A stretch of 64,000 nucleotides of DNA, taken from the NCBI GenBank assembly GCA_950295325.1, contig OX485803.1:45523554-45587553 (forward strand). The letters run 5' to 3'. The notes below the pieces were generated by a model. That model had not been told where the DNA came from. It saw only the letters and a program-made list of their open reading frames with translations, and searched no databases. Made by a program: the position numbers and the translations under genes. This stretch comes from Polytrichum commune. Lineage: Eukaryota > Streptophyta > Polytrichopsida > Polytrichales > Polytrichaceae. Positions 1 to 64,000 of this stretch are shown one piece after another. Every line of letters begins with the position of its first letter. Position 1 is the stretch's first letter.

Positions 1-3000
1 GCTGGTGACACACATTAAAATCAAAGCCTTCAAGAGCTTCTTGCATTGAGTTGCCGCCTGATCAAGCTTAGTTGATTGAAGTCCGGACATCCAATGAGAC
101 TTCGGCAAATAAGTGCCCCCACACAGTAGGGCGACCCCTTTACTGGGAAGAGGACTGCTAGCTACAGCTACCCACACGATTCATGATGAATATATAGTCG
201 ACATGAGCTACTTTCGAGATCAACCTCTGCTTATCACTTGATGATGAACAACCTTTGCAGCAAGAATGTTAGCCGAGTGCTAGCTTCACATAATGACTGA
301 TTTGTCGGCAGGTAATGAATATTACGGTGATGGGAATATGCCTTCGTGAACCTGCTGCATCTTTATCCTGCAGACTCAAACTTGGTGAGATTAATTAAAA
401 GTGGGCAGGCCGTCTGGATCAATAATTACACCTGCAGCATAAAGGCAGCTCAAACCGTTTTCCATTTGTCGTTATGATGGGTTACAAAAGGCAGAGCGAA
501 CCACCACAGTAGTACTCATGAATTCCTATGTTAAGCTGCAGCAGCAAGTTTCATGAGGTTGATCATCATCCCGGGGTGGCAACTCTCCCTTTTATATCAG
601 TTGTTTCTAAAGCACTTCTAAGACTTCTAATGGATTAATGATCTGTTCTTTCAGAAAGAGGAGAAACGTGCTTGGAAAGGGGCATTGGAGGAGTCTATTG
701 GTTTGATGTGTGACTGAATTAGAAAAGGATTGCACTTTCAAATGGCATTTTTAAAGAAAAAAGAAGCGATTTTTTTTATTAAAAAAAATAGGGGTCAACA
801 TCCAATCCCCCTGGATGTCGAATTTCTCTTATAGAAAAAATATATAATTTTTTCTTAGAAATTTTGGTCAGAGAAATGCTTATGATACAGAAGTAGCTCC
901 CAAAAAATGCTTCTTAAACATGGTTTAGCAGCTCCAAACCAATTTCTACAGATCTGGAGGGTTACAGATAATTGCCAAACCAGGGGTTGATCATCATGTC
1001 TAGTTAGATGATCACAGATAAAGTGATCACCCGCCGGATCAAGGGCATTTGACTTAGAGCAAGCGAGCACATGAGCAGATACATTCACATGAATATTATA
1101 TGATAATTTGGGGAGTTGACCATCGACCACTTATAGAATCTGTGCACCCAGCTGTGTATGCATCCCAAAAAAATTTGAAGCAAGTTTCTTTTGAAGGACA
1201 ACCACTATTAAATGTGGGATCAGCGCCGTCCATGGGTGGCCTGTCTGAGGTCGATCTAATGAATGCTGCATGTCAACCATGGGTATATTTAAGCAGCTAA
1301 AGAATATAGGTGATCATCACATCGCATTACATCACCTTTGTAGGTAGCCTGGATAACTCTGATCTGATCAGTCGATGAGTTTGTCGAGGATCACATGACC
1401 AGCTAAGCAGATCTGTTCCACAGTAGTCAACCAACCAGGAGTTGACTAATCAGCAACTCAATCTCAAAGCTTGGTATTAGCAATGATGCAGTATGATCAC
1501 GGGCAGGTTCAGCAGCAGCATCTCTGATCAATGAATGATTTCATTAGTTGTACACTGTGCCGAAGGTTTTGAGTAAGTATGATCATTCCAAGGAGGCTGA
1601 GGCTGCATTCATTTGCAAGAAGTTGAGTGCTGATGATCATGTGTGGCCAGTCTGATGAATTAAATGCATGTCAACCATAGGAATCATGGTTATGATTTGG
1701 GAAGGAGCCTTCCATCATCACCTACATCACCTTCTGGTGGCTGTATTACACAATATAAGTAATGGCAGTGCTTGTTTTCAAATTTGCACTAAGGTATGTG
1801 CCTCATATAAAATATGGCATATGTTGTGGACATCAGCTAAACTTCGAGGTGGTTGCAACATTTGGTGGAACCTTTGAAAGCTAATGTTCGAATGCGCCAT
1901 ACATCAAATTGTGGAGCCACATGAGAGACTCAAATGATGGGCAGTGACCAGGTGAGAGTTTTAGTGCTGGTAACTTATACCAACACGAATTCATTGGTAA
2001 CCTAAGGAGTGATTCTTTTGAGCTGTGATATGATATATCCTATTATATTGGTGGTGCAAGTCATCAGTTCTGAGGGGCACCATATGCAAATACAATAGGC
2101 TTGATGTAATGTGTGGAACAAGTTAAGTAGTGATTTAAATAATTAGGGTAAACAACTACCACAGGGTATCGTCTTGATTGAGACTTTTGAGTGCCAAATG
2201 GTATGAACTTTTCATATAGGATTCACCAATGTGCTCATCACTATTGAACATTGTGTGTTAAAATAATAATACTCTTGCAATATTATATAGATCTCTGACA
2301 AATGTTTTGTAGAAAGTCACTTTACTTGCCTTAAGATGTTGAGGTACTAAATTTGAACATAATTGGTTTTAGAGGATATGTAGAGCACACATACACATTT
2401 CTCCTCTGGAGGCCCTTCCTTTTTCCTCTAAGAGCATTCAAAAATTTAGATATTTAATATAGTGAGTGACAATAATTATTATTGTGCAGTAAAATAAAAG
2501 TATTAAGACAATCCAAAGTGGATCATCATCATTCAAAAACATCCACTAATAGCTACTGGTCGCCCAATTGCCCAAATCAAATGCATATCATGTCATGACC
2601 TTTATTACAAGGTTGACCATTGTAGCCTGCCCTATAGAATTACAACCAAGTGAACACATCACATTCATTATTGTCCATTGCACTTGAAAATTTGCAACTA
2701 AATTAGATCACAGTACCCAAGCATAACATCATACATGCAGAATTCCAAACAAAGAACTAAAACAAAACAGGCACTTCCATTGATGCTCAATAATGGAATG
2801 ATGAAAGGACAATATGTTAATTAAAATATCCTACATGTATACAGTGTAGGTGTATTATCACCCGATCCCTTTCATGCATTGAATTATACAAGTGTTAATG
2901 GGTGCCAGTAGGTCAAGTGTTCAATGATGAAGGAACCCAAGAAGCAACAATATGAAGTAACACACATAGCACAAGCATTGCGCCCAGTAAGTCATATTTC

Positions 3001-4213
3001 CTCTCACTTAATTTCAGCTTCCATCACCTTATTTCAAATTCTTAAATGTCTGATTTCATGGAATGTATAGCTCATGATTGAATGTTTGTAATGTAGGATA
3101 TGATGATATATAACCTGATGTGTTCAAATATCTGAAGTGATGTTACACCAGTCAATGTGCAGGCTTCGTATAATTTTCCAATTCAACCCTTTGTAACTAT
3201 TTCTGAGGGAATGTAATGCTGCCAGATATCCACAAACAGCTGTTCAAAGAAAGCTCATTGGCGATTCCTCAAATGGCCTAAAGATATGCGTTTTCCAAGT
3301 AGAAGTAGCAGAATCTCACTTGAATGATGTGAAACATGTAGCCAGAAAGGATGTCGCCATTCACCACTGTGATTCCAGCTGAAATGCATCTGCTTCTGTC
3401 ATAGTAAAAAAATGATTTTCTCTTCCCAAGTCGCACTCATTCATCAGCCCAACACACAATAATTGCAGATACTAAGCCACAGCAGTAAAAACAGAAAGCT
3501 TAAAATAGCAACAATTCAACAAGCAGATGTTCTCAAGAAAAGAAAACACTACAGCAGCTATAATTCCTGCAAATTATTGACAGCAATAATCAAAGTGGAT
3601 CAAGGATAGAATCACCATGATGTACCTACTCAAAAGTTCCCATAGTTCCTCCATGAGGCCAAAATAGGTGGTCGGAACTAAGGCACCCAAGACAAAAATA
3701 CTCAGGTTTCACATGACTAAAGCAAATATGCATAGAAAATGATGCCCTAGCACAAAGAACGTCCCCTAACAGGACAAAATCTTCTCACAATTTTATTTCT
3801 GAGCTAGTTACTGCAGTTAATTTGGTCAACTTCAAGAAGTGATGCCATGCGCATCAATCGTGGCCAGCGATGATTTAAAAAAAATTAATGTTCCCCTAGA
3901 AGACCTGTTTCTTGACTGAGCATAGTGCAGACAATGGCAATAGGTTGGAGACAAAAAGAAAACCATATGAGGAATTGCTATCCCGCAGTACCTCTTTCAG
4001 CATTCTTGCAGGTCAGTGAAGACATCTAAATAATCCTCAATACTGTAATATCCGCATAGACAAGCTCCAGTCCTATCAGCAACCAAGACTCCAATATGGC
4101 AGGCTTTCAAATTACCCTGAATATCAAGCACATAAGTTCACTTGACTTACATCTTTCCCCAAAATTATGTGCTGAAGGTTGTTAGCTGGGTATTTTTGAA
4201 GAGTACACTGCGA
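1..4213. other. Region without recognisable gene, downstream of FOLD
   Basis: I find no reading frame with recognisable protein similarity and no RNA gene on either strand. Open frames are short (under about 95 codons) and have no coherent splice structure. The sequence is moderately AT-rich, with many scattered GATCA-type words between about 1 and 1,700. The last few hundred bases before 4,214 would hold the 3' UTR of the minus-strand FOLD gene. Confidence 0.5.
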
Positions 4214-7200
4214 CTAAGCATCTGCGACTCCGTAAGCCCTTTTGGCAGCCTCAAGGGTATTAGATAGCAGCATGGCAATAGTCATGGGTCCAACTCCTCC
4301 AGGAACTGGAGTTATCATTGAAGCCACCTGACAGGCCTCTTCAAAACATACATCACCCACCAACCGGTAACCTTTCTTTGTCGATAGATCCTGCAGCAGT
4401 CAAAATGGAAGCATGGATTTTAACAACTCGAACCTCAAGTCACCGCAGGTCATGGTGTACAACAATGGAGCATGGGAAAAAGCACTTCCAATATTCCCAA
4501 AAATGCCATTCAAATAAACAAAGCTGTTGATATGTATGGTTCTTATATACTTAAGTCTTGAAAGTAGGCAAGGGTCTAAGGAGATGAATAAGAGTCAGTG
4601 GATGGTCAAGATAGAGGACTCCAAGATTATTGTGACATATATCAGAATATTACAGGGATCATTCACTACTCACTTTTCCATTTCACCAAAAACCATGTAA
4701 ATGAGGTTAACAAAAGTCCATAGTTGTAAATTTAGGTGTAGTTGTTATCATATTCATAGAGAAGACACTTGATTTTCAAGGGGTTCCCCCCTCCCACCAC
4801 TCTATAAGATGTTCGAGCACTGATCTTGAAAAGATAAGAAAAGAGTAAGGTGCACACCTCCACTGAGTTGATGCCTACATCAATAACCACAGCTCCAGGT
4901 TTGAGCCAATCACCTCGCACCAATTCAGCTTTCCCGACTGCAGCAACAACGATGTCAGCTTCCCTGGTGATCTCTGCTGGGTTCGGTGTGTGTGAATGCA
5001 CCACGGTCACAGTGGCATTTTGTCGCTGCATGGAACAATGCATAAATTGGTCAATATTCCTGTATAAAATGGAGTATAAAACAGTTAAAAGATGCCATGC
5101 ATATAATTTTGCTGAATAAGAGCTTTGAACATGAAAGATGTTACTCAATGCTGACAATTGGGTCCTAAATCCTGCCTTTTCAAGGTTTATCAACAAGTAA
5201 TAGAGTTATCCATAAAGTGAGAGCTTGGTGCCTCTTTGAGGGACTTTTCTAGTAAGAGCTTGTCAGACCATCTTGTGTTGGAGCCTGAATTTGAAAGTTA
5301 AGAGTGAAACCCCTTGAAACTCCTCTTTCAATCCAGAAAACTGTGAGAACTATAGGATCTAAACTAGGGTCTGTCCATCGGACCTGTCACCTTAAATCCC
5401 AGATCCACCAGTGCAAAGCTAGCTCGGCCCACTGCTAGAAAGCAGTTATCTTATAGCCCAACCCCACTCTTTTAGCATGTTAGTTTAAGCCTTGAGAAAA
5501 CTTGGGTGACTTTACTACGCATAAGCTCTGAAACTTACCTTTCAGCCAACTCACCCCAACTTTGACTTGGAAAATTTATGGATAACTCTAATGTATTGCA
5601 AGTATGCAAATTGATGAGCTTTGTGGGCAGTTGTGCATTCATGACATATCATAGAACATTGAGAATACCTGCAGGAGCTGAGCAGCAGGTGTCCCCACAA
5701 TGTTACTCCGACCAATGACAACAGCACGCTTCCCTTTCATCTGTACACCTGATCGCAGAAGTAGTTCAATACAACCTTTTGGGGTGCAAGACACAAAAAG
5801 TGGTGTCCTCCCTTGCATTGCCAGAGTTCCTACATTTAAAGGGTGAAAACCATCCACATCCTTCTCATAGCTCACAGCCGCGAGCACCGCCTCTTCACTT
5901 ATGTGCTGCAAGAAAGGAACAGAAAAGATAGTATGCTCAGACAACTCTATCATCTCCAACAAGCACAACATTTGCAGTTCTCATCAACACTGCTCTTATT
6001 CTGAAGGTGCGTTTACACACAAATACTTGAGTGATTGTGGTTGTGGTCATGGCTCAGGCCCACTTTCAACAACTACGGCTTAAAAATTTTCCACACAATT
6101 ACTCTTGTGGTTGAAGAGTGGCTTTGACCTCAATGATCATCCCTCCTATTTGTGCAATCCGTGATGTGGAGACAAAGAATTTATGGATTATAGTGGTCAG
6201 TTTGTCTAAGAGTGATTGCCTCCTTCAAATCCTCCTCCTCCATGCTTTGGTTTTGAACCTCTCTCCTGGTGCCACATAGTAAATACAAACAATATAGAAC
6301 CAAAGAAAGTAAACTACAACCATCGCAACTACTCCCAACCACACCTTGTACAGTAGTTGGGCAAGGTAAAGTAGTTGTGCTTGTGCTTGTCCAAAGATTA
6401 TCACTGAGCTGAGTAAACATGTTGTAAGTACCTTAGGAAGAGGAAGCTGAACCAATATTCCATGAACGGCAGGGTCGTCATTGAACTGCTTCACGTGACC
6501 CACGACTTCCTCTTGAGTTGCATCTTCGGGTAGAGTAACACCAAATGATGTAATCCCAGCTTCTTCACATGCCCTCTTCTTGCTGCGAACATACGTCTCC
6601 GAGTCTTTCCGAGTGCCGACCAGGACCACTGCCAGTCCAGGAGCCTTCCCCACAGTTTCTTTCAGCTTTGCAACTTCTACTGCGATTTCCTTCCGTATTT
6701 GCTCTGCAATTGCTTTTCCATCGATTTTTGTAGCTTTCTGCGGTGTCGAGGACACTTTGCAAACGAGTCACACACACACACAGACACTATTGTATCAGCT
6801 CTATACAGTATCATCCTCATTCGAATCAATCGAGATTCCTCCTCAATAGCAAAATGATAAAACTTTGCTCACTAGCTCATAGATGCTACCGAACATGCAG
6901 CATCGACTTACTCCAAAGAGCAAGACTACATATCACACCCAGACATTTGGAAGCCAACCCTAAACTTTCTCGGAAGACAGTGTCGGCGACCCAACAACAC
7001 GATCTGGATGCTTTGAAGTTGAGGAGCTTCATTGCTGGGAGGCATTCATGAAAGCCACTCTCTGAATGCAAGTCGTTCTGATTGGTTGAAAATCAAGAAA
7101 CAACATAGGTCAAAAGCGCAATCATAAACCTTAAACCGGAAGCTGTCAGATTAACTCACCATCACCATTAGTATTAATGAAATGACATGCTACCACTGCT

Positions 7201-7728
7201 GCATTCATCACATCCTACAAGGGGATGCCCATTGTCGTAACATGACTTACTCCAAATTTTCGGTAAACGCTCTCTCTGAATGCACGTCGTTCTGATTGGG
7301 TGAAACTCAAGCAACAACATAGGTCAAAAGCGCAATTATAAACCTTAAACCGGAAGATGTTAAGGTATCAGATTCTTTCGCCATCACCATTAATATTAAT
7401 GACATGACATGCTACCACTTCTGCATTCATCACACCTTACAAGGCGATGCTTATTACCGTACATGATTTACTATAAATCTTCGGTCATAGCCTCCTTCCT
7501 GAGCTTCTGTTAGAGATGTACGAGCAACCCTAAACGAGGACACTCAACCAAAAACCACAATCAAAACCAGAACCAGAGTCCAGAGTTCGGAAACAGAAAC
7601 AAAATTGTACCAGTCTGCGCACTACTGCTGCTGCTTTGAACGCTCTTCACAACTCCTGCAACACTGGAGCCCGGAGACGCGGTGCTGGGCGAGTAGGAAA
7701 GAGACCCTGGCCCTTCCGCAGACGCCAT
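4214..7728 (-). CDS. FOLD: Bifunctional methylenetetrahydrofolate dehydrogenase / methenyltetrahydrofolate cyclohydrolase (FOLD)
   Basis: FOLD proteins oxidise 5,10-methylene-THF to methenyl-THF with NADP+ and hydrolyse it to 10-formyl-THF in one-carbon metabolism. Five coding exons read on the minus strand: 7728-7611, 6754-6432, 5905-5669, 5025-4858 and 4390-4214. All introns are GT..AG, and the phases close to a 340-aa protein. Visible family features are the Tyr94-x3-Lys98 catalytic pair (YVRSK), VQLPLPK at 141-147, DGFHPLN near 165, TPKGC near 188, the Rossmann motif [10 protein letters not shown] near 209, and the C-terminal PGGVGPMT at 312-319. The ATG at 7728 starts MASAEG and has G at -3 and +4; no earlier in-frame ATG is present in that exon. 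The first ~45 residues are Ser/Ala-rich and look like a disordered leader, longer than in Arabidopsis FOLD2. I favour a cytosolic form, but a weak organelle signal is not excluded. Intron 1 (856 bp) carries a tandem duplication. Confidence 0.93.
7055..7480. repeat. Two-copy ~214-bp tandem duplication in FOLD intron 1
   Basis: The block beginning near 7,058 (CTCTGAATGCAAGTCGTTCT) recurs 214 bp later near 7,273 with few changes. Shared stretches include AACATAGGTCAAAAGCGCAA and AACCTTAAACCGGAAG. Similarity continues through CATCACCATTA and GACATGCTACCAC to about 7,480. Both copies lie inside the first intron of the FOLD gene. A fragment of the preceding unit may be present near 6,905 (GACTTACTCCAAA). 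Confidence 0.85.
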
Positions 7729-7811
7729 CCCTACTAAAACACAAACAAACAAAAAATCCCCAATATTACAAACTCGTCAAGTATAAGCCTTCAGAGCTCG
7801 TGACCACAGCC

Positions 7812-7849
<38 letters not shown>
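7812..7849. repeat. (CTA)n microsatellite upstream of FOLD
   Basis: About 12 uninterrupted CTA triplets lie about 85 bp upstream of the FOLD start codon, in its likely promoter or 5' UTR. On the transcribed strand the repeat is TAG. Confidence 0.95.
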
Positions 7850-7851
<2 letters not shown>

Positions 7852-9368
7852 ACAAATTACACAGAAACTTGAGAAACCCAAAACAGCATCAGGTAAGCAA
7901 CTCCGTGGGCATCATTCTGATTTCGGATGACCTATTGCGCTCATTTTTCTCCCGAATGGAACAATCCTAATCCTCTCAGCTAAGTTACTCTACGCAGAAA
8001 TTCACCAGTGAACCATCATCACCGAGTTTACTACTGCCTGCCCCATGTCGCTTGCATGTCAAAATGCAACTAATTTGTGAAGCCTTTTACAACATTGGAG
8101 GTGAATTTCTCTTTCCGGAATGCTTACTGTGATTCTTCTTCCTCTAAGTGCCCGAAATGCAAGTGGATTGTTGCTGGTAAGCAGCAGAATAATTTGATTG
8201 CCGAAGTGAGGCACTTCCACAATGAGGAAAGAGCAAATCCTTGTTCTCCGTCGGTGTATTGACGAACGCGAGGAATCTTCGTTGGACAGGTGACGAACGA
8301 TTAGCCTGTCATGCACGTCAACGAGAAAGACGACCTCGTCGCCAGGGCCACGGACTACTTGCTATGGAGCCTACCTATACAACCTTTAATCGGTTCCAAT
8401 AGTAGTACAAAAAATGTATTAATTTAATATATATTTTACTGGTAGGTATAGTACTCGACACCTATATTGACAGTGGTCAGTTGGCACGCTAAAATGAAAA
8501 AGACCAAGCCATTGAGCAACCACCCTAACATTAACTTAAAAGTGCCCATGGGATGAATTGTTGGCCCAGCTTTCAAGACGTATCATTGCCTTGTGAAATT
8601 GCCTTGTGGATTGTGCCACATGAGGTTGGGCTAGGAACATCTGTTCACAAGATCCTTCCCTCTTCGCATTCACCCCTCTTCATTGTCGTCCTGTTCGGCT
8701 CCCTCCAACCCCTCCACGTCTCGGGCTAGGGTGAACCAACTCCTACACTCGTACCATCTGTGGATGAAGGCCTCGCGGATGATGCTCAAAAGTTCATCCT
8801 TTTTTATGGGAAAGCCCCCCCTCCCTTAGAAAGCCTATCTTTATGGCATGGGAAATCTTTTTGCCTCGTCCCTTGGCACAGAGAAGGAAAGCAAGCAAAG
8901 CTTTGCAAAGTTCTTGATGCCATGTTGAGGTTCTTTGTGCTTAGGGTTGTGATATTTCATGGTACAGGATATTGTGGTGGGAACTGCAACTTTAAAACAA
9001 CGGCAGCAGCTGGAAGTGACTACCCAATTAGCAATGGCATTGTTCAAAACTGGTAAAATAAATATGATTCTAGTACAACTACATAAAACCAATTTCGCCA
9101 ATTTCGTGTGTCTCTTGAATCATGAAGATTGCGTAGTACCAACACTGTGGGGTCTAAGTTGTGAGCAGTAAGGAAAAACAACAACAATGAGATCCTGTAT
9201 ATAGAGAGTGGCTCCTCAAGGTGGCAGGTATTTGAGATTAGGTAGTAATTTGAGTTTAGGTGGATGACAGTTAACCTACATTTGTACAATTTTGTGTTAG
9301 GGTTTTAGAAAAATGCAATAAGGCGATGAAGGGGTTGGAAAAGCTTAACTTACTGCGCATTGTGTATA
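7850..9368. other. Intergenic, includes the probable FOLD promoter
   Basis: No recognisable gene is present. The 8,059-8,316 and 8,760-9,171 open frames overlap on both strands and resemble no family I know. The first several hundred bases should contain the minus-strand FOLD promoter. I see no convincing TATA box there. Confidence 0.4.
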
Positions 9369-9975
9369 TGAGGGTTTAGGGTTTAGGGTGTGGCTCATGT
9401 AACCAGGAAGATAGGAGAGGGAGGTGTTGGAGCTCCTGCTTTCAAAGTGGAGTCTCTGCACCTGCAAATAATTTTTGATGCGAGAACCACTTTGCAAAAC
9501 AAGGGGACACTTCTATGATCATGCAAAGATTCTTTATCCTAATGTGAAGAAAGAAAGGGAGCGTCTCTTAGATTTTTGGAGAGGGGAGGTGTCTGAGCTT
9601 CTGCTTTCCCAAATGAAGTCTCTGCACTGAAAATGAGTTTTTTATGCGAAAATGATTCCGCACAAGGAATCGATGAAGGAAGTATTTTGAAGTATTTTGA
9701 AGTATCTGAGGGTTTAGGGTTTAGGGTGTGGCTCATGTAACCGGGAAGACAGGAGAGGGGGGTGTCGGAGCTCCTGCTTTCAAAGTGGAGCCTCTACACC
9801 TACAAATAATTTTTGATGCGAGAACCACTTTGCAAAACAAGGGGACACTTCGATGATCATGCAAAGATTTTCGATATGTAGAGAGACATGTGACTGAGCT
9901 TCTACTTGCAGAAATGAACTCTCTACACTGCAAATAATATTTCATGCAAAACCAGATTCACATAACAAGGAATAT
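9369..9975. repeat. Composite tandem repeat (~338-bp unit) with TTTAGGG motifs
   Basis: A block starting TGAGGGTTTAGGGTTTAGGG at 9,369-9,531 recurs at 9,707-9,870 with roughly 95% identity by eye. After each copy lies a more diverged relative of the same block (about 9,575-9,675 and 9,875-9,975), recognisable by GAGCTTCTRCTT, a CTCTGCAC/CTCTACAC word and CAAGGAAT. The structure is a 338-bp higher-order unit made of two ~170-bp subunits. Each full copy begins with two plant telomere-type TTTAGGG words, too few to call a telomere. Confidence 0.85.
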
Positions 9976-10855
9976 AAGATAGTCGATGAAGGAAGTAGTT
10001 CACAGACAATACGATATTGTACTAATGGCTTAGTGCCTTCACCTCAAGGGAGTTCGTTTCGTTTGAGAAAGGGGAATATATAAGATCGTTTTTTGTTCCA
10101 ATGGCGTGTTTGTTTAAGTTAGACAAGGCTCTTTTGCTTGCAACACAAAGTGGAACTGTCAAGCCATAGGATCTTTTGATTGCGTAGGGTTTGTTGGTGC
10201 CCACGTGATTGACCTACAGCTCAGTAATCTTAAGCGGATTTGTTTTGGCAATACATGAGGTGGCCGTACACACAAACAAATTCTTCTGATTCTGGTGATT
10301 TATTATTGTTTGACTTACCGGACAATGCAGTTGTTTGATGGAAGTGAAGTCGTCTTTCACTAGAAAAGAGACTCTTACCCCTACTTGGATCTTTGTGCAG
10401 AAATGAAAAAATGTCTTCACTACACAGTAGACCTAGGTGGCACAAACTAATGCGTAGCAATGTAAGTTTGAACTCTTGTTTGGTATGTGTTTATTTGTGT
10501 TACATCAAGTTGGTTGTTTTTCCATGAACTCTTGAGGATTATAAGAGTTGTGTTCAGGTTAATTTTATGCAAGTGTATGGATTCTACAGTTTCAAATTTG
10601 AAAAGAATGTGAAAGTAGTCAGTGAGAACCTATTATTGAGAATATTTGATGGTATTTTACTATGAAAAAAGTTTGTATTGTCCAGACGTAAATCCTCATC
10701 AACAATATGTTTTGTTAATGTATTTGCTGACCTCTACTAATGTCATGCAGGTGATTTTTTTCTGCATCAAATGTTTAATCATAATGAATTTCGAACATAC
10801 AAAATTCATTTATATGTTTGTGTTTCATTCTAATGTTATTTTTGGAAGTTTTTAA
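9976..10855. other. Intergenic, nothing recognised
   Basis: AT-rich sequence with only short open frames. No gene, RNA or clear repeat seen. Confidence 0.4.
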
Positions 10856-11784
10856 ATGGCTTCATCAACTCTTGCCAACCTAGTGGAGGATTCCAATAAC
10901 CTCCCATTTGTAATCAAGAAAGAATATTGGACGTTTTCAACAAAAAAAAAGTTTTTTAATTTGGTTGATATTTGCAAATCTAAAGGATATGGGACAAAAT
11001 ATCATTTTCGTAAGCATATGTTTTTGCATAATTTACATGTAGCTTGGGATACTCCTGGACGTCCCAAAAAAATCATTAGTATATCACGCGTTCAAAATTA
11101 TAAGAAATATAATGTTATTGTCTTGAGCGATGAAATGGCAAGGGAACAAAATTAACTTAATTAACAAGAGAAAAAATGGTTCAAATAAGCAACGAAGACT
11201 TGGGAAACCTTGAACTCTTTGAAGGTTGTTCATAAAAATAAGGAGAAACATTTCATTTTGGATCTGGTCTTGAAAAGATTTTTGGCATTAAAAAAATGGC
11301 GTCATTATATTTTTCTGATTTGCTTCAACAAGCTTATCATTGCAACTGACTTTGCGGAATATTTAAGATCCACAAAAGGTATTCCTGGTGTGGGACATTT
11401 GAAGCAAGCTTGGAAAAAATTGACGTGAAAAAAACGCGAAACATCTCGCGAAGAATACGTCGACGATCTTCTTTGGTAAAATAAAAAAATAAAGCATATG
11501 AGATTGTAAGTTTTTTATTATATTTTTTATTTGTAATTATTTTATGAATTGATTTGATTGAAATATGATTTGTCTCTAATTTTTTTAAGTTTATATTTAG
11601 ATTGGAGATAAAATGTGAAAATTATGTCCAATCCATAGTGAATGTACACCACATTCAATATGAGGCGAAGGCTCCGGAACGAACACAACGTATAGTACAA
11701 ACTTGTGTTAGTTATGCAACTCGTCATCATGAATTGATGGAAGAAATCTATAATAGTGATGTTGAAGCAAATATCGATTAATTT
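10856..11784 (+). pseudogene. Decayed unrecognised coding region
   Basis: Three consecutive plus-strand stretches look protein-like. At 10,856-11,155 a 99-codon Lys-rich frame starts MASSTLANLVED. At 11,210-11,428 the same frame resumes after in-frame stops. At about 11,598-11,784 a different frame reads a charged helical stretch containing YEAKAPERTQRIVQTC and ending DVEANID. The amino-acid composition is more protein-like than in the flanking AT-rich DNA, but stops and a frame change break the frame. I do not recognise the family. A relic of a transposon gene is the simplest reading. An intact gene with introns spanning the stops is possible but not supported by clear splice sites. Confidence 0.35.
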
Positions 11785-14393
11785 AATTATAGGATTTAGA
11801 ATTTGATATACATTCAATTTTGTATGCATTTTTTTAATTTGGATTCAATCGATTTTACGGTTGGAATTTCTCATATGATTTGTAATGAAAGACGATTTTT
11901 TTTAATATCAATATTGTTTAAGAATAATTTTGATTGCTAAGTAGTATTATCATAACAATTTTATTCTTTGATCTAAATATTGTGCGTAATTCCGTAATCT
12001 ATATGAATCACACAAATATAATTCGATAGTATATGGTGGTGGTACAAAGTTTGTTGGCTTTAGATGAAGCTTTTGAAAGTAGTCATGGTTTTTCTATGTT
12101 GCATTTGTTTCAACCAATGAATAAGGCTTCGTCGGGTTCTCCAAGTCTTTTAAAACTTGTAACTTTTGAAAAATCGAGTATGGCAGCAACTGAAGTGGTT
12201 CTCATTGTCGTCTACAGTCCATTTAACAACTTGCAATGTGAACCTTGTTGGTGAAAATTGTATTGTGATAGACACACATCCACGGCTCTCTCTCTGCTTC
12301 ACATCAGTCAACACCTACATTTGGTGGGGTCCCAAAAATAACACCTAATATATTTAATGCCTCACAACTTACTCTAACCAACCATTACGATCTTTATTCA
12401 CATAGTATGTGGCATACTCCAAAAATTGATTGTAGTGTGACACATAATAGGTGACACAACTGTGGTATGATCGAGATTCTTACACACATGTTTTATGATT
12501 ATGACATGACACATAAAGTGTGGAAATGTGGCACGAATATTATTATATGTTTTAAGGTTGATACTTGTGATGTTTTTTCCATGCTCAATTGTTTTCATTC
12601 ATAAATATTTTTTTGACAAATATTTACCTAACATGTTTAAAACTTTCAAACCAATTTGGTTGTTGATTAAAAAAATTGTTCCTTATAATAGTTGGAAACA
12701 GAGGACTCAATTTGCTTCTAGTAATGAACGGTGATCATATCAAAAGTTGTTTCAAATTCCTTGGAGTGAACTTATTGATTATGATAGGATTACATGGGAT
12801 AAAATCCTTATGACTTATAAGAAAACTCTTGATGTCACGCAACCCAACTTCCTCAATAAATTTGACTATATCAAGGGTGCTAGATGGTTCATTTGCATTA
12901 GCAAATATCCCATTTACCAATTTGTTTAGCATGTGAGTCACATGCAAGTTTCCCCCTGGAGACCGGGTTGTGTACATGTAATTGTGTTTCTTGCAATAAA
13001 CTTCTTTTTAATGTGCCAAAAAGAAACTAGAATTTAACCTCCTATGTGATGGTCAAATACCTTCATGTCAAAATAAATATATATATATATATATTTCTCT
13101 CACACACATACAAATATATATATATATATATAAACAACTTCAAAGGTTTTAGCTTTAAGTTGAGATCTGGAGTATCAAAATTTATCATTTATTATTATTA
13201 TTTTTCAATGAATATGTGTAATAAGTGCATATGTCGGAGGCTAAGATGTTATTCATGGCCATTAAGCATCTTCACTTCCATATTTCATAATTGAATGGAA
13301 TAGAATGCAAGAAAGTCATGAACGTGATTTTGTCATCATTTCTCAATAGCCCTTTCATGTGTACACAAAAAGATAAACAACAATGTGTGCCCCTCTTTTT
13401 TCTTTTCTTTTCATGTATTCTATTGCCTTTAGTAATGACCCATTTTAAAATTACATTAGTCTATGTGTGGTACGAAGACCACCCCCCCCCCCTGGCGCAA
13501 CCACTTATTTGAAAATGTCCAAGGTCATTGAACATATTGACTTTCATGATTCAAGTTGATCCCTAAAAGCCATTGAGATACACCATAAATCGAATATGTA
13601 GTGTAAAATAGGGATTGAAGACCTATTTTGTAATAACATATAGAATAAATCATGAAGGGTGGATTCTACATCACATTAATACAATTAGAACCATGATGAA
13701 TATTTTATAGTCAATTTCATGTTAAAAATGATATTGGATTCACATTTCTCAAAATTGCTTGAGATGTGGTTTGATTCTCGGTTTGATAGTTTGAACTTAG
13801 GAGTTGTATAATGTGGTCAAGAAGGAAAATAAATTATCAAGTCAATAAACTCCATAGGGTCTATAGCATTTTTGATTTGGTAATAGATGTTTACAAGGCA
13901 TTTAATAGAGGGGTTGTAAAAAATTGACTTAATTAACTAATCCACACTCAATAACGAACCCAACTGGGAGGACCCATGTATGTATTCAGTTTAAGAATCA
14001 ACAACACATGCACTTCCAATAACAATAACTAAAGCATGACAAGTCTGATCTTCAATCCCATTTTTGTTGATGCTTCATCGTAGACTTGCTTAATGTGACA
14101 TAAGTTTCCTTGTGCAAATCAAACCAAATAACACCCACATACCTTATGTAACTTTCACATGTGAGGAAGGGCTTTGGCTTGTCTCCTTTGAAGGACCCAC
14201 ACCACCCCACCCCCAACCTTCTTCCCTCTCCCCCTCCTCCGTCCCTGCGTTGGCTCGCAGAGTCACATTAGGGTTGCAAAACGAACGAGAGAGAGAGAGA
14301 GGGGTCGAAGAGAGGAGAGACAAGGCCAAAGGGCGAGGAGCGTGCGTAGGGTGTGCTCCCATCGACGAGGTTTGCAGATCGAGGGAGGGCACA
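11785..14393. other. AT-rich intergenic region upstream of OSCP
   Basis: No gene recognised. The region holds two (AT)n runs near 13,077-13,132 and a C10 run near 13,483. The last ~200 bp before 14,394 turn CT-rich, then GA-rich with a (GA)n run near 14,287. These fit the promoter and 5' UTR of the OSCP gene. Confidence 0.45.
13077..13132. repeat. (AT)n microsatellite pair
   Basis: Two alternating AT runs (about 13,077-13,095 and 13,112-13,132) are separated by a short CT/CA-rich spacer. They are simple repeats in an intergenic region. Confidence 0.9.
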
Positions 14394-15104
14394 ATGTGGA
14401 GGACGCAGGCATGGAGGAGCTCGCTGGCCTTGAGTAGGGCGATGGCATCGGCCGCGGCCGAGGCGAAGCCCACCACGGTGGTGAGCGGACAGGCCGCGCG
14501 AGGGTTTGCGGCAGCGGCAGCCGCTGAGAAGGACGCGCACGTCGAGGTCCCTCTACCCATGTACGGGGTAGCGGGGAAGTATGCGTCCGCGTTGTATGTG
14601 ACGGCCGTCCGCAGTAATGCATTGGACCCAGTGGAGACGGAGTTGGAACAGGTATGCGGGGCGGCAGCGATCAACCCCGTGTTCTCCGATTTCCTCAAGG
14701 ATCCATCAGTTCCGAAGACCGCACGTATAAAGGCAATTGAGGAGATCTTCAAGCAGACCAAGTTCAATGATGTGACGAAGAATTTCTTGGCGGTGTTGGC
14801 AGAGAATGGCCGGCTCAACCAGCTGCAGCGAATCTCGAGTTGCTACTCGGAGCTTTTGCTTGCGCATCGAGGGGAAGTGAAGGCTACCGTGACAGCTGCA
14901 TTGGAGCTTAGTCAAGGGGAGTTGGAAGACATCAAAAACTCGTTGAAAGGGTATCTCAAGCCGGGTCAGACTTTGAAAGTGGAGCAGAAGGTGGATAGGA
15001 GCATCATTGGGGGCATCGTTGTCGACATTCAGGACAAGCACATCGACCTTTCCATTGATACCAAAATCAAGCAAATGGAGAAGCTATTGGCTGAGGCAAT
15101 CTGA
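14394..15104 (+). CDS. OSCP: Mitochondrial F1Fo-ATP synthase OSCP (delta) subunit
   Basis: OSCP joins the F1 head to the peripheral stalk of mitochondrial ATP synthase on the matrix face of the inner membrane. The single open frame encodes 236 aa. Residues 1-~50 (MWRTQAWRSS..., Ala/Arg-rich, few acids) look like a mitochondrial presequence. The body from about residue 55 matches the OSCP/delta family, with PLPMYGVAGKYASALYVTA, a helical N-domain and the family C-terminal signature VDRSIIGGIVVDIQDK near 205-220. The frame is open for 94 further codons upstream (to 14,112), but that part is low-complexity and unlike OSCP. I chose 14,394 because it begins a presequence-like segment. No GT..AG intron interrupts the gene, which is notable because I recall angiosperm OSCP genes as spliced. 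AATAAA words at 15,366 and 15,396 could serve polyadenylation. Confidence 0.95.
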   Translation: MWRTQAWRSSLALSRAMASAAAEAKPTTVVSGQAARGFAAAAAAEKDAHVEVPLPMYGVAGKYASALYVTAVRSNALDPVETELEQVCGAAAINPVFSDFLKDPSVPKTARIKAIEEIFKQTKFNDVTKNFLAVLAENGRLNQLQRISSCYSELLLAHRGEVKATVTAALELSQGELEDIKNSLKGYLKPGQTLKVEQKVDRSIIGGIVVDIQDKHIDLSIDTKIKQMEKLLAEAI

Positions 15105-17717
15105 ACGTGTGAGTGATGGGTAGTGGGAATGTATGTATGTACCTCCCAGGTTTTTTTTCCTTAATTTCTGATTAGCATTGTTCAGCTACACGTTTGAATG
15201 TGTGCAAACATTGCTTTTTGTTGAATGGAAAATGGCATCGGGTTACGAGGCTGATATCATTCTTTGACCTTGCTCCTGTTGCCGTGCCATCAGTCAGTGC
15301 TCCTAAAATCACACTAGCAATTCTGGAAAGACATTTTTGTCATTATGCTCAACCCTAGAATCTGTAAATAAAAGGACAGACCAGGCTTTGAGCCAATAAA
15401 GGTGATTCTGGGTTTCCATGAGATAATCGTTAGATGTGATGGTTTTTTACGAGAAAGATTTCAACTTGATTCCTGAATTTTCTCATGTCTTCAAGTGGCA
15501 TTTCTGGAGTTAATTGACTGAGTGTGATTTAGACTAACCTTACACCACCAGATGGAAATGAGGAATGAGGAAAGATTTAGGGTATTTTATGTAGCTAATT
15601 ATGGTATTTGGTGCGGGTGAGGCATTAGCGTAAGTTAGTGATTGAGCTTGTACATGTCATCTTAGAATTGGTTGGTCAAGCTGCACTCCCACATGGTATA
15701 TACCATAATTAGCCACAGAAAGTAGAAATTGGGATCATTGTACAAGTCTGACAGCTAGATTCATGTGCGATTTGTACTTGGGAACATAGATAAAACATGA
15801 GAATCATATACACAACAAGACCTGATCTATATTTGTGGCATTTATAATTATCATCAGAATATAAAGCTTCTGATCAAAGCATCTGTCAAATTCGCATCCT
15901 GGTGTTGGCAAAAGGCAATGGGCCTCTAGGGTGTTGTTGCTGATTTGGGAGAATTGCATAGAATTGAGGAGGTTCATAACCAAGCTCCTGTAACTCGGCA
16001 AATCTCGCAGTTGGGTTGTAGGAAAAGGTCCAAAAAGAGATTTATCTGGAACTTTCCACATGAGCAATATCAACACCAAATGTGAGATGGAATTTTTAAG
16101 ATGGGGTGGGCAGGGGGGGGGGGGGGGGCGCACTAGAAGCAGAGAAATAAGCAATCTCATCTCGGTTATTGGATCATTTGGCCACTGGGAGGAAGTGCCA
16201 CTTGCAATTGAAGTTAATTTGAGCCAACGTGTGCATTGTCACCCATAGTGAGTAGGTAAAATGACTCTCAATAGGGTACTCATTGCATCTTGAGAAATGA
16301 AAGGCAGTTATATGCACCCAATATAAGAGTGACCTTCTTGAAGAGGATTTCCCCTTTGTGGAAGTGCAATCACAAGTTTACACTTGAGTGAGGAATACAT
16401 CACTTTGTGATGATGTGGATCCTTCAGTCATTCTCCTTTTGCTAAAGCTTTTTTGCATGGAAGAGGGGTGCTAATGAATCATGTGTCAGGGGATCCAACA
16501 AATATAGCAAATGTCAGGATGCCAAATCCTGATCATTTGAAAGGTGATCACAGCACAGTAAGGAGCTAGTTATGTGGGTGTTATTCTATTCGTTTTCATG
16601 TTCTCCAGCTTCTACTGATCAGATTTACACAATAAAACTTGTGTTGCATGAGCAAGTCTACAATAAAGAATCAGCAAAAATGAGATTGAAATTCATACCT
16701 CCTCTTATTTAGTTATGGTTATGAGTAGTGCACGTCTGGTGATTCTTCAAGTGAATACAGAGGTCCTCCCAATTTGTTTTTACTGTTGTAGGATTGTGAT
16801 TAAAATTTGAAGACATTATCCCTTCTTAATTCAACATGGGTCCTTATGGTATTTTTTCTTTGATCCTCACCAAACCACACACTGATCAAATATAGGTGTC
16901 TGACTAACAAAAACGACCAAATAATACCTGTATACATTATGTAACAACTTATGTTCACTGAAAATTCCTGAGATTTGCGGGATTTTGTAAGTGTGTAACA
17001 TTAGACGAAATCTGCATTTTCACTTTTACATTATGTGTGCCCTTGAAATAGATATATCCACACATAGAGGTATGTATGCAAAAGTTTATTGAGAATGGAG
17101 GAAACATTCTGAATATCTCTTCACTTGGCAACTGAAGCTGACTACAGCTAACTGAACAGGCCAATTGACACAATACCTAGATTGGCAAGAAGCAGTCTTA
17201 TTACACCAAAATCTCATTTGCACTTTCACTACAAATAAAAAATAATTTGTTACATTGCAGATGTAGGCCATGCCACATTCACTGTTAAATTCAACTTGAA
17301 CCATTTTGTAGTCTATGGAAGCAAGTGACTTTGGATACATTGCCTGTGAAACCGTGAAGGCACTTGCTGGCCTTGTTGCACACAATGGTTTGTTTGTTTT
17401 ATCCCATCCATAATACTACATGAGTTCTGCCAGAATAAAAAATACAAATGGGTGCATCCACAATATGAGAGATGACGCCTGTTAAATTCATATACAGGTA
17501 GTGTTCCAAGAGCAATTGCTGTTTAACCACTTTACACTAGTAACTTGATGTTGCATTGAATAAATCTACCTTCCAAAGGAGCAATATCTTCAAATTTGCT
17601 CTCCAATAATAGGTGAACAATCATGTCTCTAGCCAAGTAGAGAAGCTGAGTATGTATACAGGTTTGCAGGTGATTTTCCTGAGATTGTTACAAGAATTTG
17701 AGAGTGACAATTTTGGT
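15105..17717. other. Intergenic between OSCP and the LETM1-like gene
   Basis: No gene recognised. The first ~300 bp are probably OSCP 3' UTR, and the last part the 3' UTR of the convergent LETM1-like gene. A 16-base G run lies at 16,113-16,128. Confidence 0.5.
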
Positions 17718-20700
17718 TCACAAAGATCCTTCAAGTTTCCTTGAAGAAGGTAGAGCAGGCTTTTCTGAGCTCTCAGGCTCCATGTGGCGGACTTGCTCCA
17801 GCCTCCTTAAAACATCCAAGCGCTGAGGCCCATATGCACTGGGAATCTGCAGCCATGTGTTCTTTCCATTAGCACCAAATACAACAGCAAGAACATAAAA
17901 TAGTGCAATGAGACATATTTTTTTCATCCATTTTTTGAGCAAGTTTAAGAGTTGATGTTTTGTTTTGATTATCCTCACAATCACTACACGATATGCTGTT
18001 CCCTTTTTGAAAGGTTAACATACCATGCTGCAATCTCTGGGACTGTTGCTAGAAGTACCTCTTGTAATAGTCATTTTGCTGTAATAACTGGAAATTTAAT
18101 TATCTAGGAACGTCTAATTCTCCTAAAATTTTGTAGCTTGCGATCATCTGGCTAAAAAGCAACAATTCCTAAACTAAAAGTTGATCTAAAGAACGATATA
18201 GCAAATCTACTATAATGAAGCCATTCACTTTGGTTTTTAGTTACTGTAGCTTTTCATAGTTTTGCGTACACCCTACCCTCTATTCTACAGAAAAAAGGTA
18301 ACAATATTTCAACCTTATTTTTTCTGAGAAAAAAAGAGCCAATAGTCATCCAATTATGAAGCAGGTAGTAAGGAGAAAGAGAAACTTACTAAAGCAGGCA
18401 CATATTTTTGGATGGCTGCTAGGATTGCTGCATGTCCAACAGCAGTGACCTGAATGCATGCAGAGTCCCCATATCATGCAACTTACTCAGATGACACTTG
18501 CAAAAAGACCTCAACATTTAACCCTATAATGACCAACCTACCAAAAACAAAAAAGTGGTCAATTCATCATTGATACATCAAAAATGCAGATATCAAAAAC
18601 AAAAGATGAGCAGTCCCTACTAAATCTTCTCCCATTGAACCTTTCATACAAGCCTAACACCCCACCTGATTATGAAATCCAACATACTTTAGTCGATTTC
18701 TTCTGTTGAAATATTAAGTTTATCCGTAATATAATACTTTATCAAAAAATTATTGAAATGATTGACTTGACACTTTCTAGAATCCACTTCACCCTACTGA
18801 AACACCTAACTAGCTCAAACTGAGTCAGGTTGACAAGCTCCCGTAAGGTAGAAACACTACACATGTGTTGACAAATGATAGAACCATAAAGATGGGATTC
18901 AACAACTTACAGGCAGCAGCATCAAAATTCCAATAGGCACAACAGATGCCAGATCCGTTAGTGTGCGTTTCAAAATCTTCTGCTCACGATTTGTCAATTT
19001 TTGACCCAATACATTCCTTCTCAGAAGAACTAGCGCTGCTCCTACATCAGTACCCAATAAACAAGAACCCCTCCATATGTCCTGTTTCCGTCCAGAAACA
19101 AAAATGTTACATGAGTTACAAATGTCGTCTTTTATGTTATTGCATTGTGACCTGATCATGGAAGTAAAGATCAACATCTTCTCAAATTTCTTCATCATAG
19201 TTAACATTGGCGGCATAAATTTCAGTAAGTGTCAGGAATAATAGTAAGTCTTACAGTGCTGGCTTCTTTGAGCTTTTCAATTGATTTGCTGAAGAAGCCG
19301 CTGTACTTTCCAGCAAGCTCAATATCCAAGTTCTCATCCATCCTGGCTAAGGCAGTAGTGCTTGCTACTTCATACACAGATGCACGCTCCCACTCCTCCT
19401 GTGATAATGACTGCATGAAATACAACACATAATGACTGGGATTAAATTAACCCAAAAAAAATTGAATAGACAATGTACAAAACCAAAGTAGGGGTGCCAT
19501 GGAAAAAAAGAATGTGTACATGAAAAAAGTGACTGCACTGTATCAGGTAAGATTAGCTACCCTCACAGATGCCGATTGATCAGCAGATTGCTGGATTCGA
19601 GACTCAAGCTCAGCCAATTCTTTCATCAACTCATCAAATGTTTTCACATTAGTTGATGCAGCACCTGCCTCTTCCAAAGCTGTCTGTGCTACCTTCTCAT
19701 TGTAAAGGACTTTATCCTGTTCAAATACATCAAGCTCGCACCTGATTAGAATCGTTTTCTTTTTTTCTTTTTTTGCATCACATGAAAGTCATAACACACT
19801 AGCTGAATATGTGAAAGGGTGAGCAACGTGCAAGATGAATTGATGGAAATTGTTGTACGTTTTCTTAAGACCCATTCATGTATGGCACTCTCATCTTATC
19901 ACTAATTTTGCAGGACATTGTAAAGACGAAATCTGAGAAAGTAGCCTCTGCTGAACTCATAAAAGTAACAACTTGAAATTGATCCCGACAATACACATAG
20001 TAGTCAATCACTAATTGAATCAATGTAAATGTAGGGTCACTGGCATACATAGTCATTTCTCGATATCAGCGCCTTATCACTTCTCCTCCTAAACCAGCAA
20101 ACAAACACTGTCAGAATAATCACTGTGTTCAAGAATCTGAAGCACTGAGGAAGATGAAGTTCCTGCACTACTACCAATAGCATAAGGATAACATGACATA
20201 TAAATAACAACAGCCAACAGCATTCTATTCTTCTCTGGGTACAAACACCTAGTTGTTATTCCACATGTTCAAAGCAGTGCACCTTTTCTGAGCTTGAGAA
20301 TTCTTATCTTGTACAGTAGCAAAATCTTCAGAACTTAGATTCTGCTGCTGATATAGGTTTCTTGTGGTTATCTCTTGCTCAACCTGAAAAAATTACAAAA
20401 AAAATTGAATAAAATGTGTAAAAGTCGTAACCACACCATACCAGCTGAAATGAGGATATGTACAGAGGAGCAGTGCTTGTCAGGATAATGAGGTTACCTT
20501 TACCCATAGGGAGCTGTAAGAGGTGGGCACAAGCTAAAAAGCCATAAAGAGGAAATTTAACTGCATGGTCATTTTCCTAAGAGGAGCTAGAAGTTCTTTA
20601 ATCTTTCCTATCTTACATGTCCTATCTCACCTTTTTGTTTAGGGTGCACTCTAGTATGTGATCCCATGAATGCAGTATTCAAAGCACCCCCACTTTCAAG

Positions 20701-23700
20701 GCACACTCAACTTCAAAGCACTTAGGCTAGCTACTCCAAGGTGCAAATTAAATGTAATGAGAAACACAACATCGCAGTACCTCGTCATCCAGGAGATATT
20801 TCATTAATTGAGAAACAATTAATAAAAAGCTCAAGCCTCTGCAAGTACTTAAAAGTGTAACTGACCTGGAGTTCCATTATTCTCTCCTCCTTCACAGCAG
20901 CTTTTGCCTTGAAAGTAGCTTCCAGAACTTCAACCTCTCGCTTGAGTGACCTGATCTTGTCCAAATCAGCACTTAATCGTTCTCCCCCCACAAAACCAGA
21001 GATCTCAGATTCTTTGACCAATAATTCCAACTTTGCCAATGCAACCTCAACACTCTGCAGTTCCTGCACCAAACAGTACCTTCACTAAGATTGATATCAC
21101 CAACTAAAACCAACTTTAAAACCGATTTCATAACTTGCATAGTCCACAATAACATTAATTTTTTATTCTTTTTTTAAAAAAGAAAAAAGAAAAAAGAAAA
21201 GCTGTTACAGACCTATGATTGAAGGTCTTCCGAAACACATAAACAAAGATATTGAAGCAATCATAATTGATGTCCCAGTGTAGTATTACAATGACCAACA
21301 TATGCCCTCAAAGTCCAGTGTTGGACACACATAATTAATGAGTGAGAAAAAGGATTATGCTCGGTGGTATGTAGTCAATGAACCACACTCAACCTGTCAA
21401 TTCCATTCAACTATGAAGTGCATTTGTGATTGAGAATACTAAGCGACCTGTTTTTGAATCTTTAAAATGCAAGGTGGAAAAACACATTGAGCTTCACGAG
21501 ACAAGGTCAATGAAGATACTTTGGAAACCATGAGCATGGAAGGTGAATAAGAACCTTGTCAATAGATTTTAATTGTTGCTCCACCTCTTTCAAACTTCTA
21601 CGCTCAGTTGCTAACTTATCAGTAATAGTCAATGCAGCTCTCTCCAAGACGCTCAAGTCCTGAGCTTTGGCATCCCAGATTGACCCACTGGTACTAACTT
21701 CCTCAGCAGACCTCCATTGCAGATCCTGGTAGATAGATCTATCCAACTCCCCACTGTCTATTGCACTTATCCTGTTTCAAGTGAAAGTTGACACAGAATT
21801 TTATCAGATCAGTTGCAAAGAACCAGCTCACGGATTTACTTGTTCCTCAATGTCAATTGAACTTCTAGCTAACCATCTCATTTGTGAGACAACCACATCA
21901 ATAGTTGGGCCCAAAGCCAGGTTGACATATGCTTGCTGACGGCAAGGAAAGCAGAAATATTTTACAGAGAGCACTCAATAAGATAGTAACCATGTAGACA
22001 AGCTCAGCAATTTTGAGGTGTGAAACTTCAATCATATGATGCTTCATAAAATGTAATACAACAACCAGGAGATGTCAACAACTTACCCAACACTACTTTC
22101 TTTTGTATTTCGCTTCACAAGCTCATAAACTTCATTGCAATCTTCCAATCGCAGCTGACTGTCACACCAAAGCCAGACAATTATTCATGTCCATGATCCA
22201 GCCCTGTTCTAGATACCACTTGTGCCCTGATTGTATTTATGAGAACTTAAAAATGACAAAGAAAATAGAAGAATTTGGCCTACCTTTTTGCAAGAAATGA
22301 TGCAGCCCGGAAACCTTCTGGTTGTTGGACCCACGTACTGTGCTGAGTGAAACTGTTGACCCACAACGAGCACACCTGGACAGCTACAGCAATGGCCAGC
22401 AGCTTCTCAGCTTTTCCAATCCCTGTCTTTACTTTCCCCTTTTCACTATGGGCTTCATGGACCAATAATGACGGACTTAAAGGATAGAATCGAAGCCACT
22501 CCATCTCCTCACAAACCACCTGCAGAAAGGTCTCTTCTCTTAGGTCCTCCAACCAGATATGAATCCTTCAAAGATCAAATAAATGTCCCTCATATCATTC
22601 CACGATTTACTTGCACCTCAATGCCATTTACTATTTCACTAGAGCACACTAGAGCATTTTTGAGAGCAACAAAGCACTAACTGCAAAATACATTGGTGCT
22701 AAGCAATCGATAATAAATGCTGCACAGTCTAGCATGACTAGAGATTGCACAAACACTCCTCATCAGGGCACAGTAAAGCATGCCCACGTAAGCAAATGAA
22801 AGAAGTCATTGTATAGTCAATGCTAATCAGTAGACTTCCATAATGCATTCAGAACTTGCAGCTTACTAAGCAGCCAACATTTATAATCTCCTTAGACCTT
22901 TGCTCAATAATCCAATGCACCCATATTAAGTTCCCAATTGCTGATGTCTACAACTGATATGCTTGACTAAGGACAACGGACAACACAGAAACTAACCTCA
23001 ATAAAGAGTTGGTAAATGGACACCGTTGCTAGTTGTGGATAGAAAAGAACACTCCCACCTTCCAAATACCTGATCCATCAAACATATATTTATCAATTCA
23101 ATACCACCAAATATTGTTGAAATTACATGGACACAAAGTGGTACAAGTAACTGACATAGCACCACTCTTTTGAACTTACTCGAGCAACACTAGTAGGCCA
23201 AAACCTCGGGCCAAAGCAACTTACCTAAGAAGACTTGAAAGTGATTCTTCTGAATCACTCACGCCTTTTGCTGCCAAATAGGCCCGAGTGCTTCTTCCTA
23301 AAGTGGCAAAAAATCCAAAAACAGCTAGATCTCTTTCAAATACCTGCATGATCAAATCAACCACATTAGACACTAGAGTGTATGCAAGAAAGGACAGTAA
23401 CCCCTTTGGACGTTGACACATCTCATTTTGTGCTAACAAGTAATTCCCATCTAGAAATTACTGAAGTATGCAATGCAAGATCCATTCTTCTCAACACAAT
23501 CAGAATTACTTCACTGCTTGCCCAGCCTGGCTCAACCTTCCAGGCAAATTGATACACTGGTCTGATGTGTGCCAGAACACAGTTACAAGGACTTTCTCCT
23601 TGAACTACCTCTACATCAAAGTAGACTTCACGAATAAAGAACCACTGGAATATACCATTGAGGGGATATACTTGCACACTACATAAATGACTATCATATG

Positions 23701-26031
23701 AACAACACAGGCTTCATACCTCAGCTGCATCTCGAGATTTAAACCTTGACCTAACACCCTCTCGAACAAGAGCTCCCCGCAACAAGTGCTGCACCAAGTA
23801 CACCCAAAACTCTTCTTCTGCATCGTCCAGCCATTTCTTCTCATCTGCTGCTCTGGATCCAAAAAATTCTAGAAACTCTTGTTTAAGTCCTATCTCAGAG
23901 CAGAACGAATAGACCTTGTCGATCCCAATAAATTCCTGTAATTTATTCATTAAGTGACGAATCTCCTCTGAGAGTGTTGTTGTGAATATAGGGTTTGAAA
24001 CTGCCGCAGAACCCAGCATCAATAAAGCTGCTGTGCAGCTAATAGTCAGCTTCAAAAGATCCACCTCACTTAAAATAGACAAGTTGGAGGAACCATTTCT
24101 GTCACACATAACAAAGAGTGTGGGTGTCACCTATAATCACAAGCGAGACCACTCAACCTCTTCTTCATGAAGCAAAACATGCACATTAAGCCTAAGAGAG
24201 TTTAGTGGAGAGATTTATATGCCCTTCTACAGTCAACATAGTGATAAAAATTTGTCACCTACAATGTATTGCTATGTAACCACACCTATTTAGAACAAGA
24301 TTGAAAAACGTTGTTAACTTCTCTATCCCTGCAAGATTTGTAGATGTTTCAGCTGATATAATACACAACCAAAAAAGACCTAAATTATCGCTCATAAGTT
24401 TAATGATTTCAATAAGGACAATAACAGAGTCATGCTTAAGCAAATTGCATACTTGATAAATGTGAAAGTGAAACGACCATCTTTCTCCAGGTATCTGACA
24501 AACTTTGCCACAGCAAGTGGTTGTTGTTGTGACCAGAGCCAGTCATCAGCAGCAGGGTCTCTAGATGATAATTCGTGTCTTATGGAGTCTTCCAATGGAG
24601 ATGCTAGATGCATCATCCTGCACATCCCATGACCAATTAAAACATGCAATCTATTAATACGGCTACGAGGAGCCAATGCCAAAGACAGAAACTCTCTACA
24701 TTAGCAATTTACTAGCCAGAAGAATTAATTATTAAATGACAATGAGAATTGTTGATTCCAACACTATGAAGACATTCTACAAGCAGTCTTAGACATCCAG
24801 GATGAACACCTGCGCTGCACAAAAACATGAGCATGTCCATCCACCTCTTCACCTCGGGCAGCAATATTAATGACTGCTTGCAGAAGAGAATGCACCGCAG
24901 CCTGTCATGAGATCACAGAATAGTAATCATCAAAATCTTAGTGATTTAAGTCATTAAAGCATTCGGCTAAACTGTGGCCGTGCTACCTTTGAGTAACAAA
25001 GACTAGTAGCATCGTAAATAATGCCCATCACATAATTCATGTTCATTTCTAAAGAGCAAGCACTCATGTTCAATGTGATCCCGATATCCAACCGAGTGAT
25101 CAATGCAACTCTCATCGCACCTTCATGCTCTCTTCTTCCCCCTAAACCGCAAAATTTGATTGAACCCATTACTTGGTAGCTCGTTCATACTCTTGCACAC
25201 TTCTAATTAATCCATCTCCTCGTGCACAACCATAAACCCTAATTCTTCCGTCCATTACATTCCACATAGAGATATACACAAGAGCAGATTGAAAATTCTG
25301 AGCTGAGATTTGTTGAAGAACATCCGAATTCCTCAAGTGTGCATCACATCATCACTTCCTGAGTGTGACCGCTTTCATCAACAGCTTCGCCAAATTCGCC
25401 GAACTAGCTCCATTGCTCTACGCCAACACCACATGTAGATACATTCCACCATTCACTTCCGTAGGTGTGAAGATTGATTGATTAACTGCAGGGGAGACAG
25501 AGCTGCAACTGATGCTTAACGACAAACCTGATATGCCAGCGACTTCATCCACGCATCCTTATCCATACCAAACCACTTCTGCGGAAACCAGGGTCGACTC
25601 GCGAGCGTTTTCTGCTTCTCCAATCCCACCCGAACCACCCTGGCCACCTCGTGCAATGCCTGCAGCAAGCTCTTCCCCTGGTCGCCATCCCCCAAATTCG
25701 TCCGTGTCTCGAACCTCCCCCCCGCCTTCGTCACACTACTACTCTTCTCCCTCGTCTCCACCGTCGTCCCTTCCTCAAAAGCAGCAGCCTCGGTCGAAGA
25801 AGACGACGACGACGCCCCTCGCGCCACGCCACGCACCAATTTCCTACATCCCGGCCACACCCCTGCGTTCCTCACCGCCCTAACATTATACTGCCCGCCT
25901 CTAACCCTAACCAGCTTCACACACCTCGGTTGCACCACATAATGCAACTCCGAGGCCGCAGATTTGCGCAGCCGCACTCCTCCTCTGCCTATCTGCAGCC
26001 GTGCCGAGCCGGTGCACAGCGACAAATCCAT
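17718..26031 (-). CDS. LETM1-like protein (plant organellar LETM1 family)
   Basis: Seventeen exons on the minus strand give 953 aa with all phases closing: 26031-25528, 24901-24810, 24617-24453, 24098-23720, 23343-23225, 23069-22997, 22519-22284, 22158-22087, 21771-21555, 21063-20866, 20383-20283, 20088-20049, 19716-19567, 19410-19255, 19081-18911, 18449-18390 and 17846-17718. The protein resembles Arabidopsis At3g11560/At5g06220-type LETM1-like proteins as I remember them. The C-terminus has the family block LLGTDVGAALVLLRRN, then LTDLASVVPIGILMLLPVTA (hydrophobic, about residues 876-895) and GHAAILAAIQKYVPALIP. Residues ~547-785 are charged and probably coiled-coil. The N-terminal ~75 residues are Arg/Ser-rich and nearly acid-free, like a plastid or mitochondrial transit peptide. 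LETM1 proteins act in inner-membrane cation/proton homeostasis and ribosome binding; this plant subgroup is little characterised. Exon 12 (40 nt) is the least certain. Exon 13 has two adjacent donors (ending 19,567 or 19,561) that differ by two codons. Confidence 0.9.
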
Positions 26032-27272
26032 GGGGCTCTTCTCACCGCCGCCGCGCCCGAATTGGCATGGAGGGAGGGAGGGTTGCGAATTGCGTGAGCG
26101 AGTGGGAGATTTTGTTTGGCGAACGTTGTGTGTTTTGGGGGGAGCGAATTGTGTGATGTTGCTTTGCCTGTGGTTTGTGCTTCGCTTGTTGCCTTGCTTT
26201 CTTCCGACCACCAGTGACCTTTATCGTCGCAGGCAAGCGCAACGCCACCTGTCGATGTGGCCTCTTCATTCTATCTGCATCCACAACTAGTGGTGGGCCC
26301 CGCGTCTGGGTATGAGTGGATGGATGGATGGATAGATGGATGGATGAATGAAAGATATGGACTAGATAACTACTGTAGCGAAAGGATAGTGGGTGACGAG
26401 TCATACTTACTCGAGCAGCTTCTTGGTCATAATCAATCAGTTCATGGACAGAATTTGAGAAATCCGGATCATATCATGCATCTATGAATGAATATATATG
26501 TGTGACAAGTTTTGATAGTCCTTTTGCTCTTGGATGAGAAATCGGTTATGTACATCCGTAAAGAATTCGCAACTTTTTATATAGAATAACGACAAGGCAG
26601 TTTCTAAACGGAATTGCCCACCTTGATTGTTGGAGGACCTTCCGAATACATGAAGCATTGTTGGATTTCTCTTTGATTTTATCATGCCCTTGTATGGCAT
26701 AATCTACCCCCACGTGCCACCATGCAGTTCTAATGTGTAGAATACATTAGTCACACCCACAATGCAATTCCACGGGTGGGAATGCACCAAGCAACGAAAA
26801 TGGGTTGGGCAAGAGAAGAAAACGAAGCATTGTTTTTTATAGAGTAAAATGCCTCGAGTGGGCTTTCCATGCATCTAAGGTCATTGAGGCCTTGAGCTCT
26901 CGGCCCCAACCTCATTGCCGGTACAACATATGCTTATCAATAACTTTGCCAAACTTGGATGATGTAGCCCCATAAGTTGGAAGTGTTCATCGATCATATA
27001 CATTAATCTTGTGCACAATAGAAGATAAACAATTTGTACAATCAAAGTACAACAATTCTCACCATTGGATATCTTGGATAAACAAAGGAGGAGCCATGAA
27101 AAACCTTACAAAACTTCATACATTCGATTGTAATGACCACTCAATATCAATGGAGCTATGTGTCAATGGCACTTTGTAGTTCCCATGGCACTTCTACATA
27201 TGGTGATCCACCCATAGTGATAAGAAACACATTGGATTCCTTGACCACCTAAATAAAGCTTGCAAAGAGTAC
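26032..27272. other. LETM1-like promoter region and start of gene desert
   Basis: No gene recognised. The first few hundred bases should hold the promoter of the minus-strand LETM1-like gene. A GGAT-type microsatellite lies at 26,317-26,350. Confidence 0.45.
26317..26350. repeat. (GGAT)n microsatellite
   Basis: An imperfect run of TGGA/TAGA/TGAA tetramers, about eight units. GGATGGAT words also recur in the tandem array at 27.8-28.6 kb. Confidence 0.9.
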
Positions 27273-27455
27273 TACATAACGTTGTAAAGCAGTGTGCGTT
27301 CATTCATGTGGGTCCTAAGAATATATATGACCATGGGATGTCCCAACCCAATGCATATTAAGTATGAGTCTCCTTGCACTAGGTTGGGACATCTCATGGT
27401 TATATTCTCAGGGCCCACATGAACAAACACGCATTGCTTAATAACGTTATGTATG
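27273..27455. repeat. Long inverted repeat (hairpin, ~77-bp arms)
   Basis: The left arm (about 27,273-27,349) contains CATGTGGGTCCTAAGAATAT and GGGATGTCCCAACC. The right arm (about 27,380-27,455) is its imperfect reverse complement, with GGTTGGGACATCTC and ATATTCTCAGGGCCCACATG. The loop is about 30 nt. Arm identity is about 80% by eye. It could be a small foldback element or a hairpin-RNA locus. No coding capacity. Confidence 0.8.
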
Positions 27456-27764
27456 ACATCACCGAAAGAAGTATGGTGATGGAAATTAGTCAACAATCTT
27501 GGGTTTGATTGTGTTAGCATAAACTAAACATCACTTGTGTGTTGTATGCTGCAACCAAAAATGAATAAAAAATAAAGTAGATCTCCAGTTGCAAGGGAAA
27601 CCGATCTAGTGGTTGTTGACATGGAGGTGATAATTTTCCAGCATCATCTGCTCCCCAACATTCACTTGATTGAAGAGTCCAAAGGTATGGATGCCCTCCT
27701 CATAGACAATACATAGTTTGAACATCTTTTCCAAGCTTTTTCATACCTTTAGAATATCAAGGGT

Positions 27765-28612
27765 TGTGACCATGAAATTATGAGGGGCCTTGAAACCCAT
27801 TTGAAGGCCGTATCATGGAGATTTAAGAATTGAATGTTGTGGGAATGTTGTGTGCTCGTGGACTTTCAAGTCTAGTGTAGGGAGATATGCGACCAGGCTT
27901 TCAACCAAAAACTAAAATGTCATTAACATCTTATTCATGGATGGATGGATAAGATGGATATGTTTACCCAAAACCAACATTAATTGCCATTTTACATTAT
28001 GGCCAAAGGCCATGACCATGTAAATCTGAGGGCCCTTGAATCTCATATGAAGGCAGATAGCATGGAATAATGAAATTGTATGTTGTGTGGTCATGGGCTT
28101 TGAAGTGTATTATAAAGAAATGCGGCCAAGCTCTCAACTAAACATTCTTTTCACTACCATCCTATTCATGAATGGATGGATATGCATGCCCAAAACCAAC
28201 TATGAGGACAAATTTACACCATGATCAAAGGCCATGACCATGAAATTGTGGGGGCCTTGAACCTTCATCCGTAGACTGTACAATTGGGGGGAGGGGAAGA
28301 ATTTTTTTATTTATTTTAAATCTAAATTCTATGTGGAAACGGGAGTTCAAGTGTAATTTGAAGACTTGCATGATTGGGCTCTCAACCAAACACTATAATT
28401 TCACTATCCTATTCACGGATGGATGATGCTTAGAACCAACGTTCAAGGCCATTGTACACTACATGCAAGGGATGTGACCATGAAATTGTCAAGACCCTTA
28501 AAACTCATCCAGGTTGTACCCTGGAATATTGAGGTTGGATTTTGTGTGGTCACCCGGGCTCTCAACCAAAAGTTGTTTCAATGCCATTCTTTTCATGTGG
28601 ACCCTTCTAACC
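27765..28612. repeat. Diverged tandem array, ~240-bp unit, about four copies
   Basis: Landmarks recur in order. GACCATGAAATT(A/G)TG-like words occur near 27,770, 28,014, 28,236 and 28,478. Each is followed by GGCCTTGAA or a variant, then a CTCTCAACCAAA-type word, then TATTCATGGATGGATGG. Spacing is about 222-245 bp. The copies are diverged and the region has no open frame worth calling. Confidence 0.8.
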
Positions 28613-30478
28613 AATAAGTTGTAACAAATCAAGGGTCATGATATTCCATTTATGTGATAGCACTAAAGTTCTCCACGACAACCTTTATTATAGTTTGTTC
28701 ATTGCGACTTGCAACAAGACTTGTACAAATAAATATATTTGATTGTCAACATGAAGTTTGCAGTTCATGGACAATTTTGGGAAAGTTTGCAAACAAATTA
28801 ACTTTTTATCTATTTTTCAACTAAGAGTTACAATAGACAAGTCATAATAGATGAATGAAATAAATGAGGTTTCTTCTAATGAAACCTCAACTCTATCAAA
28901 TAGGCTTGACGCAAAATTTGGTAGACCATGAAACATTGTCTATTGCATACCATGCAAGATTATTATGCCATCTGCATGAGTGCCCCCTTGGAGGTTATTT
29001 GCAATCTTCAATGGAGCTCAAATGCAAGGGTTTGTTATGCATTTCGACATGGATTTCCTCTATATCTTTGTCAATTGGGTCAGACTAAATTGGTCGGTCT
29101 TTTAAATCAACCAAGTTTTGTTTCTCAATCGTCTGAAAAGGAGTCTAAGTGTTAGATTCCATATAGATAATGGTTTTCTTTATGTGTTCTCCATTGTTGA
29201 TGCCAATAGCATGCAATAAACAAAGACGAGACACTTATAGTGACAATCATGGCACTTTTAAGGCCACCGTGTTGACTTTGTCCACTAGGGTAGAGTCTAA
29301 GCAATGACTCCCCGACAACAACATATGAAGGTTCAATGTATTATCTACAACTTTTTTTACACTAACTTTTTGCAATGAATATCTAGGAAAGCATGGGTTT
29401 GTCTGAGATTCACATCATAAGGGTTTGAAAATTCAGACATGTGTGTGTGTGTGTGTATCTCTTTTGTTTTTAGATACAATATATTTATAATATAGAGGTC
29501 TTAATTTTTAGAGCTTGTGCCTTAATGAGGTGTGAATGGGGCTGAAATATTTGGGCATACTCCATGTAGTTATAAATAACATATTAGCTTTTACTTTTTA
29601 AATATATATGTGGGGTTCTAAAATTCCAGACCTCATGTGCCAATGGGTGTGAAACCCATATGCCCAAAGCTGTGTGAATTTTTCAATACCTTGTGCCTTA
29701 AGAAGGTGGGAACAGGGTTGAAAATTTTGGACAAACTTCATGTACTCTCTCTATATATATACAGACGGGGGTTTGAATTTTTAGACCCCTTGTTTGGTGA
29801 ATTTATGATCTAGATGGGATTTGATCTTAGCATTTTTAATCTTGCTTGCACTTTTGTTGTTTATTTTCTTAGATTGCACTAAATGTAAGGAAACATTTAG
29901 TGCAGTAAAACATGTTTAACTTGTGTTTTCTTTTGGAAATAACTATTTTAAATTTATATTATTTTTACTTGCACAATAATTTATTATTAACATGTAATAC
30001 TTTCACATAAATTTTTAGAGGGAAGCTAAAAATTTGAGGGTAGGTTTTATTGATTCATAATTTTTCAAAGAACAATTGTGATTGATGCAAATACATTCTA
30101 CTAAACCATATCCAATAATTCATCCAAGAGCATAAAAGGTTATAAGAACTTGTCATAATTTGTCATTCATGCACTACACCGGTTTCGTTAAAAGTGCACA
30201 TAAGCATGTGCTTTTTTTTGGGGGGGGGGGTTTATTTCTGATATTTTATTCTCAAATTTTGAAATGAATATGCAATAAATTTGTACTTTGGCATAAATAC
30301 TTTCAAATATTATTAGTTTCAAATAATTTGAAAACAAGCCTTATATATATTATACGATTGTCATATTCATATTGTGTTTCACCTTTTTAGTCAAATATTC
30401 TTAATATATGAAATAAATCAAAGGAGTAAAACACATCCCTTTGTGCATAAGTTAAAATTTATTGTTTGTGGATTGAAT
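28613..30478. other. AT-rich intergenic DNA
   Basis: No gene recognised. A (GT)n run lies at 29,441-29,457 and a T/G homopolymer junction near 30,211-30,231. Phrases such as CTTGTGCCTTA with GGTG and GGGTTGAAA recur loosely between 29,510 and 29,780, suggesting further old repeat copies. Confidence 0.4.
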
Positions 30479-31085
30479 GAGTAGTGCGACACATGCACCT
30501 CACCCTTTGGCTAAAAACATGAAAATAAATTGAAACTAAGTGGCACAACAAATGCTTCATCATGGAAGCAATAACATTGAAGTTGATGATTCCAAAGAAA
30601 ATAACAACATAATTGTGTCATCTTATTAAAATCAATAAAGTCAGACAAAGGAGTGAGGCATGTGCCTCATCCTTCATAAATATATTTTTGAAATCTGTAA
30701 ATTGAAACAAACACTAGTAGAAACATATTAAGTTGAGATTACCGTAGACATGGTGGTAAACCTAACAAATTCATAAAATAATCTAGTATTCAAATTGCAT
30801 GTGTCTTAGTTTAATACCACAAGCTTAAAAAAATTAAATTAAAATAAATTAAAATAAAAACCAGGTTTGTTAGTAAGGGTGAGGCATGTTCCCCACTCTA
30901 AAACCACAAGTTCAAAAAAATCAATTTTGTCAACAACGGTGAGGCATGTGCCTTGCTCTAAAAACACAAGTTCAAAAACATAGAGATTTTTTTGACAAGG
31001 GTGAGGCATGTGCCTTTGTTTTAAAACCTCTAATTGAAAGAAATCCAGATTTGTTAACAAAGGTGAGGCATGTGCCTCATCCTAA
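30479..31085. repeat. Minisatellite, ~61-bp unit with quasi-palindromic GTGAGGCATGTGCCTC core
   Basis: The core GTGAGGCATGTGCCT or a variant appears at about 30,879, 30,939, 31,001 and 31,063, a spacing of 60-62 bp. The bases between copies are similar (ACAAGTTCAAAAA..., TTTGTTAACAA). Isolated earlier copies lie near 30,485 and 30,653. The core is nearly self-complementary. No coding potential is evident. Confidence 0.85.
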
Positions 31086-31984
31086 AAGTACAAGTTCGAA
31101 ATTTTAGAATTATTAATAAGGGGTGATACAAATTTTTAAACTGAGGATGAGAAAAAATAAATTCAAAGTTTTGAAATTGGAAATGAGGGATACTAATTTC
31201 GAACGTTTTTAAATGAGGGTGAGGATCACACATTTCAAAGTTTTCAAAATGAGGACGAGGTATTTATTACTAAAATTTTAGATTGTGAACTACATATAAT
31301 AAGTATACGATGTTTTTTTAGTAATTAATAAATTATGTTAGTTTTTTCTAATCTAAATCTAAATCTAAAGGAAATTCAAGAACTAGGTACTTACCTCAAT
31401 GAAAGTGATGAATTGAAGTATACTTTGAGTTTGATTGAGAGTAAGCGTGAAATGCAATGCTAATTAAATCTTGATATGAGATTTGGAATTCGGGCACTTA
31501 TAGAAGTCGAAGGTAGTGTCAAAAGTTAGATGAGCAACAAATGAAGACATTGGAGTTGATTGTTGAAGTGTATTTGTAGGCGAACACGCAACAAGATGAT
31601 AGAGCTGTATTGACGAGAATCTATGGCAACAAGTTAGATGACTTAATATTAGTGAAACACCCTAAACTTTCGACACACAACAATCAAATCAAGGAGTGAG
31701 TGGGTACCAAGGAAAACAACATTGACGTCATAGATTACTAAAGTGAGAGAAAGTAGGCGCCGGAGTAGACACGTGTCCGAGAAGAGCAGTGGCATAGAAA
31801 AACAATGGGTAGACAAGAGCGAGAGAACTTGGCCTAAACCCTAAACAACGTTTTAGGTAAGTTTGAATGTGCAATTGTAAACTTTATATGTGTTGACCAA
31901 GCTTGTATTGTTCTACCATGCACAAATTTAAGAATTTAGACTTGAAATTTTTTGAGTGCGCCAGTGGCGCCGTTCTACTTGTAT
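31086..31984. other. Spacer between two related minisatellites
   Basis: No gene recognised. AT-rich DNA with a few loosely repeated phrases (AAATGAGG, TTTTGAAAT) between 31,130 and 31,270. Confidence 0.4.
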
Positions 31985-32530
31985 GCAAACCCTCTATAAC
32001 AATAATTAGCCACACCCTTATAATAGTAATTAGCTTTGTTTGGTTCAGTATGGATGAGACATAAGCCACGCGCTTTATAATAATAATTAGTTTTGCTCGG
32101 GTTTGAGGGGGTGATGCATATGCTACACCTTGTATAGCCATAATTAGTTTTGCTCAGGTTCAAAGAGGTGAGGCATATGCCACACCTTGTATAAGCTGTA
32201 ATTAGTTTTGTTCAACTCTGAAGGGGTGGGGCACATGCCACACCCTTAATATCAATCATTTTTTTTGTTCAAGTTTGTGGGGGTGATGCACATGCTACAC
32301 CGTCTTTAACGGTAATTAGTTTTGCTCAGGTTTGAAGGGGTGAGGCACATGTTACATCCTTTATAAGGATAATTAATTGTGTTCATGTTTGAGGGGGCAA
32401 GGTACATGTCACACCCTCTATAACAATAATTAGTTTTGTTCGGGTTTGAGAGGGTGAGGCACATGCCACATTCTCCAAATGAGTAAGTAATTTTCTTCAA
32501 GCATGAGGGAATGAGGCACGTTTCATACCT
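31985..32530. repeat. Minisatellite, ~58-60-bp unit, about nine copies, related core
   Basis: Each unit reads roughly GGTGAGGCACATGCCACACC, then CTTTATAAYAATAATTAG and TTTTGCTCAGGTTTGA. The AATTAG landmark falls near 32,003, 32,085, 32,142, 32,200, 32,313, 32,371 and 32,427. One copy near 32,253 has lost the landmark, and a weak one lies near 32,487. The core GAGGCAYATGCC matches that of the array 1 kb upstream. In one minus-strand frame the units translate as a repeated peptide with GCxMCLTPSN. I read this as a by-product of the repeat, not a gene. Confidence 0.88.
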
Positions 32531-35500
32531 TCAACTACACACAATAACTTATCAAATGGATTGTCAATTGAATCATACCTAATTATAATTTGATTAATGA
32601 CCAAGCACATTGAAATAAATGTACCCGTATTTATAATTTCTTTATTTATAACCAATACATGTTTAATATGGTCATATTTTCATCGAGATCTATGTGTTTG
32701 CAATAATTTGTTCATGTGCATATTTACATATTGAATTGCACTTCTAACGAAACCGGTGTTGTAGGTGCAATATCATCCTTTAATTCCTGCATTTTTATCC
32801 TCGAGTTGATCAATGATATCTGGTAATCAATTCGAGCTCATCACCGACCGCTCCAGCTCATCATCCACTCTCCTCTTATTGATAGTTTAGTTCCATATTG
32901 TCCAACACAAACTTGCTTTGGTATCATATGCAAATGCTAAGTTTCTAAAGAAATAAATACATGTTACAAGACAATGGTGGAGTTTTGCGGTGTATGACCT
33001 TGCTAATGAATGTAATAATGTCGTTCCTTGGAATTAATGTTTGGGTTTGAAGGGATTCTTGATTTATTTGTGGTTGTAGTATTGTTTGTCATTGTGTAAG
33101 CAATCAATGCCAAGAAGTCTTGGAGACACGAGGCTTATTTATGTCTTACCATCAATTTCCATGACAACAAGAAATATCTACCACATTTGTGTTTGAGTTA
33201 AGAGGACTAAGTTGATCAACACCTCAATATCACTACTAGCTGGGGACCCACCCTCTATAATAAAGTGCGTTAATCTTGGTCTTTATATATATTAAGTTAG
33301 GAAGCTAGAAGTACATATGGCACATCAATAAGGGCATAAGTGCATAATCATAGGTTGAAGGATTACAACATTGCTAGTATAAGAAGGAATACATCATAAG
33401 ATATATCATATCTCTAGTACATAGTTATGGTTATAAGTATGTCAAATTATGAGGTAATACACTTATTAGTCTCGAACAACACCAAGGGGTGGGCAATACC
33501 GGTGCAACCTTTAAAGATAGTATCATTGTTAACATGGTAGTAGGGCAATGTAGACTAGAAGGGGTAGCTAACAGAGGGGGTTACAAAGGTTGTGGCTGCA
33601 ACCTCAACATTGTCACATCGCAGTAGGCCGTTGGGTTATGATCGTCACATCATGTCATTTGTGGATGCCATGACAGAGGAATGTATTGAACATGTTAGTG
33701 ACATGGAGGAGGAGGGGGGAATGGGAGATGATAGGGGTATTTATAGACCTTCTATGCATGGTTCTACGTTGACTACATTAAATGTGCTCATTACTTTGTG
33801 GACATTGATTTCTGTGAGCAATTTCCTCTTATACTTCCATCTATGCCCAAAAACTGAAATTTGCCAATTTTTTGGCAATGCCTTCATTAATTTATTTCTC
33901 AAACCTACATGAATTCCATAAATATTGTATAAAGCATGCTCAACATTTGGAATATTATAAAATAATAATAAAATCAAATGTTGAATCTTATGACAATATT
34001 GAAGATTGTTTCTAAAACCTCATGCCAAGCTTGCGGTTGTTGATTCTAAAAGGAAAACAAGGCATTCATTAGGCTGACTACACTTTGTGTGAACTCCCCA
34101 CTTATATTATGATAAACAAAGATGTTATTATTTATGCCCAAAAATCCACGGTTATAGGATACTAGTGGGTGTATTTCCAAATAGTTTAATTCCCTCACCG
34201 CTCACATGATAGCACTCCTCGTGTGTTTCATATGCTATAAGAAGTGGGATTCGTGGTGTCTACTCAAACTCATCCACTGCAAAGGTGAAAAGGTAATGAT
34301 TTAATTTAAAATCCCATGCACGACCATTGTTAAACCAAGTTGACTCTAAAATAGCATCAGAGACCTCAAATTGGTGTAGCGGAATATAAATTAGAATGGG
34401 CTGACCCTCAACCTTACCAGGGGACTTGTTTCCACTAGAGCCCCTTCATCCACAATGGATGAGGTCACACAAACACCACGAATCCCAAGCCACAAGGAAC
34501 GTGTAGCCAATCAGCACATATATACCTCGGGGTCTACTGTAGGTATGTCCCGGAGAGCAAGTTACAAAGGTAGCCGGCTCCCTCACCCGTGGTGGGTTCG
34601 TACCTCTTCACTGCCTCCGAGGGCCGACCTTTCGAGAATCTGTGTTGGAAAGTCTCGTAAGCTTACTTGTGGGTCGAGTCCCAACTTCGAAGCTCTTTAC
34701 TCAAGTCCTTTTTCACCACTCGCGGCCAAAGCCAAAGCCATAAAGAAACCCAAAAGGAAGGGCGGTGCTTACACCATTGGAACTCAATCGACAATCTCTT
34801 GCACAAGTCCAAGCTTTTCGGAGAGGAGAAAACCTCTTTTAACATTGGGTTTAAAAGTCCACACCAATGAGGGTGGAATTATCAATGGTCGTAAATAGGC
34901 CACAATGTTGATGATTCTCATTGCAACGGCAAATATTGGCCATGGTATGATCTACTCATCATGTAGTCACTTGAGGGGGGGTTTATATTAGCGCCCCGGT
35001 CCAAAAAGCTTGAAGTGTGAGAACACCCCTCAAGGAACCTTACTTTTGGACTCAAGATTAGCCCCAAGCTTGAAGATCAGTTTCATGAACAAACCGACAA
35101 AAAATGACGAACGACCACCATAACTTGTCAGGAAACTTATGCCACATCAACATCACTTCAATTGTTCATACCTTGGACCCAAATCCTAGTGTCAACTCCT
35201 TGGGTCCTCAAAAAAATTCTTTGGTCTTGAACGCTAATGTAAACCAATCCTTTAGATTGCGACATATATGTATCAATCCATCTTATGAGAACAATGAACG
35301 GAAAGAACCAACTGATAGTTATGGATAAATAGGTTGAGTTTGAGACGTAAACGATTCAAATTCTAAATGTCATGAAATTCATGGACCCATATAGAGGAAC
35401 TTTGCATAATAATCCCAAATTTATTTATTTTATTTTTATTTAAAAGAACGAAAGATGCCAACATTTAACCGTTTGATCTTGGAAACACTAGGATCTCGAA

Positions 35501-38500
35501 GTTTCCGAAAGTCACACAAATGATGAGAACTTGGGAAGCATGAAATATGACGTCACAAAGAAAGGCTTTAGGCTAACATAACATGGGAAAATGGACTTGT
35601 CAATTGGGCCCTCTAGGGGCGGAATGTGCACCACTCCTATCTCTACCAAGAGTATCTTTTGCCACATGACCAAGGAATTGCTTTCATAAAAAATAAGATC
35701 GGGGTTACGGTTGAGCACAAGGCTCGAGATGTGCGTCCAAATTGCCTATGTATTAGCCAGTAATAAGAGTCCCCAGATCTTTATGTCACCCATATTGACC
35801 ACCTCCCATACGGAACACTCTTCCCATGTGTTTGGACACTTTTGGCTCTTGCCACCTTTTGATTCCATACTTGTTTTGTTTTCCACACTATAAAAGATGA
35901 GAAGTTGATGATATTCATTTCTTGCAGATTTTGCACAAGGAAATTACATTGCACATCTCTTGGGTTGCATTCCGTGGATTGGGTATCACATGAGCATGTT
36001 TATCTTTTACTTCTGGGATTCCTTGTTTATTGGGAGGCATTTAAGGTGTGTATCGTGAACTTTTCGACAATCAATTGGAAATTATCAAAGTTTTCTAATG
36101 ACAGATTCTTTCTTTGGAAAAAGACTATCATATAGTCACTTAACAATGTTATGGAGTCTATGGACATTGTGAACGTGGTCGATGAAATTACTTGCCGCTC
36201 AGCTACAAACCTCCCTTTGGCTACAATACAAAGCAACCCACACATATTCTACAGTTAGAACGAAGTTGAGATGGCTACTAAGGAGCTATGTGGTAGGGCG
36301 GTTGGCAAAGGAGGGGTTGGGTCGGTGACACCACTTGGTGATCGTCAATCATTAGATGTAGCCATCCCAATATCCATAGTGTAAGTTTGGCAGAATCCAT
36401 GGTTTTGGGATATGGCGAAGCCATACTGCTTCGTCCACCTCAGTAGTAAAACTTTGACAATGAGAATTGATTGTTTTAGTGCAAGGTGATGCCATGTTGA
36501 CATAGGACGAGTTTCATACGACTCCTATTTTGTTAAAAGAAGTATAAACCTCACAACAACCAATTTTGGTTTGGGTGAAAACTTTTTTTTTTCTCACCTA
36601 AACAAGTTGGGATATTACAAAGCATCTCCTTCTTAATCCCTGAAGACCAAGACATATGTTTTTGTCCGACAATCACCTATGCCCAACCATACCATCATAC
36701 ACATTTACATTATAATCTTATGCTTTTCGACACGTGAACGACTTAAAACATGTGTGAACAATCTCAACTTTACAAAGATGCAATTTGTTTAGTTAAATCT
36801 ACCATAAGAGGTGCCAATTTTCTTCAATGATAAGCTAAATTGGACTAATTTTTTATGCAATTTTGGGGAGATTTCGCTTCGGCCTTTAGGGGTTAAAGCC
36901 ATTTGGTTCCTCATGTTGTGAGAGCCTAATGAGAGAGTTTGGTGGAATGAAATGGGGGTGGATGACAACAGTAGGACACAACCAACTTGCCAAGGAACTC
37001 CTATAAATTTGCTCCTACATTTTTTGTTGAAATTTTGCCAAAACCTACCTCATTAAAGATGCCAGTCTTTACAAAAATCCATGATTGTTGTTGCAATTCA
37101 ACTTTGGATGACATTGCCAACATGTACCAAATTGAGAACAACTCTAGATTTATAAGATCTTTTGTTGATAATATGGAGGTGGATGACTACACTGCTTGAC
37201 ATAATGTCCCCATTCATGTAAGGGAAATATACCACAAAGGACCGCAAAAGGGACAATGTGGCTCACAATAACGTAAACATACGTTAGTGATAGGCAATCA
37301 CACCTTGAGGCAAGGGCCTTGTCCCCCACTTGCCTTAAGATAAGAGAGATGGCCTTCATCCAATTATTTTTTTGTATTGTGGCCTCTATGGTAGGCGTTA
37401 GAAAACTTTAGTACTTTACCCATGCTACATGACAAGCCATGGAGACCAATTTGATGAACTTGACATATCAATCTTATGTCGCCCTAAATCAAACATGTAG
37501 TGTAGTAGTATCCAATGGGGATGAGGGGAGAAACACCGGAAGATAAAGGAAAGCTCCTTCCTTCTCGGTTTAAGCTTACTTTCCATCAAATGCAAAGCGG
37601 GAAGTAGGTAGTGGAGATCCAATGGGAGGATCTTCTCCACCATGAACAACTCTTGTCACATGTCCCAAGCATGTAAAGGAACTTGTACAAAAACTCCATT
37701 CTCAAGATCGTAATATTTTCAATCCACTCGCAAGCTTTTGATTTGGTTGAGTTTACTTAACTTGTTTGGTCTCCCCGTAGAGAAGTGTCCCAATAGAAAA
37801 GCAATGGAGGTTATTTGGAAGAATATCTCCAAGGATCAATTGCACATCCAACGCCTTTTCAACTCCCTCTATGGCAAATCATGCATACTTGCTACATTTG
37901 AAAGCAATGTTGTTTCATTAAATCAACACACATGAGTCAAAAAATGTGATCCATAATATTTACCATCAATCCACATAGATGGTGTTGTAATCAATGATGC
38001 CATGAGACATTTGTTTATTAAATGACAAGTCATGAAGGCCGTTCTAAGAGAAGAAAAGAAAAACCAACGTCAGTCAATCCGACTTGAATTTCAGCCTATC
38101 GAGCCTACCTTGCTCAAGAGTCCCCTTGGTATATGCTAGGAGTTTTCTGCCTACCTTGTGGTAGGTGGGTGAAGGGCACTTTGATTAAGATGCAAGCATG
38201 TTCAATATTTATATCACGCATAATCAAATCCATAGTATGTTGTAGTTCAAGTCAATGTGGGCGAACTATTTTAGGGTAAAGCATCGCAATCGACCTCTTC
38301 AATGGAAAGTAAGTGCATTGATTCTGTCAGTAAGTTTGACATACAATTACAAAGAATCTATATTCTTGTAATTGGTACAATCCACACCAATTTGAAGCCA
38401 ATGTCAAGTACAACAATGAAACCATTTTCTTGTGGTGGGTGTTCACCACGTCAAATTTCTTGCATCCAATGTAATATGTAGTGTGAAACAATGTAATGTC

Positions 38501-40440
38501 GCATATTAGTCGGCTTTTGAGTATGTGTTCCATATGTATATTTTATCTACAATGAGACAAACACTTGGTAGCACAAGGTGTGTGGAGTTGTCAATGCTAT
38601 TAGTGTATGTTGATTCGGAGGTGATGAATCATTGATGATAACCAAGTCTATGGCCAAGTGGTCATGTTGGAATTTGGTCCACGTCAATTTCAAGCGATTC
38701 TCAAGTTGAGATAGTTGTGCATGATAATTATTGGACGTCCACACCAATCGAAATAGGATGTCATTCTTTTGATTGCCATTGGGGGGAAGATGGTGGTCAT
38801 TGCCGTTGTGGTTGTGACTTTTAATTCATTAGAAACATGGTTCGTATGTGGTGTTTTATCACTCGTCTACGAATTTGGATGTTAGTGTGCCTTTCACCAT
38901 GTCTATTCATGAGCTTGGCTCGAGGTAAACATGTTCATGTATGGTGTTTTATGGAATCATCAACATTTGAATCAAAGAAAAAAAACGATGAAGCTAATAG
39001 TTAGAAGACGGTGAACTTGAATGCAACGATATGACATGGAGAATCTTATTGGATCTAGAAGATAGTGAAAGTTGTGTGGAACCTCACTTGCTCCCACATG
39101 CCTTATTGCCAATGAAGTTGCTAAGTTTCAATCAACTTTCAATTCACATGTGATGATTTGGAGGAGGGGGAGAGAGAGAGATGTGTGATGTTTTTTTCTT
39201 TTTCTTTTTCAAGGCCGATTCTAGTCTTGCGAAGTGCACTTCAACTTTGGAAATTTTCATATTTTGAAACTAGTATTGTACGGGCACCTATGGTACAAGT
39301 TCATATAATAATAAGAAGTTCTTTTATATCATGATTGTTATGTTTTTGATTGCTATCAAGAGTGTTTGAAATAACAATAAAGAACATGACATTCGTGATA
39401 TAAAAAGATTTATTCCCTCATTATCACTTGCACATGCTCCTTGCATTTTGTAAATACATCTGATGTAGTTGGTAAGAGTTTTCTTAAAGACCAATCCAAA
39501 CCGGCCTTCCTTATATTCGAGAAAATGACATTTGTGATATTTTTGCGTGCCATGTGACATTTTCATGAATACCATGGAGAGAGAGAGAGAGAGAGATTTT
39601 AACCATGGACATGGTATGGTCTTGTATGTGAACCTGGGGGGGACATGTAACAACAAACCAACTGGTTGAAACAATCAAATATTTGATTCAAATTTCAAAT
39701 CTTATGGAAATTGCTCACCAATAAAAAAAAGTATAAATCTATATCAAGAAAAAATACTATCTTTAGATATGTAGGATATGGACTAGGTGTATTCAAACTC
39801 TCCCCATTCTCCCCAAATTGGTTTGTGGTTAGACACAACTTTAAAAATAATAGCAGGCTAGCGAAAGAAAGAAATATGCCTAAGAATAAAATGGATGACA
39901 CGTTTAAAAAAAAACATATTCTTAGCTCATCGATACACCCTCACATCCCAACAACCTCCAAAACCTGGGATTTGGATGAAGTGATTTGGAAGTAGAAGGG
40001 GACATTGGATGTAAAGGATGAACAACATCCTAGAACATACTGAGAAATTAGTGGAGTGGGATGAAGTGAACGGAACAATGGGCATCATTTGTGAATATTT
40101 GATAAACAAGGGATGAATAGTGGATGAAACTATTACTAGCTTCAGAGTGTCCTCACAAGAGCAGGAAACATGCCTTGCTACCATCAGTATTTCATGCTTT
40201 ATAAGGTTGTTGGCATGCTTGTCCCTCCTTTTATGGTCAAAATTGTTGATTGTCCATTAGTCATTTTATAGAGGGCCTCTCTTTGGAGGTCATCACTAAA
40301 TCAATATTCTCGTGTTAATTGTGATGTACCCGGATTAAAAGATTTGATGTTGGATTATGCACGAAAGAAGTACTAACCATGTCTTGTTGTATTCATCATG
40401 TGAGCATATGATGATTGGAATTGAACAACTCCAAAGAAAT
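32531..40440. other. Gene desert with decayed repeats
   Basis: No functional gene recognised in about 8 kb. The largest open frame is 34,455-34,898 (+), 147 codons, of basic Ser/Lys-rich sequence with no family I recognise. It lies just before a purine run at 34,973-34,981, so it may be a relic of a retroelement 3' region. Simple repeats include a (GA)n run at 39,576-39,596. A dispersed repeat copy lies at about 39,925-40,140. Confidence 0.4.
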
Positions 40441-42520
40441 AATTGGGTCAGACAACCCAAGAAAGAATGGTGCACAAGGGCTAGACAACGCATGAACGAA
40501 TTGTGCAAGGGAGTTAGACGACTCTTGCTTTAGGATCTTTGTGTTGAAGTTAGACAATTCCAACTAGAAGATATGAGTTAGAGGTAGACAACTCCCAATG
40601 GATGCAAGTTATTCACTAGAACTAGACAACTCTCAACGAATAGATATAGTTGGAATCAGACGGTTCCAACTATAATAATGGATGAATGATTATAGTTGGA
40701 ATTGGGCAGTTCCAACTAGAAGAATGAATGAATGAGTCATCAAATTGAAATTAGACAATTCCAATTAGAAGATTGGATGATTAGATAAAGTTGGAAGTAG
40801 ATAATTCCAACTAGAAGAATAGATGAATGCATTAAGTTGGTGGTTTGGGCTCATAGCAATCGTAATATTGTGATAAAGTTGTAAATATTTTTGTAATGTA
40901 CCAAGTTTGAAAGCTCCCCACATTGGTGTCTCATGTGCATTCATGCTTGTGCTATTCTTGTGTCGAAGAGGAATGTGACATTAACTCGGCCAAAGCTTCT
41001 AAAGGGAGACCGACCCTCTATAACATAATCGGTGGACAATGAACTTTTTTTGGTTATAATTGGAGGGACAAGCACATCTTCATACCTTACATGGACTAAA
41101 AAACTGATGGTAGCAAGCAGTGTCTGGAGATAATTATGGACATAACCGGTTGAGATCCTAGTGTTTCCATGTCCAATTGGTCATATGTTGTCATCTTTCG
41201 GTTTTATTTATGAATTTGAGGCATATTCATGAAATTCCTCTAAAATGTTCAGTAATTTTCCTGAAATCTTGAACATCGACCGGTAAATTTCTCAAACTCA
41301 ACCAGTTCATCTATAACTAGCGGGACGGATCTCCATGTTCATTTGTAGCCAAAACAAAAATGCCCTCTCCTGTGGGGGCGCTCTAAATGACCCCCTCACA
41401 TTCTCACAGCCTCCAAAGCCTGAGACTTGGATGAAGTGAATGAAAGCAGGGGGGGACAAAGGATGTAGAAGGTGGATGAATTCCCTCCCAGTGGATGACA
41501 GTGAGGGGCAACCTTTTTTTGGAGTATTTTGAATATTGGTTGGCTGGCTGGCTGTTGGCAATCACATATTGTTGCATATGTGGCTATGACAAACATGTCA
41601 ATTTAGTATATATTGAAGAAAATGACTAAATATGTTCACACATTGACTATACAGTGTGAAAGCAAGATTGAAATATATGACGTTATTTACAATGGAAAAA
41701 TAATAGTCAGAGGCGATACATAAATTGTTTGAGTCTAAAAAGTGGTTATGCGGGTCTACAACCAATTCTCAAATTGGCTAAACCCATGGATTCTCTGTAA
41801 CAATTGGCTTGGGTGTGAGGGGCAAACCTCTTGGGCATATCAACTTTGTAGTGTCATTTGCTTGGTGAGGGGGTGGAGCACTCAAGGTCAGATATCTTGC
41901 TCCCCGAGGAGGATGCCTCCGACTCACAAGCGAAGTGAGCACTCTTGGGAACATAAGGAAGATCCACATGCCCTGTATTGCACGCATTCCTTGAGCTTAC
42001 GAAGTATACTTTGAGGACAATGTTGCGCTTGAACTTACCCCTCTTTGACATGGCTGTGATTGGCATAGTTTCAAGAGTCACATTCAAGGTCGATTGCAAA
42101 GGGTAATTGTTGCCCGCACAATTACCAAGAGGACCATATTACCAAGAGGCGAGCAATAACAAGGGTGTCACGTTGCTTGCTACATGTAAAGGACGATGGC
42201 AACTAAGAGAAGACAATTAGGACCTCTAGATTAGTAGAGGGTGGCACTCATGAAACTTTGTGACTCTAGACATGTGGCGACCATAGTTATGATGGCCCTT
42301 GCCAGTGTGTGAACCTGGATATCTTAACACATGTTTTTCGTGGTCCCCAAATTTGTTTCGATATTTGGACCCTTTTAGCCCTCCAAAAAAAAGAGGCTGG
42401 TGGGTGGGATGAAGGGAAGGGGGACAGCGGGCATCGTTGGTGAATATGCGACGAGAGACGGATGAACAGAAGATGAAGGTTGGATGTGGAGTGGATGAAG
42501 TTTCGGGAAGGGGGCAAGTC
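39925..42520. repeat. Dispersed repeat family, three copies (39.93-40.14, 41.39-41.50, 42.38-42.52 kb)
   Basis: The first two copies share CCTCACAT, then CAACCTCCAAA/CAGCCTCCAAA, GCCTGAGACTTGGATGAAGTG or a close variant, and a G-rich purine tract with GGGGGACA. The first and third share GGGATGAAG, then GGCATC, TGGTGAATATG/TGTGAATATT and GAGTGGATGAAG/TAGTGGATGAAA. The copies are 100-215 bp, in the same orientation, not adjacent. No coding capacity. They could be non-autonomous elements or decayed LTR pieces. Confidence 0.6.
40441..40850. repeat. Tandem array with internal inverted repeats (GTTGGAA...TTCCAAC)
   Basis: Six to seven units of about 50-60 bp carry a small palindrome around a GACAA centre, for example GTTGGAATCAGACGGTTCCAAC near 40,650 and GTTGGAATTGGGCAGTTCCAAC near 40,695. 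Palindromic units are linked by TAGAAGAATGAATGAATGA-like spacers. Early units (40,441-40,620) are more diverged (GTTAGACGACTC, GTAGACAACTCC). Confidence 0.8.
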
Positions 42521-44085
42521 GGCCCTGGCTGCCTGCGGCGTTCCCGTGCGCCCACCTGGCGATGGCGATGGAGCTCCGAAGCTACGCTGCGGTGTTCGTT
42601 TGATGAGCACTTATAAGTTTAAAAGGTAGAAGGCCGCCTCTTGTCGCACGCTTCAAGAGTCTTCGTTGGATTTGAAGTGCGTAAGCAACTTCTTATTGAG
42701 TACGTGTGCCACCACGCTACTCCTCCGGACTCTCATGTTGGCGCCGTGAAATATGGGAAGTTAAATGTTGAGTGAACGCAACGTTGACGCGCGTCCGGAT
42801 TCCTGTAGAGGGCCACAGACGCTCGGGGGCTTCACCCTGGCGGCTGTCGTTGTGCGCTGCGCGGACGATACCGGGACGGAGAGATTTGTGTTGTGGCTTG
42901 AGCAATTGTCGGCGGCGGCGATCGGGTTGTGGCTGCCAGATTTGATCGTGTTGTGACTCCGGTTTATGGTTATGATGTGCTCTGGTAATTGACGTCCTTT
43001 CTTTGCAGCCAACGGGACAGAGAGTCGAATTGACCGAGTCGGAAAATCTGTGAACGAAGAGGTTTAGATTGTTGAATAGCGGGATGGAGGAGTCTTAACT
43101 TGTGGTGGTGAAGGAGGTTGTTCCATTTTACAACGCAAGTTTTTCGTGGGATGTAAAAGACAGATGGCGATGCGTCTGGTGATACGGCAAGGGTTTGTAA
43201 CTTGTACTGACGAAGGGCGGGTATCGGATTCTGTTTGACGAGTGTTGTTGCTTCAACAGGGATACTGAATCACTTCTCCAGCTCCGAGGTTGTTGTATCG
43301 GCTTTCTTGACGATGATGGAAGAGTGCATGAAGCCTGTTGAGGTTGGGAGAGTGCCTTGCGCCGAACGTGCGCTGGGGCTTCCTTGTTGAGGGACCATAT
43401 TTGACGTGACGGCCATGCTTGTTGAAATAGTTTCACTGGTTGAAGAAGAGACGATTGTTCACTTTCTCGGAGGCAAATAAAGCATCGCGGAAATTGAGAT
43501 GGTGATATGATGAGGACATAGGAGCTTTTGTGCCCCCCAGGTTTGCTGCGACTATATATCTCTGGAACGTTCTTCAAATGTCGTGATTCGAAAAAATTCC
43601 TGCGAATTTGCGTGGTCAGCGTAGCACTTGCTCCGAAGTTGCCATAGATCAAATCCGATTCCTTCTTCTGGATCGAATTATAGAGCATGACTACTTGTTA
43701 GCCTCCAAATGTCTGAGAAGACGAATTTCGAAGCTTCAGCTTGGAGTTACGATAGCTAAAGCGGAAACACGGCTGGGAGCGAGCTTAACCGGTAGCATTT
43801 CTCCAGTCTACCAGATAATTTTGCAGCAAAGTGAGAGGGGAGGCTAACACCCGGGAGCTATGTCAATTTCATGGACTTGATTGTGTTCCTCTTTAGATTG
43901 CTTCCAATTCTTACGTAATTCTTCTGGGATTTAGCCATAAATTAGGTCGGTCTCTCTGTAGAATGACTTTGAAAAAGTTTTGAAGTTTCAAGTAGGAGGA
44001 AGGTTTTTCCCAACAGGATTTGTCTTTGGAAAGCCTAGCATAGAAGAGGGCTTGTAGTTGTGACTTGCAGAACCTCGCTAGAAGT
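40851..44085. other. Intergenic region upstream of the two-pore channel gene
   Basis: No gene recognised. The part from 42,480 to 43,000 is GC-richer (GGCGGCGGCGATCGG and similar) and may be a retroelement fragment or an upstream regulatory region. The last several hundred bases before 44,086 would be the 5' UTR and promoter of the channel gene. An upstream non-coding exon cannot be excluded. Confidence 0.4.
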
Positions 44086-47000
44086 ATGAGGAAAAAGGTG
44101 AGAAAGAAAACCCCTCTTCCAGAAATACAGGAGGAGGGGTTAACAACTCCGCTTCGCAGAGGGTCACCCGCATTTGCACATACTAACAGTTTGGATGCAA
44201 GGAGGTTCAATGACATGGAGGCCGGAAACTCACACACAGAGTCCTACTTCACCTCACATGTGGAGATGGCAGCAGCTCTGGTTGATCAGGTCACTAGACA
44301 TATCATTTCTCTCATAGTCTTTTTGGGCATTAAGGGTTCACATTAGCCCACACGATTACTACATGGGTACTTGAACTTCGGGGAAATGGCCAGGTTCACC
44401 TATTATTTTTCAAACGATGGTGGTAATATGTGTGATCTATGATCATGTAGTTAAAGCATAATTATTTCCCATGGGCATTGAATTTTCTGTGCTGACGAAG
44501 TGCAAAGTGTTCATTTGCGAGTGACTTTTTTGTTACATTGCAACTGTGATTGGTATGATGTCTTTGTTCCCATGTCAACGGATGATTAAATGGGAAAATA
44601 AATGTTGTTTATGCACTGCAGGCAATGATGGGCAGGTGGATGCCATTGGCAGTAGTTTATCACAAAGATTACCAAAGTGCCAAGCGAGCGTTTCTGCTGT
44701 ATCACCAATTGTTTCTTGCCCGAGGCATCATTTATTTTGTGATGATGATCTTGCCCTTTTTTGAGGTTAGTCACACTGCAAGTTGATGACACTTCAATTT
44801 ATCGTGGAACAACTTTGTATCATTGACTTTCAACCAGAGAGATTGTGCTCAATGAAATGGTTGGAGCAGAGTAGAGCACGAGGAATGGGAAAGACCTTGG
44901 TGCTGATATATCTTTTGAAAAGCTGGTTGAATGCAATTGCATCTTTCAAATGCTAAATCCTTGTTTCTACAAGAAGACACTAAATCATTGAAAGATATCG
45001 GGAGCTGGATGTGTGTACTTGCTGATACAAATGCATGTATTACTGGCTACATAAAAATTGCACGTTTTTATCTGTGTAGATTCCAGCATGGTGTAGTGGC
45101 GATCTACCACATCCTTGTGGAGACCCAAAGCTTTATCCACTCAGTGGCATACCTTACATTCAGCCATGGATATCTATTACTATTCAGGTGCATGTTCCTG
45201 ATTAAAAAATTCCAGGTTTTGTCATCTTCTTTGGTATCATGTAAGCAGGAGCATGTGTCTGTTGAGGCAAAAGATTGAGAGCTGGTGCTTGAGAAACAAA
45301 AATTGACGCTGGTTGTCTATTTTGTAATTAGAATTCAGGGTCATGGTTCTTGTCTGTACAAAAACTTTCAGGTACAGGCTCCTGTTCTGTGTATAGAGGG
45401 TTTTGAGAGACGATTCTTTTACATCTATTTTCAAGATTTGTATTCTTCTAATTTTGGCAGGGTGATGTAGAACTATGTCTTTGTTTCTACACGCTGACGC
45501 AATACTCCATTATTTGTGTTTGTCTTAATAGCAAGCTGATTACACAATTGTCTTTTCCTTATCACTAAAATAGTGGATCAGGGTTTGCATACTCTAATTG
45601 TGTCCCTTTTATTTTGCAGGTTCTATGTTTGTTAGTACTCATTTGGTCTGTATGCTTACAATGGTACTTTATGAGATCGCAGTTCTGGATTGGTAGAGTG
45701 GGAGTTTATAAGGTACCACTTCTGTGTTCCCTTTAATTGAGGCAAAGAGCTATGTTTCAAGATACTAGATCCATTACTCATAGTATGTTTGCTGCAATGG
45801 ACCTCAACCTTAGTGATGGTATTAAGTGATGCACACAATTTCACTCTAGACTTTGGTACTGTGGGCAGGTGGTGACCTTGGCTGTAATGGTGGTTGGTTT
45901 AGTTGCTTCATCCCTTGGCCTAACTGGATTGATAGGAATCAACATTTCCAAGTACATTCGAATAATGATCCCAGTTGTCTTCAGCAGGTGATTATTTATC
46001 ATGAGCTATTTCAAAATATTGGTTGTATTTGTTTTGTAGTGCAAAGAGTGAACAAATGGATGAGTGAATAAGTTCCTTTCTTATCATAGAATAGAGAATT
46101 TGTTGCTCTTCTGCTTTAACCTTTGTCTTGTGAAATTTATTTAACTTGGTTTAATTTTGGCATCATCAGTATTGGAATGTGATGAGCATGTTTGTGCAAA
46201 ATTCTCGGCTAATTCTTTAATTGGGGGTTCACAAGAACAAAATGTAGGGTATGTGTTTAGCGGGTTTAAGTGACGATTTTTTTCTGCTCACCCTAATATT
46301 TATTTTACGTTTGCAACAGGGCTATTCGAGGATGCTTTCGTATGACTTTGCGGATCATACACACCTTTATAGATATTACGGTATATAAAGTCACCTCGAT
46401 TGGCAAATTTGTAGAATGGCCACACTTTCATGTGGGGCTCAAATGCAGTCATCTGGTCATACTTTGGAGAAACTCACAAGGCTTAGCCCTTTTCAAAATT
46501 TTGCTACTGTATTGGTGATAATTGAACATTGTTTTTGGTCATTGTAGGTACTGGTGGTAAGTTTTGTATTGCTCTCAGCATGGCTGGCAACTGCAATATT
46601 TTCAAAAACTGCAGTGGAGTTCAAGGACTTCAGTTCATCACTACTCAATCTCTTTGTGTTGCTTACGACAGCCAATAATCCTGTGGTTTGGGCTTCTACC
46701 TATGAGGCGAACCGTCTGGCTTTCTTTTTCTTCTTTACATACTTGGTGTTGGGGCTCTTCTTCTTGATGAACTTGGCATTCTCTGTCATCTACAGCAATT
46801 ACAAAGCACAGGTATACAAGCACTTGCATTCCATAACTGTATCCAATTTTGATAAACTATTGCAGAGGTTTGGGTTTCATGCAATGTACTCTTCATTTCA
46901 GGAGCGCCACTTGCTTTTTTAGAACATGATTTGGTCATTTGTGAGATTGAAGTTTAGATCTACAAGAAAGAGAGTGCTTGAAGGTTTATCTTCTCATGGA

Positions 47001-49578
47001 GTCTTTTGGAGTATTCTGTACATCATGACAATATTGGGGCAATAGATGAGAAGTTTCATGCTTAGTGCAGTGGTGAAGAATTGTAGCCACATTATAAGGG
47101 ACATAGAGAAAATTTATTTTACTTCCCATATGGGTGTCCATGTCCTTAACGTACAGTTAGCCAATATATTAGTGAGTCAGAAGAAGCTCAATTAATGAGT
47201 TCTAGACTTTTTTTTTTTTGTGCCGTGATTAGCAAGTCAGAAGAAGCTCAATCAATGAGTTCTGAACTGATTTTTGTTTCTTGCTGTGATCTCACGTGCA
47301 TTGTGAACTATTGTGTCACTAAGGTGCCATGGAATGACGAGTTTGACCTTTTCTTGCCTTGTAGATGGCAGTAGAAGTTGCTAAGAGAATAACTGCCCGA
47401 CAAGGGAATTTGCGGGCAGCTTTCAGTCTGTTGGACACCCGCCATCAAGAATGGATTGATGGGGCAACAATGATTGCACTTTTTCTTGCTATTGGTCGCT
47501 ACAGGTGATATGTTGTCTCAGTACCTCCTTCCTTTTTGGTCGAGTTTTCTTCTCCAGAGTCATATATTTGGAAGTATATAGTTTCATGGCTTCAAACTTA
47601 GTATTGTGATTGCTGTGTCAGAAGGACAGAATGATTTGTCTGACAGTTTCTTTCTGGGATGTAGGCACATACCTGATGTTCGGGCGCGTACAAGCCGACT
47701 TTTTCTTGCCCTCAACAAACGAGGAGACTTCAAGATTTGGTCTGATGAGTTTGAGGAGCTATGTGATGTAATTGCCAAAGAGGTTGAGCGGCAACCGGAA
47801 TTGACTCGCCTCAAGAGACGTCGTAGCAACACAGACATGCATTTTGTGAAACATCCCTTTTATGCCTATGTCATCTGGGCTTTAACACTGTCCTCTTTAT
47901 CAATTGCCATTGCTGCACTTAATGTATGTATCTCACAACCTTGTTTGCTTCTGATTGTCAAGACACATTTGTGATTGATTCAACATATAATTCAAATATC
48001 ATGGAAGTCCTCTTGCTTAGCTTCTCACATTGACCTGAATCAATCAAACAAGGTCCCAGGACATTATGGTTGTTCAATGCTATTTTGTAAGTTGAAAAGC
48101 TTGTCTCTATCTGCAAGATTGAGGTGGATTTGTAGCATTTGAAATAAGATCTGATCCTTGAGCACGTTTGTGTAGGTTTCTGGAGCGGTGGAGGTATTGT
48201 TGATCAGTCTTGAGTTTCTCTTTGGTATGTATATCCTGGTAACTTGTTGGAGCTTAATGGGGGTTGTTTCTTTCTTGTGGAGGAGCCTTTGATGGATGTG
48301 TCAAAGTTTATTATTGTTGTGGATTGTAGGAAGTGAAAGATTTGTGATATTTGATCTTGAATGTATTTGGAATTCAGAGAGGAAATCACAGGCTTCATTG
48401 TTCAATCAAAACCCAGATGGATCCAGTTCCTGCAGTTGTGTATACCACCCAAGAACATCAAAGTTTATGAGTCCATGCCAAAAAAAAACAAACCAATTTA
48501 TCAATATCATTGTGATTTTGTGACTGCAGGTTGGATATTCGTCATGGATGGTGTGATGAAAATATGTGTTCAAGGATGGAAATCTTACTGGCGCTTGCAT
48601 GTGAATCGTTTTGATTTTGTGGTTACTGTACTTATTGCTGCCACTCATGTGACTTCCTTTTTCTATGATGATGTGCGCTACTGGTAAGAAACACTCTTGG
48701 TGTACTATTGAACCTATTCAACCATCAAGATTTTCTTCTGCTTCAGAATTTTCTTCTTTGCAAACAATTTATCTCACATTCTATGAGAAATTTTGAGTTG
48801 CATCCAGGCTTGAGAGTCCTTTGTTTGTTTGTGGAGAGTGATAAATTGGCACTCAACAATTAGTTTGTATATAGCTAAGTAGATTTGGGTGCAATTAATT
48901 CCATTTGGGGTTTACAGTCTGCATACAGTTTACTGAAATGTTGATTGCCTGTGCAGGATATCATATCTCATCATTATTCGGTGCTTCCGAGTGCTTTCCC
49001 TTGTATCCATGGTGTCTCGCTGGAAATTGATGGCGGAAACGTTGTTACATGTAGTTCCAGCAACTGCTCCAATATTGGCACTCCAGTTCGTTGTGTGTTC
49101 CCTGTTTTCACTCATGGGCATGCATCTCTTTGGGGGCCTCGTCTACATGGGAAACCCTGCCTTGGAAGGCACGGAATATGCGTTTCACAATTTCTACGCA
49201 TTCAACTACAACGACTTTGCATCTGCAATGGCGACTTCGTTCAACTTGTGTGTGGTGAACAAGTGGTATGTCTTCATGGATGCGTATGCGGCACTCTCCA
49301 AAAACAAGTGGACTCGCGCTTATTTCATTGCCTTCTGGGCCATTGCGGTTGCGTTCACTCTGAATGTTGTGGTCGCGTTCTTTGCCGAAGCTTTCACGAG
49401 TCAAATGGAGAAAGCCGAGAAACTGAAGGCTCGAGAAAAGCGACGCTCGGAGGAGGACTTGCTGCCCCGCTCAGGGCTTTTGCGGAGGAAATCAAGTGGT
49501 TTTGGTTCATTGCCGCACCGCACCGCAAAATCTTTGTCATATTATGATCTCTATGAAGACATTGTCAAGAAGACATAG
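44086..49578 (+). CDS. TPC: Two-pore cation channel (plant TPC family), divergent
   Basis: Plant TPCs are vacuolar cation channels built of two six-helix repeats linked by EF-hands. Twelve exons close in phase to 738 aa (Arabidopsis TPC1 is about 733): 44086-44289, 44622-44765, 45080-45187, 45620-45712, 45869-45987, 46320-46380, 46548-46811, 47365-47504, 47665-47923, 48176-48224, 48530-48683 and 48957-49578. The N-terminus ends AAALVD as in TPC1. S1 is in exon 2, S2 in exon 4, and S3-S4 in exons 5-6. Pore I has TTANNPVVW (283-291). The EF-hand region is 355-406, S7-S10 lie in exons 9-12, and pore II has VVNKWYVF (631-638). Key positions differ from AtTPC1: filter II Val-Asn-Lys, Ser546 at an S10 Arg position, degenerate EF-hand loops, FSKT (261-264) where TPC1 has FEDT, and a shortened S7-S8 loop. 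The tail is basic (KREKRR-like) and ends YYDLYEDIVKKT. I infer a functional but non-canonical TPC, perhaps the 'type 2' described in bryophytes. Confidence 0.92.
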
Positions 49579-50437
49579 GGGGTTTATTTCATACAGTCTC
49601 TGCTGCTACGCATTGCTGGGATCCAAAGCCTTGTCATCTCTCTCTGCTCTCAAGAGCGACTATGGAAACCTCTCTGGGATAGTAGTTGGTAGGTTTTTGA
49701 AACTAGGACACACATACATTTATTATGATCTCTTCCAAGACCATGCTGACAACAAAGCTGATAGTGTCGGTTGAGCAATGGACCCGTCTCTCAACAATTG
49801 GTCCAGTGATTTTGGTTTGTAACTGTGTTCATCACTAGATTAAAGCAACAGAAGAGTTTAGTATAGTCGGTGCGAGTAGCACACATACCTTTGGAGAGCC
49901 CAAAGTGGTGCTGGACCATTTATTTGTAATTCAAAGATTACTTCTAAAGAGTGTAAAGAATGTAAGCGACAGATATGCACGTGTTTCTGCATCTCATTTT
50001 CCCATTGGGTGCATGCCTGTGCTAATTTGGGCTTTTCTTTTGTAGTCATTCATTTGGTAGTGCATACTTGGTCTTGTTCTCCAACCCCGTGTGGTCTCCA
50101 TTGGATTGACGCATCTGACGTGAGTGCACCTAAGTATTTTATGGACAACTATTTGGATATCAGCACATGTAGGGGTTCCATGAGCACATTATGAATTCCA
50201 CATGAGAACCATGACCTCTCATGCTTTTTCTTTCAGATAGGTACATTTAGACTAAGATGAATGTTAGAAAGCATACCAAGTTGTGTTAGAAAGCTTTAGA
50301 ATTCTTTTATAGATCATTCACCTTAAGAACTGAGAATCTTGCAGTAAATAGAATTCATATCTTCACCAAACCCCCAGTGATGGACAGCTCTTTGGAATTA
50401 TATGAGGTGTTTCATAATTACATACCACTCATTGTCT
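49579..50437. other. 3' flank of TPC gene, no further gene
   Basis: Likely 3' UTR followed by intergenic DNA. No other feature seen before the first tRNA gene. Confidence 0.5.
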
Positions 50438-50511
50438 GACCGCGTAGCGCAGTGGATTAGCGCGTTGGACTTCGGATCCAAAGGTCGGGGGTTCGAATCC
50501 CCTCGTGGTCG
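50438..50511 (+). tRNA. tRNA-Arg (anticodon UCG)
   Basis: This 74-nt cloverleaf includes the discriminator base. Acceptor GACCGCG pairs with CGTGGTC. The D arm includes GCGCAGTGGATTAGCGC. The anticodon stem is TTGGA/TCCAA with loop CTTCGGA, so the anticodon is TCG. The T arm has CGGGGGTTCGAATCCCCTCG. No intron. It decodes CGA and probably other CGN Arg codons. Confidence 0.97.
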
Positions 50512-50718
50512 ATTGCTTCTGTTTTCTAATATGTAGAGACACCCTTCTTTTGAGGTTTTGTTCTGACCAGGATACAAGAGTATCCTGCACGTACAGTGTA
50601 GGGCTTTTATAAGGTCAGGTATCCTATTTATAGACATTGGTTTTGCAATTTTACATAATTGAACGGCTCTAAGATTGTGGAGGTGAGAAACGACATTTGT
50701 GTCATCTTCCTAGCATCT

Positions 50719-50792
50719 GGCCGCGTAGCGCAGTGGATTAGCGCGTCAGACTTCGGATCTGAAGGTCGGGGGTTCGAATCCCCCCGTGGTCG
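50719..50792 (+). tRNA. tRNA-Arg (anticodon UCG), second copy
   Basis: The acceptor GGCCGCG pairs with CGTGGTC through one extra G-T pair. The anticodon stem is TCAGA/TCTGA with loop CTTCGGA, anticodon TCG. The T arm has CGGGGGTTCGAATCCCCCCG. It lies 281 bp after the first copy. Changes between the copies in the anticodon stem are paired on both sides, so both fold properly. Flanks are unrelated, so the duplication is old. Confidence 0.97.
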
Positions 50793-53200
50793 CGTGTGAA
50801 AGCTTTTTGTTTCATTAAAATAACATGTGCCCTTTTTTGGCGCAGGTGACCGGAAGGAACAGTCTCTCTGGCAACGTGGCATGTTGTCTAGGGACTGAAC
50901 ATTCAGTCGTTAAACCAATAAGGTGGGTGCACCTACTGTATTTATGGACATTTCTCATTTCAACATGTGTAAAAATTGATTAAAGAAATATTCTATCATG
51001 AGCACATTTGCAGATCCAAATGATAGAGTGGAGCTTTGCTAATTTCGGAGTCAAGGAGGATGTCTCCAGAATTCTTGAAGTGAAAGTTGTAGAGGATCTG
51101 TAATGCTTTGCTTTCGGATATGAACAACATATTTCATACTTGGATTTGTACCTATGTGTAATAATCTAGTATAGATCAGGGTTCACGCGAGGTGCACTCA
51201 GCGTAGAGAAGCAATATTGAGAACATGCATTTTGGAACCCTCCTTGAACTGCAAGAGGCACTCTAGTCCACCTTTATGATGAATATAGTGACAAATTGCA
51301 AAACATGTGTGTGGTGGGAGATTAAGATAAGTCATTGAATTCAACCTGCTTACATTAGTTTCTTTGGAGTGGTGCGGCTCTGTCTCACCTTGATTGGCAG
51401 GTTGCTGTTGGCGAACTTTATTTTTTTTCTAATCATTGTCCCACTTTCAAGGGTAGTTTTTGGAGGTCCGTCTTATGGCATGGTCTGAGTCCTTAGACAG
51501 GTCTATTGTTTGAATTGTTGCCTTCTTACTCGTTTGAGGCACTTTTTGGTGCTTTTGGTTCTCTTGCAAATTGGTGATGTAAGGGATCAGCTATTGCGAT
51601 TCTAATCTACATGTGGTGCACATATTTCAAGCAAAGCGTCTTGGTGATGTGGGAAGGAAACGTATTTGATACTTCTCTTCTGAACTATCTTAAGGAGGGC
51701 CAACTTCCATGCACCAGGGTCATGGCAAGCAAAATCAGTTTTGCCTACAAATGTCTCCTCCATGGTGGCCTCCAATGCTCTCGGACCCCAGTGTGCAATG
51801 TGCACTTTTTGTCCATGCACATAATAAGGCTACGAATCACCTTTTCATTGGGTATCCTTTGATTTTTCTGGCAATCAGGACTCTTTATTTCATGGTGGGG
51901 TTTGACCATGCTGGTCAAAGGACCTCCCATTTTGTGAGAGCTTCAGTCTCAGAAAGTTAAAAGACTCTGAACCTTCAGGAGTGAGTCCATACACATCAAG
52001 CCAAAAAATTTGTTTTGTCTCCTGGTGCTCGTGTCACTCCACAGAAGTTTTGCCGTGATGACAGATTTCATGTTGCACAAAAGGTACAAAATGTAGATCT
52101 CAAACTCTGCAATGATTGAAGAAAGTGCGATTGGGTGCGTGACTTTGAGCTGTCCGCAGTGCTTCAGTCATGGAGTTCTACCATTTGGGGATCATGCACT
52201 TCCCACAAAAGTAAAGCCAGGGCTCAATTTCCCTAATGATCTGAAAACCTTGTGAGTCAGGGTATTCGAAGGTTTGTAATTTTTTGGCCTTAAGATACAA
52301 CCTACTTTTTCTAAGCACCTGTATGTTGACACATGAAAGAAGAATCATGACCAACATAGCAACTCTAATTCACTGTCCAGGAATAGAACTGAATTGGAGT
52401 TTTAATATTGGTCATGTTTCTTCTTTCATGTGTAAATTATGTTGTGTAGTGATCAGAATCCTCTGAAACCTCTGAAAGTTCCCAGGAACAGTCAACCATG
52501 TCCAATAGCACTCCCATGCCTGCAATGCTCGCTTATTTAGGGTCTTATTCGACTCTATTTATCGTATTTCAGCTCGATCAGATTGTGGAACAAAGTGTGG
52601 GTTTTAGAAGTCACAACGTCCATATGTGATTGCCATTACCACATGCGGGCCTCATGTACACCCGAATACATCCTCGCGCCATCGAGCCCTCTGGTAATAA
52701 GCATAACAAGGGTCCTCAATATTGAAAGTAATAGCTGTACTTGCTTGCAGACAGAAGTCAAGTATGAAGGAATTTTCAAGTATGAAGAAATTTACAAGTA
52801 TGTTTTGTCCCTACACTTCAGTGACGTCCACTAAATGGCCATTTGAGTGACAACGTTACAGCTACAAAAAAAGACTCCTCCGACCTCAGGGATGGCCATC
52901 GCTTATAGCATCAGGTATCATTCTAAGAAAAAACAATATCCGTAATGGCTACTGTATGCCAAGATTGTAGCCACAAAATGAGTCTACCGCGGCGATCACA
53001 CCGGAAGCGTCTACTTATACAAATTTTGACATTACAATGCTACTTGCCGTCATCGATGGACAAAAACTCTAGTAGCAGAAAGAAAAGAAAAAGAAAAAAA
53101 AGAAAAACCTCAAAGCTATGCTTACCAGCTTCAAATGCCTTACAAAACGTTTTCAAACTTGAAGCATCCTTTACGAAAGCGCGCTCTTGGAGTAAGTTAC
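50793..53200. other. Intergenic, no gene recognised
   Basis: Open frames at 51,602-51,960 overlap on both strands and match nothing I know. A run of A/G (AAAAGAAAAAGAAAAA) lies near 53,085. The last part before 53,201 should be the 3' UTR of the minus-strand TMEM230 gene. Confidence 0.45.
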
Positions 53201-53563
53201 CTAGTATGCCGGTATCCGCGAGTACGTGTAGCCCTTGTATCCGCGCCAGGAGTAGTAGGCAATGCGTGTCTCGTAGAAGCCTGGGAGGAATAGCAGCACA
53301 CCGAGCACCAGGAATCCGTAGGCTTGCGAGGAGTCACCTTCCATGTGCTCTGTGTAGATGAAGTGCGAGATGGCAAGAAAGAGCGAACCGAAAGCTAGCA
53401 AGAAAACGGCCAGGGCTATGGACTTCCATGGCACTTCCTCGGGGAGCTCAAACCGGTAGCGTAGGTCCTCGTGCGCCGTGGTGCGCACCGGGAATGGTAA
53501 GTCTCGCCGCTCATCCTGCTGCGTTGCCAGTGCTGAGTAACGGACGTGAGGCCGCTCTTCCAT
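53201..53563 (-). CDS. TMEM230: TMEM230/DUF872-family membrane protein
   Basis: A 120-aa single-exon frame. The N-terminal cytosolic part (1-45) ends in the family motif RFELPEEVPWKSIA. Two transmembrane segments follow at about 47-69 and 81-99, joined by a short loop with EGDSSQ. The second segment ends in the signature LPGFYETRIAYYSWRGYKGY, and the C-terminus is SRIPAY. This matches the TMEM230 (DUF872) family. The animal member acts in vesicle trafficking; plant members are uncharacterised. The start at 53,563 is the only ATG that keeps the full N-terminus. Its upstream sequence is part of a three-copy tandem repeat. Confidence 0.93.
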   Translation of the reverse strand: MEERPHVRYSALATQQDERRDLPFPVRTTAHEDLRYRFELPEEVPWKSIALAVFLLAFGSLFLAISHFIYTEHMEGDSSQAYGFLVLGVLLFLPGFYETRIAYYSWRGYKGYTYSRIPAY

Positions 53564-53567
53564 CGCT

Positions 53568-54030
53568 CTAAGGAACTTCAGAAAAAGTCTCGCCGCCGCG
53601 GTCGATTCGATTGGACTAAGTTAACACAGGTATTTGCAAGCCCTATAGCTTCTCGGTTTGTGACAAAGCAATGTCAAAACGCTCCTAAATTTTCAAGACC
53701 CTTCTCTTTCCAAGACCTAAGAAACTTCAAAAATCTTGTTGCCGCCGTCGATTGCACTAACTTAAACACAGGTATTTGCAAAGACCTATAGCGTCTCACC
53801 AGTTTTCGCTCACACCTTCTCGGTTTGTGACAACTTAGCAACCGTTAAATGCTCCTAATTTTCAAGACGCTTCTCTTTTCAAGACCTAAGAAACTTCGGA
53901 AAGATCTCGCTGCCGCGGTCGATTCGATTGCACTAACTTCAACACAGGTATTTGCAAGCCCTATAGCGTCTCACCAGTTTTCGCTCACGCCTTCTCTCGG
54001 TTTGTCACCAAGCAACGTCAAACGCTACGA
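53568..54030. repeat. Tandem triplication of the TMEM230 5' flank
   Basis: Three units start at 53,568, 53,717 and 53,886 with CTAAGRAACTTC. Each carries CTCGCYGCCGCGGTCGAT or a variant, AACACAGGTATTTGCAA, a CTATAGC word, TCTCGGTTTGT and TTCAAGAC or a variant. Units 2 and 3 also share GTCTCACCAGTTTTCGCTCA, which unit 1 lacks. Unit 1 directly abuts the start codon, so the array is the promoter or 5' UTR of the minus-strand gene. Confidence 0.88.
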
Positions 54031-54643
54031 ACTTTCTCTCATGTTCTTGTTCTTCCTTCCTCGAAAAGTCGTTACGACGGCTACGTCAAAGGGCAGGTCG
54101 TCACAAAAATGTGCAAGAAACCTCCGTCTAGCACCTCCACAGCAGAAATTCGGAGAAAAATTCGAATCATCTGCTTCTATCGTAAAACCTGCCCGCACCG
54201 TAACTTACGAAACAGAGGCACGAGTTGAAAGACGGAAAACTTTTCGAAAGATCCCGGCCATGGCCATCCGCGTGTTGACCTCAAAGAGAACTCAATTGGA
54301 AGCGTCCCGAATTTACGAATAAACCAGGCAGTGTCGCCTTATACCTACCATCATCACGAAACAACCAAAATTGCCTTTAAAGATACAAAATCACCACCGA
54401 GTTACCACAGGCATCCAAAATTGTGCACACAGCAATACCTACTTACTTAGTACTTATTATATACACGCCCTGCTAAAGAAAGAAACTGGCAGCGAACTTA
54501 GGACAGGGCTGAGGCCCGAGGTAAAGAAAGAGAATGAATTTTGGCAGGGCAGCGGAAGAAGAAAACAACTAGGCAGTAGTCTAGGTACTTAACCTAGTTG
54601 TGACGAAAACCTCCTCACACGCACATGCACAGGCGAAGAGCTT
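54031..54643. other. Intergenic between two repeat arrays
   Basis: No gene recognised. An open frame through 53,849-54,322 overlaps the triplication and is probably fortuitous. Confidence 0.4.
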
Positions 54644-55567
54644 CTGACCTTGCTGGAGCTGCTCTTCTGAAACCTTGCTGGAGCTGGGTACATCCCACAC
54701 GCTTTGTAAGTTACCGCCTACGGACTAAACTCATTATCCCAATTAGTGCGTGTTACTAGGTATGCGGAGTTACGCGGTGCTATAACTATACATTGAGAAA
54801 TGTAATGTTTCACCATGCAAAGCCATTTATGTCTTATTACAATGTCCACTTGAACGACCTATTGAACTTTCGTTGGTAAAAAATCGAACTCCTAAGTAAG
54901 ACGTTATTGCACTGCGTAACTCTGCATAGTAACACGCTACAGTAATTGATGATTTGACCTTGTTGGAGCCACTATTCTGAAACCTTGCTGGAGCTGGGTA
55001 CATCCCACACGCGTTGTAGGTTACCGCCTACGGACTAAACTAATTGTCCTAATTAGTGCGTGTTACTAGGTATTCGGAGTTATGCAATGCTATAACTATT
55101 CATTGAGAATGTAATGTTTCACCATGCAAAGTCATTTATGTTTTATTATAATGTCCACTTAAACGACCTATTGAACTTTCGTTCGTAAAAAATCGAACTC
55201 TTGAGTAAGATGTTATTGCACTGAGTAACTCTGCACAATAACACGCTGCAATAATTGATGATTTGACCTTGCTGGAGCCACTCTTCTGAAACCTTGTTGG
55301 AGCTGGGTACATCCCACACGCGTTCTAGGTTACCGCCTACGGACTAAACTGATTGTCCCAATTAGTGTGTGTTACTAGGTATTCGGAGTTATGCAATGCT
55401 ATAACTATTCATTGAGAATGTAATGTTTCACCATGCAAAGTCATTTATGTTTTTATTATAATGTCCACTTGAATGACTTATTGAACTTTCGTTGGTAAAA
55501 AATTGAATTCCTGAGTAAGACGTTATTGCACTGCGGAACTCTGCATAGTAACATGCTGCAATATTTG
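54644..55567. repeat. 310-bp tandem array, three copies
   Basis: Units start at 54,644, 54,954 and 55,264 with TGACCTTGYTGGAGC. Each continues through TGGGTACATCCCACACGC, GGTTACCGCCTACGGACTAA, AATTAGTGYGTGTTACTAGG and ATTGAACTTTCGTTSGTAAA. The copies are about 90% identical by eye, and spacing is 310 bp. No coding capacity is evident. Confidence 0.93.
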
Positions 55568-55622
55568 GGATCACCAATTACTGCAACGTGTTCCTATTCA
55601 AAGCTACGCAATGCAAGAACGT

Positions 55623-55805
55623 TTTAATTAGGAGTTCGATTTTTTACTAACAAAAATTCAATAGGTCGTTCAAGTGGACATTATAATAAAATATAAATGA
55701 CTATGCATGATAAAACATTACATTCTCAATGAATAGTTCTAGCACTGTGTAACTCCGAATACCTAGTAACACGCACTAATTGGGATAATGAGTGTAATGT
55801 TGGAC
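55623..55805. repeat. Inverted partial copy of the 310-bp unit
   Basis: The segment TAGGAGTTCGATTTTTTACT through TAGGTCGTTCAAGTGGACAT to CCTAGTAACACGCACTAATT is the reverse complement of the middle of the 310-bp unit. With unit 3 it forms an inverted repeat of about 180-bp arms around a spacer of under 100 bp. It could be a foldback or TIR element end. Confidence 0.88.
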
Positions 55806-56504
55806 CGGTAAGTAAGTATATATGTTATACAAGGGAATTGTTCGTGGTATCAATTCACAATATCAATGATGGCATCAAAGAACTTATCCAACCCAAAGTA
55901 GGTGAGGTGGATGTGCCTAATGTGGATATTTTTTCTCTCTCTGCACTCATTTCTTGTTTTGGAAAACAATTACAGTCTCTTGAACTCGGAAGAGTTTTCC
56001 TTTGAGAATTTGTCATAATCATGAAACTCATTGCTTTGATGACAAACTACAAATCATTGTTGGAAATTTCGAATATTATAGATGGGTGGAGAGTTGCAAG
56101 CATAACATAATTTTGAAATTTGATTAAAATTGTCAAATTGTCTCTTGAGATGTAAGCACTTTATGAAGTGTAAAATTTAACCATGCATACAATTTCATGA
56201 TTAAGATTTTGGAGGTGATAGACTTTAATGTGAAAAATATAAAGAAATCTCATTATTTTATTCAACAGCTAACAACCTAACCTCTGTAATGTCGTCCTCT
56301 GTAATGTCACTCCCTCTCTTATATCCCCAAACCCTAGGGAACGAATGTGCTCAGTTTAAATCTCCCTCCTTGTCACATTTTCCTCCCATATATCATAGGT
56401 TTTAACATTAAAATCATCCAAGAAATAATTCAAACGACACATTCAGACACATCACGTTGTCATCATTGCCATTACACTCTAAACTCCGTAATATCACACA
56501 TGTG
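55806..56504. other. AT-rich intergenic DNA
   Basis: No gene recognised. Confidence 0.4.
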
Positions 56505-57991
56505 ACAACCAAAACGCACATGATATTATGGACATTTGTAGTGTTAACATGGATGTGTGATAATAGAGAACTAGTGTAGTGTGTAACATTATGGAATAAC
56601 ACAAAGTGCAATATTGCAATGCTCAAATTGATGATTTCTTACATGGAACATGGATAATTTCTCAAAGTTGCACACATATGCAAAGCTCAAACTTTTTAAG
56701 ATAATATAGCTTTATTGGTAGCAAATTGACAGGGTAACAATATGGCATCTATACCAAATTCGGTCAACTATCTACATCAAATTTGTTCTTTCATATTATG
56801 TTTGATGCTAGCAATTGCAATTGGTGTAGGGTGCAATTGATGCTACCAAACTACCTAGTGAACAATTTACACCTTTTAAAAAAAAAACTCAAAGTTCACA
56901 CTCTTTTTGTAGTCATTCAACCCTCAAACTTGATCCTAATCCTCACAAGGGCTTCTTTCTATATTGCTTGATGCACCTGAAAATTGAAGAAGAGGATTAT
57001 TCTTTGAGATCTCATCAACGATGCCTACATCCATACAAAACAACAAGACATTCTTTGTCCAACCACCGTCTATGTCACCTAAAATTTGGTTAGTCATCTA
57101 CATTCACCATGCCCTTTGAGATTATCTATGAAGCTAGCACTGCAATCAACTTAGGCAATAATTGATGTTACATGTACTACTTAGTGAGCAATTTGAATAT
57201 TGCCCAAAAAAACTTAGATTTCATCCTCCTTATAGTTAGCAAGAAATGAGTCCATGTATGTCAAAGTATACTCCCTAGTTAGTAGGAGTAAAATTACAAT
57301 ATATGATTATGTACTTAGCATCGGCCAACGCAATCGCAAAAAGATTAAGAGACTCTAAGTACATTGCATATCTAAAACCATTGAGTACTTATATTGTCTT
57401 ATACTATATTTAGCCTCCATTGCATATCAAAAGCCACTAAAACTATGTTCCATGCGTTCATTGGCAGTAGAGTACCTCAAAGCGGTGAAGCACTATGTAA
57501 CCTAAAATTTGGTCACCTATCTACATGCACTTTGTTCTTTCGGAATGTATCTGTTGCTATCGATTGCAATCCGCTCAGTCAACAATTGATGCAATTGAAA
57601 CATTTAGCGAAGGATTTGGAATTCGTCATCAAAAGCCATCAAAAACCTTATGTTCCATAGCTTCTACAAGACATCGATCTAGTTTGAAAAGTGCATACAT
57701 GTGGCGCAACGCGAAACACGTGACACAATGCGAAACAGTGGCACAATGCAAGAGTATGGGTTGACTTCTTTGGTGGTTTGCATTAATGGCGAAACCCAAG
57801 ATATAAGGGAGAGAAGTGTGACAATAAGGAGTGACATTACATAGGTTCGTATTATGAATTTTAGGGTGTATTGTCATTAGCAGTGTTGACTTTATGTTAT
57901 TCCATAATATCACATGCTACATTAATTATCTATTCTCATACATCCTTGTTAACACTACAAACCTCCTTAATTTCACATGCACTTTGGTTGC
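56505..57991. mobile_element. Putative TIR element, ~1.5 kb, no transposase
   Basis: The left arm at about 56,505-56,612 contains TTTGTAGTGTTAACATGGAT and ATTATGGAATAACACAAAG. The right arm at about 57,881-57,991 is its reverse complement, with CTTTATGTTATTCCATAAT and TTGTTAACACTACAAACCTC. Arm identity is about 75-80% by eye over ~108 bp. The interior lacks a transposase frame but holds three diverged direct repeats near 56,757, 57,083 and 57,503. I infer a decayed non-autonomous DNA element. The termini and target-site duplication are not defined. Confidence 0.6.
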
Positions 57992-59802
57992 CACAAACAT
58001 GGCATTAGGAAAGTTAGAGTGGTCATATATTTGCTACTAGAATACTCCACTTAAGATTTCAAGGTGAAAGTTTTTACAGCTTTCTACTACAAAAGGAAAA
58101 CTATGTCACTCAATGGGAATGTAATATAGATGATAATGATCTAAGGGGAGAATATACTACCTTGTGGTTGTCCTTTGCTTAGCTCCAACAAAGAAATGTC
58201 CTAGTTGGCCAATTCCTCCACTTGGCTTTAAATGGGAGCAAGGGATGTACTACTTAAGATATGACCAAGATACAAACAGTCAATCACCATGGCCAACCCC
58301 TATCCCAAGTCCCAATCTCCATGTACCAAGGTCCTAAAGCCTAAGATAGAAATTTCCCACCACCCTACAAATCTCCTCCTACCTGCACATCACCTCCCTC
58401 ATCCGCATACCGTCTCTAAGTTAGTGCCCAAGTCTCCCCACCACTACCAACATGTATGTAGCTAGGTAAAAAAACCCAAATGCCAACCACCCCATATTCA
58501 CACCCCACTCGCTCCACCACTCCTTACCTTCCCCCACAACCCTCTTCTTAAGTTCTCACTCCGACAAAGTATATACATAGATTGGTCCGTCTTTGAAGGA
58601 GATAAACATATTAGAGTTGGATGTGGAGTACAAAATATCAACCCTCTTCTTAAGTTCTCACTCCGACAAAGTATATACATAGATGGGTCCGTCTTTGAAG
58701 GAGATAAACATATTAGAGCTGGATGTGGAGTACAAAATATTCTTACACATCACTAATGGCATTACATAAAGCCACCACATTACTACACCCTCATCTCACC
58801 ACCTATATCTTCATAGACACCGTGTTTCAATATGCCTTTTAAGGAACTATAAACACTCCCCACCCCCCTCCCCATGGTCCATAAACATTACCCCACCAAA
58901 TTCCTTCTACACGACATCTTTTGACAGATAAAATTTCACCCCCACCTAGAAGACATACTCAAAATCCGATCACATATCGGCATCAAAAACAATGATGAGG
59001 TGGACACCTCACCTAGTCCGGTGTGTATGCTTCCTTGGATGCACCCAACATAAATGCTATTCACATTTAGCACCCCTACCCCCATTACCTACACAATGAA
59101 AACTTCTAGAAAGGCTCCATCCTGAACTTTGACACACAACCTCCCCACTTTTAACAACAACACCTCCTCCTAAAGTTACCCCTTGCCACCATGCCCCTTC
59201 ACAAATAGTCCAATAACACCTCACTAGACCACAACCTCTCCAATAATTTTTGGGACAACCCCGCTATCCCAAAATCTCACATTACCCAAACACTCAAATT
59301 TGGCAATGCTTTAGTGCATGGGCAACTGCCACAAACACCTATTTTGGCCCAAACTTTTTCCCCTCCTCAAAAGGTTACACATTGCCCTAAACCTTGCCCC
59401 CAAGAAGGTCACACATTGACACCTCGCCACATGCCCTGGCCAACTGCAACCACCCTATCCTCAAAGGCCCACGCATGCACAGACATAATAAAGGCCACGA
59501 ATACATTTGACAACTCCTACTCTCCATCATCTCACCATATGGAAGTGCCTCATTAATGGTAACTAGCATTGTGGCCCGTTGCCTTGCAACTTGGTTATAA
59601 TAAACTACATTGAGCAAAACTATATTGTATGTAAAAGTATGTAGGTAGAATGGGCCTCATTAGTGTGCCTTAGTCACCCCATTAATATTAGAGATTCCTC
59701 CCTTGACGACAAACATTGTCCCACATTGGTTCCCCCCCTCCATATGTCTTTTTATGTGTCGTGCACCTCTCCACGAGGAGTGCCGCAACACCGACGGGCA
59801 CA
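57992..59802. other. Intergenic, C-rich and G-poor on the + strand
   Basis: From about 58,260 to 59,540 the plus strand is rich in C and A and very poor in G (for example CACCTCCTCCTAAAGTTACC and similar runs). No convincing gene is present. It contains a two-copy 102-bp duplication. Confidence 0.6.
58537..58740. repeat. 102-bp tandem duplication
   Basis: AACCCTCTTCTTAAGTTCTC through GGATGTGGAGTACAAAATAT occurs twice, at 58,538-58,638 and 58,640-58,740, with only a few differences. High identity suggests a recent event. Confidence 0.95.
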
Positions 59803-62691
59803 CACTATAAGAAACCCGTGTTTTTTGTGATCTTTCGAAAAACACGGAAAAATGTAAAAAAAAACAGCAATGATGTTCACGTAAACATCACCTAAAATTT
59901 GATCAACCGAAACATGCAAAAACATGGCAAAAATTTCACTCAACATGCATAATGTTTATCTTGACGTGTGTCGTGAAACATGCGTTTGGGTGCTTAGAGG
60001 TTGTGCCATGTGGAAGCCACGTCGGGGCCACATCAGCGCCATCTTCGACGGGCAGTGCCACATGTCCACGATTTTCATCCGGCCCCTTGTTGATGTGGCA
60101 GATGACGGGGTCCCGCCAAAATCAGTTGTGGCCACGGCGGGAACCTACGTGGATGATGTGAGGGCGATGACGTGGCCTGCCATGTCAACAAACTTTTTGG
60201 CGTTTTGGGGTTTAAAAGTGTGTTCGTTTTGATGTCTCCAGTAACACAAGTGTGTTTCCACAGACACTCTCCGTGATTTGGTAATGTTTGCTAAGATGTC
60301 TCTGGTGACATCTTGTATGTTCGATTTGATGTAATCGCAAGCACAGTAAATGTCAATATTGAAAACATATACTATGGCGTTGTTTGTGTGCACATCGCGA
60401 CCAACATTTACTGTGACAGTTGTGTGTCTTCATGCTATCAAAATGTGCATTCTCAGAGACATTGAAGATGCTGGAACAAATTAATGTACGTTCTTGGTGA
60501 TGTTTTCAGGCGACATGGATTTGCATCTGCTTTGGCATGCTCTTCGTTTGAGACTGCGTTGGGTATGTAAAAAATGGCATCATCTTTGGCGATCGCATTT
60601 GTTTCAGGGCATGGACTGTACACCTGTTGTTTTCTCTGGCGTCGCTCTTGACATCCATATGGTTGTCATTCACGTTATGGAAGGTGTCCTTTGGAGCATC
60701 TATTAAGCTGAGTGAGCAATCCAAACAGTCCTAGTCGAACATCCGTAAGCATCTCGCGATGTCTCGTGAAACATTGTTCAGAGTATTTCTGACCTCCCGT
60801 TAGATGTCACACGGGACATCCATATATTCTCAACAACATGTAGACGTCACTATGTAAAACAACAGTTGATGTTGTCTGCGATGTGTCTCGGAATGTTTGA
60901 GGTGTTCATTTGGATTACAATGGTGTCCACAGGACGTTTGTTTGAATGCTTGCGTAATTGTTTACGACATATGAAATTACATTAAAGCAAAATGGTAACG
61001 TCTTTGGGTTTTTTGTCACCAAATCGAAAATCCACATAAAGTGTGCCCATACAGTTCAACTGGTAAGTTCAAATTGTGCGAGTTCAAGGTACTGCGAGCT
61101 GCACTATGACCACCGCCACTCCCCCTACACGTTGCGGCAAGTTAACTACGATGGAACTACGACGATTCGGCAATAGCAGTAGGCATGCGAGCTGATTTCT
61201 TCTTCGCCACCTCGGCTCTAGTGGAGCTCCCGACCTTCGCAACGCTCTTCCCGGGTTCACAAAATTGAACCGATTTTCTGGCAGTTGAGAGCTTCTGTTC
61301 ATCAGCCTTTTTAGGTTTGGACAGGCCGACCGCTTTTACTGCTTTCTGTGCCTTCTCGGGTTGTGCAGGTCGCCGTGGAGGAACACCAGCGTTGTTGGGA
61401 TTTGTTTCCACCGCATCTTGGACACCCATTTCAGCGTCTAGCTATGCAAAACGTAGCCAAAGGAACGTGCATGGACATAACTCACCAACCAATTGATCAC
61501 TTTACTAGACACAAGACTCGTTATGCGGAAAAATGCAACAAACATGAAAGCATTGTAAAAATTGGATAGGTGCTCTGGACGCTATAAGTTGCTGGAACAT
61601 TGCCTCCAGCCGCGACTGGGACGCATTGATCTTGGCCTCCAGCCGATCATTCGACGCATCGAGCTTCGCTTCCAGCTCCTCCATCCTCGTCGCCATATAT
61701 GCAATGTTCTTCTTAGTGTCTTGCTCTTCGCCGAACCGCTCCGCCTCCAGACGTTGGTATTCCTTCTCCACCTCCTCGCTGATCTCCGTCTCAAACGGCT
61801 CTCGTTGAAGGCGTATGCTCTGTCGCGGATAAGACGTTTGCAACAATGACACGGGACATTAGACCAAACATCGCCGATATGTGCCCACGCTGAATCGAAC
61901 ATCAACAGTAACGTCCATGTTGGATGTGGAAAGACACTAAGGAAGGGTTGCTCACCAGCCTTACAAGCGCAGCCTCTCGAAGTCCCTGCATTTGTGATGC
62001 CTTTGACGCCTTCCGTCGTGAGATCGATCGCATCTACGCCGACTTCTTCTTCGACACCTCGGAGGCGCGCCATTTCACAAGGTCGTTCCAACATTCAGTT
62101 GACACCTCCGGGGGTTTGGGCGCCTTGTTGTCGATCAAACGCCCCAGACGGAATCGGAGATTGATGAGGACCTTCGTTACAATTTTTTGGAACCACATCT
62201 CATCTATTTTTTTCCCATTGCCCTTCCCCTTGATCTCCCACTTTGTCATCGCAACAAACGTCAAGTCAAACATCCTGGAGGTTAGGTTAGACGTTGCCTT
62301 GGATGTCATTCTAGACAACATGGGTACGCCATGGCTTCAGAGGGGCCATACCTGCATATACCCGCTTGAAGAAGCGATCCTTTGTATGTTGGGGTTGCCC
62401 TTCCCAGCTGTAGCGGGGGTCAAGGTCCTTCGCCAGGAGCTTCACCTCCTGCTCCAACACCTTCTTCATCGTGCCATAAGGAATGCCCTTGGAATCCACC
62501 AACACGGGCTTCCTCATGTCCTCGGGCTGAGTGTGTGTCTTCATGCGGCGCTTCCGAGGCAGCGTGTTGTCCTCTTCCATGAACGAATCCGAGTATTGTT
62601 CGTCGTCATCGCCATCCGATTTGCCCGTGTGTGTGTCATAGCCGCGGCTGAGGCAACACAAATGAGTGCCAAAGAGTCAGGCATGAATTAA
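59803..62691 (-). mobile_element. Partial CACTA (En/Spm-type) DNA transposon
   Basis: CACTATAAGAAACCCGTG at 59,803 matches the terminal motif of plant CACTA elements (CACTAyAAGAAA). A subterminal hairpin follows at once (CCGTGTTTTT...AAAAACACGG, 59,817-59,849). From 59,990 to 60,900 short words related to GATGTC/GACATC recur in both orientations, as in CACTA subterminal regions. A degenerate transposase-associated gene lies inward on the minus strand, so 59,803 would be the 3' terminus. I did not find the opposite end (a TTTCTTATAGTG-like motif) before 64,000. It is lost, diverged or outside the window, so the right boundary given is only the end of the gene relic. Confidence 0.7.
61157..62661 (-). 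pseudogene. Degenerate CACTA transposase-associated (Ptta/En/Spm-like) gene
   Basis: Minus-strand pieces in order match this family as I recall it. An acidic N-terminal part at 62,661-62,311 contains DSKGIPYGTMKKVLEQEV and DLDPRYSWEGQ. A frame-shifted part at about 62,321-62,034 carries an arginine-rich helix (LINLRFRLGRLIDNKAPKPP) and WNDLVKWRASEVSKKKS, a hallmark of plant transposase-associated proteins. A coiled-coil C-terminal part in another frame (about 61,810-61,560) has MEELEAKLDASNDRLEAKI. A Lys/Ala/Pro-rich tail lies at 61,429-61,157. An in-frame stop follows KKKSA, and the frame changes at least twice, with no clean splice junctions found. I therefore call it broken. Unrecognised introns remain possible. 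Confidence 0.6.
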
Positions 62692-64000
62692 AATGGGACG
62701 TTTGCAAACTCAATTTTCGGAGGGCGAACAAATCGACCTACAAGACTAACGTCTCTTCAGCGACGATTGCAGCTTGTACAACTGCATTCAGAGACTCCAT
62801 ACAGGACATGGCGTTTATATGTTGAAAAGCAAAAAAACTGGAAGTCTGCGACAAAAAGAGTAATGTGGAGTAGTCCAATTGTCACAACATAATGGGGAAT
62901 TACTTGAAATTCAGCTAAAAAACCAATGGACCTATAACTTCAAACCAGGAGTCAAATCGTATATGAGCTGTGCATAACAATATTTAATCAGTGCATAACA
63001 TAACATGTCTGATTTCTGGCGCTAGTTGTGATCATCTCTAAACAATACTTCTTCATAGTGGTGCCTATTCTGATAGCTATTAACTAGGATATTGTCAAGG
63101 AAAACAAACAAGAGCCGCAGAGGGAGAACATGGCTGAGGAATTCGGACGTAATGCGGCACTTCTGTAGGACGATTGACCAGAAGAGCATGCAATTAGTGG
63201 CAATGTCCAACAGGAGGATACTGTATTTTTTTTTAGTCTTAATGTTGCGCCCACGAGAACAATTTAAGAGTTGAATTTGACAAGCAACAATGAGGCCAGC
63301 CAAAGAGTCTTTCACAAATTGTTCATGGATCACATTCCTGGTTAGCAATCAGTGAGTGGTTGCATTGTGATGGTCTGTAGTTTCATCCAAGTGAGTTTCT
63401 GGGTACCAGTAGAGTTGGGACCATTAACATCTATCCTGGGTGCATGTCAGAATTCGATCTTGACATGGCTTTCCCTTAATAAGTGTAATTTAACAGTCAC
63501 TTTCAGCCTTAGCATTCCAAGTGTTACTTTGGCACAATACACTGGACACTGTCAACTTACCTATACTTGAAATTGGAGGTTGAGACGTTGAGACCAAATT
63601 TTGTCCTCACTGTGCCACTTTACATATAACTCTATAGTCTTTCACCAATTGCTTCCAATGTGTTATACACGACATCAGATACCCCTGGGACAAAACTCTA
63701 CTGCAACACTTGATAATTTTGAAACTTATTGCAGGGAAAAGTTACAATTGAAGCATGGGTAGACTGTTTCATCCACAGAACAATCCTAAGTAGCAAGTAT
63801 TCAGGGAAGGTTCTTCGAAGTAAAAGTAAATTTTGTGGCCACTTGTAGGACTACACTTTGCACCAGGATTTCACTCATCCCTGGAAACAGAATTCAAGCT
63901 GAACACTATTTCCCAATGTTCAGGATTCAACCTGTAAGGTGAATGTAATCTGATAAGGCATAAGGCAATTTTAGGGTTTATACCTTCAGTTCAACAGTTC
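62692..64000. other. Intergenic, no gene recognised
   Basis: Only short open frames. I see no transposon terminus and no exon of a known family. The opposite CACTA end was looked for here and not found. Confidence 0.45.

What the first reader, a model, noticed from the sequence alone, without database searches (positions are those of the whole stretch)
49224..49310. Lysine in the second selectivity filter of the two-pore channel (Val-Asn-Lys-Trp)
The rebuilt protein reads FNLCVVNKWYVFMDAY around residues 626-642. From memory, Arabidopsis TPC1 has M-G-N-W and human TPC2 V-N-N-W at the aligned filter II. This plant protein thus has the human-like V-N pair but replaces the following Asn with Lys634. 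A basic residue at the pore constriction would be expected to change cation selectivity strongly or reduce conduction. The reading frame is otherwise intact, which argues against simple decay.
Basis: partly seen in the sequence, partly recalled or inferred. Interest (0 to 1): 0.8.

Follow-up and report, generated by a model that had tools for sequence, protein, structure and literature searches.

The report
Lysine in a plant channel's filter
A plant two-pore ion channel carries a positively charged lysine at the narrowest part of its pore, where known relatives have a neutral residue; two sister genes in the same genome share it, so it looks like a lasting feature that should change which ions pass, though this has not been measured here.

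Summary
Observation confirmed. A 12-exon gene at 44086-49578 (+) gives an intact 738-aa two-pore channel. Codon AAG at 49261-49263 is Lys634, aligned without gaps to AtTPC1 Asn631 and hTPC2 Asn654 in filter II. It is neither a private mutation nor a sequencing error: of six TPC loci in this genome whose filter II was read, three carry V-N-K (window, L001 on C2, L002 on C6) and three carry Asn. The gene matches the published moss/liverwort TPC1b clade: luminal and EF2 Ca2+ residues are changed and AtTPC1-D269 is V289. The Lys is derived within that clade; sister L003 keeps Asn. In published hTPC2 simulations Asp276 and Asn654 form the first cation site; here that pair is Val and Lys. Most likely (inferred): a Ca2+-excluding, monovalent-cation channel of low conductance. 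Main rival: a non-conducting or regulatory subunit. The Ca2+-dead EF linker is the most conserved block; filter II is the third-longest identical run, though that run alone is only modest evidence (307 of 5000 shuffles reach it). Nine searches of an open-access library showed no text describing this Lys; supplements and subscription papers could not be read. New variant of a known kind.

The parts
44086..49578 (+). TPC1b-type two-pore channel gene, 12 exons, 738 aa, stop codon included
   Evidence: gene model; AtTPC1 homology, E 8.3e-103; two Ion_trans stretches, 7.1e-33
48957..49578 (+). exon 12: S10 to C-terminus, holds filter II
49261..49263 (+). Lys634 (AAG), equivalent of AtTPC1 N631 and hTPC2 N654
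49222..49272 (+). filter II block, residues 621-637, identical in the three K-bearing paralogues (17-residue run)
   Evidence: shuffle control
46665..46685 (+). filter I TTANNPV, residues 283-289; V289 replaces AtTPC1-D269 / hTPC2-Asp276
49279..49281 (+). Asp640, equivalent of AtTPC1-E637; acid kept in all four TPC1b genes here
49183..49191 (+). F608-H609-N610, equivalents of luminal acids E605-D606-D607 of AtTPC1
46758..47785 (+). EF-hand linker, residues 314-418 (three exons with introns); EF2 acids D376/D377 are N/K, yet 72 of 76 residues 330-405 are identical in the three K-bearing paralogues
48961..48999 (+). S10 voltage-sensor segment S534-S546: equivalents of R537 and R540 kept, R531 and R543 are Ser
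49531..49575 (+). C-terminal motif SLSYYDLYEDIVKKT, shared (LYE[DE]I[VI]xK) by the four TPC1b genes

Best explanation
Shown: this is an intact member of the plant TPC1b group, and Lys634 is a derived, retained residue of a three-gene sub-clade at the position that lines the filter II constriction in solved TPCs. Inferred: the protein is an endomembrane (probably tonoplast) dimeric channel whose first, luminal cation site has been turned from Asp + Asn into Val + Lys, two of each per pore. The lysines would exclude Ca2+ and other divalents and lower the rate for monovalents, giving a low-conductance monovalent-cation pathway that neither passes Ca2+ nor is controlled by it (luminal Ca2+ sites and EF2 acids are changed). 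The side chain probably points up to the lumen, near Asp640, in the way Asn654 must rotate before hTPC2 conducts in simulation.
For: Residue and alignment. K in 3 of 6 readable TPC loci, same codon AAG; N in 3 of 6. Synonymous differences pS 0.78, 0.81 and 0.68 among the three K genes against pN 0.20, 0.20 and 0.14. Tree: K genes together 100/99, four TPC1b genes together 100/100 (the K column was not left out). N634K is the only one of 11 K-sub-clade-derived sites that lies in either filter. Summed charge at six pore-mouth positions per subunit: AtTPC1 -5, L004/L005 -4, L003 -1, the three K genes 0. Literature passages: hTPC2 first cation site at Asp276 and Asn654 (PMC11317647); removing D269 and E637 in silico lifts the Ca2+ barrier above 10 kcal/mol and lowers K+ counts from 29 to 7 (PMC8508871); Asn631 described as the constriction (PMC8370997); lysine in the filters of Nav and NALCN goes with loss of Ca2+ selectivity (PMC6259924).
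Against: No current has been recorded and no expression data were available. Two facing lysines could block conduction altogether. The in-silico mutant removed both D269 and E637, while here the second acid is kept as Asp640. The Nav DEKA lysine sits one position earlier (Nav F-K-G-W against V-N-K-W, anchored by eye on the shared Trp; the pairwise program did not align the Nav filter), so that analogy is loose. Filter II's 17-residue identical run is reached by 307 of 5000 shuffles, and 452 of 738 residues are identical in the three genes, so conservation of one residue is weak evidence by itself. Only one genome was compared.
Confidence: 0.45

Rival explanations
1. K-bearing TPC1b proteins do not conduct. 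They act as a regulatory or dominant-negative partner, or signal without flux, through the highly conserved EF-derived linker and C-terminal motif.
For: The linker is the most conserved part (identical runs of 42 and 29 residues; 0 of 5000 shuffles reach 29) though its EF2 acids are gone. PMC9783492 reports, citing Hashimoto 2022, that Marchantia TPC1b mutants keep SV currents while loss of the ordinary TPC1 abolishes them. Pore-mouth charge is neutralised.
Against: Both filters are also strongly kept (13 of 13 residues 625-637; 16 of 18 residues 275-292), which a pure scaffold would not need; S10 arginines R537 and R540 are kept. Absence of an SV-type current does not show absence of any current.
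Confidence: 0.3
2. The lysine is tolerated: its side chain snorkels to the lumen and pairs with Asp640, and the pore stays an ordinary, weakly selective cation pore.
For: Asp640 is kept in all four TPC1b genes; TPC3 chain 6v1q has Gln at this position; Asn654 of hTPC2 turns to the lumen when the filter conducts (PMC11317647).
Against: Asp640 is also present in L003, which has Asn, so it did not arise with the Lys; a second acid (D269) is lost at the same site.
Confidence: 0.18
3. The pore is charge-inverted and passes anions.
For: Charge at the six mouth positions goes from -5 to 0 per subunit, and an unassigned nitrate-permeable tonoplast channel is reported in a moss (PMC4412613, seen only in the listing).
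Against: Asp640 and the filter asparagines are cation-type ligands; no known TPC conducts anions (recalled); net charge is about zero, not positive.
Confidence: 0.05
4. Sequencing error, mis-assembly or a decaying gene.
For: None found.
Against: Same codon in three genes on three contigs; intact frames; pN far below pS.
Confidence: 0.01

Closest known systems
Plant TPC1b clade of mosses and liverworts (Physcomitrium clusters 2-4; Marchantia TPC1b pair)
   Same: Two 6-TM domains, EF-derived linker with D14, D22 and T25 kept but EF2 acids replaced (N at the D376 position), D269 not conserved.
   Different: The texts read do not mention a filter II lysine; whether Physcomitrium or Marchantia TPC1b carry it could not be checked (their sequences and the papers' supplements were out of reach).
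Ordinary plant TPC1 / SV channel (AtTPC1)
   Same: Domain order, TTxNNP filter I, Trp632, overall fold family; about 30% identity.
   Different: Filter II V-M-G-N-W against V-V-N-K-W; luminal Ca2+ sites, EF2 and two of four S10 arginines differ.
Animal TPC1/TPC2 (6c96, 6nq0, 8ouo) and TPC3 (6v1q)
   Same: V-N before the third filter II position; TTANNP in filter I of hTPC2.
   Different: Asn (TPC1, TPC2) or Gln (TPC3) in place of Lys; hTPC2 keeps Asp276.
Nav (DEKA) and NALCN (EEKE) filters
   Same: A lysine within a P-loop cation filter.
   Different: Their lysine is at the high-field-strength position, which matches Asn633 here, one residue earlier; and it is one per pore, against two in a K/K dimer.

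Membership tests
Two-pore channel family | Two concatenated 6-TM ion-transport domains with a cytosolic linker | tested here: met
   Pfam Ion_trans in two stretches; full-length alignment to AtTPC1
Two-pore channel family | Filter I TTxNNP and filter II xNNW or MGNW | tested here: met
   TTANNP and V-N-K-W; third position of filter II departs
Plant TPC1b clade | Separates from ordinary plant TPC1 in a tree | tested here: met
   Four TPC1b rows against AtTPC1 + L004 + L005, 100/100; no published TPC1b sequence was available to include
Plant TPC1b clade | EF2 acids replaced, D376 to Asn in most members | tested here: met
   N376, K377 equivalents; description in PMC9783492. No EF-hand Pfam match at E up to 1, while L005 has a sub-cut-off one
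Plant TPC1b clade | AtTPC1-D269 not conserved | tested here: met
   V289; PMC8508871 section 2.2
Plant TPC1b clade | Found only in mosses and liverworts | not testable with these tools
SV channel (ordinary TPC1) | Luminal Ca2+ sites D240/D454/E528 and E605/D606/D607 | tested here: not met
   K, N, Y and F, H, N at these positions
Nav-type DEKA sodium filter | Lysine at the high-field-strength position | tested here: not met
   K634 is one position later when the Trp is the anchor; the pairwise program did not align the Nav filter, so this rests on the motif
TPC1b as a working ion channel | Measured current and selectivity | not testable with these tools
   needs electrophysiology

The most novel reading that the evidence does not exclude
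K-type TPC1b channels form a two-pore channel whose filter charge has been overturned, so that they carry anions such as nitrate, or pass only one monovalent ion with full exclusion of Ca2+, and so give early land plants a vacuolar conductance of a kind not known from TPCs. The anion form could account for the unassigned nitrate-permeable tonoplast channel reported in Physcomitrella.
Probability: 0.06. Interest if true: 0.85.

Novelty: new variant of a known kind. Interest (0 to 1): 0.55.

Why it matters
TPC1b channels have no assigned current. A retained basic residue at the filter constriction, together with loss of the acid opposite it and of Ca2+ control, gives one sharp prediction (K634N and V289D should restore ordinary TPC behaviour) and a natural comparison: sister gene L003 with Asn in the same genome. 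It also offers a natural variant at a site that structural papers treat as central to TPC selectivity.

Tried and rejected
Error or decay: rejected, three genes share the codon with intact frames.

Private change in one gene: rejected.

Exact DEKA analogue: weakened; the lysine is one position later. The pairwise alignment with Nav1.2 domain III aligned only S6, and the Cav1.2 alignment put a gap just after the Trp.

Structure of exon 12 alone: mean pLDDT 59.1, pTM 0.36; not used, no fold search made.

Relatives in viral contigs: 3 pattern matches, none confirmed. Metagenome scans were capped at 0, and the prokaryote genome collection was not scanned because it holds no plants.

Results that cut against a simple story: the ordinary copies L004 and L005 also lack AtTPC1's EF1 residues D337/N339/E341 and carry N at E457 and D606, so not every Ca2+-site change is special to TPC1b; L002 has E at position 240 and L003 has E at 454. 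The seventh locus, L006, covers only part of domain I and gives no filter II. L004 and L005 lack modelled N-termini; L004's filter II was read. L001 and L002 have an in-frame ATG 30 codons upstream of the start used.

Literature: Konecna et al. write that changing Asn631 to the human state gives Na+ selectivity, but the chain 5tua with the human-like filter differs from wild type at 629, 630 and 265 and keeps Asn631, so that experiment does not bear on 631. Pottosin and Dobrovinskaya mention Arg at the hTPC1 constriction; the mouse TPC1 and human TPC2 chains seen here have Asn. I treat it as a misprint. Guo 2017 and Hashimoto 2022 are not held.

Full report
The observation. The gene model has 12 exons at 44086-49578 on the + strand, all introns GT-AG, and gives 738 aa without a stop. 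Lys634 is AAG at 49261-49263 in exon 12. The best match among solved structures is AtTPC1 (E 8.3e-103), with a gapless alignment through filter II: window FNLCVVNKWYVFMDAY, AtTPC1 FNLLVMGNWQVWMESY, so K634 = N631. hTPC2 reads VVNNWQVFLDAY and pairs K634 with N654; mouse TPC1 has VVNNW and the TPC3 chain 6v1q has VVNQW.

The genome. The window lies in an unnamed assembly of 407.8 Mb, with seven contigs making 406.1 Mb. Searching it with the window protein (52 exon-level matches at E up to 10) and with the L005 model (70 matches at E up to 0.1, many of them short EF-exon pieces) leaves seven places with TPC sequence: the window, L001 (C2:57.99 Mb), L002 (C6:4.69 Mb), L003 (C1:7.43 Mb), L004 (C4:19.73 Mb), L005 (C4:34.15 Mb) and a domain-I fragment L006 (C4:44.35 Mb). 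Filter II was read in six of the seven: VVNKW in window, L001 and L002; IVNNW in L003; IMGNW in L004; VTGNW in L005. The codon is AAG in all three K genes and AAC in L003.

Which family. Window, L001, L002 and L003 share a 12-exon layout, against about 20 exons in L004 and L005. A tree of the seven sequences joins the four at 100/100, the three K genes at 100/99, and L001 with L002 at 100/98; one inner fork on the AtTPC1 side is unresolved, the K column was left in and the drawing is midpoint-rooted. The four match the TPC1b clade described for mosses and liverworts in PMC9783492 (parts 1-2 and passages read): D335, D343 and T346 positions kept in the K genes, EF2 acids replaced (N, K at 376, 377), more basic residues. 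They also match PMC8508871 (passages and section 2.2), which says D269 is not conserved in TPC1b. P. patens is reported to have two ordinary and seven TPC1b genes in clusters of three, three and one; here there are two ordinary, three K-type and one N-type. That the K-type corresponds to clusters 2 and 3 is my inference; no published TPC1b sequence could be fetched.

What else changed. At AtTPC1 positions the window has K240, N454, Y528 for the luminal D240/D454/E528 site, F, H, N for E605/D606/D607, V for D269, D for E637, and Ser for S10 R531 and R543 with R537 and R540 kept. Against this, the ordinary copies L004/L005 also carry Q, R, Y at EF1 337/339/341 and N at 457 and 606. Summed charge at 269, 605, 606, 607, 631 and 637 is -5 in AtTPC1, -4 in L004 and L005, -1 in L003 and 0 in each K gene. 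Of 11 sites at which the three K genes agree and differ from a residue shared by L003, L005 and AtTPC1, N634K is the only one in either filter.

Selection. Among the K genes pS is 0.778, 0.805 and 0.679 and pN 0.203, 0.197 and 0.138: the first two pairs are beyond correction, the third has dS 1.77 and dN 0.153. The proteins are kept by selection. 452 of 738 residues are identical in the three; the longest identical runs are 314-355, 390-418 (both in the EF linker), then 621-637 (filter II), 359-373, 375-388 and 275-288 (filter I). Shuffling the identical sites 5000 times gave a run of 29 or more in none, but of 17 or more in 307 and of 14 or more in 1270. So the linker is extreme; the filter runs are suggestive only.

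Mechanism. In simulations of hTPC2 (PMC11317647, passages) the first Na+ site is around Asp276 and Asn654, and ions begin to pass only once Asn654 turns up to the lumen. Asp276 aligns with D269 and V289, Asn654 with K634. Both partners of that site are therefore changed here. In AtTPC1 simulations, removing D269 and E637 raised the Ca2+ barrier above 10 kcal/mol and cut K+ counts from 29 to 7 (PMC8508871). I infer a channel that excludes Ca2+ and passes monovalent cations slowly. Kept filters and kept S10 arginines argue for conduction; the very conserved, Ca2+-dead linker and the report that Marchantia TPC1b mutants keep SV currents (PMC9783492 citing Hashimoto 2022) leave a non-conducting role open. 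Membrane placement in the tonoplast is recalled from the family, not tested.

Novelty. Nine library searches over open-licence papers, and passages of the papers named, showed no mention of a filter II lysine in a TPC; a search for TPC1 with N631 and selectivity filter returned 0 papers. Figure S2 of PMC8508871 aligns this region for TPC1b and may show it; supplements could not be opened. The clade is known; the charge change in its filter appears unremarked in what I could read.

Noticed in passing
L005:3383-3949 (C4:34148882-34149448) and dispersed copies, e.g. L008-L014: A 567-bp stretch of the ordinary TPC1 gene L005, with intron and EF2 exon, recurs in at least 39 other places on all seven large contigs at 80-86% identity (40 of 109 candidates scored). 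The seven copies read carry intron and exon together, which suggests capture by a DNA-level mobile element.
   Followed up: partly
window 46758-47785, residues 314-418: The EF-hand linker that has lost its EF2 acids is the most conserved part of the K-type proteins (72 of 76 residues 330-405 identical in three paralogues), so it seems to have a new, Ca2+-independent task.
   Followed up: partly
window 49531-49575: A C-terminal motif, SLSYYDLYEDIVKKT, is shared by the three K genes and, as DNLYEEIVKK, by L003; it is not seen in the AtTPC1 chain end or in the L005 model, whose ends are incomplete.
   Followed up: no
L006 (C4:44.35 Mb): A fragment of an ordinary TPC1 covering part of domain I with filter I only; probably a pseudogene piece.
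   Followed up: no
window 50437-50512 and 50719-50793: Two tandem tRNA-Arg genes with anticodon TCG just downstream of the channel gene.
   Followed up: no
G000 C4:2.05 Mb and C1:76.04 Mb: Two further two-part Ion_trans loci that neither TPC query matched; probably another channel family.
   Followed up: no
L005 filter II: An ordinary TPC1 with V-T-G-N-W, Thr in place of AtTPC1 M629.
   Followed up: no
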